A stretch of DNA of 64,000 nucleotides from the NCBI GenBank assembly GCA_000817105.1, contig JUEP01000007.1, positions 52,811 to 116,810 of the forward strand, written 5' to 3'. Source of the DNA: a marine actinobacterium MedAcidi-G3. Lineage in GTDB: Bacteria; Actinomycetota; Acidimicrobiia; Acidimicrobiales; Poriferisodalaceae. How positions within the stretch are numbered: position 1 is the stretch's first letter; each line of letters begins with the position of its first letter. A program made the position numbers and the translations under genes. Under the pieces are notes generated by a model. The model was not told the DNA's origin. It searched no databases and was given only the letters and a program-made list of their open reading frames with translations. Shown in pieces: positions 1 through 64,000 of the stretch.

Positions 1-2738
1 TTACCTAGCTTTGCTGCCGCGAAAACCTTCTGGACTTCACCCCCGAGGCGAGGGCCAAGAAGATTGCCATTAGGTCGTAGGCTCAAAGTTGCTAATTCGC
101 CGATGTCCTCAGTAAGAATAACTTCGTGGACGTTGATTTCTTCGGCGAGGAGTTGCACTACGTCGGTCAACTTGGAGGCTTCCTTGCCGGCAATTGTTAC
201 CGATGAGAGCGGAAGTCGTACCCGGAGACCAGCATCTTCTCTGAGCCTGAGAGCCATAGATGCGGCCTCTCGTATCTGATCCATTCTCGAAACGAGTTCG
301 GGGTCCTCGGGCAGTTCATTGAGGTCTGGCCAATTCTGGAGATGGACACTTTCACCTCCGGTTAAGCCTCCGTAAATTTCCTCCATAATCATCGGCAAGA
401 ACGGTGCCGCTACTCGTGTGAAGGTCGTTAGAACTGTATAGAGGGTGTCGTACGCATCAGGGTCTCCCTCGCCTCCTCCTTCCGGTCCCCAAAAGCGATC
501 ACGAGATCTTCGGATATACCAGTTGTTTAAGGCATCGATAAAAGCTTGGATTTCGGATGCTGCTCCAGGAAGGTCGTAAGCATCAAGCGCCTTGGTCGTT
601 TGTTCAACAAGAGAGCGGGTCTTAGCCAACAGGTAGCGATCTAGAAGATGTAAAGAGTTAGTTCGTATCTCCGCTTTGTGGCCATCAACATTGGCGTAAA
701 GAGTGAAAAAAGAGTACGCGTTCCATATAGGGATCAGTATTTGTCGCGTGACATCGTCAATGCCGGTGTCGGAGATACGGGTGTCTCCGCCCCTCGCGAT
801 GTTGGTTGACATGAGGTACCAACGGAGAGCGTCGGAGCCTTGTGAGTCAAAAATGTTTGTCGGTTCGGTGTAGTTCCGAAGCCTTTTAGACAGTTTGTTT
901 CCGTCCTCCGCTAATAGGATTCCATGACAGATGACGTTTTGGAAAGCGGGCCTGTCGAATAGCGCCCCTGCTAGCACGTGCAATGTGTAAAACCAGCCAC
1001 GAGTCTGATTGATGTATTCGACAATGAAGTCAGCAGGGAAATGCTCTTCGAACCATTGCTTGTTCTCAAATGGGTAGTGGACTTGAGCGAAGGGCATTGA
1101 CCCTGATTCGAACCAGCAGTCAAGAACTTCGGGCACTCTACGCATCGTACTTTTGCCCGTGGGGTCATCTGGATTGGGCCGGGTTAATTCATCGATGAAT
1201 GGGCGGTGGAGATCTGTAGGTCGAACGCCAAAGTCGGCCTCCAGCTCATCGAGGCTTCCATAAACGTCTGTGCGAGGGTAGTCAGGATCATCACTGACCC
1301 AAATAGGTATAGGTGAGCCCCAAAAGCGGTTGCGACTGATCGACCAATCCCTGGCTCCTGCCAGCCATTGGCCGAATCGACCGTCTTTGACGTGGGAAGG
1401 AACCCAATTAATTTGCTGGTTAATCTCCTCGAGTCGAGATCGAATTTTGGTCACCTCCACGTACCAAGAGGAAATCGCCTTGTAGATGATTGGAGTATCC
1501 GTTCTCCAGCAATGGGGATAGTTGTGTTCGTAGGTCTCGTGCCTTAGAACTCTGTCTACTTCTTTCAAATGTTGAATGATCTTCGGATTTGCATCGAAAA
1601 CGTTCTCATTTGCCCAAGGTTCGACTGCATGTGTGAAATTTCCTCGGTCATCTACCGGAACGACTTGTCCGATTTCGATCCCGTTGGCCTCGCAGGTGAC
1701 TTGGTCGTCTTCACCGAATCCTGGGGCCATGTGGACGATCCCAGTGCCTTCGCTTGTGTCAACGAAATCAGCGGAAAGTACACGAAAGGCATCGTCTCTT
1801 TCAGCAAAAAAATTAAATAAAGGTTTGTAATTTCGGCCAACCAGCGCAGATCCTGGCATTGTTGCGAGTACGACGTACTCACCAAGGTCCTCCGCGTATT
1901 TCTCAAGGCAGTTTGAACCTATGACCCATTGGGCCTCTGTTGTTTTAATCAGCGAATATTCTATTTCGGCGCCGACTGCTACAGCGAGATTCGAAGGAAG
2001 AGTCCAAGGGGTGGTCGTCCAGGCTAGTAGTCGTATTGGTTCACCCAATTCGGCCTTATCGAGGCCTTCGCTTTCTAGCTCGAACCAAACGGTGATCGCA
2101 GGATCTTGTCGCGGCCGAGTAGCGTCGTCCAGCCGAATTTCAAAGTTGGATAGAGGAGTTTCTGCGCCCCAAGAATAAGGCATAACGCGAAAAGCCTCGT
2201 AGATGAGATCTTGATCCCAAAGTTCTTTAAAAGCCCACATAACAGACTCCATGTAACTGAGGTCCATGGTTTTGTAGTCGTTTTCGAAGTCGACCCAGCG
2301 AGCTTGACGAGTGACCGTCTCTTGCCATTCAGAGGTGTATTTGAGTACAGACTCTCTGCAGCTCGCGTTAAAGCTTTCAATTCCGTGTTCTGTGATTGCG
2401 ACACGGCCACTGACACCAAGCTCTTGCTCTGTTTCCATTTCTGCTGGCAGTCCGTGGCAATCCCAACCGAATCTTCTTTCAACGCGCTTACCAAGCATCG
2501 TTTGATATCGGGGGACTACGTCTTTTACGTATCCAGTCAAAAGATGCCCGTGGTGGGGCAGCCCGTTGGCAAATGGCGGACCGTCGTAAAAGACGTACTC
2601 GTTATCTTCGGCTCGGGCATCAATGGAGTCTTCGAAGGTGTTGTTTTTAGCCCAACGGTCTAGAACGGAGCGTTCAATAGCCGGAAAATCAGCCCTGTTC
2701 GGGACGCGAGGATAAGGAGTGTCGTCTGAAGTGCTCAT
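1..2738 (-). CDS. ileS: Isoleucyl-tRNA synthetase, IleRS2-like, 3' end truncated by window edge
   Basis: Minus-strand open frame from ATG (2738) to the window edge. Absent from the ORF track because no stop lies inside the window. Motifs GPPFANGLPHHGHLLTGYVKDVVPRY, RRFGWDCHGLPAE, WFYTLHVLAGALFDRPAF and KLSKRLRNY. Confidence 0.95.
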   Translation of the reverse strand, partial: MSTSDDTPYPRVPNRADFPAIERSVLDRWAKNNTFEDSIDARAEDNEYVFYDGPPFANGLPHHGHLLTGYVKDVVPRYQTMLGKRVERRFGWDCHGLPAEMETEQELGVSGRVAITEHGIESFNASCRESVLKYTSEWQETVTRQARWVDFENDYKTMDLSYMESVMWAFKELWDQDLIYEAFRVMPYSWGAETPLSNFEIRLDDATRPRQDPAITVWFELESEGLDKAELGEPIRLLAWTTTPWTLPSNLAVAVGAEIEYSLIKTTEAQWVIGSNCLEKYAEDLGEYVVLATMPGSALVGRNYKPLFNFFAERDDAFRVLSADFVDTSEGTGIVHMAPGFGEDDQVTCEANGIEIGQVVPVDDRGNFTHAVEPWANENVFDANPKIIQHLKEVDRVLRHETYEHNYPHCWRTDTPIIYKAISSWYVEVTKIRSRLEEINQQINWVPSHVKDGRFGQWLAGARDWSISRNRFWGSPIPIWVSDDPDYPRTDVYGSLDELEADFGVRPTDLHRPFIDELTRPNPDDPTGKSTMRRVPEVLDCWFESGSMPFAQVHYPFENKQWFEEHFPADFIVEYINQTRGWFYTLHVLAGALFDRPAFQNVICHGILLAEDGNKLSKRLRNYTEPTNIFDSQGSDALRWYLMSTNIARGGDTRISDTGIDDVTRQILIPIWNAYSFFTLYANVDGHKAEIRTNSLHLLDRYLLAKTRSLVEQTTKALDAYDLPGAASEIQAFIDALNNWYIRRSRDRFWGPEGGGEGDPDAYDTLYTVLTTFTRVAAPFLPMIMEEIYGGLTGGESVHLQNWPDLNELPEDPELVSRMDQIREAASMALRLREDAGLRVRLPLSSVTIAGKEASKLTDVVQLLAEEINVHEVILTEDIGELATLSLRPNGNLLGPRLGGEVQKVFAAAKLG

Positions 2739-2890
2739 TGTCGTTCCAAGTAAGGCATGCCTCCATTCAAGTTACCGGCTGGAACTTGTTTGCCTATTAT
2801 TTAAACGTTCTTGAGATAGTCCGCGGCTCGGGGTCGCTTCGGGGATATGATGCGACACCTTTTCGAACCCGAGTATTCCGCAGGTGAGTT

Positions 2891-3475
2891 ATGGCGAAAA
2901 AGAAGCCAGATGTGAAGAAGAAGGCAGCGGCTAAGAAGAATGCCCCTGTGAAGAAGAAGGCAGCGGCTAAGAAGAATGCCCCTGTGAAGAAGAAGGCAGC
3001 GGCTAAGAAGAGTGCCCCTGTGAAGAAGAAGGCAGCGGCTAAGAAGAGTGCCCCTGTGAAGAAGAAGGCAGCGGCCAAAAAGAAGATTTCGGCCAAGGCG
3101 CGTTTCAACGCAGCCTGGTTGAAGAAACAGCGTGAGGCTCTCTTGGCCGAACGCGAGAGCTATACGCGCCATGCTGAGTTTCTTGAGGCTGAAGCCGACC
3201 AATTGGCCAGAGATCGAGAGCCTGGCGATGTGCAATTTGATGAAGAATCTGGAGAAGGTGACTCGATCGCTGTTGAACGAGACAGAGACTTACAGCTTTC
3301 TGCTCAAGCACGTGCCGCAATCCAAGAAATTGATGAGGCTCTCGAACGAATCAAGAAAGACACTTACGGAATAAGTGTTGTTTCCGGACTTCCGATACCG
3401 AAAGAACGGCTTGAGGCGATTCCACATGCGGACAAGCGCGTTGAGGAGAAAGCCACCGGCATGTCGTGGCGTTGA
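2891..3475 (+). CDS. DksA/TraR-family protein with Lys/Ala-rich N-terminal repeat tail
   Basis: C-terminal DTYGISVVSGLPIPKERLEAIPHADKRVEEKA matches the DksA/TraR C-terminal pattern but has no Cys; N-terminal (VKKKAAAKKNAP)n. Located between ileS and lspA. Confidence 0.85.
   Translation: MAKKKPDVKKKAAAKKNAPVKKKAAAKKNAPVKKKAAAKKSAPVKKKAAAKKSAPVKKKAAAKKKISAKARFNAAWLKKQREALLAERESYTRHAEFLEAEADQLARDREPGDVQFDEESGEGDSIAVERDRDLQLSAQARAAIQEIDEALERIKKDTYGISVVSGLPIPKERLEAIPHADKRVEEKATGMSWR
2912..3082 (+). repeat. 36-bp in-frame tandem repeat (4 full copies plus a partial fifth)
   Basis: Unit gtgaagaagaaggcagcggctaagaaga(a/g)tgcccct begins at 2912, 2948, 2984, 3020 and 3056. Confidence 0.97.
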
Positions 3476-3479
3476 CCTT

Positions 3480-3968
3480 GTGGCTACGTCTCAAAAAGCA
3501 CCCAAGTCTCTATGGATAGTCTTAACAACCGTATTTGTTTTAGCTGTTGACCAGTGGAGCAAGTACTGGGCGGTTGAAGCTTTAAGCGATCAGACAATTG
3601 GCGTTATCTGGAAACTCCGCTTCCATTTAACAGGTAACACTGGTTTCGCTTTCAGTACGGGTCAAGGCTTGGGCCCCATCCTCGGAGTTGTTGCATCAGC
3701 CATTGTTGTGGTCCTTTGGCGGATGAGGAGCAGGTTTTCTGGGACAGTGTCTACTGTTGCTCTCGGTTTGGTACTTGGTGGCGCGTGCGGGAACCTCATC
3801 GACCGCGCGGTGCGTAAACCGGGGTGGGGTCGCGGCGCAGTTGTCGACTTCATCGATCTCCAATTTTGGCCTGTTTTTAACGTGGCGGATATGGCAATCG
3901 TAATTGGCGTCTTACTCTTATCAGTAATGATGTGGCTAGAGCAGCGTGGAGCAAAGTCTGGTGCGTGA
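3480..3968 (+). CDS. lspA: Lipoprotein signal peptidase (signal peptidase II)
   Basis: GTG start; VLAVDQWSKYWAVEAL, GNTGFAFS, GGACGNLIDRAVRKPGWGRGAVVDFIDLQFWPVFNVADMAI. Confidence 0.95.
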   Translation: MATSQKAPKSLWIVLTTVFVLAVDQWSKYWAVEALSDQTIGVIWKLRFHLTGNTGFAFSTGQGLGPILGVVASAIVVVLWRMRSRFSGTVSTVALGLVLGGACGNLIDRAVRKPGWGRGAVVDFIDLQFWPVFNVADMAIVIGVLLLSVMMWLEQRGAKSGA

Positions 3969-4908
3969 CGAAATCCCCAACGCGCTTGACGGCGAACGCG
4001 TAGATCGCGTTGCTGCGTTGATGACTGGGCTGAGTCGAAGCGCCATAACAAAGTTGATCTCTCAAGGCGATGTAAGTCGTAATGGTCAAAAAGTAGAAAG
4101 TGGTTCAGATCGTGTAACGCTTGGAGATCAGATCGAAGTGGATGTGCCTCTCGAAAAGGAACTCCCATCGGAACTCGTTGCAGATACTGAAGTCCAGTTC
4201 GAAGTAGTGCATGAAGACGAATCGTTGGTTGTAATCAATAAGCCCATTGGTTTGGTAGTTCATCCAGGCGCTGGACGCAGCGGTTCTACTTTGGCCCATG
4301 GGCTACTGGCCCGATACCCAGAAGTCGTTCAAGTTGGTGAGCCCGATCGACCTGGAATCGTGCATCGATTAGATCGCGATACGAGTGGGCTCTTGATTTG
4401 CGCTCGAACGAACGAGGCGCTCAGTCAACTGAGTCAGGACCTCGCAGATCGCCTTATCCATCGCAGTTATTTAACGATTGCTTCTGGTTGTCCGGAAGCC
4501 CCCAAGGGAACTATCGACGCCCCTATTGGTCGCAGTCGACGCGCACGAACAAAAATGACGGTTACAGAAGATGGGCGAGAAGCACGAACCCACTATGAAG
4601 TCTTAGAAACCTGGACATACCCAAAGCAGGCTTCACTTTTGAAATGCACTTTGGACACCGGTCGCACTCATCAAATTCGAGTCCATTTGCGGGCGATCGG
4701 TTGTCCTGTCTTGGGTGACGCGGTCTATGGAAAGAGGGACCCTTTCGGAATTGGGCGACCGCTACTTCATTCTGCTGAAATCTCTTTTGTTCATCCTGTC
4801 ACTGAGGAAGAAATGAATTTTGTATGTAAACCCCCCGCTGACTTTGATAGAGCGCTGTCTGGATTTCGAGTGCAAAATCTTGACGATGCTTCTGCTGATC
4901 CCGGCTAG
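3961..4908 (+). CDS. rluD: RluA/RluD-family 23S rRNA pseudouridine synthase
   Basis: S4-like N-terminus; GIVHRLDRDTSGLLICARTNEA, TGRTHQIRVHLRAIGCPVLGDAVYG. GTG start at 3961 (or 3946). Confidence 0.93.
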   Translation: MRDEIPNALDGERVDRVAALMTGLSRSAITKLISQGDVSRNGQKVESGSDRVTLGDQIEVDVPLEKELPSELVADTEVQFEVVHEDESLVVINKPIGLVVHPGAGRSGSTLAHGLLARYPEVVQVGEPDRPGIVHRLDRDTSGLLICARTNEALSQLSQDLADRLIHRSYLTIASGCPEAPKGTIDAPIGRSRRARTKMTVTEDGREARTHYEVLETWTYPKQASLLKCTLDTGRTHQIRVHLRAIGCPVLGDAVYGKRDPFGIGRPLLHSAEISFVHPVTEEEMNFVCKPPADFDRALSGFRVQNLDDASADPG

Positions 4909-5006
4909 ATCGGTAACTCATAATCAGGCTTGAGTGGGACTTAATTATTTTTCGTTTATCTCTGTGTTTGAGGATGTTTATGCGTTGACGCATCTATTGT
5001 GCGTTT

Positions 5007-6101
5007 GTGGTTGTTGCTGAGAAGAGGGTCCTACCATCTAGTGGAGATACTTCTGTCTCTTCTATTGTCCCAGCAGTCCTCACAAGACAATCAAACTCTT
5101 TGGTGTCCGAAGAAATGTTAGCGGCCGATGCCGTAGTCCTCTTTGTGGTCGATGGGATGGGGTGGCACCAAATTGACAGATACCGGGACCAACTTCCCTG
5201 TCTTGGTGAAGCTTTGGGAGCGCCCATAACTACAGTTGCTCCAAGCACGACGGCGACAGCACTAACGTCTATTTGCACTGGAGTTTTACCCGGGGAACAC
5301 GGTGTCATCGGGTACAAGGTGGATACCCCCAGCGGTCTGCTCAATTGTTTGCGTTGGACTAGCGGCTCAAAGCTGATGATGAGGGATGTTCCTCCAATTG
5401 ACTTCCAACCGGTTGAGCCCTTCTTGGGCGCCTCGCCTCCGGTTGTGACCCGTGCAGAGTTCCAAAAGAGTGGTTTCACCCAAGCACATCTGAGAAACGG
5501 CCGATTTTGCGGTTGGTGGTCGCCAGCGACGCTAGTGACTGAAATAGATGAGCAGTTGAGGGCTGGCGCACCATTTGTTTACGCTTATTACGACGCTCTC
5601 GACAAGGTTGCCCATGTTCACGGCTTAGGGCGCCATTATTTGGATGAACTGAAATTTGTGGATGCCCTCGTGGAGCGGATAGTTGCGGAAGTCCCAGAAG
5701 ACGTGACGTTGCTTGTTACGGCCGACCACGGAATGGTCGAGGTTGGAGACAAAATATTCGATATTCATGACGAGCTCGTTAAGCGGACATCTCGAACATC
5801 AGGAGAGGCACGGTTCCTGTGGCTCCATGCCAAAGACGACGACCACAGTGGTCTCCTAAGAGCAGCTGAGGTTCATTCTGATGTGGCGTGGGTTGCGGGT
5901 ATAGATCAAGTTTTAGATGAGTGCTGGTTCGGCCCTTACGTGACCCCAGAAGCACGGATGAGGATGGGTGAGGTCGCTATCGTTGCGCGTGAACCTGTGG
6001 CGCTGATGGATCCGCGGCAACCTGATGCCCCGAACCTAGTAGCTCGACACGGTTCGATGACTGAAGAAGAGATGCATGTTCCCTTTCTTGCCTTCTCGTA
6101 A
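5007..6101 (+). CDS. Alkaline phosphatase superfamily / nucleotide pyrophosphatase-phosphodiesterase family protein
   Basis: VVLFVVDGMGWHQIDRY, TTVAPSTTATALTSICTGVLPGEHGVIGY, VTADHGMVEVG metal-binding motifs. Confidence 0.85.
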   Translation: MVVAEKRVLPSSGDTSVSSIVPAVLTRQSNSLVSEEMLAADAVVLFVVDGMGWHQIDRYRDQLPCLGEALGAPITTVAPSTTATALTSICTGVLPGEHGVIGYKVDTPSGLLNCLRWTSGSKLMMRDVPPIDFQPVEPFLGASPPVVTRAEFQKSGFTQAHLRNGRFCGWWSPATLVTEIDEQLRAGAPFVYAYYDALDKVAHVHGLGRHYLDELKFVDALVERIVAEVPEDVTLLVTADHGMVEVGDKIFDIHDELVKRTSRTSGEARFLWLHAKDDDHSGLLRAAEVHSDVAWVAGIDQVLDECWFGPYVTPEARMRMGEVAIVAREPVALMDPRQPDAPNLVARHGSMTEEEMHVPFLAFS

Positions 6102-6144
6102 TAATTTTAGTTCGTTCAGCTACCTGCGCCGGTAGAATTCTCGC

Positions 6145-6675
6145 ATGGTTGAGCAGCAATTCGACTCTTCTGGCGGCCCGTCAGAATCGACTCCTGAAAA
6201 CGTCGAGTTAATTGAACTCGAAGGCGCTATCAACGGAGACGGCGAACCTCCTGCGATTTCAGAGCCGGGCAAGGTCATGCGGATCGGCTCGATGATCAGA
6301 ACGTTGTTAGAAGAAGTTCGTGAAGCCCACCTTGACGAGGCTAGTCGCGATCGGATGAGAGAGATTTATGAACAGTCAGTCGAAGAATTGTCTGAGGCAC
6401 TGGCTCCTGAACTTAGAGACGAGCTAGCACGACTCGCACTACCATTTAGCTCTGACTCGCCATCGGAGGGAGAATTGCGAGTTGCTCAAGCGCAATTAGT
6501 AGGTTGGCTTGAAGGGTTGTTTCACGGGATTCAGGCTGCAGTTGCAGCTCAGCAAATGATGGCGCAACGCCAACTGATGGAAATGCGCCAGGGTGCTCTT
6601 CCACCTGGATTGAGCGCCCCTGAGGGAGCTGAAACCAAGCAGTCCGAAGGTCATCCGGGAGGCGTTTATCTATGA
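6145..6675 (+). CDS. bpa: Bacterial proteasome activator (Bpa/PafE family)
   Basis: KVMRIGSMIRTLLEEVREAHLDEASRDRMREIYEQSVEELSEALAPEL...LVGWLEGLFHGIQAAVAAQQMMAQRQL; C-terminus GGVYL, comparable to GQYL of known Bpa. Confidence 0.9.
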   Translation: MVEQQFDSSGGPSESTPENVELIELEGAINGDGEPPAISEPGKVMRIGSMIRTLLEEVREAHLDEASRDRMREIYEQSVEELSEALAPELRDELARLALPFSSDSPSEGELRVAQAQLVGWLEGLFHGIQAAVAAQQMMAQRQLMEMRQGALPPGLSAPEGAETKQSEGHPGGVYL

Positions 6676-6755
6676 TGGCTAAAGGTATTTCGCTTAATTC
6701 TGATTTATCGGCTGAAATCTTAAGCCGACGTGCACTTGTGGAGGAAACTTCCTGA
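6675..6755 (+). CDS. Candidate 26-aa ORF (MAKGISLNSDLSAEILSRRALVEETS)
   Basis: ATG overlaps the bpa stop (TGATG at 6673-6677); its TGA overlaps the ATG of the next gene (TGATG at 6753-6757). Confidence 0.4.
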   Translation: MAKGISLNSDLSAEILSRRALVEETS

Positions 6756-7420
6756 TGGCTTTGACGGTCGAAACTAAAGATTGCACTGCCCTAAGCGATG
6801 CCGAAATCGAAGAGATGGCGGACCTCATCGAGGATGAGCCGATGGTTTTCGATGTTGGTGAACTATCCAAGCAAAGAGATGCGTGGGTGCTTGTGACGCA
6901 GGTTCGAGATGGAAATAACTTATCTGCCTACGGTTTCTGCACCCTCGAGCGTGTGGGTGGTGATCCAACGGTATTGATAGGTCTCGCAGCGGTTAAAAGA
7001 ACTAGTCGCAGAGAGAGTGCTCTAAAGGCAATGATTACCGACCAGATGCGACGTGCTGTGCTGGCATTTCCTGATGAGGATGTCCTTGTCGCGACACAAA
7101 TGGCGGACCCGGCTGCATTTGATGCTTACAAACCACTCAGCCACGTTGTTCCCCGACCTGGCTATGAGGCCAACGGTGAGGATCGCGCTTGGGGTCGAAG
7201 ACTAGCTAAGCGCTTTGACGTAAGGGGAGAGTACAAAGCCAAAGAATTCCGGGTTTATGGCGAAGGTCGACCGTCGCTAGTTCTAAACCACAACTCGTCG
7301 AAGCCTGAAAGCATTAAACCAGAAGTTTCGGCCCTTTTCGATGGGTATGACGTCTTGAAAGGCGATGCATTGGTGACCTTTGGATGGGCCACCCGCGAGA
7401 AGCTCGCGAAATTGCTCTAA
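6755..7420 (+). CDS. Conserved hypothetical protein
   Basis: 221-aa ORF with ATG, RBS-like gaggaaac upstream, coupled to the preceding ORF; no family recognised. Confidence 0.8.
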   Translation: MALTVETKDCTALSDAEIEEMADLIEDEPMVFDVGELSKQRDAWVLVTQVRDGNNLSAYGFCTLERVGGDPTVLIGLAAVKRTSRRESALKAMITDQMRRAVLAFPDEDVLVATQMADPAAFDAYKPLSHVVPRPGYEANGEDRAWGRRLAKRFDVRGEYKAKEFRVYGEGRPSLVLNHNSSKPESIKPEVSALFDGYDVLKGDALVTFGWATREKLAKLL

Positions 7421-7436
7421 GTCCTCGGCAGCCCTA

Positions 7437-8051
7437 GTGGACTTTTCTGAACTCATCCGCAAGCGCCGAATGACCAGATCGTTTCTGGTCGACCCAGTAC
7501 CTGTAGAGAAATTGGACCGGGTCCTTGACAGCGCGCGCCGAGTGCCGTCAGCAGGAAACACGCAAGGGTTCGATTTTGTCGTCCTAGAAGGGTTTGAAAC
7601 GTCTGTTTACTGGGACGTCACCCTTCCTCCTGAGCGCAGAGAAAAGTTTCGTTGGCAGGGGTTGTTGCGGGCTCCTGTACTTGTAACTATTTGGGCCGAC
7701 GCTGGTGCTTATTTGAAACGATATGGCCAAGAAGACAAAGCACATAGCGGTCTTGGTAATGATGTTGGTGCATGGGCAACTCCCTATTGGATTGTCGATA
7801 GCAGTTTCGCGGCAATGGCAATGCAGCTTGCGGCTATCGATGAAGGGTTAGGGGTTCTATTTTTCGGTATGTTTGATCATTCGAGTGAACTTGCAGAGGC
7901 TTTGGGGGTGCCGGGTGACCGTATGCCGATCGGAACCATCGCTATGGGATGGCCGGATGACGCCGATAAAACGATGGGTCGTTCGGCTTCGATGGAACGA
8001 CGTCCATTAGAGGACGGAACGGAAAGTGTCGTGCACCGGGGACAATGGTAA
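7437..8051 (+). CDS. Nitroreductase family protein
   Basis: GTG start; FSELIRKRRMTRSFLVDPVPVEKLDRVLDSARRVPSAGNTQGFDFVVLEG; C-terminal GVPGDRMPIGTIAMGWP. Confidence 0.9.
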   Translation: MDFSELIRKRRMTRSFLVDPVPVEKLDRVLDSARRVPSAGNTQGFDFVVLEGFETSVYWDVTLPPERREKFRWQGLLRAPVLVTIWADAGAYLKRYGQEDKAHSGLGNDVGAWATPYWIVDSSFAAMAMQLAAIDEGLGVLFFGMFDHSSELAEALGVPGDRMPIGTIAMGWPDDADKTMGRSASMERRPLEDGTESVVHRGQW

Positions 8052-8075
8052 GCACATGACTCGTAGGGAGCGAAG

Positions 8076-9119
8076 ATGAGCAGTTCTCGAGACAGAGTCG
8101 AATCTGGTTACCAGGCAGTCGGGCAATTGTTTCACCGTTACCTAACGGGTCTTATTCTCGCTCTCGTTGTTGAAACCGGGACAGAGAAAGCCGCACGAGT
8201 GGTGCAAGGACTTTTCCGTCGCCAACAAGAAGAGCGCTTTCTGCCAGGATTGGAGAAGCTCGGCTTGCTTGATGAATCTGCTGCTGTCGCTTGCGCCAAA
8301 TATCACTATCTTTCGAATCATTTAGGTGGAGTGTCAGTCGTTTTTATTCCCGAATCCGAAAAAAAAGCCTGGATCAGGTACGCGCCGCCTAGATGGATCT
8401 TTGATGGAACGGCTATAGCTGCTATTCCCACTGAAGTATCGAGGGCAATGTTGTGGGGTTGGCATGCCAATAATGGGGTTTTGCTCGATAACCCGAAACT
8501 GGGTTTCGTGTGTACAGGTCAGACAGTTGACGGCCTGCCGGGGCTCGAGGGGTATTACATAGAAGAAGAGGAAGAGCTTTCCGCTGGTAATCGATTGAGA
8601 TTTAATTACGGCGAGAGTAGTCCTCCAGTTAACTACGCGGACTTGCCAGTTCTAGACAACGAAGAATGGCCGTCTGAGCGCCTCTTGAAGGTGGCTCGGA
8701 ACTACAGCATGGATTACATACGGAACATTATTCCGGTGATGTCTCAGGAGTTGGGTCCGTTAGCCGCTCAAGGCATTCTCTACCGAACCGGACGCAAGAT
8801 AGGAATGCAGTATTCGTTAGAAACTCAGAGGGTCTTGGGTCTAGACGAACCGATAGATGTTCTCGAGGCGCTCTTAGCGGCTCAAGGAGATGTTTTGGGC
8901 CGTGTTGGCGCCAACTTGTCCCAGACCTCTTGGCGTTTGATGAACGGCCTGGAAACAGAAAGCACTCCTGAGTGGATGGATGGTCTAGTCGGGTTATGGG
9001 AAGGTGTTCTTCTGGTAATGGAGCCGCACCTTCGTCTGAATCTTCTTGAAAGGCTTGATATGGGTGAAGAAGCGTTTTTATGGAGGGTGACAAAAACAGG
9101 CCGCCCCAAGAAGTTCTAA
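8076..9119 (+). CDS. Hypothetical protein
   Basis: 347-aa ORF with RBS-like gggagcgaag before ATG; no confident family. Confidence 0.75.
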   Translation: MSSSRDRVESGYQAVGQLFHRYLTGLILALVVETGTEKAARVVQGLFRRQQEERFLPGLEKLGLLDESAAVACAKYHYLSNHLGGVSVVFIPESEKKAWIRYAPPRWIFDGTAIAAIPTEVSRAMLWGWHANNGVLLDNPKLGFVCTGQTVDGLPGLEGYYIEEEEELSAGNRLRFNYGESSPPVNYADLPVLDNEEWPSERLLKVARNYSMDYIRNIIPVMSQELGPLAAQGILYRTGRKIGMQYSLETQRVLGLDEPIDVLEALLAAQGDVLGRVGANLSQTSWRLMNGLETESTPEWMDGLVGLWEGVLLVMEPHLRLNLLERLDMGEEAFLWRVTKTGRPKKF

Positions 9120-9997
9120 GACTTAAAGACCTCAACCGTTTTGGTCAGATCATCGAGATACCGCAAAGTTTCATCGGTAGAAGGTAAGTCAAAATTGACT
9201 GGGGTGAAAATAAATTGAGTGACCCCAGCTTCGGCGTATTCCTCAAGTCGTTCTGCGCGTGGGCGCCCCCACACGTAAAGAGAGATGGGAATGGAGGATC
9301 CGTCTCGACCGGCTTCGTCTGCCAAATTTCGAAAACGTTGTATGCCGGCTATGACGTCGGGTTTTCCGCCAACATTCATAACTCCGACATCAATTGGAGC
9401 CCACTCATCGGCGTATTCAGCAGCATGCTTGATGCCTAATGGCCCGGCATTACCAAGGGCTATAGGAACTTTGCCGTTAACGGGTTTAGGAAAGACCCAA
9501 GAACGGGAATAGCTATCCCAGGTGCCCGAAAACTCGGCTTCTTCTTCAGACCAGGCTAAACGTAACCCCTCCACTCGTTCGCGCATGGCGGAGTAGCGCT
9601 TTTTGAATGGTATATCCGGACGATGGTTCTCTAATTCTTCTTCGTTCCAACCGACTCCTATGCCCATTACTACACGACCCTGTGACAACACATCTGCAGT
9701 CGCCACAGTGCATGCAAGGTCCAAAAGGTCGTGCTCCAGTAACAGACAAATGCCGGTTCCCAAAGTCAAGCTTGTGGTCTCTGCCGCTGCAGCTGCTACA
9801 GAGACCCATGGATCCATCATGTGAAAGTAGCTGCCGGGCAACTGGCCTCCATTGGGGTAGGGGCTGCGTCTCTCTACTGGTATGTGACTGTGTTCTGGAA
9901 ACCAGACAGAATCGAAATTACGGCTCTCGAGTTCTCTGGCTAGGTGGCCGGGAAGAATCCCGTCGGCATGATTTCCTGTGAGATAACCAAACTTCAT
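9116..9997 (-). CDS. LLM-class F420-dependent oxidoreductase
   Basis: MKFGYLTGNHADGI...FDSVWFPEHSHIP, LTLGTGICLLLEHDLLDLACTVATADVLSQGRVVMGIGVGWNEEEL. Confidence 0.92.
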   Translation of the reverse strand: MKFGYLTGNHADGILPGHLARELESRNFDSVWFPEHSHIPVERRSPYPNGGQLPGSYFHMMDPWVSVAAAAAETTSLTLGTGICLLLEHDLLDLACTVATADVLSQGRVVMGIGVGWNEEELENHRPDIPFKKRYSAMRERVEGLRLAWSEEEAEFSGTWDSYSRSWVFPKPVNGKVPIALGNAGPLGIKHAAEYADEWAPIDVGVMNVGGKPDVIAGIQRFRNLADEAGRDGSSIPISLYVWGRPRAERLEEYAEAGVTQFIFTPVNFDLPSTDETLRYLDDLTKTVEVFKS

Positions 9998-10094
9998 AAA
10001 TGAATCTTATGACTATCTGGGCATGTAAAGCTGAGTCTTCTATGGTTCGTCTTATGGAAAACCAACTAGCTAAGGCGAATCTCGGGATGGTGAA

Positions 10095-10961
10095 GTGACA
10101 TCTTTATCTATTTGGTTCAGCGGGGCACGACCGCGGACCTGGCCAGCGGCTGTCGTTCCGGTGCTGGTAGGGACCGCCGCTGTTCAGGACAAGCCGGACT
10201 TGTTGAGGGCTCTTTTAGCTTTGGTCGTTGGCTTAGCTTTACAAATAGCAGTGAACTACGCGAATGATTACAGCGACGGAGTGCGCGGGACTGATGACCA
10301 GAGAGTAGGGCCGCAGAGGTTGGTCGCATCAGGAGTGGTTCCTCCTAGAAGCGTGAAACGAGCTGCGTTCTGCTTCTTTGGCGTAGCCGCAAGCGCTGGC
10401 CTTTACCTTTCGTCGGTTACCAGCTGGTGGTTGCTGCTAGTTGGTGCCGCAGCTATAACGGCTGCCTGGTGCTACACCGGAGGTCCTAAACCCTATGGAT
10501 ATAGCGGTCTAGGAGAGTTATTCGTCTTTGTTTTTTTCGGATTAGTAGCCTCTATCGGTACAACCTACATTCAAGATGAGGAAGTCACCCCGCTCGCTGT
10601 GGGGGCCTCGGTGCCCGTTGGCTTGCTAGCTGTCGCCTTGCTAGTAACTAATAATCTGCGCGATTTGCCCGGCGATGGGTTAGCTGGCAAACGGACTCTG
10701 GCTGTCCGTATTGGTGACAAGCCCACTCGGATTCTCTATGTGCTCACAATACTTATGGCATTTCTTTCCTTGCCCTACCTGAGTCTTCTGAGGCCAGGAG
10801 CACTATTAGCGTTGTTGGCCTTACCAGCAGCTATAGCACCAGTTCGATCGGTGCTCAGAGGAACTTCCGGTGTTGGCTTGGTTGCTGTTCTCGGAGCGAC
10901 GGGGAAGTTGCAGATGATCTATGGCACTTTGTTGTGTGTAGGCCTTGCCTTAGGCATCTAA
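10095..10961 (+). CDS. menA: 1,4-dihydroxy-2-naphthoate polyprenyltransferase
   Basis: GTG start; SGARPRTWPAAVVPVLVGTA, NYANDYSDGVRGTDDQRVGPQRLVASG, NNLRDLPGDGLAGKRTLAVRIG. Confidence 0.93.
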   Translation: MTSLSIWFSGARPRTWPAAVVPVLVGTAAVQDKPDLLRALLALVVGLALQIAVNYANDYSDGVRGTDDQRVGPQRLVASGVVPPRSVKRAAFCFFGVAASAGLYLSSVTSWWLLLVGAAAITAAWCYTGGPKPYGYSGLGELFVFVFFGLVASIGTTYIQDEEVTPLAVGASVPVGLLAVALLVTNNLRDLPGDGLAGKRTLAVRIGDKPTRILYVLTILMAFLSLPYLSLLRPGALLALLALPAAIAPVRSVLRGTSGVGLVAVLGATGKLQMIYGTLLCVGLALGI

Positions 10962-10962
10962 G

Positions 10963-11655
10963 TCATTCGGAAAGAGAGCCGAGAAACAGTTGAGTAATTC
11001 CACCGCTGAGTAGAACTCTGTTGACGTCCCTGAACCCAACTGCCTGAAGTCCGCTCAATAGTTCGTAACTTTCAGGAAGGTATTGAACCGATTTTGGAAG
11101 GTACTTGTAGGCGTTCCTGTCGGAGAGTAGAGCCCCGATCTTGGGAACTACTTTTCCAAAGTAAAAGCTGTGTCCCAAACGAAGTAGTGGATTTGAAGGC
11201 TCAGCTACGTCCAGTAATCCAATCCGTCCCCCCGGTTTAAGTACTCGAGATATCTCTGCGAAGAATTCATCCAAATTTGTAAAGTTTCTTAGGGCGAAAC
11301 CACAAGTAACCCCGTCAACGCTGCTGGATGGTATTGGAAGACATAATGCATCGGCTCTAATTAACGGAGCGTCAGTCTTTGCGGCGCTCAACATTCCAGT
11401 ACTGAAATCAATGCCAATCGGGTCAAGCCCATAACGCAAAAGATCGTTGCAGAAGTCACCTGTCCCACACGCAAGGTCTAAAACTACTGACCCTGTAGGC
11501 AGTTGCAATGCCTTGACAGTGCGTCGACGCCACCCAACGTCCATGCGGAACGTCATTAGTCGGTTAACCAGGTCATAGCGGGGCGCGATCTGGTCGAACA
11601 TATTTTCGACAGCGATAGACTTTTCTTCTCCTTGCGGGAGTTCGTCGCTATGCAT
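10963..11655 (-). CDS. menG: Demethylmenaquinone methyltransferase (UbiE/MenG)
   Basis: VENMFDQIAPRYDLVNRLMTFRMDVGWRR, VLDLACGTGDF, GFALRNFTNLDEFFAEISRVLKPGGRIGLLDVAEP. Confidence 0.94.
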   Translation of the reverse strand: MHSDELPQGEEKSIAVENMFDQIAPRYDLVNRLMTFRMDVGWRRRTVKALQLPTGSVVLDLACGTGDFCNDLLRYGLDPIGIDFSTGMLSAAKTDAPLIRADALCLPIPSSSVDGVTCGFALRNFTNLDEFFAEISRVLKPGGRIGLLDVAEPSNPLLRLGHSFYFGKVVPKIGALLSDRNAYKYLPKSVQYLPESYELLSGLQAVGFRDVNRVLLSGGITQLFLGSLSE

Positions 11656-11681
11656 CAGCTTGTCGTCGGGTCGATTGAGTT

Positions 11682-12140
11682 TCAGGTGTAGACGCGGTAA
11701 ATGCACTCAGCTACACAGGCAGGTTTGTCGGATCCCTCGATTTCGAAGATCAATTCGGCGGTGTACTGCGCCCCTCCATCAAATCGAGAAACTTCTTTGA
11801 GGGTAGCTCCCATTCGCACGTTGGAACCGACTGGTACAGGGGCGGTGAAGCGAATTTTGTTAGCCCCATAGTTGACTCCCATTTGGACGTCTCCACCGAT
11901 CACGAATGCCTCTGACATACACATAGGGGCTAGCGAGAGTGTTAGATAGCCGTGAGCAATTGTCGTACCGAATGGTCCGGCCTTTGCTTTTTCTTCGTCC
12001 AAGTGGATCCACTGAAAATCGCCTGTTGCCTCAGCAAACTTTTGGACTTGCTCAGGCGTGATGGAGTGCCATTCGCTATATCCGATTTGCTGCCCGACCC
12101 TGCTTTCAAGATCGTCGATACCGTCAATATGAGTAGTCAT
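11682..12140 (-). CDS. MaoC-family (R)-enoyl-CoA hydratase/dehydratase
   Basis: QQIGYSEWHSITPEQVQKFAEATGDFQWIHLDEEKAKAGPFGTTIAHGYLTLSLAPMC hot-dog motif. Confidence 0.92.
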   Translation of the reverse strand: MTTHIDGIDDLESRVGQQIGYSEWHSITPEQVQKFAEATGDFQWIHLDEEKAKAGPFGTTIAHGYLTLSLAPMCMSEAFVIGGDVQMGVNYGANKIRFTAPVPVGSNVRMGATLKEVSRFDGGAQYTAELIFEIEGSDKPACVAECIYRVYT

Positions 12141-12163
12141 AGATCCGAGTTTAGGGCCATCTG

Positions 12164-12562
12164 TCAGGCGAACCAGATCCTTCTGTATTCCTTACTCTGC
12201 GGGTGGAGCAATAAGACCAGGAGAACTACGTCAAACATCAAGCGCAGCAGAAACCCGAGTAGATCTATGTCGTATCGGATACCTATCCAAAGTGTCGCCA
12301 CCACCGAGTAGATGGCGGCCGAAAGGGCTAATCGAAATCCAAGTTTTTTTTCGTTGGCTATGCCCAGGCCGCCGCCGACAAGCGCTGCCAGGAGCAAGAG
12401 TGGAAATATGCGCGAAGCGAATAGGCCAAGTAAGTCGTAGGGGAGTTGGCGATAATAAACACTGCCGAAGAGAATGATGCTGGCACCACGGAAATAAGCC
12501 AGCATTACGGCGCTATATAAAGTCTGAGGTTGAGTTGGGTTCAGCCAACGGAGGTTGTTCAC
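12164..12562 (-). CDS. Hypothetical membrane protein
   Basis: 132-aa ORF with several hydrophobic segments (FPLLLLAALVGGGLGI, LSAAIYSVVATLWIG, LMFDVVLLVLLL). Confidence 0.65.
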   Translation of the reverse strand: MNNLRWLNPTQPQTLYSAVMLAYFRGASIILFGSVYYRQLPYDLLGLFASRIFPLLLLAALVGGGLGIANEKKLGFRLALSAAIYSVVATLWIGIRYDIDLLGFLLRLMFDVVLLVLLLHPQSKEYRRIWFA

Positions 12563-12595
12563 CTGTTTAGTGTGGCAGAGGCCGAGCCGAAATAC

Positions 12596-13633
12596 TCAGG
12601 GTTTGCGGCGCTTCGTTACTTTCACCCTGTGCTCCGCGCGAAGTTGGCCACAGGCGGCATCAATATCTGTTCCTCTGTTAGCACGAACAGTTGCATTGAC
12701 ACCAAATGATTCCAAAATCTGCTGAAACCACACTATAGATTCTTGATCCGTACCAGGATTTTCGTACCCCGGAGTTGGGTTCAACGGAATGAGGTTGACG
12801 TGTGCATTCAAAGGCCTTGCGAATTCAGCGAGTTCGCGCCCAGCTAATTCAGTGTCGTTAACCCCTGCCATCATGGCCCATTCGAGGCTAATCCGCCTGT
12901 TTTTTGATCGTTTGTAGCTCTGAAGTGCTTCGAATAATTTTCTAAGCGGGTATGTTCGATTCACAGGTGCTAGCTGGTTGCGGGTTTCGTCATTAGCGGA
13001 GTGCAGGGAGACAGCAAGGCTTACAGGCAGGGCTTGATGGGTTAGTCGTTCGATGCCAGGGATAACTCCGACGGTAGAGACAGTTATTTTCCGTGCGCTA
13101 ATCCCGAGATCACGGTGTATCCGTTCAACTGCGGACCAGACGTTGTCAAAGTTTGCTAAGGGTTCCCCCATCCCCATGAAAACGACGTTACTTAGTCTTT
13201 TATCTTTCGAATTTTGGGCCGACCTAACTACTTGTTCGACAATTTCGCCAACTGTCAGATGTCGATCAAAGCCAATCTGACCGGTTGCGCAGAACGAGCA
13301 TGCCATTGCACATCCGGCTTGCGAAGAAACACAGACCGTCGATCGATCTCGATAATGCATGAGGACAGACTCAAGTAAATAGCCATCCCCCAGTTGCCAA
13401 AGTTGTTTAATTGTTTTCCCGTTGTCACTGGTCACTTCCCTTACAGGAGTGAGGGCCGCAGGCAGAAGTTCTTCGATCGTTGAACGTAAGGCCTTTGGGA
13501 TATTTGTAAGCTCGCTTGGCTCTCGGTGCTGGCCGTGTAAACCTTCCCAGACTTGTCCGATTCTGTAACTGGGTTCGCCTTCCAGAAGCTCAGCTAGCTC
13601 GGAGCGAGATATGTCATAGCGAGTCATCACCAC
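12596..13633 (-). CDS. rlmN: 23S rRNA (adenine2503-C2)-methyltransferase, radical SAM
   Basis: CVSSQAGCAMACSFCATGQIGFDRHLTVGEIVEQV, NVVFMGMGEPLANFDNVW, ISLEWAMMAGVNDT. Confidence 0.97.
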   Translation of the reverse strand: MVMTRYDISRSELAELLEGEPSYRIGQVWEGLHGQHREPSELTNIPKALRSTIEELLPAALTPVREVTSDNGKTIKQLWQLGDGYLLESVLMHYRDRSTVCVSSQAGCAMACSFCATGQIGFDRHLTVGEIVEQVVRSAQNSKDKRLSNVVFMGMGEPLANFDNVWSAVERIHRDLGISARKITVSTVGVIPGIERLTHQALPVSLAVSLHSANDETRNQLAPVNRTYPLRKLFEALQSYKRSKNRRISLEWAMMAGVNDTELAGRELAEFARPLNAHVNLIPLNPTPGYENPGTDQESIVWFQQILESFGVNATVRANRGTDIDAACGQLRAEHRVKVTKRRKP

Positions 13634-13665
13634 GCTTCTAGGGTACGGGAGGTAGCTTCGATTGC

Positions 13666-14376
13666 GTGGCGTCTCATCGATATGACGAACATCATCGGGA
13701 TGTAACTGGCGGTGGAGTTAGGGCAGCAGTGTTCGGAGCATCGGACGGTTTAGTTTCGAACGTGTTGCTGATCGTTGGTCTCGCAGGTGCGGATGCGTCA
13801 GCCCCGGTGGTGCGCGCTGCAGGCATCGCAGGTCTTCTCGCAGGGGCTATCTCGATGGCTGCGGGTGAGTATGTATCTGTGCGTGCTCAAAATGATCTCG
13901 TGACGCGAGAAGTTGAAAGGGAAAGACAGGCGTTAGCGGAAGACCCAGAGGAAGAGACCGAGGAGCTAGCAGAGGTTTACATCGAGCGAGGGATGGACCC
14001 AGAACAGGCTCGGGAAATGGCAGAGTTAGTGATGCAAAATCCTGATATGGCCCTCGAAGTTCACGCAAGGGAAGAACTTGGCGTAGCTCCAAATGAGCTT
14101 GCATCGCCACTCAGTTCTGCGGCTTGGTCTTTTTTTGCGTTTGCGATAGGGGCAGTCGTTCCATTGATCCCGTGGTTTGCGTCCTCTTCGTCTGGGGCAG
14201 TCTGGTTTTCAGTTGGTGCTGCAGTAGCCGGTGCAGCATTTATCGGAGCGAGTTTGGCGCTGGCCACTGGACATTCAGTGCTGCGAGGGGTGGCCAGACA
14301 TGTCGGCATAGCGATTGCAGCTGCTCTAGCCATCTATTTCGTTGGTGGAGCCCTAGGGGCGGTCGCAGACCTTTAA
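13666..14376 (+). CDS. VIT1/CCC1-family transporter
   Basis: GTG start; AAVFGASDGLVSNVLLIVGLAGA, GLLAGAISMAAGEYVSVRAQNDL. Confidence 0.92.
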   Translation: MASHRYDEHHRDVTGGGVRAAVFGASDGLVSNVLLIVGLAGADASAPVVRAAGIAGLLAGAISMAAGEYVSVRAQNDLVTREVERERQALAEDPEEETEELAEVYIERGMDPEQAREMAELVMQNPDMALEVHAREELGVAPNELASPLSSAAWSFFAFAIGAVVPLIPWFASSSSGAVWFSVGAAVAGAAFIGASLALATGHSVLRGVARHVGIAIAAALAIYFVGGALGAVADL

Positions 14377-15089
14377 CTGGCTTGGTTGTGCTGCTGGTAG
14401 AGGCGGCGCACAACTTGAACTTCCAAGCCGATATCTCGATATAGATTTACTGCGGGAGTATTGTCGGCATCTACGTAGAGCATTGCTTTTGTAACGGCAG
14501 CATCTTCGAGGTGTTGGTATCCGGCCAAAGTTAAGGCACGGCCAAGGCCTAGGCCATGGAAGTCAGGATGTACGGCTATGACGTATACCTCACCTATTAC
14601 GGGATTCTCGTCCGCGTGAACTTTGGTCCAACAAAAAGCTGCTATCCGGCCGTCTTGTTCGTAAATCCGGAAGCCTTCAGCATCGAACCACGATTCCTTT
14701 TGCCTTTCTTTTAGTAGTTCGACGGTCCATCCGCTTTGTTCTCGATGCCATGAGAAGGCCCGATTGTTTACCTCGCACCATTCTTCTTCGTCTTGCCCGA
14801 TGATGAAGGAGCGGGTCGCAATTTCTGTTCGTTGTCCTAGGGGGATCGATGTCTCCATTCGAAAGAGATCTCTTTGGGCGGTCATTCCCAGCCGTCCTAA
14901 AAGCAGATCAATTTCCTCTGATGGGTGGTCAAGCCAGATGGAGACACCCGTTGAGGTTTGCGACAGAACATCTCGTAACGCCATAGAGAGGGCATCTTGA
15001 GTCCAACGCGAAGCGTCTACCTCTATTAATTGGCCGTCTCTATCCTCTGTAAGAGTTATCGTTGGCGTCTCGGATGGGTCTTCAGTCAC
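14373..15089 (-). CDS. mshD: Mycothiol synthase (MshD-type GNAT), shortened N-terminus
   Basis: EEEWCEVNNRAFSWHREQSGWTVELL, GEVYVIAVHPDFHGLGLGRALTLAGYQHLED, AMLYVDADNTPAVNLYRDIGLE. Confidence 0.85.
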   Translation of the reverse strand: MTEDPSETPTITLTEDRDGQLIEVDASRWTQDALSMALRDVLSQTSTGVSIWLDHPSEEIDLLLGRLGMTAQRDLFRMETSIPLGQRTEIATRSFIIGQDEEEWCEVNNRAFSWHREQSGWTVELLKERQKESWFDAEGFRIYEQDGRIAAFCWTKVHADENPVIGEVYVIAVHPDFHGLGLGRALTLAGYQHLEDAAVTKAMLYVDADNTPAVNLYRDIGLEVQVVRRLYQQHNQAS

Positions 15090-15137
15090 CTTATTGAAGG
15101 TATCGCTACTTGTGACCTAATAAGGTAAACAAACAGT

Positions 15138-15779
15138 ATGGGTAAGCCACGATCGCCTAACGGCAGAGCCCAAGCGGTGCATCATCGGCTGAAATTTGAG
15201 TATGAAGCAATCTGTGAGTTGGTTCACAGCAACCCTTTTGAATTGTTGGTGGCGACCATCTTGTCGGCACAATGCACTGATGTTCGAGTTAACAAAACGA
15301 CGCCGGCGGTGTTTGATCGTTACCCGACTCCGTTTGAGTTAGCGGCTGCTGATCAAGGTGAACTAGAGCAGTTAGTTTATCCCACTGGTTTTTATAAAAA
15401 TAAAGCCAAGAATTTGGTAAAGATGGCCAATCAACTTTTGGATAATCATGGAGGAGAGGTCCCCAAGTCGGTAGGTGACTTAGTTCAGCTTGGAGGTGTC
15501 GGCAGGAAAACAGCTAATGTCATTCGTTCAGTTGCCTTTGGGCTTCCTGGTCTACCGGTAGACACGCATGTCGGACGGTTAGCGAGACGCCTAGGACTTA
15601 CCGAAGAGCAAGACCCGCTAAAGGTAGAAATCGCGTTGAACTCGATGGTTCCCCAATATGAACGAGGGGAGTTTAGTCTTCGAGTGATTCTTCACGGAAG
15701 GCAGATATGTTTCGCTCGAAACCCTCGTTGCGATATCTGTGTTCTAAATGACTTTTGTCCCGCCGCCTTCGATTTTTGA
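15138..15779 (+). CDS. nth: Endonuclease III
   Basis: NPFELLVATILSAQCTDVRVNKTTPAVF, LVQLGGVGRKTANVI, VDTHVGRLARRLGL, C-terminal Fe-S motif C-x6-C-x2-C-x5-C. Confidence 0.96.
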   Translation: MGKPRSPNGRAQAVHHRLKFEYEAICELVHSNPFELLVATILSAQCTDVRVNKTTPAVFDRYPTPFELAAADQGELEQLVYPTGFYKNKAKNLVKMANQLLDNHGGEVPKSVGDLVQLGGVGRKTANVIRSVAFGLPGLPVDTHVGRLARRLGLTEEQDPLKVEIALNSMVPQYERGEFSLRVILHGRQICFARNPRCDICVLNDFCPAAFDF

Positions 15780-15798
15780 TACATAAAGGAGATTTCTA

Positions 15799-16689
15799 AT
15801 GACCATACGACGTGCCGCACATTTTGTTCCCGGCGCTAATGAGAAGATGCTCGAAAAATCATTAGGCACGCAGGCCGATGCCTTAATCCTTGATCTAGAA
15901 GACGCAGTTACACCCGACAATAAGGATTCAGCGCGAGTGACTGTTGCGAGATGGTTGGAAAACGTTGATTTTGGCCGACAGGAACGAGTGGTGAGGGTAA
16001 ATCCACTTGGTAGTCCTTGGTTTCAAAGAGATATAGAAGAGACGATGATTCACCCGCCTGATTCGTATCTGATTCCTAAGGTAAATAATGCGAATGAGAT
16101 TGCTCAAATCGACGAGCTAATTCGAGAAAACGAAGGCCTCTATGGGCATCCCGTTGGGTCTACGAAGTTGCTGATTCTAGGCACTGAAACCCCACAGGGT
16201 TTCCTGAATATCGGTGATCTTGCCGCTAACCCCCGTGTGGACGCGTTGACTTGGGGCGCTGAAGATCTATCTGCCGCTATCGGTTCGAGAGGCAACCGTA
16301 ATGCCGACGGTAGCTATCTCCCGATTTTCGAACATGCTCGGGTCATGTGTCTCCTAGCTGCGACAGCTTGGGAGAAGCAGCCTCTGGATACAGTTTTTGT
16401 TGATTTCAATGACCCTGTAGGTCTGAGATCTGAATGTGCCCAATCAGCAGCTATGGGTTACACCGGCAAGATAACTATTCACCCCAACCAGATAGATATT
16501 GTAAATGATTCATTTACCCCGTCCGAGCAGGAGGTCGGCGAAGCTAGAGAGTTGCTGGAATTATTTGCCGAGAAAGAAGCCGAAGGTCTGATGGCGTTCA
16601 GCTTCAAAGGACAGATGGTGGATGTCCCTCACCTCACTCGAGCTCAAAAAATTGTTGAAATGGCTGAGGTTTTGGCTGAACTTGGGTAG
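15799..16689 (+). CDS. HpcH/HpaI aldolase / CitE-like CoA ester lyase
   Basis: RRAAHFVPGANEKMLEKSLGTQADALILDLEDAVTPDNKDSAR, GYTGKITIHPNQIDIVNDSF. Confidence 0.92.
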   Translation: MTIRRAAHFVPGANEKMLEKSLGTQADALILDLEDAVTPDNKDSARVTVARWLENVDFGRQERVVRVNPLGSPWFQRDIEETMIHPPDSYLIPKVNNANEIAQIDELIRENEGLYGHPVGSTKLLILGTETPQGFLNIGDLAANPRVDALTWGAEDLSAAIGSRGNRNADGSYLPIFEHARVMCLLAATAWEKQPLDTVFVDFNDPVGLRSECAQSAAMGYTGKITIHPNQIDIVNDSFTPSEQEVGEARELLELFAEKEAEGLMAFSFKGQMVDVPHLTRAQKIVEMAEVLAELG

Positions 16690-16699
16690 AGCAACTCGA

Positions 16700-16894
16700 T
16701 TATTCGGGTGGTAGACCGCCCGCTGCCCTGGAAATCCGGCGTTGAGCTGTCTTTAGGCTCCGCTCAACTTCGTACAAATCGAGCGCTACAGCCTCCTCGC
16801 TGGTACCTAATAGTTCGTCGGCAGCAGTGGTAATCCGGTCACTCAATTCTCGGATAGCCGTTTCCAGCGATGAAAGTTCTGCCCGAGAAACCAT
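16700..16894 (-). CDS. Small hypothetical helical protein
   Basis: 64-aa ORF filling the gap between the CoA lyase (convergent) and the hisD upstream region; heptad-like composition. Confidence 0.5.
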   Translation of the reverse strand: MVSRAELSSLETAIRELSDRITTAADELLGTSEEAVALDLYEVERSLKTAQRRISRAAGGLPPE

Positions 16895-16972
16895 ACGAGA
16901 ACCATACAGTCAGGCCTGCGCTTCGCGATATCTACTTCTGTCTGACCTCCAGTCAGCGGTACCCTCAGTAGG

Positions 16973-18277
16973 GTGCTTCACCGCATTGACCTCAGAGGCC
17001 TAGAAGGGCCATTGGATGCTCTGCTTCCGCGTCCCGATTTAGATAGTCAAGTGCCCACCTCGGCTGTCCGAGAAATCATTTCTCAAGTCCGCCAAGGAGG
17101 TGATGCCGCAATTCGAAAGCTAACGACGAAGTTCGACCAGGTAGACGTTGGTGCCCCTCGGGTTTCAGATATCGAACTAGAAAAAGCATGGAAATCTCTG
17201 GAGCCTGAGTTAGCTGCCGCTCTTGAGTTGGCGTACTCCCGAATTTTGCATTTCCATGAGCAAGAAGCAGGTGCAGCGCACCAAGTGACACAAGCTGAGA
17301 TCAAGGTGACTAGCTTGTCGCAAGCCGTAGAACGCGCTGGGCTTTATGTGCCGGGCGGGCTTGCTGTTTACCCATCCACAGTTTTGATGACAGCCTTGCC
17401 TGCGAAGGCCGCAGGGGTGGAAGAACTCCTTTTGTGTACGCCGCCAAATCCCTCAGGCGAGATAGATCAGATTGTGTTAGCGGCTGCCTATTTGTGCGGT
17501 GTCGGAGAGGTTTACAAGATTGGTGGAGTTCAAGCGATAGCCGCCATGGCGTATGGCTCGGAAACTATAAGCCCAGTTGACGTGATCGCAGGTCCAGGCA
17601 ATATTTGGGTTGCGACTGCAAAGCAGGAGGTGGCGGGCACTGTTGGTATTGCGGCTGCCTTTGCCGGTCCATCCGAGATAGTCGTTGTCGGGGATCAGAG
17701 TTGCCCGAGTACTTCGGCGGCAATAGATCTCATTTTGCAGGCGGAACATGGGCCAGGTGGTCGCGCATGGCTAGTTACTTGGAATCAGGCATACGCTGAG
17801 GAAGTAGAGGCTGCGATAGAACTCATCCTTGAATCATCCCCACGTCGTTCTGAGACATTGGAAACACTTGTTGAAGACGGTTATGTGTGTCTCGTCGATA
17901 CGCCGCAGCAAGCAATAGAAGTTGTTAACAAGATCGCGCCGGAACATCTTCAACTCATGTGTGAAGGCGCTAATGCCCTTGTGGGTGAGGTAAGAAATGC
18001 CGGTGCAGTTTTTTTGGGTAATTGGGGGCCAGCCTCAATTGGTGATTACCTAGCCGGGCCATCTCATGTTTTACCAACAGCAGGAACAGCACGCTTTAGT
18101 GGCGCCTTAACGGTTGACGACTTCCAAAAGCGGATGCACATTGTTGAAGTTTCGAAGTCAGGGTTTGACGCAGTAGCCGACGCGGTTGGCGTACTGGCTC
18201 GGGCTGAAGGTTTGTGGGCGCATGCTGCTTCTGTGACTGAGCGTCAACGCTGGATTGAAGAAGGATTGCAGCCATGA
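16973..18277 (+). CDS. hisD: Histidinol dehydrogenase
   Basis: GLYVPGGLAVYPSTVLMTALPAKAAGV, DVIAGPGNIWVATAKQEVAGTVGI, EHLQLM, GPASIGDYLAGPSHVLPTAGTARF. Confidence 0.97.
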   Translation: MLHRIDLRGLEGPLDALLPRPDLDSQVPTSAVREIISQVRQGGDAAIRKLTTKFDQVDVGAPRVSDIELEKAWKSLEPELAAALELAYSRILHFHEQEAGAAHQVTQAEIKVTSLSQAVERAGLYVPGGLAVYPSTVLMTALPAKAAGVEELLLCTPPNPSGEIDQIVLAAAYLCGVGEVYKIGGVQAIAAMAYGSETISPVDVIAGPGNIWVATAKQEVAGTVGIAAAFAGPSEIVVVGDQSCPSTSAAIDLILQAEHGPGGRAWLVTWNQAYAEEVEAAIELILESSPRRSETLETLVEDGYVCLVDTPQQAIEVVNKIAPEHLQLMCEGANALVGEVRNAGAVFLGNWGPASIGDYLAGPSHVLPTAGTARFSGALTVDDFQKRMHIVEVSKSGFDAVADAVGVLARAEGLWAHAASVTERQRWIEEGLQP

Positions 18278-19350
18278 AACGGCCGCCTGTGCGTGATGAC
18301 TTGCAAGCTATGAAGGGTTATCACTCTCCACAACTCGAGGTTGATGTTCGCTTGAATACGAACGAAGCACCTTTCCCTCCGCCCGAGGACTTCGAGAAAG
18401 CCTTCTTACAAGAAGTGCAAAAGGTCGACTGGAATAGGTACCCAGATCGACTGACTTGGTCTTTGAGGGAAGACCTGGCAGAACTCCACCAAGTTGAACC
18501 TCAACAAGTGTTTGTAGCCAATGGTTCAAACGAAGTGCTGCAGACAATCTGTCTCACATTTGGGGGGCACGGAAGAACAGCCCTGACCTTTGAACCGACC
18601 TACGCTATGTATGGACAGATAGCGAGAATCGCTCAATGTAGCGTCGCTAATGCACAACGAGATGAAGCGTTCAGGATCCCGATCGACGTTTTACGGAGAG
18701 CAATAGAAGTAGAAGAACCAGACCTGACGTTTCTATGTTCGCCTAATAATCCCACTGGTACGCCGGAGAGTCTCGAGGTGATTCAGACAGCTCTCAGGCT
18801 TTCCTCCGGAGCTGTGGTGGTTGACGAGGCGTACGGTCAATTTTCGGACTTCACAGCCCTAGATCTGTTTGGCGCACAAGACGCTTCTGAGTCCCTAATA
18901 GTCACAAGGACCTTTTCCAAGACTTGGTCAATGGCAGGTGTTCGCTTGGGTTATTGCGTGGCCTCACCGTGGATGTATGAAGAGTTCGAAAAAGTAGTAC
19001 TTCCCTATCACTTGGATTCGGTGAAACAAATCGCAGGTCGTGTGGCCCTGCGCTTCCAAGATGAGATGGAGCACCGGGTCACTCAGATATCCGACGAAAG
19101 AGATCGGGTTTCCAAAGCCATGGCCGAGTTAGGCGTTGAGGTTTGGCCATCTCAGGCCAACTTCATTTTGTTTAGGACAGCTTGTTGTGATCTGCCCGGA
19201 CAAGAAGTTTGGAAGCGCCTTCTCGATAGGTCGGTTTTAGTTAGGAATTGTTCAGGTTGGGCCGGATTAACTGATTGCCTGAGGGTGACGATTGGCACTG
19301 AACAAGAAAACACTATTTTTCTCGCAGCCCTCCAGGAGGCACTTCAATGA
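18274..19350 (+). CDS. hisC: Histidinol-phosphate aminotransferase
   Basis: VRLNTNEAPFPPP, VFVANGSNEVLQTICLTFGG, SPNNPTGT, TRTFSKTWSMAGVRLGY. Confidence 0.96.
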   Translation: MKRPPVRDDLQAMKGYHSPQLEVDVRLNTNEAPFPPPEDFEKAFLQEVQKVDWNRYPDRLTWSLREDLAELHQVEPQQVFVANGSNEVLQTICLTFGGHGRTALTFEPTYAMYGQIARIAQCSVANAQRDEAFRIPIDVLRRAIEVEEPDLTFLCSPNNPTGTPESLEVIQTALRLSSGAVVVDEAYGQFSDFTALDLFGAQDASESLIVTRTFSKTWSMAGVRLGYCVASPWMYEEFEKVVLPYHLDSVKQIAGRVALRFQDEMEHRVTQISDERDRVSKAMAELGVEVWPSQANFILFRTACCDLPGQEVWKRLLDRSVLVRNCSGWAGLTDCLRVTIGTEQENTIFLAALQEALQ

Positions 19351-19937
19351 CACGTCAAGCGCAACATCGCAGAACAACTAAAGAGACTCAAATTGATTTA
19401 TCGATCGATGTGGATGGTTCGGGGCAAATTGAGGTGAGTACCGGTCTGCCTTTTTTTGATCACATGATCTCTCAACTCGGCAAGCATTCCAGGTTTGATT
19501 TGACCGTTAAGTGTGAAGGTGACATCGATATTGATGCTCACCACACCGTCGAAGATGTCGGTATAGCTTTGGGAGAGGCATTTGCGGAAGCTCTTGGAGA
19601 TAAACAGGGTGTGCGTAGGTTTGCTTCTATGACCGTTCCCCTTGATGAGGCGGCAGTCGAAGTTGTTCTTGACCTGTCGGGCCGACCCTTCTTGCACTAT
19701 GAGATCGATCCTCCAGGAGAAAAGATTTTAGGTGACCCTCCGTTTGACCCACAGTTATGCGAGGAGTTCTGGCGCGCCTTCGTGATGGCAGCCGGGATCA
19801 CCCTGCATTTGGTCTTGATTCGGGGGCGAAATACGCATCATATAATTGAAGCAAGTTTCAAAGGCGCAGCGCGGGCACTGTACGACGCAGTTGTTGTTGC
19901 TGACGAGGTCTTGCCCTCGACTAAAGGTGTCTTGTGA
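19347..19937 (+). CDS. hisB: Imidazoleglycerol-phosphate dehydratase
   Basis: STGLPFFDHMISQLGKHSRFDL, DIDAHHTVEDVGIALGEAF, NTHHIIEASFKGAARAL. Confidence 0.97.
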   Translation: MTRQAQHRRTTKETQIDLSIDVDGSGQIEVSTGLPFFDHMISQLGKHSRFDLTVKCEGDIDIDAHHTVEDVGIALGEAFAEALGDKQGVRRFASMTVPLDEAAVEVVLDLSGRPFLHYEIDPPGEKILGDPPFDPQLCEEFWRAFVMAAGITLHLVLIRGRNTHHIIEASFKGAARALYDAVVVADEVLPSTKGVL

Positions 19938-19947
19938 GGAGTTTCCG

Positions 19948-20583
19948 TTGAGAGAGGGCAACGATGCCCCGCTCATTGCCATATTGGATTACGGCATTGG
20001 GAATTTGAGGTCGGCACAAAAGGGCTTCGAACGAGTTGGTGCCGAAGTTCATTTGACTTCCGACGCAGGTTTAATAGCTGAGGCCTCGGGCGTGGTTCTT
20101 CCAGGAGTGGGACATTTCGGCTCGTGTATGCGCGAACTGAGAGCGGCCAAGCTGGATGAAGTGGCCTATTCGGTAATCGAAGCCGGAGTTCCCTTTCTTG
20201 GTATTTGCGTCGGCATGCAAATGCTTTTCGAGGGTTCTGAAGAGGCACCTGGCACCCGAGGTCTGGGAGTTTTACCCGGTCGGGTTCGTCTGCTGCCCAA
20301 TTCTTTGCCGCGCCCCCAGATGCAATGGAACCGTCTAGATATTCGTCTTCAGGGATCACCGCTCTTAGATGGCATTGAAGATGGCTCCTGGGTGTACTTC
20401 GTTCACAGCTATGCGGCAGAGACGGAACCCCATTTGGTTGCAGCAACCTGCGAGTATGGAGTCGAAGTAACTGCAATGGTGGAGCAAGGAACTTTGTGGG
20501 CGACTCAGTTCCATCCGGAAAAATCTGGAGAAGTAGGACGGTCTTTTGCGCATAACTTTTATAGGGAGGCGTCAGTCCTGTGA
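19948..20583 (+). CDS. hisH: Imidazole glycerol phosphate synthase subunit HisH
   Basis: TTG start; IAILDYGIGNLRSAQKGFERVG, GVPFLGICVGMQMLFEGSEE, ATQFHPEKSGEVG. Confidence 0.96.
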   Translation: MREGNDAPLIAILDYGIGNLRSAQKGFERVGAEVHLTSDAGLIAEASGVVLPGVGHFGSCMRELRAAKLDEVAYSVIEAGVPFLGICVGMQMLFEGSEEAPGTRGLGVLPGRVRLLPNSLPRPQMQWNRLDIRLQGSPLLDGIEDGSWVYFVHSYAAETEPHLVAATCEYGVEVTAMVEQGTLWATQFHPEKSGEVGRSFAHNFYREASVL

Positions 20584-21317
20584 CCTTTAGTCTTTATCCA
20601 GCGATTGATATACGCGATGGCCGTTGCGTTCGGCTTATACAAGGAGACTACGACCGAGAGATCAGATATGACGCTGACCCTGTTGACGTGGCACTTTCCT
20701 TTGAAGAAGCAGGCGCTTCTTGGGTGCACGTCGTCGATCTTGACGCAGCGCGATCTGGTACGTCTCAAAATTTGGTGACAGTTGGTGCTATCGCCGCAGC
20801 TGTGAAAATACCGGTGCAAAGTGGCGGAGGGGTGCGCAGCCTAAACGCAGCCCGGGCGTTGTTTGATGCTGGAGTATCGAGGTGTGTGGTTGGGACTGCG
20901 GCCGTGGAGGATCCGAGTTTGGTTGAAGAGATTGCAGCAGTTGGACACCGTGTAGCGGTAGGTCTTGATGTTCGGGGCGAGATGGTCGCGACCGAAGGCT
21001 GGGAACGCGATAGTGGCATGAGTATCTACCAGTTGTTGCCGAACTTCCAGAATGCTGGAGTTGAGGCTGTAGTTGTTACGCAGATCACTCGTGATGGTAT
21101 GGGGACTGGGCCAGACATCGCTGGATTGGAGCAAGTAGTTCGAGCGACTTCCCTAGAGGTCGTTGCGAGCGGAGGTGTAGGAACTCTTGAACACATAGCA
21201 GAGTTGGCGAAGCTAAGGGTTGATAACCGAGCCCTAGCAGGTGTGATTGTTGGTAAGGCTCTTCATGATGGCGTTATCGACGTTTCAGATGCTGTGAAAG
21301 CAGCCAAACAACTATGA
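20580..21317 (+). CDS. hisA: ProFAR isomerase HisA (possibly PriA-like)
   Basis: [72 protein letters not shown]. Confidence 0.95.
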
Positions 21318-22081
21318 AATCAGTGAGGGTAATTCCGTGCCTAGACGTAGATCAGGGGCGTGTGGTTAAGGGGGTTAACTTTGTGGGGTTGAGAGACGCT
21401 GGAGATCCGGTCGAGTTAGCAGCCCGTTATGATGCCGACGGCGCTGATGAAGTCGTGTTTTTGGATATAACAGCTAGCTCAGATGACCGCGAAACAATCG
21501 TCGAACTAGCTAGGAAAGTGGCTGAAGAGGTCTACATTCCTTTCACCATCGGCGGGGGTGTTAGATCAGTTGATGATGCTCGCCGACTGCTTAGGGCCGG
21601 AGCGGACAAAGTTTCGGTGAACTCCGCCGCGGTTGCTCATCCGAGTTTGGTCGCAGAGTTGGCAGATGCATTTGGTAGCCAGTGCGTGGTAGTTGCAATC
21701 GATGCAAAGTCCAATGGGAACAAGACTTGGAATGTGTACGTTAATGGCGGAAGAAATGACACAGCTCTAGATGTCGTCGATTGGGCTGGAGAGATCGCGA
21801 ACCTTGGGGCCGGTGAGATTCTTCTAACGTCGATGGATGGAGATGGAACTCGCAACGGTTACGACCTCGATTTAACGCAAGCGGTTGTCAATGCTGTGCA
21901 AATTCCGGTCATCGCGAGCGGTGGTGTTGGAGAGCTAGCTCATTTAGTTAGCGGCGCCGTAGACGGCGGAGCTGACGCCGTCCTTGCTGCTTCTATTTTT
22001 CATTTTGGCAAACATACGGTTAGAGAAGCAAAAGAAGCCTTGCTGGCCGCTGGAGTGACCGTTCGACCACCGACCGAGTAA
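21314..22081 (+). CDS. hisF: Imidazole glycerol phosphate synthase subunit HisF
   Basis: [80 protein letters not shown]. Confidence 0.97.
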
Positions 22082-22114
22082 CGGTAGAAGCATTTTTTCG
22101 GTTAGTTTCAAGAG

Positions 22115-23707
22115 ATGACGTACCCCGGAAAGTATGCCGAAGTAGCGCCTAACCGCCTTGCAGTTGTCATGGCCAGAACGGGCGACTCTCTGTCGTATCA
22201 AGAGCTCGAACATCGATCTTGTCGATTCGCTCAAATGATGTGGGATGCTGGGCTACGACCGGGAGATCATGTGGCGATCTTCTCAGATAATCACATCCGG
22301 TATTTTGAGGCTTATTGGGCAGCAATGCGCAGTGGTCTCTACTTCACTACGGTAAATCGGTTCCTAACCGCAGAAGAAGCTGCCTACATCGTTGAAGATT
22401 GCGGCGCACAAGTGTTAGTAGCTAGTCAAGCAGTTCGTGACGTTGCGGTTGAGATGTTGCCGGCGATACCTAATTGCGCAGTGAGACTAATGTTCGATGG
22501 CGCAGCCGAAGGCTACGAAAACTTCGAATCCGTAGTTAATGAGTACCCATCGGAACCGCTTGACGATGAACCCAAAGGTTCGTTGATGCTCTATAGCTCT
22601 GGTACTACTGGCAAACCGAAGGGAATTAAGCGGCCTCTGGACGGATCGAAGATAACGGACCCTGACCTCATTGGCGCAGGTTTGGTCGGTGGAATTTTTG
22701 GCATTAATGATGAGTCGGTTTATCTGTCTCCTGCCCCGCTATATCACTCAGCGCCCCTTGGCTTCACTACAGGGACGCAATCTGTTGGCGGCACAGTGGT
22801 GGTTTTAGAAAAGTTTGACCCGCTAGAAGCGCTAGAAGCTATAGAGCGTTACAGCGTGACCCATTCGCAATGGGTACCGACAATGTTTACGCGGATGCTG
22901 AAACTGAGTGAAGAAGAACGAAACAGGTGGAACCTGTCAACTCACAAGCTGGCTATTCACGCGGCCGCTCCATGTCCAGTGGAAATAAAAAAGCAAATGT
23001 TTGAATGGTGGGGTCCCATCTTGCATGAATATTACGCAGGAACGGAACTCAATGGGTTCTGTTACGTCGGGCCCGAGGACTGGATCTCCCACCCAGGAAC
23101 GGTTGGAAAGCCCCTAATTGGGTCGCTGCATATTTGTGACGAGGATGGTGTCGAATTACCTGCTGGGGAAGCAGGATTAATCTACTTTGAGCGCGAAGAG
23201 CAAACCTTTGAGTACCACCAGGCTCCAGACAAAACAAAAAGTTCCCAGCACCCAAATAATGCCTTATGGACGACACTTGGCGATGTGGGACGTGTAGATG
23301 ATGACGGGTTCTTGTATCTGACAGACCGGAAGGCCTTTATGATCATCTCAGGGGGCGTGAATATCTACCCTCAAGAGATTGAAGACCGACTCATCCTCCA
23401 CCCGGAAGTGGCCGACGTTGCTGTTTTTGGTGTTCCGAACGAAGATTTCGGTGAGGAGGTAAAAGCTGTAGTGCAACCAGTACAGGGCGTAAACGCCGAC
23501 GAACATTTAGCGAGACGACTAGATGAATATGCGAAAGAACATATTGCTGGATATAAAATCCCACGATCTATCGACTTTCGTGAGGAACTTCCGCGCCTCC
23601 CTACTGGAAAGCTCTATAAGAGAGTGCTGCGTGACGAGTACTGGGGCGAAATTGGCGATTCTGAAGGAAACGTATCGCCTATTGAACAAATAACAGAGTC
23701 ATCTTGA
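22115..23707 (+). CDS. Acyl-CoA synthetase (AMP-dependent synthetase/ligase)
   Basis: LMLYSSGTTGKPKGIKRPL, YAGTELNGFCYV, LTDRKAFMIISGGVNIYPQEIEDRL, LPRLPTGKLYKRVLRDEYW. Confidence 0.94.
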   Translation: MTYPGKYAEVAPNRLAVVMARTGDSLSYQELEHRSCRFAQMMWDAGLRPGDHVAIFSDNHIRYFEAYWAAMRSGLYFTTVNRFLTAEEAAYIVEDCGAQVLVASQAVRDVAVEMLPAIPNCAVRLMFDGAAEGYENFESVVNEYPSEPLDDEPKGSLMLYSSGTTGKPKGIKRPLDGSKITDPDLIGAGLVGGIFGINDESVYLSPAPLYHSAPLGFTTGTQSVGGTVVVLEKFDPLEALEAIERYSVTHSQWVPTMFTRMLKLSEEERNRWNLSTHKLAIHAAAPCPVEIKKQMFEWWGPILHEYYAGTELNGFCYVGPEDWISHPGTVGKPLIGSLHICDEDGVELPAGEAGLIYFEREEQTFEYHQAPDKTKSSQHPNNALWTTLGDVGRVDDDGFLYLTDRKAFMIISGGVNIYPQEIEDRLILHPEVADVAVFGVPNEDFGEEVKAVVQPVQGVNADEHLARRLDEYAKEHIAGYKIPRSIDFREELPRLPTGKLYKRVLRDEYWGEIGDSEGNVSPIEQITESS

Positions 23708-23815
23708 GTGCTGCGGAAACCTATCGCAAAGACTCGAAGTTGAGACTCGGCGCAGATCTATATGCAAATTTAGACAGGTGTTTGGGTTTAGTCAGCTAAC
23801 TGGAATAAGGAAATA

Positions 23816-24103
23816 ATGTCAGTTTATTTTGTGGTGCAAGAAGAAGTTAAAGACCAAGCAGGCCTCGACGCCTATATGGAGGCGGCAAAGACGTCAACGC
23901 TTGGTCGTGGTCGAGCGTTAGTAGTTGACAACGATGTCGCCCCGGTGGAGGGCAACTGGCATGGCTCCCGATTGGTCATTCTCGAATTTGAAGACGAAGC
24001 GGCATTCACTGAGTGGTACAACTCACCTGAGTACCAGAATGCTTTGCCGTTACGACTGGCAGCAACTGACTCTCGTGGAGCACTGGTTAAGGGATTGGGC
24101 TAA
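23816..24103 (+). CDS. DUF1330-family dimeric alpha/beta-barrel protein
   Basis: FVVQEEVKDQAGLDAYMEAAKTST...LVILEFEDEAAFTEWYNSPEYQNALPLRLAATDSRGALVKG. Confidence 0.88.
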   Translation: MSVYFVVQEEVKDQAGLDAYMEAAKTSTLGRGRALVVDNDVAPVEGNWHGSRLVILEFEDEAAFTEWYNSPEYQNALPLRLAATDSRGALVKGLG

Positions 24104-24113
24104 GAAGTCGACG

Positions 24114-24443
24114 ATGCTTGTATACGACGGAGACTGCGTTTTTTGTTGTAGGTGCGCTCGGTGGGTGGCTAAGCGCTCTGACATCGATCTACTTGCCGAT
24201 GGCGAAGCAGATTTAGAGGCCCTCGGCCTGACTGTTGCAGACACAAAACGCTTTGTTTGGTGGGTTGACGGCGATGTAAAGCTTTCTGGGCATCTTGCGA
24301 TCGGAAAGGTCCTCCGGTCACTCGGCGGCGGTTGGATGTTGTTAGGTGCTGCCATGAAGGTGCCGCCTGTGTCGTTGCTTGCGGCATTGATCTATAGATT
24401 GGTGGCGGCTAATAGACATCGTTTTGGGGGAGGGTGCAGCTAG
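24114..24443 (+). CDS. DCC-family (DUF393) thiol-disulfide oxidoreductase-like protein
   Basis: MLVYDGDCVFCCRCARWVAKR at the N-terminus; KRFVWWVDGDVKLSGHLAIGKVLRSLGGGWMLLGAAMKVPP. Confidence 0.82.
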   Translation: MLVYDGDCVFCCRCARWVAKRSDIDLLADGEADLEALGLTVADTKRFVWWVDGDVKLSGHLAIGKVLRSLGGGWMLLGAAMKVPPVSLLAALIYRLVAANRHRFGGGCS

Positions 24444-24481
24444 CTGACGTGGCCCGTATATTTCACTAGTTTTCTTTGCCG

Positions 24482-25129
24482 CTAGTCCTGGTTGATGATC
24501 TCGCTGATGAAAGAGCTTGCTCGCTCAGTCACTGGTTGTGTTACTCCTAAAAAGAAGTGATCGGCTTGAGCGACCTTTTCTACGGTGGTGGCGACCCAAG
24601 GTTCACAAATTGCGTGAGCGTCAGAAATAGATCGGAACTGATCATTCTCTGGGACCAGGAGAAGAGTGGGTCGCTGATCCTTACCCGCCTTCATTTCCTT
24701 AGGCTCAAGCAACGCCAAAGGTGACGCTATTCCAATCCAGCCGGCAAGATCAGAGTCATCGGCGGAGAGTGAAACATCTGCCCCGAATGAGTATCCAATT
24801 GAGAACACAGGAACGGCATCAGATAGTTGCGAAGCAAAAGCGAAGGCTGCTTGGCTGTCCAATATTTCCAGGCGCCCGTCCCCGTGGCCGCCCTCTGAAT
24901 TTCCGACGCCCCGAAAGTTGTACCTTAAGGTTCCGATTGCATCTAACGGTAATGAATCGAAAAGTGCCTGAACAACGTTATTGTTCATCGCCCCGCCGTA
25001 CAGAGGGTGTGGGTGAGATAGGACTGCGATAGCTCGAATATTGCTACTCAGTCGGTATTCGGCCTCGATAGTTACACCGTCACTAGTTTGGAAATTTGTT
25101 ATTTGAGCCGATCCGGGGTCCGCGTTCAT
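24482..25129 (-). CDS. Alpha/beta hydrolase
   Basis: AVLSHPHPLYGGAMNNNVVQALFDSL, TLRYNFRGVGNSEGGHGDGRLE, FSIGYSFGADVSL; ATG chosen at 25129 to avoid overlap with the divergent gene. Confidence 0.88.
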   Translation of the reverse strand: MNADPGSAQITNFQTSDGVTIEAEYRLSSNIRAIAVLSHPHPLYGGAMNNNVVQALFDSLPLDAIGTLRYNFRGVGNSEGGHGDGRLEILDSQAAFAFASQLSDAVPVFSIGYSFGADVSLSADDSDLAGWIGIASPLALLEPKEMKAGKDQRPTLLLVPENDQFRSISDAHAICEPWVATTVEKVAQADHFFLGVTQPVTERASSFISEIINQD

Positions 25130-25153
25130 GTCTGAAAACGGTACCGTGCCATC

Positions 25154-25507
25154 GTGGCAGAAGAACCAAATGACGTAGCTACAGACCAAAATCAGAAACG
25201 CCCGATCAAAATGCTTCACGATCGGATCCTTGTGAGGATGCCGGATGACGAAGCTGAGCGCCGCAGTAGCGGTGGGATTCTGATTCCGGCTACAGCCCAG
25301 CAACAGAAGCGTTTAGTTTGGGGTGAGGTCGTGGGGGCCGGGCCTAACGTCAGAAGTGCTGAGGAAGGTGACCAGGTTTTGTTTAGCCCCGAGGACCGTT
25401 TTGAAGTAGAAGTTCACGGTGACGATTTTTTGATCCTGCGTGAACGCGACGTTCACGCGATAGCAGCTCCACGGGTCGAACCCGGAAGTACAGGTCTATA
25501 CCTTTAA
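25154..25507 (+). CDS. GroES-like co-chaperonin with C-terminal STGLYL tail
   Basis: GTG start; IKMLHDRILVRMPDDEAERRSSGGILIPATAQQQKRLVWGEVVGAGPNV...EEGDQVLFSPED; ends PGSTGLYL. No groEL adjacent. Confidence 0.88.
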   Translation: MAEEPNDVATDQNQKRPIKMLHDRILVRMPDDEAERRSSGGILIPATAQQQKRLVWGEVVGAGPNVRSAEEGDQVLFSPEDRFEVEVHGDDFLILRERDVHAIAAPRVEPGSTGLYL

Positions 25508-25521
25508 CAAAGGGGACCCTT

Positions 25522-27672
25522 GTGTCCAATGGTGACCAAGAGAGTTATACAACGCAAGGCGGAATAAAAATCCGAGTAGATGTAGCTGCTATCGAGCCAG
25601 AGGCGGCTATCGAAGATCTTATTGACCGGCTGGATTCAGCCCGGGGAGTACTGCTGTCTTCAAGCTACGAGTACCCGGGGCGGTACACGCGTTGGGATAT
25701 GGGTTTTGTTGATCCGCCCCTAGCTGTGAGTAGCAATGATGAGGAAGTTAAGTTTGAGGCGCTGAATGCCCGTGGAGAGGTTCTATTAAGTCCCGTTCGT
25801 CTAGCTGTGGAGGAACTCGAATTCGCTTCGATTATTGAAGATGGCGATGGGCGTATTGTTTGCCGAATAGAGAGAGGAACTGAACGGTTCGAAGAAGAAG
25901 AGCGAAGCCGCCAACCTTCTTCATTCGCCGTCATCAGGACCATTGTCGATTTGTTTTTGGGCTCTGATGAACATTTAGGACTTTATGGAGCCTTTGGTTA
26001 CGACCTAGCATTTCAGTTTGAACCCATCGAGCTCAAACTGGTTCGCCCAGGAGACCAACGAGACATGGTTTTGTATGTCCCCGATGAAATTATTGTCGTG
26101 GATCACCAAGGGGGTATAGCGGAGCGTCGTCGATACGATTTTTCCTATGCCGGTTTAGATACCGCTGATATAAGTCGAGCAGGTTCGCGGGAGCCTTATC
26201 AGCCGGACTTAGACCTTACGTCCATACGTGACCATGAGAGCGGCGAATATGCTGGGGTTGTTGATTTAGCCCGTGAGTATTTTGCTCGCGGTGACTTGTT
26301 CGAAGTGGTGTCGAGCCAAACGTTCATAGAACCATCTCCGGAGCCACCGTCAGAACTCTTTCGGCGCCTCAAGGAACAGAATCCTTCTCCTTACGGATTT
26401 CTGATCAACCTTGGTAAATCTGAATGGCTAGTTGGTGCCTCCCCAGAGATGTATGTGCGTGTTGAGGGCGACAGAGTCGAGACCTGTCCTATTTCAGGGA
26501 CTATTGCAAGAGGGCAAGACCCGCTAGACGATGCATCTCAGATTCTTGCTTTGCTTAACTCTGAAAAAGATGAGTCTGAACTGACGATGTGTACCGATGT
26601 GGATCGAAACGATAAGAGCAGAATATGCATCCCAGGATCGGTCAAAGTTATAGGACGACGTCAGATTGAAATGTACTCGCGCTTGATTCATACAGTCGAT
26701 CATGTGGAAGGAAGGCTTCGCCCCGAGTTTGATGCCCTTGACGCATTTCTTGCCCACACATGGGCAGTGACAGTTACAGGTGCTCCAAAGACCGCAGCGA
26801 TGATGTTCCTTGAGAATCATGAGAAGAGCCCAAGAGCCTGGTACGGCGGAGCCATTGGGAAAGTCGGGTTTGACGGTGGTCTCAATACCGGACTTACGCT
26901 TAGGACGATAAGAATTAAGGATGGCCACGCAGAGGTTCGAGTCGGCGCCACGTTGTTGTGGGACTCTGACCCCGTAGCCGAAGAAGAAGAGACTGAATTG
27001 AAGGCGTCAGCTTTCTTGGATGCACTGAGGTTGCCTCGGCGAATCGCCGACTCTCAGGTGTTGCCAGTGGTGGAAGAAACCAAAAAAGTGTTGCTGGTAG
27101 ATCACATGGATTCTTTTGTGCACACTTTAGGAAATTACCTTCGGCAAACTGGCGCCGACGTTGTTACACAACGATCAGGCTTTCCGTTAGAAGACCTCTC
27201 GCTTCGACGACCCGACATGTTGGTCTTGTCCCCAGGGCCAGGGAACCCCTCAGACTTTCAAATCTCAGCAACAATTGAAGCTGCGCTAGCGCTAGAAATT
27301 CCCATCTTCGGTGTTTGTTTAGGGCTTCAAGCAGTCGTTGAATTTTTTGGGGGAACGCTCAGTCAATTGAGAACACCTATGCATGGAAAAGCTTCATCAG
27401 TTCAGGTTCTTGGCGGCCATTTATTTAACGGTCTCCCGTCAGACTTCAGAGCAGGTCGTTACCACTCGCTCTACGTGCAAGAAGAGATGATTCCGGACTG
27501 TTTGGAGGTCACCGCTGTCAGCGCCGACGACGAAGTGGTTATGGCTGTTGAACATAAATCGTTGCCGATAAGCGCGGTGCAGTTTCATCCCGAATCGATA
27601 ATGTCTTTCGATGACGAGATCGGACTGCGATTAATACGCAATGCGGTCCAAATTTTAACGGAGCAGACGTGA
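25522..27672 (+). CDS. trpEG: Fused anthranilate synthase components I and II (TrpE-TrpG)
   Basis: TrpE part SGTIARGQDPLDD, CTDVDRNDKSRICIPGSV, GAPKTAAMMFLENHEKSPRAWYGGAIGKVGFDGGLNTGLTLRT; TrpG part VLLVDHMDSFVHTLGNYLRQTGADV, LSPGPGNPSDF, IFGVCLGLQAVVE, VQFHPESI. Confidence 0.95.
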   Translation: MSNGDQESYTTQGGIKIRVDVAAIEPEAAIEDLIDRLDSARGVLLSSSYEYPGRYTRWDMGFVDPPLAVSSNDEEVKFEALNARGEVLLSPVRLAVEELEFASIIEDGDGRIVCRIERGTERFEEEERSRQPSSFAVIRTIVDLFLGSDEHLGLYGAFGYDLAFQFEPIELKLVRPGDQRDMVLYVPDEIIVVDHQGGIAERRRYDFSYAGLDTADISRAGSREPYQPDLDLTSIRDHESGEYAGVVDLAREYFARGDLFEVVSSQTFIEPSPEPPSELFRRLKEQNPSPYGFLINLGKSEWLVGASPEMYVRVEGDRVETCPISGTIARGQDPLDDASQILALLNSEKDESELTMCTDVDRNDKSRICIPGSVKVIGRRQIEMYSRLIHTVDHVEGRLRPEFDALDAFLAHTWAVTVTGAPKTAAMMFLENHEKSPRAWYGGAIGKVGFDGGLNTGLTLRTIRIKDGHAEVRVGATLLWDSDPVAEEEETELKASAFLDALRLPRRIADSQVLPVVEETKKVLLVDHMDSFVHTLGNYLRQTGADVVTQRSGFPLEDLSLRRPDMLVLSPGPGNPSDFQISATIEAALALEIPIFGVCLGLQAVVEFFGGTLSQLRTPMHGKASSVQVLGGHLFNGLPSDFRAGRYHSLYVQEEMIPDCLEVTAVSADDEVVMAVEHKSLPISAVQFHPESIMSFDDEIGLRLIRNAVQILTEQT

Positions 27673-28481
27673 CCTTTCGAACTTACTCAATGAAAAGAGA
27701 CGTTCTGATGGCAGAAGGGCCAGATGCTGAGGCCTACCTGCATGGGCAAATTTCACAAGACGTTGATGACATGTCAGACGGAGAATCCCGGCTTTCATTT
27801 CTTCTGGAACCGAAGGGCAATATCGAGAGTTGTTTTAGGATCACACGTTTGGAGCAAGATCATTATGTGCTAGATACCGAATTCGGTCATGGAGAGCTTC
27901 TCCAGTCCTCGCTTGAGCGCTTTAAACTTCGGTCCAAGGTGAATTTCATTTTTCATCAGTGGAAGATGGTCTCGATTTTTGGTGAAACTCAACCAGCGAA
28001 TATTGAGCCGGGGGTGCTAGCGCTGCAGTCCTCTTGGGTGGGAGTGCAATACCTAGACCTTCTAGGAGATGATCCACTACTCGAACTTTCTGAGTGTGAC
28101 CACGATGAGTATCAGAGTCTTCGTTATCGCTATGGCTTGCCGGTGATCGGCAAAGAATTCCAAGTCGGCGCGATCCCCAATGAAACTGACTTGTTGAACT
28201 TGGCCGTTTCGTTCGATAAGGGTTGCTATCGCGGGCAAGAGTTGGTGGAACGAATTGATTCCCGTAAAGGGGGACGAAAGTTGCTCCGACGTATTCGCAG
28301 TGATGTAGCGATGTCGATTAACGAGGGGCTCTTTGAGGGTGACCAGAAAGTCGGAGAGGTTTTGGCGATCGCGTCAATTCCTGACTATTTCGGTTTTGCT
28401 TCTATTAGGGGCGAAGTGGAAGAGCTAACGACCGAAGCCGGCGAAACCGTGGAGTATGGGTCGCTTAGCGAGGTTCTCTAA
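27669..28481 (+). CDS. ygfZ: YgfZ-family folate-binding protein
   Basis: GPDAEAYLHGQISQDVDDM...LEPKGNIESCFRI; SFDKGCYRGQELVERIDSRKGGRKLLRRI (K-x-C-Y-x-G-Q-E motif). Confidence 0.92.
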   Translation: MTFRTYSMKRDVLMAEGPDAEAYLHGQISQDVDDMSDGESRLSFLLEPKGNIESCFRITRLEQDHYVLDTEFGHGELLQSSLERFKLRSKVNFIFHQWKMVSIFGETQPANIEPGVLALQSSWVGVQYLDLLGDDPLLELSECDHDEYQSLRYRYGLPVIGKEFQVGAIPNETDLLNLAVSFDKGCYRGQELVERIDSRKGGRKLLRRIRSDVAMSINEGLFEGDQKVGEVLAIASIPDYFGFASIRGEVEELTTEAGETVEYGSLSEVL

Positions 28482-28575
28482 TAGCAAATCCTCCGGGGAC
28501 CTGACTCCGAGTAACATCTCTGAGTAGCTTAAGATGTTCGCAGAATGCGAGCCGGCTCAACTGGGAGAAACGACT

Positions 28576-28890
28576 GTGGCTAAGACTGCATTGCTAGCAA
28601 AACTGACTGCGAAGGAAGGACAGCGTGATGCTTTACTCGCGGTAATCGCCGACCTGGGAATGCGAAATGTGTCCGGAGAACCTGGCACCGAGATCTACGC
28701 CGCCCACAAGGATGCAAACGACGAGAATGTTGTTTGGTTCTACGAGATGTATTCAGATGGTGATGCTTTAGCGTCGCACGGTGGATCGGATGGAATGAAG
28801 GAATTTGGTCGTGCTACCGGCGAATTTATGGCTGGCCGAGCGGAGTTGTTTTTTCTCGAGCCTGTGTGCGCCAAAGGTATTGACCTCTGA
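28576..28890 (+). CDS. Antibiotic biosynthesis monooxygenase (ABM)-domain protein
   Basis: AKTALLAKLTAKEGQRDALLAVIADL...EPGTEIYAAHKDANDENVVWFYEMYSDGDALASHGGSDGMKEF; GTG start after gggagaaacgact (ORF track starts at 28534). Confidence 0.88.
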   Translation: MAKTALLAKLTAKEGQRDALLAVIADLGMRNVSGEPGTEIYAAHKDANDENVVWFYEMYSDGDALASHGGSDGMKEFGRATGEFMAGRAELFFLEPVCAKGIDL

Positions 28891-28939
28891 GTAACGTGAG
28901 GCAAATTAGAACGAGCCGCACTTTGGAAAGCACCTCAGC

Positions 28940-29728
28940 ATGGCTGTAGGTGGAGGCACATATCTAGATCGGATCGTCGCTGAGCATAGAGCCCGTTCGT
29001 TAGCCGACCAACGACCTCTTCAAGACCTACTTGAACAAGCTTTGGGGTGTTCCGAGCCGCGTGGGTTTGCGGATGCCTTAAAGACTCCTGGGTTAAGCGT
29101 GATAGCAGAAATCAAAAGGCGATCTCCATCGAAAGGGGACCTTTTTGCCGACCTAGAGCCCGCAGTTCTGGCTAAGCAGTACATGAGTGGAGGGGCGGCG
29201 TGCCTTTCGGTTCTCACAGACGCACCAAATTTTGGAGGTTCGAGTCAGGATCTGAAAGAAGCTCGATCAGCTGTAGATCTGCCGGTATTAAGAAAGGACT
29301 TCACAGTACAAGAGCGTGACGTAGTCGATGCTCGTCTGATGGGTGCTGATTGCGTGTTATTGATTGTCGCTGCTCTCTCCGATACTGAGCTTGTCACTTT
29401 GTTCGAGTTGACTCGGAGCTTAGGTATGGATGCCTTGGTCGAAGTCCATGATGAAAACGAGTTGGAGGCTGCTTTGAGAATTGGAGCAGACCTTATTGGT
29501 GTAAATCAGCGTGACTTATTTACATTTGAGGTTGACCACGAACGCGCTCAGCGGATTGCAGGGCTCATTCCCAAGGGGATAGTAGGAGTTGCCGAATCAG
29601 GAGTTCGAGATACTGCTGACGCGAGGGTTTTGTATGAAGTTGGTTACTCGGCGGTCCTGGTCGGAGAAACTTTGGTTTTGAGCGCTGATCCATCCGCTGC
29701 CGTGTCTTCCCTGAGAGTTGATAGCTGA
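28940..29728 (+). CDS. trpC: Indole-3-glycerol phosphate synthase
   Basis: LSVIAEIKRRSPSKGDLFADLEP, ACLSVLTDAPNFGGSSQDL, VLRKDFTVQERDVVDARLMGADCVLLIVAAL. Confidence 0.97.
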   Translation: MAVGGGTYLDRIVAEHRARSLADQRPLQDLLEQALGCSEPRGFADALKTPGLSVIAEIKRRSPSKGDLFADLEPAVLAKQYMSGGAACLSVLTDAPNFGGSSQDLKEARSAVDLPVLRKDFTVQERDVVDARLMGADCVLLIVAALSDTELVTLFELTRSLGMDALVEVHDENELEAALRIGADLIGVNQRDLFTFEVDHERAQRIAGLIPKGIVGVAESGVRDTADARVLYEVGYSAVLVGETLVLSADPSAAVSSLRVDS

Positions 29729-30405
29729 TGTTCGTCAAGGTTTGCGGCATCACTACAGAGGAAGATGCGCTAGTGGCGATCGGAATGGGCGCAGACGCTT
29801 TGGGCTTCAACTTTGTTCCGGGATCGTCTCGACAAGTTCGTCCATCTGTTGCAAGAGATATTGTTCGACGTTTGCCGGGTGGTGTAATGACAGTAGGGAT
29901 CTTTAGGGACGAATTGAAAGAAACTGTCGTTGAAACAGTCCACGAAGCTGGATTACAGGCTGCTCAGCTACATGGCCGAGAGTCGCCTGAAGATAGTTCG
30001 TGGATTGCAGAACGAGTTCCTTACCTGATTAAGGTGTTTGTCGCAGGGGATCCGGCCATCGATGACCTTGAGCGATACTCAGCCACTGCTGTGTTAGTAG
30101 ATGCCCATGAGCCAGGTTCGGGTGAGGTCTTCGATTGGTCGATACTTGATGGGCGGGAACGGGGACGACCATTGATATTGGCGGGCGGACTGAATCCTCA
30201 GAATGTGGCGCAGGCTGTGAGCGTGGTTAAGCCTTGGGGTGTCGACGTGGCGAGTGGGGTTGAGGCGTCACCGGGTGTTAAAGACCCTGTGAAAGTCCGA
30301 GAATTTATCCTGAATGCCCGAGATTCGAGTGCCTCGCTAGAACAGACCGATGAATTTTTTGACCCTGATGCTCCGAGGCCATACGACTGGCGCGACGAGT
30401 GGTGA
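29728..30405 (+). CDS. trpF: Phosphoribosylanthranilate isomerase
   Basis: VKVCGITTEEDALVAIGMGADALGFNFVPGSSRQV, LILAGGLNPQNVAQAV, GVDVASGVEASPGVKDPVKVREF. Confidence 0.95.
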   Translation: MFVKVCGITTEEDALVAIGMGADALGFNFVPGSSRQVRPSVARDIVRRLPGGVMTVGIFRDELKETVVETVHEAGLQAAQLHGRESPEDSSWIAERVPYLIKVFVAGDPAIDDLERYSATAVLVDAHEPGSGEVFDWSILDGRERGRPLILAGGLNPQNVAQAVSVVKPWGVDVASGVEASPGVKDPVKVREFILNARDSSASLEQTDEFFDPDAPRPYDWRDEW

Positions 30406-30435
30406 GCTAGGGGTTCGCGCCGATAGGTTGGTCGC

Positions 30436-31605
30436 ATGGTGATGATCGATCCAACTAAAGAAGGGCGTTTCGGCGAATTTGGTGGACGTTTTGTTCCCGA
30501 AACTCTCATTCCAGCCTGTGAAGAGTTAGAAGAGGCATTTCGTGACGCGTGGGCAGACCCGCTCTTTATCGAAGAATTTCACCGAATTCTTATTGATTAT
30601 GGAGGTCGACCTTCGCCGCTGACAGAGTGCTACAGACTGTCAGAGCAATTAGGGGTCAGAATCCTGTTGAAGCGTGAAGATTTGAACCACACCGGTTCAC
30701 ACAAAATCAACAACGTGATAGGTCAAGCTCTACTTGCACGTCGAATGGGGAAATCGCGGCTGGTCGCTGAAACTGGTGCCGGTCAACATGGAGTAGCTAC
30801 CGCAACTGCAGCGGCCTTGTTTGATATGGAATGCAAGGTCTATATGGGGCAGGTTGACGTAGACCGACAGGAACTAAATGTTTTTAGGATGAATCTGCTA
30901 GGAGCAGAGGTCGAAGCTGTTTCGTCCGGTAGCAGAACCCTCAAAGATGCTGTGAATGAAGCGCTTCGTGATTGGGTAGGGACCGTCGAAAATACCCACT
31001 ACTGCCTAGGCTCGGTAATGGGTCCGCATCCCTATCCGTGGATGGTTCGAACTTTCCATCATGTGATTGGCGATGAGGCTCATGAACAATGTTTGAAACT
31101 AATGGAGAGAGTCCCGGATGTTGTTGTCGCATGCGTAGGTGGAGGAAGTAACGCAGCAGGGATTTTCTCTGGTTTTGCGGGTACTGAAGCACGTTTGGTG
31201 GGAGTCGAACCGGCTGGCGGAGCAGCCGTCGGACGGGGCGTTCCTGGTGTTGTCCATGGTATGTCTTCTTACCTCATGCAAGACGAAGTCGGTCAGGTCC
31301 AAGAAGCGGAGTCTATTTCGGCTGGGCTTGATTATCCCGGGGTTGGACCAGAGCATGCATATTTGTCATCTGTCGGTAGAGCTGAATATCCGTCGGTAAC
31401 GGACCAAGAAGTAATTGAAGCATTTCAGCTTCTATGTAAAACCGAGGGGATTATTCCGGCTCTTGAATCAGCTCACGCTTTGGCCTGGGTTGTCAGAGAA
31501 GCGGAAACTTTACGAGACCAAGTTGTCCTTCTGAATCTTTCCGGGCGTGGCGATAAAGACGTCGACCAGATGATGGAAGTATTGGGAACGGACAACGATC
31601 AGTGA
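30436..31605 (+). CDS. trpB: Tryptophan synthase beta chain
   Basis: [78 protein letters not shown]. Confidence 0.98.
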
Positions 31606-32393
31606 ACCTGAAATCTGATGTAGGACGGATGGAGACGTCTCTTCGGGCTAAGAGAGATGGAGGGGGCAAACTCTTAGTTGCCTACGTCACGGGTGGATTT
31701 GAGGGATGGGAAACAGCAGTAGAAGCTGCTGCTGCTGCTGGAGCAGATGCTATTGAAATAGGAATACCATTTTCGGACCCTGTTATGGACGGACCTGTAA
31801 TCCAAGAGGCGAGCGAAATAGCCCTAGCTGCTGGATCTACTCCCGCCTCGATCTTGGCTGCTGTCCCGAACCTAGATACAGGTATCCCGCACGCAGTCAT
31901 GACTTATTACAACCTTGCCCACAATCCGGGCCATGAAAGATTCGCGGCGACCTTGGCGGATTCGGGTGTAGACGCGGCCATTTTGCCTGACCTTCCGTTT
32001 GTCGAGTCGGGACCGTGGCGGGAAGCTGCCGCCGAGGTGGGAATAGAGACAATTCTTCTGGCGGCGCCGACAACGCCAGACGCAAGACTTCCAGAACTGT
32101 GCGCTGCCTCTGCAGGATTTGTATATGCCGTCGGGCTCCTCGGAGTGACTGGAGAGAGATCAACTCTTGCGTCGACGGCAACCGAAATAGCCCACAGGTG
32201 CAAAACCGTCACAGATAAGCCGGTGTTGACCGGCGTCGGCATCGGCTCGCCGGAACAAGCAGTGGAGGCGAGCGAGGTAGCCGACGGTGTAATTATCGGA
32301 TCAGCTGTCGTCCGTCAGCTTTTAGACGGCCACGGTGCTGAAGGGGTAGGTGAACTAGTGGCCTCATATCGGACGGCTCTCGATGCCGGGTGA
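31602..32393 (+). CDS. trpA: Tryptophan synthase alpha chain
   Basis: [74 protein letters not shown]. Confidence 0.97.
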
Positions 32394-32405
32394 AACTAGC
32401 CGTCT

Positions 32406-32765
32406 ATGGTAGGCCGGATTGTCGATGATTGTGAGTTGTGCGAAGCAGCACGATTTACCCACTGGTACTACGAAGATGACGTCTGCTGGGTAGCTGATTG
32501 TGAAGCCTGTTCAACACCCATGGTCGTGTGGAAATCGCATGGCACGAATCCGTCTGAAGAAAATATTAGTTGGATGCTTGAACGTCTCAAAGAGGCGGGA
32601 ATTGAGAGGTTCGGGCCGGAAGTTGGAAGCATTGATCGGACAATGAGGCAGGTCCCCGAGCATTTCCATGCCCATTTACGTGATCCACAATGGCTGTCTC
32701 GTCGGTGGACTGAAAAACCAAGTAAGTACTCAGGCGTCGGCGGAAATCGGACACTTCTTAAGTGA
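32406..32765 (+). CDS. HIT-like hypothetical protein with extra cysteines
   Basis: CELCEAARFTHWYYEDDVCWVADCEACSTPMVVWKSHG and the His-rich stretch EHFHAHLRD. Confidence 0.6.
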   Translation: MVGRIVDDCELCEAARFTHWYYEDDVCWVADCEACSTPMVVWKSHGTNPSEENISWMLERLKEAGIERFGPEVGSIDRTMRQVPEHFHAHLRDPQWLSRRWTEKPSKYSGVGGNRTLLK

Positions 32766-33115
32766 AGTACCTCAGTCTCAGTTGTTTGTTAGGCCTTCTC
32801 TGCGCACTGTGCTTTGCTTGCGGAGACAACACAGACTGGGTCTCGAAAGGACCTACCAATGAGGTTTACTCTGAGGATCTCTTACTTCTAGGTAAAGAGG
32901 TTTACTCAGACACGTGCTCTACTTGTCATGGAGCTGATGGTTCAGGCAGTTTCGGCCCTGCTTTGCTGGGGAAAGGCCACAAATATACTTACCAAAACCA
33001 TCGAACTCTTATCGAACGAGGTAGGCGGTCTATGCCGGGCTTTGGAGCCAGTCTCACCGACCGGGAAATCGAGGCAGTCCTGGCACATATTCGTGTGGGC
33101 TTCTTTAGTGATTGA
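32762..33115 (+). CDS. Monoheme cytochrome c, probable lipoprotein
   Basis: GTG start; N-terminal hydrophobic segment ending in LCFAC (lipobox-like); YSDTCSTCHGADGSGSFGPALLG CxxCH heme motif. Confidence 0.85.
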   Translation: MKYLSLSCLLGLLCALCFACGDNTDWVSKGPTNEVYSEDLLLLGKEVYSDTCSTCHGADGSGSFGPALLGKGHKYTYQNHRTLIERGRRSMPGFGASLTDREIEAVLAHIRVGFFSD

Positions 33116-33174
33116 GGCAATCATTTATTCGGATGAAGCGGGATAGCAGCTTCGTGGCTCGCTATCTTGTCTAG

Positions 33175-33636
33175 ATGCTTGAGCCTGGCGACAGAGCACC
33201 CACCTTTACCCTTTATGACCAGAATCAATTTAAATGGCGACTGACGGAACAACGAAGTTCACGAGTAGTCGTGTTCTTCTACCCCAAAGCGAATACGACC
33301 GGATGTACCGAGCAAGCTACTGGATTGCGAGATTTACTGCCGGTCATACCTGATGTAGTGATCGTAGGTATAAGCGCCGATCCTCCTGATAAACAGTTTG
33401 GGTGGGATGAGAAACACAACCTAGGTTTCCCCCTGCTTTCAGACCCCGAATACAAAATTGCTAAGAAGTATGGTGTCTTTGGACCTAAGAAACTTTACGG
33501 TCGCGAATATCAAGGAGTGACCCGTTCTATGTTTTTGATTTCACCCGTTGGTCGGGTCGAAAAGGTTTGGTGGAAAGTGTCTCCGAAAGCGACGCCAATC
33601 GAACTTATGTCAGCGTTGGAGGATATCGGTGAGTAG
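33175..33636 (+). CDS. bcp: Peroxiredoxin (Bcp/PrxQ family)
   Basis: LEPGDRAPTFTLYDQNQ...VVVFFYPKANTTGCTEQATGLRD, VGISADPPDKQFGWDEKHNLGFPLLSDPEYKIAKKYGV. Confidence 0.93.
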   Translation: MLEPGDRAPTFTLYDQNQFKWRLTEQRSSRVVVFFYPKANTTGCTEQATGLRDLLPVIPDVVIVGISADPPDKQFGWDEKHNLGFPLLSDPEYKIAKKYGVFGPKKLYGREYQGVTRSMFLISPVGRVEKVWWKVSPKATPIELMSALEDIGE

Positions 33637-34066
33637 TTATCCGCACCCAAGTGACTTATTGCCTCACAGACCTCCTTTTTTGTTATGTGACGAGATCGTT
33701 GATTTGAAGCCTGGAGTGTCATGCACGGCGCTATGGCATCTCAGTGGGAATGAGAGCTTCTTTGCAGGCCATTTCCCTGGTCGCCCAACCTTACCGGGAG
33801 TCCTCATCGTTGAATCGCTTGCCCAAACGGCTGGCTTAGCAGCGCTTAGTGCCGACGAGTTCGCAGGAAAACTGCCTTTGTTTGGAGGAATCGACAAAGC
33901 TCGCTTCCGGCGGCAAGTGGTTCCGGGTGAAACAGTGACCCTCACAGCACATCTGGGAAAGATGTCGCGAATGGCTGGCAAAGCGACTGGCGAAGCCTCT
34001 GTGGGTGGCGAAGTGGCATGTAAAGCAGAAATGATGTTTATTATCGCTAATGCTGCGGATCTATAG
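33629..34066 (+). CDS. FabZ-like 3-hydroxyacyl-ACP dehydratase
   Basis: GTG start at 33629 overlapping bcp; LPHRPPFLLCDEIVDL, FFAGHFPGRPTLPGVLIVESLAQTAGL, KARFRRQVVPGE. Confidence 0.88.
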   Translation: MSSYPHPSDLLPHRPPFLLCDEIVDLKPGVSCTALWHLSGNESFFAGHFPGRPTLPGVLIVESLAQTAGLAALSADEFAGKLPLFGGIDKARFRRQVVPGETVTLTAHLGKMSRMAGKATGEASVGGEVACKAEMMFIIANAADL

Positions 34067-34075
34067 CTTCGGGTA

Positions 34076-34774
34076 GTGACAGTGAGCGAGTGGTTGAAGG
34101 CAACTTGGACTCGTCAGCACCAACGCGATGGCTTTTTGCTTGGGTTAGCGGTAGGCATATTTGGGATCACATTTGGGGTTCTTTCTATCTCCGCAGGATT
34201 AGCTGAGTGGCAGGCAGTCGCAATGTCCCTGTTTATGTTCACTGGAGCATCACAGTTCGCTGCTGTTGGAGTAATCGACGCAGGAGGTAACCCGGTTTCG
34301 GCCCTTGGGACTGCGCTGCTCTTGGCAGCACGCAACGGTGCTTATGCGCTGTCAGTGGGCAAGATTATGCCACCTGGAAAAGGCAGGAAGCTACTTGCTG
34401 CACAGCTAGTAATTGACGAGAGCAGCGCAATGGCTCAAGCTCAGCCAACTCTCAGAGAGGCTCAAGAAGCATTCTGGACAACGGGGTTATCGGTTTTCGT
34501 CTTTTGGAATTTAGGAACTCTTATTGGTGTGCTAGTTGGCGGGATTATTGGTGATCCAATGGTCTGGGGTCTTGATGCAGCCTTTCCTGCAGCGTTCTTT
34601 GCGTTGTTGCTGCCTCATTTAAACAAGCGCGAGAAACGCAGGTCGGCTTTCATTGGGGCCGCAATCGCTATGGTTGCCATCCCCGTTTTGCCTTCCGGTC
34701 TTCCAGTGGTTCTAGCGGGTTTTGGCGCAGTAGTAGGGGCGAGAGCTAGAACGAAGAGACAGGGTCAAAACTGA
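34076..34774 (+). CDS. azlC: AzlC-family branched-chain amino acid permease
   Basis: FLLGLAVGIFGITFGVLSISAGLAEWQAVAMSLFMFTGASQFAAVGV; paired with azlD. Confidence 0.93.
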   Translation: MTVSEWLKATWTRQHQRDGFLLGLAVGIFGITFGVLSISAGLAEWQAVAMSLFMFTGASQFAAVGVIDAGGNPVSALGTALLLAARNGAYALSVGKIMPPGKGRKLLAAQLVIDESSAMAQAQPTLREAQEAFWTTGLSVFVFWNLGTLIGVLVGGIIGDPMVWGLDAAFPAAFFALLLPHLNKREKRRSAFIGAAIAMVAIPVLPSGLPVVLAGFGAVVGARARTKRQGQN

Positions 34775-35073
34775 TGACGTGGTGGTTGCTTGCGGGGCTA
34801 CTAATAGGGTGCTATTTCTTCAAAGTTGCCGGACTTTTTGTGGCGGAAAATTCTCGTCTCTCGCCCTGGGCAGACAGGTTTCTCAGTTGTTTGACGCCCG
34901 CTGTCTTGTCTGGCTTGATAATTGTCCAGACATTTGATTTTGGTGGTGAATTGGCGATGGGTGCGCTCACTGTTGGAGTAGCAACTGGAGCCGCTGCGGC
35001 CTTATTGAAAGCTCCGCTAGCAGTTGTATTGGTGGTGGCCTCTGCAACCACAGCTGTTACTCGGTTGTTTTGA
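34774..35073 (+). CDS. azlD: AzlD-family branched-chain amino acid transport protein
   Basis: 99-aa membrane protein directly after azlC with 1-bp stop/start overlap; CLTPAVLSGLIIVQTF. Confidence 0.9.
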   Translation: MTWWLLAGLLIGCYFFKVAGLFVAENSRLSPWADRFLSCLTPAVLSGLIIVQTFDFGGELAMGALTVGVATGAAAALLKAPLAVVLVVASATTAVTRLF

Positions 35074-35080
35074 ACTTCTG

Positions 35081-36259
35081 TTAGTTAACGGGGGCTAGAA
35101 CAATAGAGCCGTTGTGGCCGCCGAAACCGAATGAGTTCGACATTGAAGGCCCTGGTTCCCATTCCAAACCGCTACCAGTAACGATATTAAAACCAGCCAT
35201 TTCGGGGTCCCGATTCACGAAGCCAGCAGTAGGTGGTATCTGTTTGTGAAGGAATGACAATAGAACAGCCGTGGCTTCAATTGCTCCGGCTGCACCAAGA
35301 GCGTGTCCGGTTACTCCCTTAGTTGAAGTCACCGGCGGACCATCCTCGCCAAACAGTTTCGATAATGCTTCTGCCTCGGCTGCATCGTTCAACGGTGTGG
35401 AAGTCCCATGAGCGTTGACTGAGGCGATATCGGTGCTCGCCAGCCCAGAGTCTTCTATGGCTAGCTGCATGCAGCGAAGGGCGCCATCGCCGCCGGGAGC
35501 CGGTGCGGTTATGTGGTGTGCGTCAGCGGTCGATCCGGATCCAAGGACCTCTCCATAGATATTGGCTCCTCTAGATTGCGCCGAACTCATCTCTTCTAGA
35601 ACCAAAGTTGCAGAACCTTCGGTCATCATGAAGCCATCTCTATCTTTGTCAAAAGGCTTTGACTGGCCAGAAGAAGATAATGCTGTCATGTTTTGAAAGC
35701 CAGCCATGCCAACGGGCGACATAACAGACTCAGTTCCTCCGGAGACCACGACGTCCGCGTAGCCCATTTGGATTAAACGTGTTGCGTAACCAATTGCATG
35801 TGTGCTTGCAGCGCAAGCGGTGGTGATCGTCTCATTAGGGCCCTGCAGTCCGAAACGCATAGAGATGGCTGCGCCTGGAGCGTTGGGCATGATCATCGGA
35901 ACCATAAATGGAGAAACTCGGCGCTCTCCCTTCCGATCATGAACAAGAACCTGTTCCTCGAAGGTTTGAAGTCCCCCAACTCCGGTTGCGTAGATGACAC
36001 CGCATCGAGCAGGGTCGGAGCTGAGCTCGCCTGCATCCTCAAGCGCCATGGCAGCGGTTGCGGTGGCCATCTGCTGAGAACGGTCGGCCCGGCGGGCTTC
36101 TTTAGGGTTGTCGTAATAGGGGAGTGGGTCGAAATCGTGGACCCGGCGCTCACCTTCAGGCGCCGCCGAATTCAAGCCGTGCCAGAAAGCTTCGAGACCG
36201 GTGCCAGCGCAGGAAACGACCCCGAGGCCGACAATAGCTACCCTGCGCCGATCACTCAC
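35081..36259 (-). CDS. fabF: Beta-ketoacyl-ACP synthase II
   Basis: TACAASTHAIGYATRLIQMGYADVVVSGGTES, NAHGTSTPLNDAAEAEAL, STKGVTGHALGAAGAIEA, NSFGFGGHNGSIV. Confidence 0.96.
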   Translation of the reverse strand: MSDRRRVAIVGLGVVSCAGTGLEAFWHGLNSAAPEGERRVHDFDPLPYYDNPKEARRADRSQQMATATAAMALEDAGELSSDPARCGVIYATGVGGLQTFEEQVLVHDRKGERRVSPFMVPMIMPNAPGAAISMRFGLQGPNETITTACAASTHAIGYATRLIQMGYADVVVSGGTESVMSPVGMAGFQNMTALSSSGQSKPFDKDRDGFMMTEGSATLVLEEMSSAQSRGANIYGEVLGSGSTADAHHITAPAPGGDGALRCMQLAIEDSGLASTDIASVNAHGTSTPLNDAAEAEALSKLFGEDGPPVTSTKGVTGHALGAAGAIEATAVLLSFLHKQIPPTAGFVNRDPEMAGFNIVTGSGLEWEPGPSMSNSFGFGGHNGSIVLAPVN

Positions 36260-36489
36260 AGTTTCGACTCAACAAGAGTTACAGCGTCGCCCACGGTGGC
36301 TACGTCAGATAGCTCTTCTTCTTCGACAGTAATGTCGAACTCTTCTTCAAGAGCCATTACTAGCTCAACCAAGTCGAGGCTATCCGCGTCAAGATCATCG
36401 GCAAAGTTTGCTTCGGGGGTTACAGCGGATGCGTCTACTGCGAGTACCTCCACGGCACATTTTTTGAATCGCTCGAAGTTGTCACTCAT
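36256..36489 (-). CDS. acpP: Acyl carrier protein
   Basis: ANFADDLDADSLDLVELVMALEEEFDITVEEEEL with the DSL phosphopantetheine site. Confidence 0.95.
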   Translation of the reverse strand: MSDNFERFKKCAVEVLAVDASAVTPEANFADDLDADSLDLVELVMALEEEFDITVEEEELSDVATVGDAVTLVESKL

Positions 36490-36538
36490 TGAGGTGTTCC
36501 TTGTGTGATTGGACAATGCGAAGTGTAGATGAATTGAG

Positions 36539-37252
36539 TCAGTGGCCCATGCCAAGTCCGCCATCAATTGGGATTACAGCGCCCGTTACATAAGCAGCTG
36601 ATTCCGAAGCAAGAAAGGCGATCATCTCGGCAATTTCGTTTGGCAGCGCAGCTCGGCCCAATGGAACCTGGTCCTTAATAGCGTCTTGTTGCTCCTCAGT
36701 CAGAGAAGCAAACATTTCTGTCTCCACTGGACCCGGAGATACGACATTTGCGGTGATATTTCGAGAACCTAATTCTCTCGCCATAGATCTGGCCATACCG
36801 ATGAGCCCAGCTTTACTTGCCGCGTAGTTGACCTGGCCGGCTGACCCTAAGAGACCCACTACCGAGGAAACGAAAATCAGACGTCCCCAGCGAGCTCTGA
36901 GCATGGCTCGAGCTGCTCTTCGAGCCATGCGGTAAGACCCTGTCAAGTTGGTGTCTATAACGTCGGCGAAATCCTCATCAGACATGCGTAAAAGAAGTTG
37001 GTCACGGGTGATCCCAGCGTTGGCGATCAGCACTTCTACCGAGCCAAGGTGGGACTCGATTGACTCGAATGCTGTCTCGATGGCTTCTGAGTCTGTTTGG
37101 TCACAAGCGATTGACAAGATTCGGTCGTCGAAAGGTTCGGAACTTCGAGACGTAACAGCGACTCTGTGTCCCCGGTCGGCTAGCAATTGCGCTGAGGCTA
37201 GACCGATACCTCTGTTGCCTCCCGTGATAAGGATGGTCTTTGCCTCCGTCAT
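36539..37252 (-). CDS. fabG: 3-oxoacyl-ACP reductase
   Basis: ILITGGNRGIGLASAQLLADRGHRVAVTSR, NAGITRDQLLLRMSDEDFADVIDTNLTGSYRMAR, NYAASKAGLIGMARSMARELGSRNITANVVSPG. Confidence 0.94.
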   Translation of the reverse strand: MTEAKTILITGGNRGIGLASAQLLADRGHRVAVTSRSSEPFDDRILSIACDQTDSEAIETAFESIESHLGSVEVLIANAGITRDQLLLRMSDEDFADVIDTNLTGSYRMARRAARAMLRARWGRLIFVSSVVGLLGSAGQVNYAASKAGLIGMARSMARELGSRNITANVVSPGPVETEMFASLTEEQQDAIKDQVPLGRAALPNEIAEMIAFLASESAAYVTGAVIPIDGGLGMGH

Positions 37253-38193
37253 ACTCCATCCCAAGTCATGACGGCGGCGGCCGAAGTCATGCCCGCCCCA
37301 AAGCCAACGAGAAGAAGGTTGTCTCCCTGTTTGACTCGGCCTTGAGACCATGCATCTTCTAGAGCTAGTGGTATTGACGCAGAAGAAGTGTTGCCGGTTC
37401 TATGGATCACCATAGAGGTCTTCTCGTATGGAATTCCCAGACGCTTGCATGACGCCTCGACTATGCGCACATTCGCTTGATGAGGAACTACAAGGTCTAT
37501 GTCGTTGGGAGTGAGATTTGCCATCTCGAGGGACCGGTTAGCTGCGTTCTCCATAGCTAGTACCGCATTTTTGAAGATCACTTTTCCCGCCATCTCGATT
37601 TTTCCGTCAAAATCGCAAAACAGCGCATCTTCTAATGCCCCGTTGCTGTCGACATGCCAACCATGCAGATCTCCTGGGCCATCGGTTTTTTCGATGACTG
37701 CCGCACCTGCTCCGTCTGCAAAGAGTATGCAGGTGGTTCGATCAGTCCAGTCAGTAATTCGTGACAGAGTTTCAGCTCCTATCACTAATATTCGGTTGTG
37801 GCCCATTTGGATGAAGCCATGGGCGGCTATCAGGGCATACACGAATCCGGAACACGCAGCATTCAGATCCATAGCTCCACAACTCAGTCCGAGGAGTTCT
37901 TGAACAGTTGAAGCCGTGGCTGGCACTTGACGGTCTGGGCTAGTCGTAGCGAGGATGAGTAGGTCGATAGTTGAGGGATCAATACCTGACCGATCAATAG
38001 CCATTTGTGCAGCTTCGGCAGCGAGACCTGCGGTAGTTCCACCTATTCGACGTTCATGTACTCCGGAACGGTCGACAATCCACTGATGGTCGGTGTCTAC
38101 CATCTGTTCTAGGTCATGGTTGGTGACTACTTTGTCTGGCAATGCAGTTCCGATAGAGAGCATTCGGGCACCGGCTGTAAGTTTTGAAGTCAT
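37249..38193 (-). CDS. fabH: Beta-ketoacyl-ACP synthase III
   Basis: MLSIGTALPDKVVTNHDLEQMVDTDHQWIVDRSGVHERRIGG, AMDLNAACSGFVYAL, VVPHQANVRIVEA, HRTGNTSSASIPLAL. Confidence 0.96.
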   Translation of the reverse strand: MTSKLTAGARMLSIGTALPDKVVTNHDLEQMVDTDHQWIVDRSGVHERRIGGTTAGLAAEAAQMAIDRSGIDPSTIDLLILATTSPDRQVPATASTVQELLGLSCGAMDLNAACSGFVYALIAAHGFIQMGHNRILVIGAETLSRITDWTDRTTCILFADGAGAAVIEKTDGPGDLHGWHVDSNGALEDALFCDFDGKIEMAGKVIFKNAVLAMENAANRSLEMANLTPNDIDLVVPHQANVRIVEASCKRLGIPYEKTSMVIHRTGNTSSASIPLALEDAWSQGRVKQGDNLLLVGFGAGMTSAAAVMTWDGV

Positions 38194-38203
38194 TGCTGGT
38201 TAC

Positions 38204-39382
38204 TCACCTCGTCCGTAGCCATGCAATCGGCTGTCTGGCTGTTACCCGCTCGCTCTCCAACGCCATGAATTCCATGAGAATCCCGGCGAAAGGGGAGCGT
38301 ACTTCCTCTTCAGCTACCCATCCCACCACATCGCCCACATTAACTGGTTGTTTGTCGCTCAGATCTGGTTTGGGAACGAAGACTCCAGCGCAAGGGCTGA
38401 CAACCAAGCGTTCAGTTACATATAGGTGTTCCCCAGCTCCATTGTCGGTTTGCCCCAAAGACCCTAGGTCGGTGACGGCGGCCAAGAGAGTGTCTACATC
38501 TTGTGGTGTCGCCACTGACAACGTATTTGCGTCTTTTAGCGTGCGTTTAGCCATGCCTGTGAGGACAGTGCCAGGGCCCAGTTCGACGAATGTCGAGCAA
38601 CCCATTTCTTGGAGCCCATAGAGAGTTTGTCTCCACTGAACGGGACTACAGAGTTGGCTCGCTAAAAGTTGGGGCCACTCTTCAGCTTCTGTTCGAGCTG
38701 AGGCGTCGACGTTCGCTATTACTGGTATTGCAGGTGCCCGTACTTCGACTTCCGCTAACGCTTTACGCAAGCGATCTCTAGCCGGTGCCATAAACGGTGT
38801 GTGGAAAGCTCCTCCCACTGGAAGACCCATGGCTCTTTTGGCTCCGAGCTCCTTGGCTTTCTCACCCGCGTCTGTAACAGCGATCGGGGACCCTGCTATG
38901 ACGACCTGGCCTGGCGCGTTGTAATTGGCTACCCAAACGTCTCCGTCAACTCTTGCGCATGCTGTCACCACCAGATCGTCGTCTAAGCCGAGCACGGCGG
39001 CCATAGTCCCGTCTTGTTCGTCGGCCGCCACTTGCATTGCTTCGCCGCGTTCTGCAACGAGTCGGACTGCATCCTCAAAGGAAAGAGCCCCGCTTGCGCA
39101 AAGAGCGCTGTACTCACCTAAAGAGTGACCAGCTGTGAGGTTCGGGGCGACTCCGGTTCGCTCTACAGCATCTAGAACGACCATGCTCAGAACGAAAGTA
39201 GTTAGTTGGCTGTTTCTGGTTTGTTTAAGTTCCTCAGCGTCTGCATGAAGTAGTAGTTGGCTGACATCCCGTCCGCAGGCTTGAGAGGCTTCATCCACGA
39301 GTTCCCAACTTTCGTGATCCACCCACTCTGAACCCATTGAGGGTTTTTGTGAGCCTTGACCAGGAAATGTAAATGCAAGCAC
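38204..39382 (-). CDS. fabD: Malonyl-CoA:ACP transacylase with C-terminal barrel-sandwich-like domain
   Basis: AFTFPGQGSQKPSMG, GHSLGEYSALCASGALSFEDAVRLVAERGEAM, GGAFHTPFM; C-terminal extension VVSPCAGVFVPKPDLSDKQPVNVGDVVGWVAEEEVRSPFAGILMEFMALESERVTARQPIAWL. Confidence 0.95.
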   Translation of the reverse strand: MLAFTFPGQGSQKPSMGSEWVDHESWELVDEASQACGRDVSQLLLHADAEELKQTRNSQLTTFVLSMVVLDAVERTGVAPNLTAGHSLGEYSALCASGALSFEDAVRLVAERGEAMQVAADEQDGTMAAVLGLDDDLVVTACARVDGDVWVANYNAPGQVVIAGSPIAVTDAGEKAKELGAKRAMGLPVGGAFHTPFMAPARDRLRKALAEVEVRAPAIPVIANVDASARTEAEEWPQLLASQLCSPVQWRQTLYGLQEMGCSTFVELGPGTVLTGMAKRTLKDANTLSVATPQDVDTLLAAVTDLGSLGQTDNGAGEHLYVTERLVVSPCAGVFVPKPDLSDKQPVNVGDVVGWVAEEEVRSPFAGILMEFMALESERVTARQPIAWLRTR

Positions 39383-39438
39383 GCAGCCTCCCTAGGCGGT
39401 CATTTTCTTGAAAGTTGGACCGCACTTTGGCCCGAAAG

Positions 39439-39460
39439 GTTTCACATGGTCATGCGAAAC
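39439..39460. promoter_or_regulatory. 22-bp near-perfect inverted repeat, candidate operator of the fabD operon
   Basis: GTTTC-a-CATG-gt-CATG-c-GAAAC, 57 bp upstream of the fabD start codon. Confidence 0.5.
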
Positions 39461-39581
39461 TTATCGACCATGGCTGTATCTAGAGAATACGGGAAACATT
39501 GATCGCAAGGTGGGAATGATGGCAATCTCATCAAAGAACATTCAGAAATAGTCTTTTTGACAGGTAACCTCAGCCTTTGTC

Positions 39582-39664
39582 GCCCGGGTGGTGGAATGGC
39601 AGACACGGAGGATTCAAAATCCTTTGCCCTCACGGGCGTGCGGGTTCAAATCCCGCTCCGGGCA
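39582..39664 (+). tRNA. tRNA-Leu(CAA)
   Basis: Acceptor GCCCGGG/TCCGGGC; anticodon arm GAGGA-TTCAAAA-TCCTT (anticodon CAA); variable arm; T arm GCGGG-TTCAAAT-CCCGC; discriminator A; CCA not encoded. Confidence 0.97.
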
Positions 39665-39721
39665 CGAAATCTGCTCAGACCGACGCTGCAAAGCCTCTGT
39701 CGTAGCATCTAGCTTGTCGAT

Positions 39722-40582
39722 ATGACCCTTGATCCCTACTCTTCTTGGACCGATAGCGACTTGGCATCGTTACCTCACGGTTTTAAAGATGACTTGTACC
39801 AAGACCAGGTCGCTCTAGTGACTGGAGGGGCAGGCGGCATCGGAAGGGCAATTTGTATGCTCTTGGGCCGTCTTGGGGCCCGAGTCGTGGCTTGCGGCCG
39901 GGACCAAGCCAAGTTGGAGGAGTTACAAGAGTCCTTGGGACGTGAGGGTATTGATGTATTAACGGTTCAGGCAAATGTTCGCGAACCGGAAGAAGTGACG
40001 GATCTGGTAAACACCATTTGGGCCGAGTGCGGTTCGCTGGACTTGGTAGTTAACAATGCTGGAGGCCAGTTTGCGGCCCCGGCGATGGACATTTCACCCA
40101 AAGGCTGGGCTGCTGTAGTCGAAACGAATTTGTATGGTCCGTGGTTTGTGATGCAGAAAGCGGCAGAGTCTTGGATTCGAAAAGATTATGCCGGTTCGAT
40201 CGTGAATATCGGGACGATCACGGGACGTGCCTCTGTTGGGATACCTCACACTGCTGCTGCACGGGCTGGGGCTGAGGGTCTGTCAGCTTCGCTAAGCGTT
40301 GAATGGGCGCCCCATGGAATACGCATCAACACTGTTGCTGTTGGTGTTGTTCGGAGTCCGGGGTTAGTTAACTATCCGAAAGAAGCTCGTTCGTCGTTTG
40401 ATCACAACCCACAGCGACGGTTAGGCGATGTTCAAGACGTTGCACAAGCAGTAGCTTTTCTTGGCTCGTCGACTACGGCATCCTTTGTCACGGGTGAAAC
40501 CTTTCACGTGGCGGGCGGGGAGCAGGTGTGGGGGGAATATTGGGCCTTAGGTAAACCGAATTATTTTCAGGTTGAAGAGTGA
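39722..40582 (+). CDS. SDR-family oxidoreductase
   Basis: QVALVTGGAGGIGRAICMLLGRLGARVVACGR, NNAGGQFAAPAMDISPKGWAAVVETNLYGPW, GIRINTVAVGVV. Confidence 0.93.
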   Translation: MTLDPYSSWTDSDLASLPHGFKDDLYQDQVALVTGGAGGIGRAICMLLGRLGARVVACGRDQAKLEELQESLGREGIDVLTVQANVREPEEVTDLVNTIWAECGSLDLVVNNAGGQFAAPAMDISPKGWAAVVETNLYGPWFVMQKAAESWIRKDYAGSIVNIGTITGRASVGIPHTAAARAGAEGLSASLSVEWAPHGIRINTVAVGVVRSPGLVNYPKEARSSFDHNPQRRLGDVQDVAQAVAFLGSSTTASFVTGETFHVAGGEQVWGEYWALGKPNYFQVEE

Positions 40583-40613
40583 GCAGAATACGAATAGTTG
40601 AGGAAATTAAAAC

Positions 40614-41609
40614 ATGACAGATCGAATAGACACCACGCGTCTGCAAGAAATGGCGCGGGCCTATACGGCATCTGCAGTGCTGTACGCCGCCTTAGACGTA
40701 GGACTTTTTACTCAGGTGAGTGAGGGATGTAGGACAGAAGACGCCTTAGTGGAAACAACTGGGCTGCGGGCGGTGGACGTTGACAGGCTTGTTTCTTGTG
40801 CCCTGAGTCTGGGTCTCCTCGATTGGAAGGACAACGAACTGTGGAATGCGCCTGATGTGGAGGCATACCTAGTTCAGGGGACAGATCGGTACGCAGGCCC
40901 TTGGATGATGTTTACTCGGCCCGATGTTCCTGGTTGGTTTCAGATGACGGAAAAGATGCGTGCCCCGGTTTCAACGAAACTTGGGATGTATGAGGATTTA
41001 ACTGTTGAGTCGGCACGCAAATATCACCAAGCGACTTCAAGTATCGGCTTTGGTGCGGCTAGGCGGTTTGTGCGCTCGGTCGATTTGTCTAACCGAAAAC
41101 ACTTACTTGATCTTGGAGGTGGGTCGGGTGCCTACAGCATTACTTGTGTCGAGCAGTTTGAGGGGCTTAGAGCGACTGTGCTTGATTTACCTCCAGTTGT
41201 CATTGCGACTCAGGAATATATAAATGATGCCGGGGTTGAAGACCGCGTGACGACGATAGGAGCAGATTTCACCCGAGGTGAATTCCCCTCACCCGTGGAC
41301 GTGGTGGTCATGGCGAGCAACTTGCCTATCTATAACAGAGAGGTAATTGGAGACGTAGTTGGTCGGGCTTTTCGAGCTCTGGAGTCAGGTGGCGAAATGC
41401 ACCTGATTGGCGAGATGATGGATAACGACCGTAAAGGACCAGTTGATGCTGCGATGTGGGGCATGAACGAATTAATTTGTGGTAGCGAAGGTCGCGCTCA
41501 CACTCGCGATGAATGTAAGGGCTACTTCAGTTCTGCTGGGTTTATTGACGTCGAGGTAACGGACTTCGTGGCGGGCACGCTTGTCCGCTGTGTTGGTACA
41601 AAGCCTTAG
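40614..41609 (+). CDS. Methyltransferase with N-terminal dimerisation domain (O-methyltransferase family 2-like)
   Basis: ARAYTASAVLYAALDVGLFTQVSEG, HLLDLGGGSGAYSITCVEQFEGLRATVLDLPPVV, FRALESGGEMHLIGEMM. Confidence 0.88.
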   Translation: MTDRIDTTRLQEMARAYTASAVLYAALDVGLFTQVSEGCRTEDALVETTGLRAVDVDRLVSCALSLGLLDWKDNELWNAPDVEAYLVQGTDRYAGPWMMFTRPDVPGWFQMTEKMRAPVSTKLGMYEDLTVESARKYHQATSSIGFGAARRFVRSVDLSNRKHLLDLGGGSGAYSITCVEQFEGLRATVLDLPPVVIATQEYINDAGVEDRVTTIGADFTRGEFPSPVDVVVMASNLPIYNREVIGDVVGRAFRALESGGEMHLIGEMMDNDRKGPVDAAMWGMNELICGSEGRAHTRDECKGYFSSAGFIDVEVTDFVAGTLVRCVGTKP

Positions 41610-41656
41610 GTCGCCATGTAGTAAACCGCTTGTTTGGCGGCTAGATTACCGGGCCC

Positions 41657-41941
41657 ATGTCCATCAGTTCTGTTGAGCGTCACCTCCGTCGCACAAACCA
41701 GCAAATCATCCGCTTACGTGCCGAATTATTGTTACTAGAAGAGCAATATGCTCACTTCTCTGACGAGGCTGAAACTGCGAGAATCCACGCGTTGGTTTCT
41801 GAAACGCCAATTTCAGAAAGAACGCGCCAACGAACAGCGCGACATGCTGATGTGGTTGGTCAAGAGCGAAATAAGCTCAAGCTTCGTATTGGTCAGTTGG
41901 AAGGAGCGCAAGACTTGCTGCTCGACCAGATGAATAGCTGA
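41657..41941 (+). CDS. Small coiled-coil-like hypothetical protein
   Basis: 94-aa ORF with heptad-like N- and C-terminal helices (RHLRRTNQQIIRLRAELLLLEEQY; RNKLKLRIGQLEGAQDLLLDQM). Confidence 0.65.
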   Translation: MSISSVERHLRRTNQQIIRLRAELLLLEEQYAHFSDEAETARIHALVSETPISERTRQRTARHADVVGQERNKLKLRIGQLEGAQDLLLDQMNS

Positions 41942-42035
41942 TCTCGGATGTCTCGCAGATAGATCCTGGTCAGATTCGCTAGGGTTGTAGTCCGCACTTC
42001 TGGGGCCCTTGGCCTCACGATCCTAAAGGAACCTT

Positions 42036-42611
42036 TTGTCTAAACGGGTTGTCATAGCAGAAGATGAAGCCATTATTCGGCTCGATCTGCGCGAAATGCT
42101 AGAGGATGAGGGCTACGTCGTTGTCGCTGAAACAGGTCGTGGAGACGAGGCTATTCGGTTAGTTGAGGAGCATTCCCCGGATCTCTGTGTATTTGACATC
42201 AAGATGCCAGGAATGGATGGTCTAGCGGCAGCTCGAGAAGTTTCTTCTGGTCGGAAAGCTGCTGTGGTGATTCTGACGGCCTTCAGTCAGCGGAGCCTTA
42301 TAGAAGAGGCTCGCGATGCGGGAGTCTTGTCCTATTTAGTCAAACCGTTTCAGCGAGAAGAACTTGTGTCCGCTATCGAAGTTGCGTTGGGTCGTTTCGA
42401 GGAAATAGTTCAACTTGATGCCACTGTGCGAGAGTTAGAAGAACAGTTAGAGGCGCGAAAAGCGGTTGATCGAGCCAAAGGGTTACTTATGGACAACCAT
42501 GGACTAGCCGAGGCTGACGCCTTCGCGTTTGTGCAGAAGACCGCCATGAGTGAGAGGCGTCCAATGTTGGACGTAGCTAAGCAGATTATCTCTGGAGACT
42601 TACTTCCATAG
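42036..42611 (+). CDS. pdtaR: Response regulator with C-terminal ANTAR RNA-binding domain (PdtaR-like)
   Basis: TTG start; VVIAEDEAIIRLDLREMLEDEGY, CVFDIKMPGMDGLAAAREV, VKPFQREELVSAI; ANTAR AVDRAKGLLMDNHGLAEADAFAFVQKTAM. Confidence 0.93.
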   Translation: MSKRVVIAEDEAIIRLDLREMLEDEGYVVVAETGRGDEAIRLVEEHSPDLCVFDIKMPGMDGLAAAREVSSGRKAAVVILTAFSQRSLIEEARDAGVLSYLVKPFQREELVSAIEVALGRFEEIVQLDATVRELEEQLEARKAVDRAKGLLMDNHGLAEADAFAFVQKTAMSERRPMLDVAKQIISGDLLP

Positions 42612-42678
42612 CTCAGGCCTTAGCTCCCAAAATCAAAGGTCATCCTCTTGAAGTGTCTGGGCCCCTAGGGTTGCCATC

Positions 42679-45351
42679 GTGGCTAAAGTTATTTTACTTG
42701 ATGGCAACTCTCTGACTTATAGAGCTTTTTTTGCGTTGCCGACGGATATGGCAACGGCGTCAGGTCAAGTTACAAACGCCGTTTTCGGGTTTACATCGAT
42801 GTTGCTTAACCTCATTAAAGATCAGGATCCTGATGGGGTAGTGGTCGCTTTTGATCGACCGGAACCAACATTTCGTCATGAGATGCTGCCTGAATATAAA
42901 GCGCAACGCGATCCGACCCCGGAACTCTTGATACAGCAGTTCGAAGTGGTGCGCGAGGTGTTGCAGGTGTTGAATATTCCGGCAGTCGATTTACTTGGCT
43001 TCGAAGCTGATGATGTGTTGGCCACGCTCGCTACAGAGTTAGCAGAGGGTGGTGATCAGGCGATCATCGTTACTGGAGACCGAGACATTTATCAGATGGT
43101 CCGAGACCCGCTGATCAAGGTTCTCTATAACCGAAGGGGAGTAAGTGATTATGCGCTCTATGACGAGGCGGGCATCTTTGAAAGGACGGGTGTAACCCCG
43201 CAGATGTATCCAGAGTATGCAGCGCTTCGCGGGGACCCTTCCGACAACCTGCCTGGTGTTCCAGGAGTTGGAGAGAAAACTGCTGCCAAGTTGATCAACG
43301 CCTACGGAGGGTTGGATGGAATCTTCGAACACGCAGATGACCAAACTCCTAAGTTGAGACAAAACTTGGTGGAGTTCGAAGAAAGAGCGAGACGAAACGT
43401 AGACGCAATGGTCCTACGAACTGATGCTCCGGTTGTGTGGGATAAAGGTTCAATAGCGTGGGGCTCCGTTAACGTCAAGGAGGCGCAGCGGCTATTCGAA
43501 GCCTTGGAATTCAACTCCTTGTATGAACGTCTCGGCGAGATGCTCGAAGACACGCTCCCGACTATTGACTCCGAAACTAATATTCTTGAAGCTGAAGTAC
43601 TAAAAGCGAGCTCTTCGTCCGAGTGCGCAAAAATGTTGTCGTCGATCGCAACAAAGGGTAAGCCGCTGTCTCTTGGCTGGATCGCCGATGTTGATGGCTC
43701 CTTGCTCGCCTTAGCCGTCCTTCGAGACGAGGAAACTGCTGCAGTTTTGGTTATCGAACACGGATTGTTGCAAGACGCCGAGGTTGTAGAGATTCTTGGC
43801 GAACTAACCAGTAGCGAAGGTGTTGGTTTCGATACCCATAATGCGAAAGGGCTCAGTCGAGGTCTTCGTCAACTTGGTCTGTCTGGAGATGGACTGCGGG
43901 TTGATAGTGCGATTGCGGGCTACCTATTAGACCCAACAGGAGGCAGATTCGTTCTCGATGACCTAGTGATGCGCTATTGCCGAAGTGAGGTAGCGCGCGA
44001 TGGGGCAGCTGTTACCGGGCAGCTAGATTTAGGTGGCGATGGTCAGGACCCTTTTCTTGACATTGCAAGAGATGCGTTGGCTATAAGTCGGTTGGCTCCG
44101 GTTATGGCAGATCTCATCCAAGATCGTTCAATGACTTGGTTGTATGAAGAACTTGAACGGCCCCTGATATCGGTGCTTTCTCGGATGGAAGACGTTGGAG
44201 TAGGTGTTGATCTTGACGAGCTGACTCGAATGCGGGACCACTTGGTCGGCGAAGTTCAGAGACTCGAAACAGCTATCCATGGCCTTGCTGGTCGCGAATT
44301 TAACGTCAATTCCACTAAGCAACTCCGAGAGGTGCTTTTCGACGAGCTGGGCTTAACCCCGCAAAAGAAAACAAAAACTGGGTATTCGACTGACGCAGCT
44401 TCCCTAGAGAAGATTCGGGATCAGCATGATGTGGTTCCTCTACTTCTGGAATATCGCGAAGTAGAGAAGCTACGGTCAACTTACGGTCAGGGGCTACTTG
44501 AGGTGACCGACGAGGATAGGCGCATCAGGGCGACTTTTAACCAGACTGTCGCTCGCACCGGACGTTTGAGTTCAGAAGACCCAAATCTGCACAATATCCC
44601 GGTCCGAACCCCGCTAGGGCGAGAGTTCCGTAAAGCGTTCGTCCCCGAACGTGGCTACGAGTTTCTGGTCGCGGATTATAACCAGATAGAGCTAAGGGTT
44701 ATCGCTCACCTTGCGGAAGACCCAGGACTAATTCAGGCATTCGAGTCCGGCCAGGACATACACAATGCGACTGCGGCTTCTATCTTCGATGTCGATCCAG
44801 ATGCTGTGACAGTTGAACAACGGTCACGAGCGAAAATGGTGAGCTATGGCCTAGCTTACGGAATGGAAGCCTACGGCTTAGGTCAACGATTGGGGGTCGC
44901 AACGAGCGAAGCATCAGCGATTCTTGAGGCTTATTTCGTGGCTTTCCCAGCGGTGAGATCTTTTATGGACGAGATTGTTCAGCAGACTAAAGAAACTGGG
45001 TACACCGAAACTATTTTTGGTCGCCGTCGACCGATACCCGACCTTGTCTCATCCAACTTTCGAGTTCGACAGGCTGCAGAACGACAAGCTATGAATGCCC
45101 CAATTCAGGGTTTGGCTGCCGATATTTTCAAAATCGCTTTAGTCGCTATCGACCGTTCCTTGAATGAAATGGAGGCAGAGAGTCGATTGGTCCTACAAGT
45201 GCACGATGAAGTGATTCTGGAAGTTCACCCAGATGAACAGGAAGCTATACGAGACATGACGATTGATCGGATGAGGGGCGCAGCAGAGCTTCGTGTTCCA
45301 TTAGAGGTGAATTTGGCAACGGGTCCTACTTGGGCTCAGGCGAAAGCGTGA
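42679..45351 (+). CDS. polA: DNA polymerase I
   Basis: 5' nuclease domain ILLDGNSLTYRAFFALP, GFEADDVLATLA; polymerase NQTVARTGRLSSEDPNLHNIPVRTPLGREFRKAF, DYNQIELRVIAHLA, LQVHDEVILEV. Confidence 0.98.
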   Translation: MAKVILLDGNSLTYRAFFALPTDMATASGQVTNAVFGFTSMLLNLIKDQDPDGVVVAFDRPEPTFRHEMLPEYKAQRDPTPELLIQQFEVVREVLQVLNIPAVDLLGFEADDVLATLATELAEGGDQAIIVTGDRDIYQMVRDPLIKVLYNRRGVSDYALYDEAGIFERTGVTPQMYPEYAALRGDPSDNLPGVPGVGEKTAAKLINAYGGLDGIFEHADDQTPKLRQNLVEFEERARRNVDAMVLRTDAPVVWDKGSIAWGSVNVKEAQRLFEALEFNSLYERLGEMLEDTLPTIDSETNILEAEVLKASSSSECAKMLSSIATKGKPLSLGWIADVDGSLLALAVLRDEETAAVLVIEHGLLQDAEVVEILGELTSSEGVGFDTHNAKGLSRGLRQLGLSGDGLRVDSAIAGYLLDPTGGRFVLDDLVMRYCRSEVARDGAAVTGQLDLGGDGQDPFLDIARDALAISRLAPVMADLIQDRSMTWLYEELERPLISVLSRMEDVGVGVDLDELTRMRDHLVGEVQRLETAIHGLAGREFNVNSTKQLREVLFDELGLTPQKKTKTGYSTDAASLEKIRDQHDVVPLLLEYREVEKLRSTYGQGLLEVTDEDRRIRATFNQTVARTGRLSSEDPNLHNIPVRTPLGREFRKAFVPERGYEFLVADYNQIELRVIAHLAEDPGLIQAFESGQDIHNATAASIFDVDPDAVTVEQRSRAKMVSYGLAYGMEAYGLGQRLGVATSEASAILEAYFVAFPAVRSFMDEIVQQTKETGYTETIFGRRRPIPDLVSSNFRVRQAAERQAMNAPIQGLAADIFKIALVAIDRSLNEMEAESRLVLQVHDEVILEVHPDEQEAIRDMTIDRMRGAAELRVPLEVNLATGPTWAQAKA

Positions 45352-45354
45352 TTA

Positions 45355-46125
45355 GTGGATTCGAGCCACAACCAAAACCATTGGTTTGAACCTATAGCTG
45401 ATCACCTGCAGGAGGCTTATCTAAGGTACGCCTTTACCCAGAACACAGAAAAAGAAGTCAGCCACATTGTTTCGAGCCTAAATCTGAAGTCTGGTGATCG
45501 AGTTTTGGACGTGGGCTGCGGCCCGGGCAGACACTCACTCGAATTAGCTAGAAGAGATATCAAATGCTTAGGGATAGATATCTCCCAACAATTTGTTGAT
45601 CTAGCTAATAAGTCGGCAGTTGAAGAAGGCTTGGAAGAACTCGTCGTGTTTGAACGTGGCGACGCAAGAGACCTTCGCTTTGTCGAGGAGTTTGATGGTG
45701 TTGTCTCCCTTTGCGAGGGCGCCTTTGGCTTGCAGGGTGGGCCAGCAGCCTTGGATGCAGCAAACCTAATGGGCGATCGGTCGGTGATGGCAGGTATGGC
45801 GCAAGCACTAAAGAGCGGCGGACGACTTCTATTGGCTGCGTTCTCTGCTTATTTTCAAATTGCCCACGCTAGCGATGATTCGAACAACTTTGATTTGATG
45901 ACCGGAGTTCGGCACGAAGTGACAAAAATCAAAGATCCGGTAGGGCATGAAATCAGCGCAGACCTATGGACTACTTGCTTTACGCCTAGGGAGCTCTGGC
46001 TCATGGCTCAGATGGTCGGGCTTGAACCCTTGACTGTACGAAGCGTGCACTCCGGTGAGGACTGGAGCGCAGACTCACTAAATCTTGATCATGCCGAGTT
46101 TCTATTGTTAGCGCAGCGGTCCTAA
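45355..46125 (+). CDS. SAM-dependent methyltransferase (class I)
   Basis: GDRVLDVGCGPGRHSLELARRDIKCLGIDISQQFVDLA; GTG start directly after polA. Confidence 0.88.
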   Translation: MDSSHNQNHWFEPIADHLQEAYLRYAFTQNTEKEVSHIVSSLNLKSGDRVLDVGCGPGRHSLELARRDIKCLGIDISQQFVDLANKSAVEEGLEELVVFERGDARDLRFVEEFDGVVSLCEGAFGLQGGPAALDAANLMGDRSVMAGMAQALKSGGRLLLAAFSAYFQIAHASDDSNNFDLMTGVRHEVTKIKDPVGHEISADLWTTCFTPRELWLMAQMVGLEPLTVRSVHSGEDWSADSLNLDHAEFLLLAQRS

Positions 46126-46255
46126 TTTCTTGGCCCAGGGCATTTAGAACTGACCCCAAGGGATGGTTCTATGCGCGAGACGTGTAACCTTGGCGCCGTG
46201 TTGATTGGGCGCTCTGCCACTCGCACCCCTTATTGTCTACTTAGAGCAAATACTT

Positions 46256-47650
46256 GTGTCTGATACCACTGAATTCGGCAGCTTCACTGATGCCGGTGAA
46301 TATATACCTCGCACCATTGTTGAGAATGACCTCGGGGCGATGTCCTTTGCTGATGCCATAGACGGAACGATCGTCGAATTTGAAGACGGTGACCTTGTAA
46401 CGGGAACCGTTGTCCGAATCGATCGTGATGAAGTCCTGCTGGATATCGGTTTCAAATCTGAAGGCGTTATACCTAGTCGAGAACTTTCGATTCGTAATGC
46501 GGTTGACCCCTCCGAAGTAGTTGATTTGGGAGAGGAGATAGAAGCCCTGGTCTTGCAGAAAGAAGACCAAGATGGCCGATTAGTTCTCTCCAAAAAACGC
46601 GCCCAGTATGAGAAAGCCTGGGGGAGGATCGAGGAAGTCAAGGAATCCGATGGTGTCGTTTCAGGACCAGTTATTGAGGTAGTCAAAGGCGGCCTTATCA
46701 TCGATATCGGTTTACGTGGTTTCGTGCCAGCCTCTTTAGTTGAGCTTCGTCGGGTGCGAGATCTAGATCCCTATATCGGAATGGACCTTGAAGCCAAGAT
46801 CATCGAGCTGGATAAGAATCGAAACAATGTGGTCTTATCTCGTCGTGCCTGGCTAGAAGAAACTCAAAAAGAACAACGAGAAGAATTTCTCGACAATCTA
46901 CAGCCTGGAGAAAAGCGCAGTGGCGTGGTCTCCTCAGTGGTTAGCTTCGGAGCTTTTGTTGATTTAGGTGGTATGGACGGCCTCATTCACGTCTCGGAGC
47001 TCTCTTGGAAACACGTCGATCACCCTAATTCTGTTGTGACGGTTGGCGATGAAGTTGATGTTGAAGTGCTGGAAGTTGACCGTGAGCGCGAACGAATTTC
47101 CCTTTCGCTGAAGGCGACTCAGCAAGATCCTTGGCAAGAGTTTGCAGATGGCCACAAAGTTGGCGAACTGGTCTACGGACGGGTTACCAAACTTGTCCCG
47201 TTTGGCTCCTTTGTTCAAGTTGGTGACGGCATCGAAGGCTTGGTGCACATTTCAGAGATGTCGGCCCATCACGTTGAGCTCCCAGAACAGGTAGTAACAC
47301 CGGGCGAAGAGCTATGGGTCAAAATTATCGACCTTGATCTCCAGAGGCGCCGAATTAGCCTGTCTATCAAGCAGGCAGCCGAAGGCGGGGTTGTAGCAGC
47401 TGAATATCAAGAGGCATTTGGCGAACATGCCTACGATGAGGCCGGTAACTTCATCGGGGAGTTTGAATATGAGGCCCCCGTTGAGGGCGAAGAGTCCGAA
47501 GCTGAACGTGCTTGGCGCGAATATTACGAAGAGCACGGCGAAGAAGCCTACCGTCAGGCTGTTGCAGACTATGAAGAGTCAGAACAAGGCGAAGATACTG
47601 CCGACGGAGCTTCAGTCGCCGAAGCTGACGCTGCTGCCGAGGAAGAGTAG
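46256..47650 (+). CDS. rpsA: 30S ribosomal protein S1
   Basis: Four S1 repeats, e.g. GTVVRIDRDEVLLDIGFKSEGVIPSREL, GVVSSVVSFGAFVDLGGMDGLIHVSELSWKHVDHPNSVVTVGDEVDVEVLEVDRERERISLSLK. Confidence 0.96.
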   Translation: MSDTTEFGSFTDAGEYIPRTIVENDLGAMSFADAIDGTIVEFEDGDLVTGTVVRIDRDEVLLDIGFKSEGVIPSRELSIRNAVDPSEVVDLGEEIEALVLQKEDQDGRLVLSKKRAQYEKAWGRIEEVKESDGVVSGPVIEVVKGGLIIDIGLRGFVPASLVELRRVRDLDPYIGMDLEAKIIELDKNRNNVVLSRRAWLEETQKEQREEFLDNLQPGEKRSGVVSSVVSFGAFVDLGGMDGLIHVSELSWKHVDHPNSVVTVGDEVDVEVLEVDRERERISLSLKATQQDPWQEFADGHKVGELVYGRVTKLVPFGSFVQVGDGIEGLVHISEMSAHHVELPEQVVTPGEELWVKIIDLDLQRRRISLSIKQAAEGGVVAAEYQEAFGEHAYDEAGNFIGEFEYEAPVEGEESEAERAWREYYEEHGEEAYRQAVADYEESEQGEDTADGASVAEADAAAEEE

Positions 47651-47658
47651 GTCTTGAC

Positions 47659-48306
47659 GTGATAGTCATCGGGTTAACCGGTGGCATCGGCAGCGGTAAA
47701 AGCACCGTTTCCGACAGATTCGTTGAGCGTGGAGCGATCCTCATTGACGCGGACCAGATCGTTAGGGAGCTTCAACAACCGGGAGCTTCTGTTCACTCCG
47801 AAATGGTAAAGCGTTTTGGTGACGGCATCTTGAATAGCGACGAAACCCTAAATCGCCAGGCTGTGGCTGAAATTGTCTTTAGTGATAAGGAGTACCTGCG
47901 AGAGCTGAATGAGATCGTTCATCCACCTGTAAATCGGGAGATTCGACACCGGATTCGGGAGGAAGCAGACACCGACAACCTCTTGGTGCTAGATATTCCG
48001 CTACTTGTTGAAGGAATACTTGCCGGTGGGCCGCCTAGGTACATAGTCAGCGGCATCTTGGTCGTTGACACGCCTCCGGAAATAGCTGTGCAGCGTCTCG
48101 TCGAGTATCGAGGATTCGTCGAGGAAGATGCTCGAGCTCGAATTAAGGCCCAAGTTTCGAGAGAAAAACGTTTAGAGCTAGCTGACTTTGTGATCGATAA
48201 CTCAGTTGCGATGAGTGACCTAGACCCGCAGGTCGCTTCAGCCATCCGTTGGGCGGAAACTTTGCCCGATACGGAACCAACCCCCGAACCTTTTGATGAG
48301 GGTTAG
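47659..48306 (+). CDS. coaE: Dephospho-CoA kinase
   Basis: VIGLTGGIGSGKSTVSDRFVERGAILIDADQIVRELQQPG, EIVHPPVNREIRHRI. Confidence 0.95.
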   Translation: MIVIGLTGGIGSGKSTVSDRFVERGAILIDADQIVRELQQPGASVHSEMVKRFGDGILNSDETLNRQAVAEIVFSDKEYLRELNEIVHPPVNREIRHRIREEADTDNLLVLDIPLLVEGILAGGPPRYIVSGILVVDTPPEIAVQRLVEYRGFVEEDARARIKAQVSREKRLELADFVIDNSVAMSDLDPQVASAIRWAETLPDTEPTPEPFDEG

Positions 48307-48339
48307 TAGGTAACTAAATATCGCTAGTGTTTGGAGTGC

Positions 48340-49245
48340 TCACCCAAGTCCTACGACTAGGAAGATTCCTACTACGACAAGCGCGCTGGCGATGTAATCG
48401 CGCAAGGGGTGTTGCTCCCTGAAGAGCGTCAAGGATATGACGAACGCAACGACTATTTCTAGCTGTCCCAAAGTCCGAACCTTTGCTGCTGTGGCAAGGG
48501 TCATTGCGGCGATCCATCCCGTGGTTCCTGCGAAACTGAGGAGTCCAACTTGAAAACACTTTTTCCGGTGCCTCCAGATTTCTAGGAGCTGAGATCGATT
48601 TGTTCCCGCCAAGATGGCTCCATGAATGGCCGTCTGAGCGGTTAAAAGTGCTAATAACGTGACGCAGGTCCGATGCCAGACGCTTCCTCCCGTGAGAGAA
48701 GTTGAGGCGCCGCGAATTCCGACTGCCGATATGGCAAAGAAGAGCCCGGCAGTGACACCAAACCAAGCAGAGGGGTCTCCCCATCTGCGCAGAGCTACAC
48801 TCAATCCCGAAGTCGCTGCTAAAAGCACTACACCGAGTAAGACGACAATTGCTCCGAACCAACCCCAAGGTTGAAGTGATTCACCCAGAAAAAGGGCTGA
48901 TCCGGCGGCAACTAGTATTACTTCTGCTTTGGAGTAGACCGTACCGATTGCAAAGTCCCTGGCTTTGAATGCATTCAGCAGGAGAACCGTGCCAGTTATT
49001 TGGACAAGGGCGGCGCTAAAGATCCAGGCGCCGAATTTAACGGGGATGAAAATGCTTTGCGGGTTAAGAACCCATGTCAAGCACAGGAGAAGGAGCGAAA
49101 GAGGCCAAGCAAAGAGAAATCTGACGTACGCCGCGCCCGACGAATTCAGGTAGGCGCGGAGCTCATGTTGCCGGGCAGTTCTCACAACCTGCGCTGCGGT
49201 AGCCCCAAGGGTCACTGGAACCCACATGTAACCGTCAGAAGGCAT
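48340..49245 (-). CDS. DMT/EamA-family transporter
   Basis: Multiple TM segments with a duplicated EamA-like pattern (AIGTVYSKAEVILVAAGSALFLGESLQPWGWFGAIVVLLGVVLLA; LGQLEIVVAFVISLTLFREQHPLRDYIASALVVVGIFLVV). Confidence 0.85.
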   Translation of the reverse strand: MPSDGYMWVPVTLGATAAQVVRTARQHELRAYLNSSGAAYVRFLFAWPLSLLLLCLTWVLNPQSIFIPVKFGAWIFSAALVQITGTVLLLNAFKARDFAIGTVYSKAEVILVAAGSALFLGESLQPWGWFGAIVVLLGVVLLAATSGLSVALRRWGDPSAWFGVTAGLFFAISAVGIRGASTSLTGGSVWHRTCVTLLALLTAQTAIHGAILAGTNRSQLLEIWRHRKKCFQVGLLSFAGTTGWIAAMTLATAAKVRTLGQLEIVVAFVISLTLFREQHPLRDYIASALVVVGIFLVVGLG

Positions 49246-49280
49246 GAGAAAGCTCCGTGGCGAGCGAAGAGCGAAAGCTG

Positions 49281-50081
49281 TTAGTTGGATCCGGCGGCAG
49301 GATCATCGCCGCCTTCTAAGCGCTGTTGAAGCCGATTCATCCCGTTTAACCACCGCTCAGGATCAGCGGTCTTTCGTTCCATCCATGTTTGGGCTATTTG
49401 ATCTGTTAAGACCAAAAATCGGTCTTCGCTTATGGCCTCTAGTACTTGTTGTGCAACATCGTCTGGTTCCTTTATCGGCCCTCCTGCTTGAGAAGCCCAC
49501 TCGCTTTCGGCTGCATCCCCCAACATTGGGGTCCTCACGGCGAGAGGCGCTAACAGGGAAACGCCGATTCCGCGATGTGCGTAGGTGAACGAAAGCCACT
49601 CTGCTAAGCCAACGACAGCGTGTTTGCTCACAGCGTACGGAAGATTTCCATGTGACGAGAGAATTCCAGCCATGGAGGCGGTGTGAAGGAGATAGCCCTC
49701 TCCTCGGTCGAGCATCCCGGGAAGGACCGCTCTGACTGCATGAACATGAGACATCAAGTTCACATCCCACTGCCGCTGCCATTCATCAATAGGACTCGCA
49801 AAAATATCTGATCCCGAACCGATGCCGGCGTTGTTGAACAACAGATCTATTGGACCTAGCTGGCTTTCAACGGTTTGAACCATGGCGTCGATAGCGGAAG
49901 CGTCCGCTAGGTCGCAGTGAATAGCGATTCCCTCAACTGTCTTAGCCACGCTGGTGGCACCCTCCAGGTTGACGTCAACTACGGCCACCTGCGCGCCCGA
50001 CTGAGCGAACGCTTTTGCGCAGGCAGCTCCAATGCCACTAGCTCCGCCCGTTATAACGGCGACTTTGCCTTCAAGTTTCAT
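49281..50081 (-). CDS. SDR-family oxidoreductase
   Basis: KVAVITGGASGIGAACAKAFAQSGAQVAVVDVN, NNAGIGSGSDIF, YAVSKHAVVGLAEWLSF. Confidence 0.93.
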   Translation of the reverse strand: MKLEGKVAVITGGASGIGAACAKAFAQSGAQVAVVDVNLEGATSVAKTVEGIAIHCDLADASAIDAMVQTVESQLGPIDLLFNNAGIGSGSDIFASPIDEWQRQWDVNLMSHVHAVRAVLPGMLDRGEGYLLHTASMAGILSSHGNLPYAVSKHAVVGLAEWLSFTYAHRGIGVSLLAPLAVRTPMLGDAAESEWASQAGGPIKEPDDVAQQVLEAISEDRFLVLTDQIAQTWMERKTADPERWLNGMNRLQQRLEGGDDPAAGSN

Positions 50082-50095
50082 GGCACACCTAATTC

Positions 50096-50569
50096 CTAAA
50101 CGTCGAGGACGGACCCACAGTGTGGACAGATAGCAACGTTGTCGCGCATGTCATACTGCGATTCCTTAACCAGGAGGAAGCAGCCTTCGCACAGAATTTC
50201 GTCTTCTTGTTTCCCCGGTATGCGGTCGCCTTCCGCCGTAGTGATGATGCCCTCGTCCTCGTCTTCTTCTTCCTGTTCGTCGTCTTCGTCTTCATCGTCC
50301 GCCGATGAAAGCCGTTCCTTGAGGATCGTGTCTAGGTCTGCCTCGACTTCGTCGTCGTCGTCATCATCGTCATCATCTTCATCATCGGTGACAGGACGCG
50401 CACCGACGGGAATTTCCTTATTTTCGTCGTCCTCACCTTCGCTATCACCTTCGCCCAAGATGGCGTCAGCTTCCATGTCGAGTTCCATGTCACCATCCAT
50501 GTCCTCGTCTGTGAGGTCAGGATCAGGCTCCATATCTTGGGTTTCTTCGTCAGTTGGTTCGTCGCTCAT
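50096..50569 (-). CDS. Acidic low-complexity protein with C-terminal zinc-ribbon (DUF4193-like)
   Basis: Long Asp/Glu-rich region followed by DEILCEGCFLLVKESQYDMRDNVAICPHCGSVLDV (CxxC...CxxC). Confidence 0.75.
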   Translation of the reverse strand: MSDEPTDEETQDMEPDPDLTDEDMDGDMELDMEADAILGEGDSEGEDDENKEIPVGARPVTDDEDDDDDDDDDEVEADLDTILKERLSSADDEDEDDEQEEEDEDEGIITTAEGDRIPGKQEDEILCEGCFLLVKESQYDMRDNVAICPHCGSVLDV

Positions 50570-50695
50570 ATTTGCCTCGTGAGTGTGAACGGTGAATGTT
50601 GGCGTTTGCTACTCAGCGCGGAGGATACCCATAGTTCGCGCTCGGAGGGTGAATGAAACAAAAAATCCCTAAAGTTCGGCAAAATTTCTGAAACC

Positions 50696-52801
50696 GTGCA
50701 ATGCGACCTTTTCTCGGGCGGTTCACTTTCTAAGCTGTCTATTGTGACTTCTGAGGAGCGGCCCGCACCGACTGCTGCCTATCCTTTTCGTGTCGTTTCT
50801 GACTTCGCTCCAGCTGGTGACCAACCCAGCGCAGTGGAGCGTCTTTCTCAAGGCGTGGAGGAAGGGCAGAGATTTCAAACGCTTTTGGGCATCACCGGTT
50901 CAGGTAAAAGCGCGACTATCGCGTGGACAATAGAAAAAGTTCAAAGACCGACTCTAGTTCTTGCTCCAAACAAGTCCCTGGCTGCACAGTTGGCCAACGA
51001 ATTTCGCGAGTTCTTTCCAGACAATCGGGTTGAATACTTCGTCTCTTATTATGACTATTACCAACCGGAGGCCTATATGCCGGCTTCTGATACATACATA
51101 GAAAAAGACTCATCAGTCAACGACGAAATTGATCGACTTCGGCATTCAGCGACGGCAGCGTTACTTACTCGCCGGGATGTGATCGTTGTTGCGTCTGTCT
51201 CTGCGATTTATGGCCTAGGTCCGCCCAACACATATCTCGAACACATGCTCTATATGAGAGTAGGAGAAACCCACAATCAAAGAGATGTGCTTGGGCGTCT
51301 CATCGATATGCAATATGAGCGAAACGATATCAATCTTGTCCGCGGAAAATTTCGCGTTCGAGGCGACACTCTCGAAATTCATCCCGCATACGAAGAGTTT
51401 GTTGTCCGAATTGAATTGTTTGGAGATGATGTTGAGCGGATAGCAAAAGTAGATCCGGTCACAGGCGAACGATTAGAAGAATTAGAAGAGGTCACGGTTT
51501 TTCCAGCTAGTCACTACGTAACTGATGGCAACACCATCCAACGTGCAATTAGCGATATCGAAGCGGAACTCCAGCAACAATTGGCTGCATTTGAATCGGA
51601 CAACAAATTACTCGAAGCCCAACGATTGAGAATGCGCACGCAATACGACCTTGAGATGCTTCAAGAAGTTGGCTACTGCAACGGTATTGAGAACTACTCA
51701 ATGCACTTAGATGGTCGGACCTTTGATGAGCCTCCATACAGTCTGCTTGATTTCTTTCCAGACGATTACCTTTTAGTTGTTGATGAAAGTCACGTAGCGG
51801 TACCCCAACTTCACGCACAGTTCGCAGGTGACCGCTCGCGTAAAGACACGTTGGTTGAGCATGGGTTTCGACTGCCTTCTGCGCGAGACAACCGGCCGTT
51901 GCGATTTGACGAGGTAATGGAACGATTGAATCAAGTGGTATTTCTCTCAGCCACGCCTGGCAAGTACGAGATCGGCGCTAGTGAACAAGTAGTGGAACAA
52001 ATCATTCGACCAACGGGCTTGATAGATCCTGAAGTGGTAGTCAAACCGACCCGTGGACAGATCGATGATCTCATTGAGCAAATAGAGAAAACCGTGGCGC
52101 GTGGCGACAGAGTTCTCGTAACCACCCTGACAAAAAAAATGTCAGAAGATCTAACTGACTACTTGTTGGAGCTCGGAGTCAGGGTCAGGTATCTGCATAG
52201 TGAAATTGACACCATCGAACGAATAGAGATACTCAGAGATCTTCGATTAGGAGAATTTGACGTCCTGGTCGGCATCAATCTTTTGCGAGAAGGGTTGGAC
52301 TTGCCGGAGGTTTCTTTGGTGGCGATCCTTGACGCAGACAAAGAGGGATTTTTGAGGAGTCAGACATCGCTGATTCAAACGATTGGCAGAGCAGCTCGAA
52401 ACGTTGATGGGCAGGTGATTATGTATGCGGACAACGTCACTGATTCGATGCAGTACGCCATCGGAGAAACAAATCGGAGGCGGTCCCTGCAGCAGGCCTA
52501 CAACCAGGAAAATGGGATTGACCCTCAAACTATTCGAAAAGCAGTGACAGATATTTTGCTAGTGCTGAGAGGGCAACAAGGTGCGCCTGTTCCAGAGAAG
52601 TTGGTTTCAGGACGGGTGAGGCAGGATGATCAGGCTCGCAAGGATTTGGCTGAGCTCCCTGAGGATGACCTCAATAGGCTCATTAGTTCTTTAGAGCTGG
52701 AAATGGAAGACGCTGCAGAAGACCTGAGATTTGAGTATGCGGCACGCCTTAGGGACGAAATTCGAGAACTGAGGAGAGACCTGCGTGACGCCAGTAGTTA
52801 G
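50696..52801 (+). CDS. uvrB: Excinuclease ABC subunit B
   Basis: [99 protein letters not shown] motif at C-terminus. True start may be GTG 50744. Confidence 0.98.
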
Positions 52802-52901
52802 CTTCCAGGAATTCCGGTAACTGTGGAAGACTCTGAGCTCGGCGACTAGTTTTCCGAGATGTTGACGAAAGTCGCTTTTTCTGGACTTTAGGGGGTGTGT
52901 C

Positions 52902-53993
52902 ATGGGGCACGAAGTACATGGGGTTGTGGCGCGGGGTAAGGGTGCCCCGGTGTCTGTGGAAAATATCTTTGTTCCGGACCCCGGGGCTGGAGAAGTGGTA
53001 GTGGATATTCAGGCATGTGGGGTTTGTCACACAGATCTTCACTACCGCGAGGGGGCAATCAACGACGAATTTCCGTTTCTGTTAGGGCACGAAGCAGCTG
53101 GGGTTGTCAGCCAACTCGGCCCAGGAGTGTCAAACGTCAAGGAAGGTGACTTTGTGATCCTGAATTGGCGAGCTGTTTGCGGTCAATGCAGGAGCTGTTT
53201 GCGAGGTAGACCGCAGTACTGCTTTGCGACTCACAACGCTAAGCAGAAAATGACGATCGAAGGAGTCGACCTATCTCCAGCATTAGGTATTGGCGCGTTT
53301 GCCGAGAAAACGTTAGTCGCAGCGGGGCAAGCCACGGTAGTCAACAATGCAGTAGAGCCCGAAGTCGCAGGCCTTATTGGATGCGGAGTCATGGCGGGAC
53401 TTGGTGCAGCATTAAACACTGGCGGCGTTACCCGTGGTGACTCTGTCGCAGTCTGGGGATGTGGAGGTGTCGGTAACGCAGCGATTGAAGGAGCTCGGCT
53501 AGCGGGAGCTCGAGCGATCATCGCAATTGATGTGGATGATCGCAAACTCCATTGGGCGAAAGATTTTGGCGCAACACACTCAATTAACTCTGCTGGGTTG
53601 AGTAACGAGGAAGTTGTAGCAGCTGTGCGGGAACTCACAGAAGGTAACGGCGTTGACGTTGCTATTGAAGCGGTAGGGCTGCCGGATACTTATGAGCAAG
53701 CGTTCTTTGCGCGTGACTTAGCGGGAACAGTTGTATTGGTCGGAGTTCCAAATCCCGAGATGCGAATCGATCTACCGCTTATCGAAGTGTTCGGTCGTGG
53801 TGGAGCGCTTAAGAGCTCGTGGTATGGAGACTGTTTGCCTTCTCGAGATTTTCCGATGCTGATTGACCTTTACCTTCAGGGACGACTTGAATTGGGTCGC
53901 TTCGTCTCTGAGAAAATCGACATCCATGGAGTCGAGGATGCTTTTCACAAAATGGAACGGGGCGAAGTGCTGAGATCGGTAGTTATGATCTGA
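52902..53993 (+). CDS. mscR: S-(hydroxymethyl)mycothiol dehydrogenase (zinc-type alcohol dehydrogenase)
   Basis: [134 protein letters not shown]. Confidence 0.92.
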
Positions 53994-54052
53994 TTCATTT
54001 TGCCGCCTTGCTCCCGGTTTAGCTAAGAGCCTCAAGATAGGCTCCCACCCCA

Positions 54053-56902
54053 ATGGGAGATCAACTAATCGTTCGGGGTGCTCGGGAGAATAACCTACGC
54101 GACGTAAACGTGGATTTACCGCGTAACAAGTTGATTGTATTTACGGGTTTATCGGGGAGCGGCAAGTCCTCCCTGGCATTTGACACCATTTACGCAGAGG
54201 GCCAGCGTCGTTATGTTGAGTCACTGTCGGCGTACGCCAGACAGTTCTTAGGGCAGATGGATAAACCAGATGTCGATTTTTTAGAGGGGCTTTCTCCAGC
54301 TATTTCGATCGATCAGAAAAGCGCTAGCCGAAACCCAAGGTCGACAGTTGGAACGATTACTGAAGTTTACGATTACCTCAGGCTTCTGTATGCAAGGGTC
54401 GGAATACAGCATGATCCAGCGACAGATGAAGTCGTGCAGCGTCAGACTCCCCAAGAAATTGTTGACCGAATTTTGTCGCTAGAGGCGGACAGTAGATTCC
54501 AAGTCTTAGCCCCGATTGTCCGAGGACGAAAAGGGGATTACCACACCCTTTTAGCCGACTTGGCATCACAGGGATATGTCCGTGCTCGAGTCGATGGCGA
54601 GGTAGTTGATTTAGCAGAAACAGATGTGCTTCCAGAAGATCGTCTCGATCGTTACGTAAATCACGATATTGAGGTGATCGTGGACCGACTCGTCTTGAGG
54701 GAAGGGATAGAGCAAAGACTCACTGAGTCAGTAGAAGCAGCACTGCTGCTGGCTGATGGGCATGTTTGGATTGAACTTGTTTCAGAGGGCCAGGACCCTG
54801 AGTTGTTGACTTATAGTCAACATCTTTTTTCGCCTACTACCGGGCGTTCGTTTGAGGAACTAGCTCCACGAAATTTTTCCTTTAACTCTCCCTATGGTGC
54901 TTGTGGGACATGTGATGGCTTAGGTACCAGATTTGAGGTAGATCCTGAGCTGATAGTACCCAACGCTGATCTCAGTATTGAAGACGGAGCTATCGCTCCC
55001 TTTGCGACCGGTGCCAGCCGTTGGTATGGCCGCCTTTTGAGCGCCACCGGAGAAGAGTTTGATATTCCGATCAACAAGGCTTGGTCAAAGCTCACGGCCA
55101 AGCAAAAAAAATTGCTGTTGTACGGAAGTCCAAAAAATCGTACGTTTACCGTTCGGTATCGGAATAGGTATGGCCGCAGTCGGAGTTACACGACCCACTG
55201 GGAAGGCGTTATACCCACCTTGCAACGCCGTCACGCTGATACTGATAGCGACCATTCGCGCGACCGCATCGAAGGGTATATGCGCGAAGTTCCTTGTGGG
55301 ACTTGCGAAGGAGCTCGACTGAACGAAGTTTCTCTTGCCGTTCGAGTGGCAGGTCATAATATCCATGAGCTTTGTTCGGTTTCCATAGGTGAGGCAGCGA
55401 AGATTATCGACGGCCTTTCGCTCAACGAACGTGAAGTAATTATTGCTACCCCGATTGTTAAAGAGATTGATGCTCGTTTGAATTTCCTTCTAGATGTTGG
55501 CTTGGACTACCTCTCTTTGAATCGGTCTGCAGCGACACTTGCCGGTGGAGAAGCGCAGAGAATTCGACTTGCTAGTCAGATCGGAAGTGGCCTCGAAGGT
55601 GTTCTGTATGTTTTGGACGAGCCATCGATCGGTCTGCACCAGAGAGATAATCAACGCCTTATCGAGACTCTCCAGCACTTGCGAGATTTAGGTAACACGG
55701 TTCTCGTCGTGGAACATGACCAAGAAACAATCATGGAAGCTGACTGGGTCGTAGACATTGGGCCTGGAGCCGGCGAACACGGTGGGGAAATTATTTACAG
55801 CGGTCCTGTAGATGGTCTGCAAGATGCCAAGGGCTCCATAACCGGCGAGTATCTAAAGGGAGAGCGTGAAATTGAAATCCCCGCTGTTCGAAGGGAGCCA
55901 CACAGCGATTCGTTAATAGTTCATGGAGCTCGCGAAAATAATTTGCGATCCATCGAAGTTGATATCCCATTGGGCTGCTTTGTGGCCATAACCGGTGTTT
56001 CAGGGTCTGGCAAAAGCACGCTGGTAAATGAAATCCTCCGAAAATCATTAATGCAAAAGATTTACAGGTCGAAAGAAGTGCCCGGACTGCATACCTCAGT
56101 TTCAGGTTGGGAGAAACTAGACAAAGTAATCGATATTGACCAGTCGCCAATCGGGCGAACTCCTCGTTCGAATCCGGCTACCTACACCGGTGCCTTCGAT
56201 AACATTCGCAAGCTATTTGCCGCTACAAACGAATCGAAAGTGAGAGGCTATTTGCCTGGGCGCTTCAGTTTCAATGTCAAGGGCGGGCGTTGTGAGGCGT
56301 GTTCAGGTGACGGAACTCTAAAGATAGAGATGCACTTTCTTCCGGACGTGTACGTGCCATGTGAGATTTGCAAAGGAGCTCGCTACAACCGGGAAACCCT
56401 CGAAGTGCGGTTCAAAGGCATGACAATTGCCGACGTGTTGAATATGCCTTGTAGCGAGGCTTTAGAGTTCTTCTCAGCGCAACCTCCGATAGCTCGCCAC
56501 ATGCAGACTTTGGTAGATGTTGGGCTCGGTTATATTCGATTGGGCCAACCAGCTACCACTTTGTCTGGCGGCGAGGCACAGCGAGTAAAACTTGCGAGTG
56601 AGTTAGCTAAAAGGCCAACCGGCCATACGATCTACATATTGGACGAACCGACGACAGGTCTCCACTTCGAAGATATTCGGCGCCTGTTGTCAGTCCTAAG
56701 CCGGCTGGTTGACCAAGGGAACAGCGTATTGGTGATCGAGCACAATCTAGATGTCATAAAGACCGCCGATTGGATAATCGATATGGGGCCTGAAGGGGGA
56801 GATGCCGGAGGTCTGGTTGTTGCTAGTGGTGCCCCAGAAGAGGTTGCTCAAGTATCTGGAAGTCACACTGGCCGGTTTTTAGCGTCAATACTGTCGAACT
56901 GA
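54053..56902 (+). CDS. uvrA: Excinuclease ABC subunit A
   Basis: [110 protein letters not shown]. Confidence 0.99.
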
Positions 56903-56930
56903 GAACCCTTCTGGCGCATAGCCTCTAAGT

Positions 56931-58790
56931 ATGTCGTTACGTCCCGACTCTGGCTCGGTTCCTGATCAGCCCGGGAGCTATCAGTTCAAGGACCAAGCAG
57001 GGCGCATCATTTACGTAGGGAAAGCCAAGAGTTTAAGGAATCGATTAAATAGCTATTTCCAAGATAAACGAAACTTACATTCGCGCACCGTTCAAATGCT
57101 TGCAGCTGCTGAATCAGTGGAATGGATCGAGGTTCCTACTGAAGTAGACGCTCTCATGTTGGAATACAGTTTGATTCAGAGACATCAGCCTCGTTTCAAC
57201 GTGCGTCTTCGCGATGATAAGTCTTATCCGTTTTTGGCCATCACTATGAAAGATGAATGGCCTCGAGCAATGGTTATGCGCGGTAAGAGGAAACGAGGTA
57301 ACCGATACTTTGGGCCCTTTGGGCATGCGTACGCGATTAGGGAAACATTGGATCTGCTATTACGAACGTTTCCAATACGGACGTGTAGCGACAACAAGAT
57401 GACAGAACACCAGCGTCTGGGTCGTCCATGTTTGCTTTTTCATATCGAACAGTGCGCCGGGCCTTGCGTCGGAGAAATAACTGGAGACGATTATCGCGAT
57501 CTAGTTGGCGATTTAACTCGTTTTCTAGAAGGGGATACTGAGGAGGTCCTGCGGGATCTGAACAACAAAATGGGCGCAGCGAGCAGTTCGATGGAGTTCG
57601 AACTGGCTGCGAGATATCGGGATCGTCTGTCTAGCGTCAAAAAGGCGATAGAGAAACGACAAATTGCTGGCACCAGAAACGAAGATTTTGATGTGATTGG
57701 CGTTCATGATGACGAGCTAGAAGCTTCGGTTCAAGTTTTTTTTGTACGCAAGGGCCGGGTCATGGGTCAACGAGGTTCGATCGTCGACAAGGTGGAGGAC
57801 TTTACCCAGCCGGATTTGATTGCCCGAATCATCGAAGACGTTTATCACGATGAAAACCCGATTGGTATGCCTAAGAATGTGTTCGTTCCGTCGCTCCCAG
57901 AGAAAGCTGAGTTGTATGAGGAATGGTTAACCGGGCAACGAGGCTCCCGGGTCGAAATCCGAGTACCGCAAAGAGGCGATAAACGGGCACTTCATGAAAC
58001 CGCTACAAAAAATGCTCGCGAGTCTTTTGCCCGTCACCGACTCAAACGAGGTACAGATCACAACAGTCGCTCGAAGGCGCTTGAAGAGTTGCAGCGGCAC
58101 TTAGCCTTGCCGAATGCACCTCTAAGAATCGAATGCTATGACATGAGTCACCTCCAAGGAACTGCTTATGTGGGATCTATGGTGGTCTTGGAGGACGCGT
58201 TGCCGAGAAAGAGTGAGTATCGGCGGTTCAAGATTCGCGACGTTGAAGGTAACGATGACTTTGCAGCTATGGAGGAAGTTCTATCGCGGCGTTTCCGAAA
58301 TTATCTCGATGAAAGAGATTTGCCGTCGAGTGAGATCACAAAGTTTTCTTACCCTCCACAGCTGCTAGTGGTGGATGGCGGTAAGGGGCAGTTGGGGGTA
58401 GCAGTTCGGGTTTTGGAATCTATGGGTCTGGAGGAAGAAATACCGGTGGTCGCATTGGCGAAACAGTTCGAAGAAGTTTTCATTCCGGGACGGAGCCAGC
58501 CGATAGAACTGCCGCGCGGGTCCGAAGCTTTGTATCTTCTGCAGCGCATCCGCGACGAGAGTCACCGCTTTGCCATCGCTTATCACCGGAAACTTCGGGA
58601 TAAGAGAATGACGCGTAGCGTCCTAGATGAGATACCCGGCTTGGGGGATATGCGAAAGAAGCGCCTAATCAAAGAGTTCGGTGGCGTGCGCAAAGTTCAA
58701 CAGGCATCGCTTAGTGACCTTCTTGCTCTGACGTGGCTGCCTAATAAAGTTGCCGCAGCCGTTCATGAACGAACGCAAGGGCAAGCATGA
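56931..58790 (+). CDS. uvrC: Excinuclease ABC subunit C
   Basis: DQPGSYQFKDQAGRIIYVGKAKSLRNRLNSYF, CLLFHIEQCAGPCVG, IECYDMSHLQGTAYVGSMVV, LLVVDGGKGQLGVAV. Confidence 0.98.
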   Translation: MSLRPDSGSVPDQPGSYQFKDQAGRIIYVGKAKSLRNRLNSYFQDKRNLHSRTVQMLAAAESVEWIEVPTEVDALMLEYSLIQRHQPRFNVRLRDDKSYPFLAITMKDEWPRAMVMRGKRKRGNRYFGPFGHAYAIRETLDLLLRTFPIRTCSDNKMTEHQRLGRPCLLFHIEQCAGPCVGEITGDDYRDLVGDLTRFLEGDTEEVLRDLNNKMGAASSSMEFELAARYRDRLSSVKKAIEKRQIAGTRNEDFDVIGVHDDELEASVQVFFVRKGRVMGQRGSIVDKVEDFTQPDLIARIIEDVYHDENPIGMPKNVFVPSLPEKAELYEEWLTGQRGSRVEIRVPQRGDKRALHETATKNARESFARHRLKRGTDHNSRSKALEELQRHLALPNAPLRIECYDMSHLQGTAYVGSMVVLEDALPRKSEYRRFKIRDVEGNDDFAAMEEVLSRRFRNYLDERDLPSSEITKFSYPPQLLVVDGGKGQLGVAVRVLESMGLEEEIPVVALAKQFEEVFIPGRSQPIELPRGSEALYLLQRIRDESHRFAIAYHRKLRDKRMTRSVLDEIPGLGDMRKKRLIKEFGGVRKVQQASLSDLLALTWLPNKVAAAVHERTQGQA

Positions 58791-59509
58791 GCGGCGACAT
58801 TTGGGATTCTCATGCGGGTTGGTGGCAACGCCAGTTCACAGATGGCGTAGACCCTGAGTACCAAGATCAAATTCTTCCCTTGGTTGACGACCTGACCTTG
58901 GGCTTTGACAAAATTTTAGATGTCGGCTGCGGAGAGGGCCAAGTCACGCGCTCGCTATCAACCAAGCCTTCCCAGGTAGTTGGGGTAGACCCTTCGTGGA
59001 GGCAAGTCTTAAAGGCTCAGGAGCGTTCCTCAGGTGAAACATACGTTCAAGCCTCTGCTGCTTTGCTTCCGTTCGAAACCGAAGCCTTCGATGCAGCAAT
59101 TGCATGTCTCGTCTTCGAACACATAACGGAGATGAGCGAAGCAATTGCCGAGGTGGCAAGGATCCTGAAACCTGGAGGGCGATTTGTTTTTTTGTTGAAC
59201 CACCCACTTTTACAGACACCGGGAAGCGGTTGGGTGGAAGATTACACGTCGGAGACACCTAGCCAGTATTGGCGGATTGGCCAGTATTTGGTGGAACAAG
59301 AGACCATCGAAGAGGTCGAGTTGGGAGTCAAGATCTCCTTCGTCCACCGTCCGCTAAGTGTCTATTTGAACTCATTGGCAGAAAGTGGCCTGATCTTAAA
59401 GCGGATGCTTGAGCCAGCACCTCCTGAAAGTTTCTTGGAACGCAACGACGCGTACCGGTCGGCTAGGAATATTCCTCGACTTTTGGTACTTGTATGTGAG
59501 AAGCAGTGA
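58787..59509 (+). CDS. Class I SAM-dependent methyltransferase
   Basis: KILDVGCGEGQVTRSLSTKPSQVVGVDPSWRQVLKA, ARILKPGGRFVFLLNHPLLQ. Confidence 0.9.
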   Translation: MSGDIWDSHAGWWQRQFTDGVDPEYQDQILPLVDDLTLGFDKILDVGCGEGQVTRSLSTKPSQVVGVDPSWRQVLKAQERSSGETYVQASAALLPFETEAFDAAIACLVFEHITEMSEAIAEVARILKPGGRFVFLLNHPLLQTPGSGWVEDYTSETPSQYWRIGQYLVEQETIEEVELGVKISFVHRPLSVYLNSLAESGLILKRMLEPAPPESFLERNDAYRSARNIPRLLVLVCEKQ

Positions 59510-59542
59510 ATTGTTTTCGAAGATCCACCTAACATTAAATTT

Positions 59543-60415
59543 ATGAAAGATTCTCCCGATTTCGTGTTGGTAGCGGGACTGTCAGGTGCTGGCCGTTCCA
59601 CCGTGGCTGACACTCTGGAGGATCTCGGCTGGCTTGTAATTGATAATCTTCCGCCGAGCCTGCTCGCTACAGCAGCAGAATTGCTGACTCCTTCAGATTC
59701 TTTGGGAGAGCGGATAGCGTTAGTGGCCGGGTCCTATCAACACCAGGAAGACTTATTAGATTTTCTAGATAAGTTTCGCATGTCTTCGGCGCGGGTGAGG
59801 GTTATTTTCCTAGACGCTCCTACTGAAGTGTTGCTGAGAAGATATGACCACACGAGACGACGTCATCCACTGAGTGCCAGTAGCGGATCGGTGGTTGAAG
59901 CCATTGAAAGGGAACGGGCGTTGCTTGAGTCGGTCCGCGAGGCAGCAGACCTAGTGATCGACACCGGTGATCTTATTGTCCACGAATTGAAGTCGCGAGT
60001 AGTTGATGCGTTCAGTCGGCCGGACAGCGAACCGTTCATGCAAACGACTGTGATGTCGTTCGGATACAAACACGGAGTTCCCACGGAAGCAGACTTGGTT
60101 ATTGATTGTCGCTTTCTGCCAAACCCGCACTGGGTCCCTGAGTTGAGGTCCCGTACGGGCCTTGACCAAGATGTCCGGAAGTATGTGCTTGAGCAACCGT
60201 TGACTGTTTCTTTTATTGCGCACACATTGCCACTTTTTGAATTCTTACTTCCTTCGTATGTCAAGGAAGGCAAGGCATACCTCACCATTGCGTTTGGATG
60301 CACTGGGGGCCGTCATCGTAGCGTTGCTATTGCCGAAGAATTCGGTCGGATTTTAGACGAGAATGGCCATTCGCTTCGAACTCGCCACAGAGACCTTGAA
60401 TCGAAAGAAATTTAG
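59543..60415 (+). CDS. rapZ: RNase adapter/nucleotide-binding protein RapZ (YvcJ)
   Basis: VAGLSGAGRSTVADTLEDLGWLVIDNLPPSLL, VIFLDAPTEVLLRRYDHTRRRHPL, VMSFGYKHGVPTEADLVIDCRFLPNPHWVPELR, IAFGCTGGRHRSVAIAEE. Confidence 0.96.
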   Translation: MKDSPDFVLVAGLSGAGRSTVADTLEDLGWLVIDNLPPSLLATAAELLTPSDSLGERIALVAGSYQHQEDLLDFLDKFRMSSARVRVIFLDAPTEVLLRRYDHTRRRHPLSASSGSVVEAIERERALLESVREAADLVIDTGDLIVHELKSRVVDAFSRPDSEPFMQTTVMSFGYKHGVPTEADLVIDCRFLPNPHWVPELRSRTGLDQDVRKYVLEQPLTVSFIAHTLPLFEFLLPSYVKEGKAYLTIAFGCTGGRHRSVAIAEEFGRILDENGHSLRTRHRDLESKEI

Positions 60416-60503
60416 AAGTCGGCGATCAAATCGCACCTAGATCCAAGCCATGCGGTAGACATTCAGAAGCGTCTCTATTCCCTCCAAGAAAGCGAACCTT
60501 CTA

Positions 60504-61505
60504 ATGACCGTGCGGGTTGGTATAAACGGCTTCGGCCGTATCGGTAGAAATTTCTTTCGAGCTGTACAAAAGCAAGCGGCTGACGTCGAAATCGTTGCAG
60601 TAAACGACTTAGGTGACCAAGCCACGATGGCTCATCTTCTGAAATATGATTCAGTGCTTGGAAATCTATCTAACGATATCTCGGCCGCTGATGGCGGAAT
60701 TTCGATTGACGGAAACTTGCTGCAGGTCTTATCGGAACGTAATCCCGGAGATTTACCTTGGGCTGACCTGGGGGTGGATGTAGTTATCGAGTCGACCGGT
60801 ATTTTCACCGAACGGGACAAGGCTGCACAGCACTTAGAGGCTGGAGCGCCGCTTGTTATTGTTTCAGCGCCCGCCAGTGGCGCTGATGCAACCATTGTGG
60901 TGGGAGTTAATCACGATGAGTTCGACAAAGATTCACACAAGGTAATTTCTAACGCGAGTTGCACCACTAATTGCTTTGTTCCAATGGTCCAGGTTCTCGA
61001 TGAAGCTTTCGGAGTTGAGAAAGGCCTAATGACTACGGTGCACGCATACACGGGCGATCAATCTCTTGTAGACGGCCCTCACAGCGATCTAAGAAGAGCG
61101 AGAGCATCTGCGGTTAATATCATTCCGACTTCCACGGGAGCTGCTCGCGCCACAGGCCTTGTTCTCCAGGCCATGAATGGCAAGTTGGATGGCACCTCGT
61201 TGCGTGTCCCGATTCCGGATGGCTCGATTACTGACTTCACTGCTGTGCTAGCAGCAAGTCCATCGGTTGAAGAAATCAACGCAGCATTTGCTACTGCAGC
61301 TTCGAGTGCGCCACTCAAAGGTATTTTGACTTACAGCGAAGATCCACTTGTCTCTTCAGACATAGTTGGTGATCCGTCAAGCTGTGTATTTGACGCTGGC
61401 CTTACCATGACGATTGATAATCTGGTCAAAATTAGTGGCTGGTATGACAATGAGTGGGGCTATTCAAACCGATTAGTTGATCTAGTCACTATTACCTGCG
61501 GTTAA
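60504..61505 (+). CDS. gap: Glyceraldehyde-3-phosphate dehydrogenase
   Basis: RVGINGFGRIGRNFFRAV, NASCTTNCFVPMVQVLDEAFG, VHAYTGDQSLVDGPHSDLRRARASAVNIIPTSTGAA, WYDNEWGYSNRLVDL. Confidence 0.98.
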   Translation: MTVRVGINGFGRIGRNFFRAVQKQAADVEIVAVNDLGDQATMAHLLKYDSVLGNLSNDISAADGGISIDGNLLQVLSERNPGDLPWADLGVDVVIESTGIFTERDKAAQHLEAGAPLVIVSAPASGADATIVVGVNHDEFDKDSHKVISNASCTTNCFVPMVQVLDEAFGVEKGLMTTVHAYTGDQSLVDGPHSDLRRARASAVNIIPTSTGAARATGLVLQAMNGKLDGTSLRVPIPDGSITDFTAVLAASPSVEEINAAFATAASSAPLKGILTYSEDPLVSSDIVGDPSSCVFDAGLTMTIDNLVKISGWYDNEWGYSNRLVDLVTITCG

Positions 61506-61512
61506 AATTGGT

Positions 61513-62655
61513 GTGGCTGTTTCGTTGTTTTCAACCTTGGAAGACCTTGAGGCCGAATTAGGCGGCTTGGAGTCAAAACGGATTCTTGTCAGATGTGATT
61601 TCAACGTTCCGATTAAGGACGGTGGGATTGCTGATGATATGCGGATTCGGGCCGCCCTACCGACTCTGCTCTGGCTCCTAGAACGGGGAGCTTCGGTGGT
61701 GATTGGAACTCATTTCGGCCGCCCGGAAGGCAAATATGATGAGCGTTACTCAACTCAACTTTTGAAACCCCGGGTTGAAGAACTAGCTCCAGGAGTCGAG
61801 CTATTGGAGAATTTGCGTTTCAACGCAGGCGAAGTTGCTAACGATCAAGAATTCGTTGATTTTCTGATTGGAGGAGCAGGAGGTCAGGCGTTCGATGGTT
61901 ATGTCAACGATGCCTTCGGCGTTTCTCATAGAGCGCATGCTTCAGTTGTGGGTCCCCCTAGACAACTGCCTTCCGCCGCCGGCCGGTTATTGGAAACAGA
62001 AATCGAAGTCCTCGGTAATCTGCGCTCTTCGCCGAAGCGTCCATTCGTAGCTGTATTGGGTGGTGCCAAAGTCAGTGACAAGCTCGGTGTTATAGAAGCC
62101 CTTCTCGAGGTAGTCGACCGATTACTCATCGGCGGAGGCATGTGTTTTACCTTCTTAAAGGCTATGGGGTTTAGTGTCGGTGACTCCTTATGTGAGGATG
62201 ACCAGGTGGAAACCTGCAAGAGAATTATTGAGGGTGGTGCCTCGATTCTTCTGCCCAATGACATAACTGCTTTGAGTCCGGATGGAGTGATTGGAGCCGG
62301 TAATGGCGAAGTCCGCCAGATGGGCTGCTCAATACCGGACGGGTGGAAGGGGCTTGACATCGGGCCTGGTAGCGCAGCGGAATTCAGTGACGCGCTGCAC
62401 GAAGCTCGAACAGTCTTCTGGAATGGGCCGATGGGGATGTTTGAAGATAGTCGGTTTGCTGCCGGGACACGATCTGTAGCGCAAGCATTGGCTGATAGCC
62501 GGGCTTTCTCGGTTGTGGGTGGCGGCGACAGCGCTGCAGCGGTCGCCGACGTCGGCCTAACCCCTTATATGGACCACATAAGCACTGGAGGAGGCGCCAG
62601 TCTCGAATTTCTTGAACTGGGCGACCTGCCCGGGCTGCAAGCTCTTAGGAAATAA
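61513..62655 (+). CDS. pgk: Phosphoglycerate kinase
   Basis: RILVRCDFNVPIKDGGIADDMRIRAALPTL, THFGRPEGK, VAVLGGAKVSDKLGVIEALL, VVGGGDSAAAV. Confidence 0.98.
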   Translation: MAVSLFSTLEDLEAELGGLESKRILVRCDFNVPIKDGGIADDMRIRAALPTLLWLLERGASVVIGTHFGRPEGKYDERYSTQLLKPRVEELAPGVELLENLRFNAGEVANDQEFVDFLIGGAGGQAFDGYVNDAFGVSHRAHASVVGPPRQLPSAAGRLLETEIEVLGNLRSSPKRPFVAVLGGAKVSDKLGVIEALLEVVDRLLIGGGMCFTFLKAMGFSVGDSLCEDDQVETCKRIIEGGASILLPNDITALSPDGVIGAGNGEVRQMGCSIPDGWKGLDIGPGSAAEFSDALHEARTVFWNGPMGMFEDSRFAAGTRSVAQALADSRAFSVVGGGDSAAAVADVGLTPYMDHISTGGGASLEFLELGDLPGLQALRK

Positions 62656-62664
62656 GGAATTTAT

Positions 62665-63435
62665 ATGTCGCGTATTCCCTTGATCTCTGGAAATTGGAAA
62701 ATGAATCTCAACCATTTCGAAGCGATCCAATTGGTGCAAAAGCTGAGCTACGAACTTAGAAACCATGACTATGAGAGTGTCGAAGTTTCCGTGCATCCGC
62801 CTTTCACTAACATTCGTTCGATACAAACAGTGATTGATGCGGATCGGATGAAGTTTCAGCTGGGCGCTCAAAACTGCCATGCTGAGGCATCAGGCGCGTT
62901 TACCGGCGATGTGTCTCCAGCAATGCTTCAAAAACTTGATGTTGATTATGTGATCGTCGGTCATAGCGAACGGCGAGCTTTTAGTGGCGAAACTAACGAA
63001 CTTGTCGCAGCGAAAGCGAGCTCAGTCTTTGCACATAGCATGATCCCTATTGTGTGCGTTGGGGAGATGTTGGAGCAGAGAGAGAACGGGGAAGCCGAAG
63101 AGATCGTTGAGGCACAGGTCAGAGGCAGCCTCGCAGACTTGAGTAAAGACCAGTTGAGTGAAGTTGTCATTGCCTATGAGCCAGTCTGGGCTATAGGCAC
63201 CGGCCAGACAGCTTCAGCCGACGATGCTCAAGCCATGTGTTGCTACATAAGAACCGTTGTGGGGAGCATTCATGGCCCAGCACAAACAAAAGTTCGAATT
63301 CAATATGGTGGATCAGTCAACGGATCGAATGCGGCTGAGTTGATGGCCATGGAAGACATCGACGGAGCTTTAGTAGGCGGAGCCTCGCTAGAAGCAGCGG
63401 CGTTCGCTCGGATCGTAAGCTTCCAGGAGGTCTAG
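62665..63435 (+). CDS. tpiA: Triosephosphate isomerase
   Basis: ISGNWKMNLNHFEAI, VIVGHSERRAFSGETNELV, VIAYEPVWAIGTGQTAS, IQYGGSVNGSNAAELM. Confidence 0.98.
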   Translation: MSRIPLISGNWKMNLNHFEAIQLVQKLSYELRNHDYESVEVSVHPPFTNIRSIQTVIDADRMKFQLGAQNCHAEASGAFTGDVSPAMLQKLDVDYVIVGHSERRAFSGETNELVAAKASSVFAHSMIPIVCVGEMLEQRENGEAEEIVEAQVRGSLADLSKDQLSEVVIAYEPVWAIGTGQTASADDAQAMCCYIRTVVGSIHGPAQTKVRIQYGGSVNGSNAAELMAMEDIDGALVGGASLEAAAFARIVSFQEV

Positions 63436-63444
63436 AGTCGTCGT

Positions 63445-64000
63445 ATGGCTCTTAGAGATTCGAAAACAGAACGTCCCGTGTTGTCGGATGGTCTAGTTGC
63501 GATTGTTAAACGCGACTGTCCAACCTGCGTGGATGTGGTCCCGGTACTCGAGGAGCTCTCTCTGCGAGGCCCTGGAGTGACCGTCTACACCCAAGATGAC
63601 CCGTCTTTTCCTGATTCGGTCGAAACGCTGATTTATGACGAAGACCTTGAAATGTCCTGGCATTATGAGGTTGAAACTGTGCCGACATTGATGTTTATTC
63701 AAGACGGCAAAGAAATGGCTCGAACAGTGGGATGGAGCCGCTCTCATTGGGAAGCGCTAACAGGAGTCGATGATCTCGGTCTAGGGCTGCCAGAAATGCG
63801 GCCGGGTTGCGGATCGTTATCGGTGGATCCAAATCTGGCGGACGGTTTGAGTTTGAAGTTCGGATCCACAGCCCTGAAGAGTCGACGGGTAGAGATAGCA
63901 ACTCTCGAAGACGAGTTCGACGCGCTCTTCGATAGGGGTTGGTCCGATGGTTTGCCGGTGGTTCCACCTACGGAGGAACGGGTGGCGAGAATGTTGCAGG
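63445..64000 (+). CDS. Thioredoxin-like protein with additional C-terminal region, truncated by window edge
   Basis: Open frame from ATG 63445 to the window end; LVAIVKRDCPTCVDVVPVLEEL, YEVETVPTLMFIQDGKEMARTVGW, then LFDRGWSDGLPVVPPTEERVARML. Confidence 0.75.
   Translation, partial: MALRDSKTERPVLSDGLVAIVKRDCPTCVDVVPVLEELSLRGPGVTVYTQDDPSFPDSVETLIYDEDLEMSWHYEVETVPTLMFIQDGKEMARTVGWSRSHWEALTGVDDLGLGLPEMRPGCGSLSVDPNLADGLSLKFGSTALKSRRVEIATLEDEFDALFDRGWSDGLPVVPPTEERVARMLQ

Follow-up and report, generated by a model that had tools for sequence, protein, structure and literature searches.

In this work we asked why a solitary GroES-like protein from a marine actinobacterium should end in a tail resembling those with which known regulators dock on the 20S proteasome. 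The protein is encoded at positions 25154-25507 (+) of a 64,000-nucleotide stretch of the MedAcidi-G3 genome (GCA_000817105.1, contig JUEP01000007.1), which we refer to as the window. A sequence-only reading of this window had proposed that a GroES-like ring protein with a G-[hydrophobic]-Y-L tail and no neighbouring groEL could cap the 20S proteasome instead of, or in addition to, GroEL. Our results confirm the observation and support the interpretation, although binding to the proteasome and opening of its gate are inferred.

Domain assignment and genomic context

The gene encodes 117 amino acids with a GTG start, and the protein ends PGSTGLYL, with the stop codon at 25505-25507. It starts about 24 bases from a likely divergent ATG start of a hydrolase-like ORF (window 25127-25154), leaving almost no leader; a leaderless GTG start is possible. 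The protein matches the Pfam family Cpn10 with 64.6 bits against a cut-off of 21.1, and its only other Pfam match, to DUF7861, is below the cut-off of that family. It scores below every NCBIfam 'co-chaperone GroES' cut-off (best 48.1 bits against 136), which indicates a paralog and not an orthologous GroES. The best Foldseek hits of its AlphaFold2 monomer model are Cpn10 structures.

The genome (2.1 Mb in 32 contigs, 88.6% complete) has two groEL genes, both on other contigs, one beside the canonical groES (contig C1) and one elsewhere (contig C14). It also has a full proteasome locus, in which mpa lies directly upstream of dop-pup-prcB-prcA-pafA and Mpa/ARC ends TGQYL. The window itself contains the gene for Bpa, the bacterial proteasome activator (6145-6675 (+), PF10759, 204 bits), which ends GVYL. 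We scanned the whole genome for G-[codon with A/T in the middle]-Y-[L/F]-stop, and only four open reading frames of real length were left: Mpa (GQYL), Bpa (GVYL), the protein studied here (GLYL) and a short-chain dehydrogenase which ends WGDYL (contig C31, 46906-46920). In the dehydrogenase the Asp at -3 makes docking unlikely. No PADLOC match was found, and we rejected a reading as a defence system.

Conservation of the C-terminal tail

A search of 396 actinobacterial genomes split cleanly into paralogs (E below 1e-21, 110 genomes) and canonical GroES (E above 1e-12). We extracted one paralog from each of the 110 genomes, and all of them end G[LQ]Y[LI]: 97 GLYL, 12 GQYL and 1 GLYI. The Gly and Tyr of the tail (codons 114-117, 25493-25504 (+)) are invariant, whereas the linker between the last barrel strand and the tail (codons 105-113, 25466-25492 (+)) is among the least conserved parts, with up to 3.4 bits of entropy and 9-14 residues in homologues. 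Synonymous codons are mixed at the tail: all four Gly codons, five Leu codons at -3, both Tyr codons and all three stop codons occur. A chance tail can therefore be rejected. Eighty further loci found by a core-motif scan that does not use the tail, and 20 from one family that we sampled more densely (f54 in our numbering of families), end GLYL or GLYI. The statement in the sequence-only reading that similar STGLYL tails occur on GroES paralogs of other actinobacteria is correct.

GQYL, the exact tail of Mpa and Bpa, occurs in family f31 and separately inside family f5 on a tree built without the tail. On this tree the paralogs form one clade apart from canonical GroES (100/100, with a caution about long branches). 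Canonical GroES from 21 genomes, including this one, ends at LAI[VI]x or a close variant and has no extension, so the tail is not a general feature of GroES. Bpa tails in these genomes are much more variable at -3 (T, P, A, N, S, V, Q; always Y[L/I] at the end) than the published statement that the whole GQYL is highly conserved, and also more variable than the (TG/PG)QYL that the sequence-only reading had given for Mpa/ARC and Bpa.

Two of the records holding the paralog, at 65-71% identity, are titled 'Bifidobacterium breve' MAG. They look like mislabelled Acidimicrobiia genomes, and the contig of one of them has the same length as contig C22 of the sampled genome G339 (same order as the window). 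Another genome, G366, carries two copies of the tailed paralog (C73:189-509 and C100:2427-2744), both alignments reaching the end of the tail.

Distribution of the paralog and the proteasome

For the same 396 genomes we used Pfam PF00227 to detect the 20S proteasome. Both the paralog and the 20S are found in 109 genomes, the paralog only in 1, the 20S only in 62 and neither in 224 (Fisher p 3e-51). By family, 32 of 45 20S-bearing families have the paralog and none of the 36 others. In the denser sample of family f54 (90 genomes), all 57 paralogs are in 20S-positive genomes and all 16 20S-negative genomes lack it, and one genus (g258) shows both states. Over the two samples there is 1 apparent exception in 166 paralog-bearing genomes, and the tail is thus not equally conserved in genomes lacking prcAB, because the whole gene is absent there. 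Genomes within a family are not independent and the samples share ancestry, so the p-values overstate the evidence and should not be read literally. Two genomes of family f60 (G121 and G101) have 4 and 3 PF00227 matches, suggesting extra proteasome subunit genes.

More useful are the repeated co-losses, which number at least three families. Seven genomes with Pup ligase but no 20S, in families f33, f48 and f54, all lack the paralog and lack Bpa, while their 20S-bearing relatives mostly have it. The gene hence tracks the 20S and not pupylation. Six of those genomes keep a full-length Mpa, and in 6 of 6 its GQYL tail has gone, which suggests that Mpa continues there in a 20S-independent role. 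This observation serves as an internal calibration, in that an intact GxYL tail is itself a sign of selection by the 20S.

In the single exception, genome G006, the dop-pup contig carries a transporter where prcBA would be. Its Mpa still ends PGQYL, so the simplest reading, although not proven, is that prcBA is missing from the 250-contig assembly rather than from the organism. In the other direction, 62 of 171 20S-bearing genomes in the main sample lack the paralog, including all 19 of family f47, which is probably the Mycobacterium family. In a larger sample of this family 4 of 200 genomes have it (three in genus g89, one in g310), possibly by late transfer or retention. The paralog is therefore an optional part.

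The gene is not linked to the proteasome locus, and neither is Bpa. We saw no operon link to proteasome genes, and the commonest real downstream neighbour, in 29 genomes, is a trpE-like gene, mainly a local arrangement of the window's relatives. Heat-shock regulation by HrcA/CIRCE together with groESL can be rejected, as canonical groES genes carry the CIRCE operator (0-3 mismatches of 18) and the best sites upstream of paralogs have 6-10 mismatches.

Features of the protein beyond the tail

The equivalent of the mobile, GroEL-binding loop (codons 37-51, 25262-25306 (+), RSSGGILIPATAQQQ) is retained. The motif GG[IL][LVI]IPATA is almost invariant in the 110 homologues, with G41, P45, A46 and T47 invariant and I44 in 109 of 110, and it aligns with the GroEL-binding tripeptide of canonical and E. 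coli GroES. Residues 37-40 have low pLDDT, as expected for a mobile loop. The roof beta-hairpin of GroES, in contrast, is shortened by about 8-10 residues at codons 64-72 (PNVRSAEEG, 25343-25369 (+)) in every paralog compared with the 21 canonical actinobacterial GroES and E. coli GroES. The model has no strand between residues 63 and 73, whereas the canonical model has short strands there at 47-48 and 55-56. T4 gp31 probably differs in this region too, so the shortening does not exclude membership of the Cpn10 family. The SKYGGTE stretch of GroES is lost as well. The C-terminus is predicted to be a disordered extension beyond the last strand (pLDDT below 50 for 114-117) and is not buried, although this rests on a monomer model only.

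Discussion

Our results are best explained by a proteasome-dedicated co-chaperonin paralog, and we consider this reading likely. In mycobacteria the GQYL tails of Mpa and Bpa insert between 20S alpha-subunits and are required for gate opening, and the Q is dispensable (PMC12288473, PMC8223512). Seven of the twelve Bpa protomers fill all seven alpha pockets (PMC11953334). A GroES ring has seven subunits, so seven tails on linkers of 9-14 residues could meet seven pockets without symmetry mismatch. As the roof hairpin is shortened, the ring probably has a wider axial hole than GroES. The most likely action is a nucleotide-independent cap that opens the 20S gate and admits unfolded or chaperonin-released substrates, in the manner of Bpa or 11S activators. 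The retained GroEL-binding loop suggests that the ring can also sit on GroEL, so it may switch clients between folding and degradation. In the absence of binding data, ring formation, tail docking, gate opening and GroEL contact are all inferences. Docking of the tail on the 20S seems very likely to us, activation is somewhat more likely than inhibition, and GroEL binding is about as likely as not. The conserved loop could also mean that the main partner of the paralog is GroEL.

A stronger form of this hypothesis is that one ring lids GroEL through its mobile loops or caps the 20S through its GxYL tails, one after the other or at once, handing clients that fail to fold to the protease. The near invariance of the loop and the existence of co-chaperonins that sit on a protease (PDB 7ekq) are in favour of such a bridge. 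The repressors of chaperone genes HrcA and HspR are reported mycobacterial proteasome substrates (PMC8223512), so the two systems are already linked. However, loop and tail may lie on the same face of the ring, which would exclude simultaneous binding, there are no GroEL data, and the gene is not in the CIRCE regulon with groESL. We regard a true bridge as possible but tentative. It would amount to a fold-or-degrade switch which the mycobacterial model organisms mostly lack and which was therefore missed.

Another possibility is that the ring docks with its tails but plugs the 20S, or competes with Mpa and Bpa, and so restrains degradation, as plastid Cpn20 represses ClpP. Bpa itself inhibits Mpa-dependent degradation by competition (PMC4254994), and the precedent of the chloroplast complex makes inhibition a serious rival. 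Nevertheless we find it the less likely alternative, since GQYL-type tails are reported to be required for opening the mycobacterial 20S (PMC12288473) and the roof hairpin is shortened rather than lengthened, which favours an open ring.

It is improbable that the protein is an ordinary second GroES, retained in the same old lineages as the proteasome, whose tail serves GroEL or another partner. The Cpn10 fold and the GroEL-type loop are kept, many 20S-bearing genomes lack the gene, and the co-occurrence is partly shared ancestry. But this does not fit the co-loss within families f33, f48 and f54 and within genus g258, the identity of the tail with that of Mpa and Bpa with separate L/Q swaps, or the tail-less canonical GroES. 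Finally, a self-targeting signal that brings the paralog to the 20S for condition-dependent turnover is very unlikely: any GxYL tail on a flexible linker could reach the alpha pocket, but C-terminal HbYX tags do not appear to mark any class of 20S substrate, the ring-forming family suggests multivalent docking, and presence of the whole gene, not just the tail, follows the 20S.

Only Mpa/ARC, Bpa/PafE and Cpa are discussed as bacterial 20S partners in the reviews we consulted (PMC12288473, PMC8223512), and we found no published role for a GroES-type 20S partner in the open-access literature, subscription papers not being covered. A GroES-fold partner would be a new structural class of proteasome regulator, would match the seven-fold symmetry that the Mpa hexamer and the Bpa dodecamer do not, and would tie folding by GroEL to degradation. 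One plausible reason why it was missed is that the screen which found Bpa searched M. tuberculosis for HbYX-tailed proteins that co-occur with prcAB (PMC4254994), and the sampled genomes of what is probably its family almost all lack the gene.

Comparison with known systems

With Bpa/PafE the paralog shares a variable linker followed by a GxYL-type tail, occurrence with prcAB (165 of 166 paralog genomes) and a gene far from the proteasome locus, and like Bpa it would be a small ring-forming 20S partner. Bpa is, however, an unrelated all-helical dodecamer and the paralog is a Cpn10-family beta-barrel, predicted to be seven-fold, which does not match PF10759. Canonical GroES/Cpn10, for example M. 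tuberculosis Cpn10 (1p3h), has the same barrel fold and GroEL-binding mobile loop. Compared with it, the paralog adds a linker of 10-15 residues plus G[LQ]YL, loses 8-10 residues of the roof hairpin and the SKYGGTE stretch, lacks CIRCE upstream and has no adjacent groEL. Mpa/ARC is present in the same genomes and has a GQYL tail that docks in the 20S alpha pockets, but it is an AAA+ hexamer that uses ATP and recognises Pup. The 11S/PA28/PA26 activators have an unrelated helical fold and are eukaryotic. That co-chaperonins can cap a compartment protease is known from chloroplast ClpP capped by Cpn11/20/23 (PDB 7ekq; PMC8889267, PMC12282863), which is the closest solved relative of the profile and also a Foldseek hit. 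There GroES-family subunits sit on the end of the protease, but the protease is a different one, the co-chaperonins are heteromeric and reported as inhibitory, and there is no GxYL docking in 20S pockets. The resemblance is an analogy in how the two might work.

Follow-up and report, generated by a model that had tools for sequence, protein, structure and literature searches.

A small barrel-sandwich domain of the biotinyl type, here called BSH, is a component of its own in the type II fatty acid synthesis (FAS) operon of actinobacteria, where it occurs either as a separate gene or fused to the C terminus of the malonyl-CoA:ACP transacylase FabD. The combined evidence suggests that it is a previously undescribed docking part between the enzymes that make malonyl-CoA and those that use it. 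The window, that is, the whole stretch of 64,000 nucleotides analyzed from the marine actinobacterium MedAcidi-G3 (contig JUEP01000007.1, positions 52,811 to 116,810), carries the operon on its minus strand in the order fabD-fabH-fabG-acpP-fabF, with the following features.

38204..39382, minus strand: fabD, 392 amino acids, GTG start; malonyl-CoA:ACP transacylase core plus C-terminal BSH domain (TIGR00128, 297.2 bits)
38477..39382, minus strand: FabD malonyltransferase core, residues 1-302, with the GHSLGEY nucleophile motif and GGAFHTP
38435..38476, minus strand: variable linker, residues 303-316, poorly conserved, pLDDT <50 at 310-318
38207..38434, minus strand: barrel-sandwich (pseudo-biotinyl) domain, residues 317-392, from conserved residues, AlphaFold2, Foldseek, and VIA-align
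38303..38314, minus strand: BSH tip AEEE, residues 357-360, shortened where BCCP has its AMKM biotinylation site; no lysine
37249..38193, minus strand: fabH (KASIII), the next operon gene after fabD
36539..37252, minus strand: fabG (ketoreductase)
36256..36492, minus strand: acpP (acyl carrier protein)
35081..36259, minus strand: fabF (KASII); unlike in most relatives with a separate BSH gene, no carboxyltransferase gene follows it in this genome

The catalytic part of this FabD is ordinary, as the initial annotation had held. The full-length protein scores 297.2 bits against TIGR00128, above the curated cutoff of 260.9 bits, which places it in the family together with ordinary FabDs (PDB 1mla, 2qc3, and 1nm2), and S87, the serine of GHSLGEY, and the active-site H194 are each retained in at least 90% of 47 fused FabDs. 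Its length of 392 amino acids with BSH contrasts with that of the solved stand-alone FabDs listed, mostly 281 to 339 amino acids, none of which aligns in the PDB sequence search to the BSH region, the last ~75 residues. The extension had been placed at residues 325 to 392 (38204 to 38410), which agrees with the reading frame at 38204..39382 on the minus strand. The full-length model (pLDDT 92) drops below 50 at residues 310 to 318, which are predicted to be disordered, and the linker between core and BSH is, on this model, a flexible tether. Across the fused proteins, the mean top-residue frequency is 0.67 in the BSH domain, 0.69 in the FabD core, and 0.37 in the linker; dS was saturated in this comparison, so no dN/dS is given. 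Chance resemblance was rejected as an explanation of the extension, since it is kept in >100 genomes and conserved as much as the FabD core.

Single-sequence searches did not reveal what the extension is: alone it matched no Pfam family, including PF00364, and a PDB sequence search with the window protein alone yielded nothing useful for this region, so profiles were needed. The AlphaFold2 model built with 64 homologues (pLDDT 93.3) is an all-beta barrel-sandwich whose top Foldseek matches are biotin carboxyl carrier proteins (BCCPs). VIA-align superimposes it on Escherichia coli BCCP (4hr7_G) with a Z score of 11.1 and an rmsd of 1.0 over 67 residues; other BCCPs score similarly, with efflux adaptors close behind. 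Searched against PDB, the BSH profile matched the methylmalonyl-CoA decarboxylase gamma chain (2.5e-6) and E. coli BCCP (about 1e-3), and 53 of the 64 aligned homologous BSH domains matched PF00364 (Biotin_lipoyl; best, 3.2e-6), indicating that BSH is homologous to biotinyl domains and not merely alike in fold. The proposal of a biotinyl-type barrel-sandwich domain at the FabD C terminus is thus borne out, and the identity of BSH is solid.

BSH nevertheless differs from the BCCP/AccB biotinyl domain (PF00364; 1bdo, 4hr7, and 5gua), with which it shares the fold and recognizable sequence homology: it lacks the AMKM lysine, its tip is shortened or rewritten, it is fused to FabD or adjoins it, and it adds conserved GExL..ER, GER, and QPxAWLR motifs. 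Its near-invariant residues are G317, E318, E324, R325, G333, F365, G367, E378, R379, Q384, P385, A387, W388, and L389, among which G317, E318, E324, R325, R379, and W388 are unexpected for an ordinary biotinyl domain. As we read the model, most of these residues would lie in the first or last strand or close to it, away from the tip and nearest the linker. The best single NCBIfam match of the window BSH is YqeB (TIGR03309; 6.9e-6), at 25.7 bits against a cutoff of 220, well outside that family; the C-terminal region of YqeB is apparently another unmodified barrel-sandwich segment, in a different protein and pathway.

The tip without a modifiable lysine, AEEE at residues 357 to 360, had been recognized from the start, and it proved to be general. 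In an alignment with true carriers, the modification column holds no lysine in any of 177 distinct BSH domains, and these domains contain only about 0.55 lysine each. Separate BSH copies have a full-length tip (e.g., GPGTSTP), and fused copies have the shortened one. Biotinylation of BSH was rejected for lack of a lysine at the site, and biotinylation or lipoylation at some unusual residue, a thought that the homology to biotinyl domains invites, is so strongly disfavored by the same counts as to be highly improbable. The genome itself encodes five ordinary carriers with EAMKM or ESMKM motifs and eight carboxyltransferases. With five normal carriers present, BSH is not the AccB of this cell, and the idea that it substitutes for AccB was rejected as well. 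Loci L127 and L278 were left out of the BSH set because they encode genuine AccB, with an MK tip and AccC alongside. A lysine-less biotinyl-like domain in genome G538 (L285, 375-566) lies between partial AccC and carboxyltransferase matches and is possibly a degenerate AccB within an acc operon.

Far from being absent in close relatives, the extension is present in most FabDs of the source organism's order. Elsewhere in Acidimicrobiia, and in several further lineages of actinobacteria, BSH is a separate gene of ~90 amino acids between fabD and fabH; Ferrithrix thermotolerans, Ferrimicrobium, and Ilumatobacter are among the named genomes with BSH matches. Hence, the initial description of BSH as a FabD extension was right in that the domain is fused and conserved in relatives, but it was incomplete, since in many actinobacterial lineages the domain is also a free-standing gene. 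Where FabD and BSH were found at the same locus, BSH, fused or separate, nearly always stands between the FabD core and FabH, and in 106 of 110 loci FabG follows FabH and precedes ACP; acpP (36256-36492, minus strand) lies in the same operon as the window fabD, as initially annotated. FabDs without BSH comprise extra paralogues, the small-genome family f23, and those of many other actinobacteria. The FabD genes without extension at L223 to L226 are, in family f16, second copies in genomes that have a fused FabD elsewhere. Locus L240 was rejected as a fabD-BSH locus because it apparently holds a FabD-like gene of another kind, next to a ketosynthase and lacking BSH.

Three families of one other order (f115, f122, and f129) depart from this arrangement. 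Their BSH gene is generally outside the fabD operon, in the order BSH-fabH-acpP-fabF-carboxyltransferase, with fabD elsewhere or divergent, and their BSH proteins lack the N-terminal GE..ER motif. The absence of this motif where BSH is outside the fabD operon suggests that FabD, not the carboxylase, may be the partner of the motif.

A tree of FabD cores (119 rows) shows that the fused state changed at least three times on starred, well-supported branches, namely, in a large Acidimicrobiia clade, family f104, and genome G539. Three separate fusions are the simplest reading, with change counts alone not separating gain from loss.

The gene neighborhoods of part of the BSH family point toward acetyl-CoA carboxylase. 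In Acidimicrobiia loci with a separate BSH gene, a biotin-dependent carboxyltransferase gene usually closes the operon. Counting separate loci only where at least 350 bp follow fabF, the carboxyltransferase is found after fabF in 39 of 50 separate loci versus 0 of 48 fused ones, a count that includes near-duplicate genomes and in which the fused loci come mainly from one clade, so that a P value computed from it would be unreliable as it stands. At three loci, L298 (G607), L304 (G720), and L146 (G287), the BSH gene immediately precedes a carboxyltransferase gene, and no FAS gene was recognized beside it. Several separate-BSH loci outside Acidimicrobiia have no carboxyltransferase within ~0.5 to 0.7 kb of fabF, and among the loci compared the fabD-BSH-fabH position is more widely shared than linkage to a carboxyltransferase. 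Other actinobacteria also have FAS genes alongside carboxyltransferase genes, so the association between BSH and carboxyltransferase may in part reflect no more than the shared pathway.

Our preferred reading, held tentatively and at a little under an even chance, is that BSH is a nonbiotinylated pseudo-BCCP acting as a docking module that joins FabD and FabH to acetyl-CoA carboxylase. Its conserved face would bind a fixed partner while BSH itself would be noncatalytic, and the flexible linker would let FabD work while tethered. The favored partner is acetyl-CoA carboxylase, whose carboxyltransferase and biotin carboxylase normally receive a biotinyl domain; newly made malonyl-CoA could then be handed to FabD and FabH. 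The initial annotation had named ACP and acetyl-CoA carboxylase alike as possible docking partners; the carboxylase gains support from gene neighborhoods, but ACP is not favored, since BSH, with a mean net charge of -3.3 in fused and -2.3 in separate copies, is acidic like ACP. A bolder version, in which BSH is a widespread undescribed subunit of actinobacterial type II FAS, a dead biotin-carrier domain that links acetyl-CoA carboxylase with malonyl transfer and lets hand-over take place inside a complex instead of by diffusion, is possible but rather doubtful.

A precedent comes from plant plastids, where BADC proteins, nonbiotinylated BCCP homologues, assemble acetyl-CoA carboxylase (PMC11926652). 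Like BSH, which has no biotinylation motif, BADCs are BCCP-like and nonbiotinylated, and their role is linked to the making of malonyl-CoA for fatty acids (PMC11926652). They differ in being plant proteins of a separate lineage with an N-terminal region of their own and without fusion to FabD, and in that BADC binds BCCP and biotin carboxylase (PMC11926652), whereas the carboxylase link of BSH is proposed from gene context.

BADC has also been viewed as inhibitory, and BSH might accordingly regulate acetyl-CoA carboxylase by competing with the true biotin carrier, thereby tying carboxylase activity to expression of the FAS operon, with the fusion to FabD incidental or adding feedback. The lysine-less BCCP-like fold, the adjacency to carboxyltransferase genes, and the BADC precedent (PMC11926652) all fit such a regulator, yet repeated fusion to FabD would bring a freely competing protein little advantage, and the loop at the tip, the part inserted into carboxylase active sites, shows poor conservation and is shorter in fused copies; we consider this role unlikely. 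The greater generality of the fabD-BSH-fabH order over carboxyltransferase linkage, and the retention of the BSH gene with fabH when fabD is elsewhere, would instead suit a domain whose docking partners are confined to FAS (FabH or ACP) and that organizes a FabD-FabH initiation module without any link to acetyl-CoA carboxylase. This is about as improbable as the regulator, since the net negative charge speaks against a basic ACP-docking surface, and in G607, G720, and G287 BSH adjoins a carboxyltransferase where no FAS gene was recognized.

Less probable still is that BSH is a structural part of FabD, serving stability, oligomerization, or as a lid, with no outside partner. Such a part would be expected to fuse with FabD repeatedly and to keep its conserved residues where BSH has them, in the first and last strands on the linker side; the linker, however, is variable and predicted to be disordered, and free-standing BSH genes exist, some of them far from fabD.

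Neither the FabD-BSH architecture nor the small BSH gene was found described in the literature searched, which omits most subscription papers; automatic annotations at superfamily level may exist. For a large environmental group, FabD can no longer be pictured as an enzyme of one domain, and BSH becomes a candidate bacterial parallel to the plant BADC proteins. To our knowledge, there is little direct evidence on whether acetyl-CoA carboxylase physically cooperates with fatty acid synthase in bacteria. BSH, conserved, encoded between fabD and fabH, apparently joined to FabD more than once, and set before a carboxyltransferase in some genomes, makes cooperation of the two directly testable, with proteins that are small and easily expressed.

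Within the MedAcidi-G3 genome, the carboxyltransferase that most resembles the one closing the Acidimicrobiia operon is encoded at G000:C15 (L311 7285-9614), where a LysR regulator gene overlaps the carboxyltransferase reading frame and a likely citrate synthase gene adjoins. Near the FAS operon, the window also carries an O-methyltransferase-type (PF00891) gene at 40614-41609 on the plus strand.
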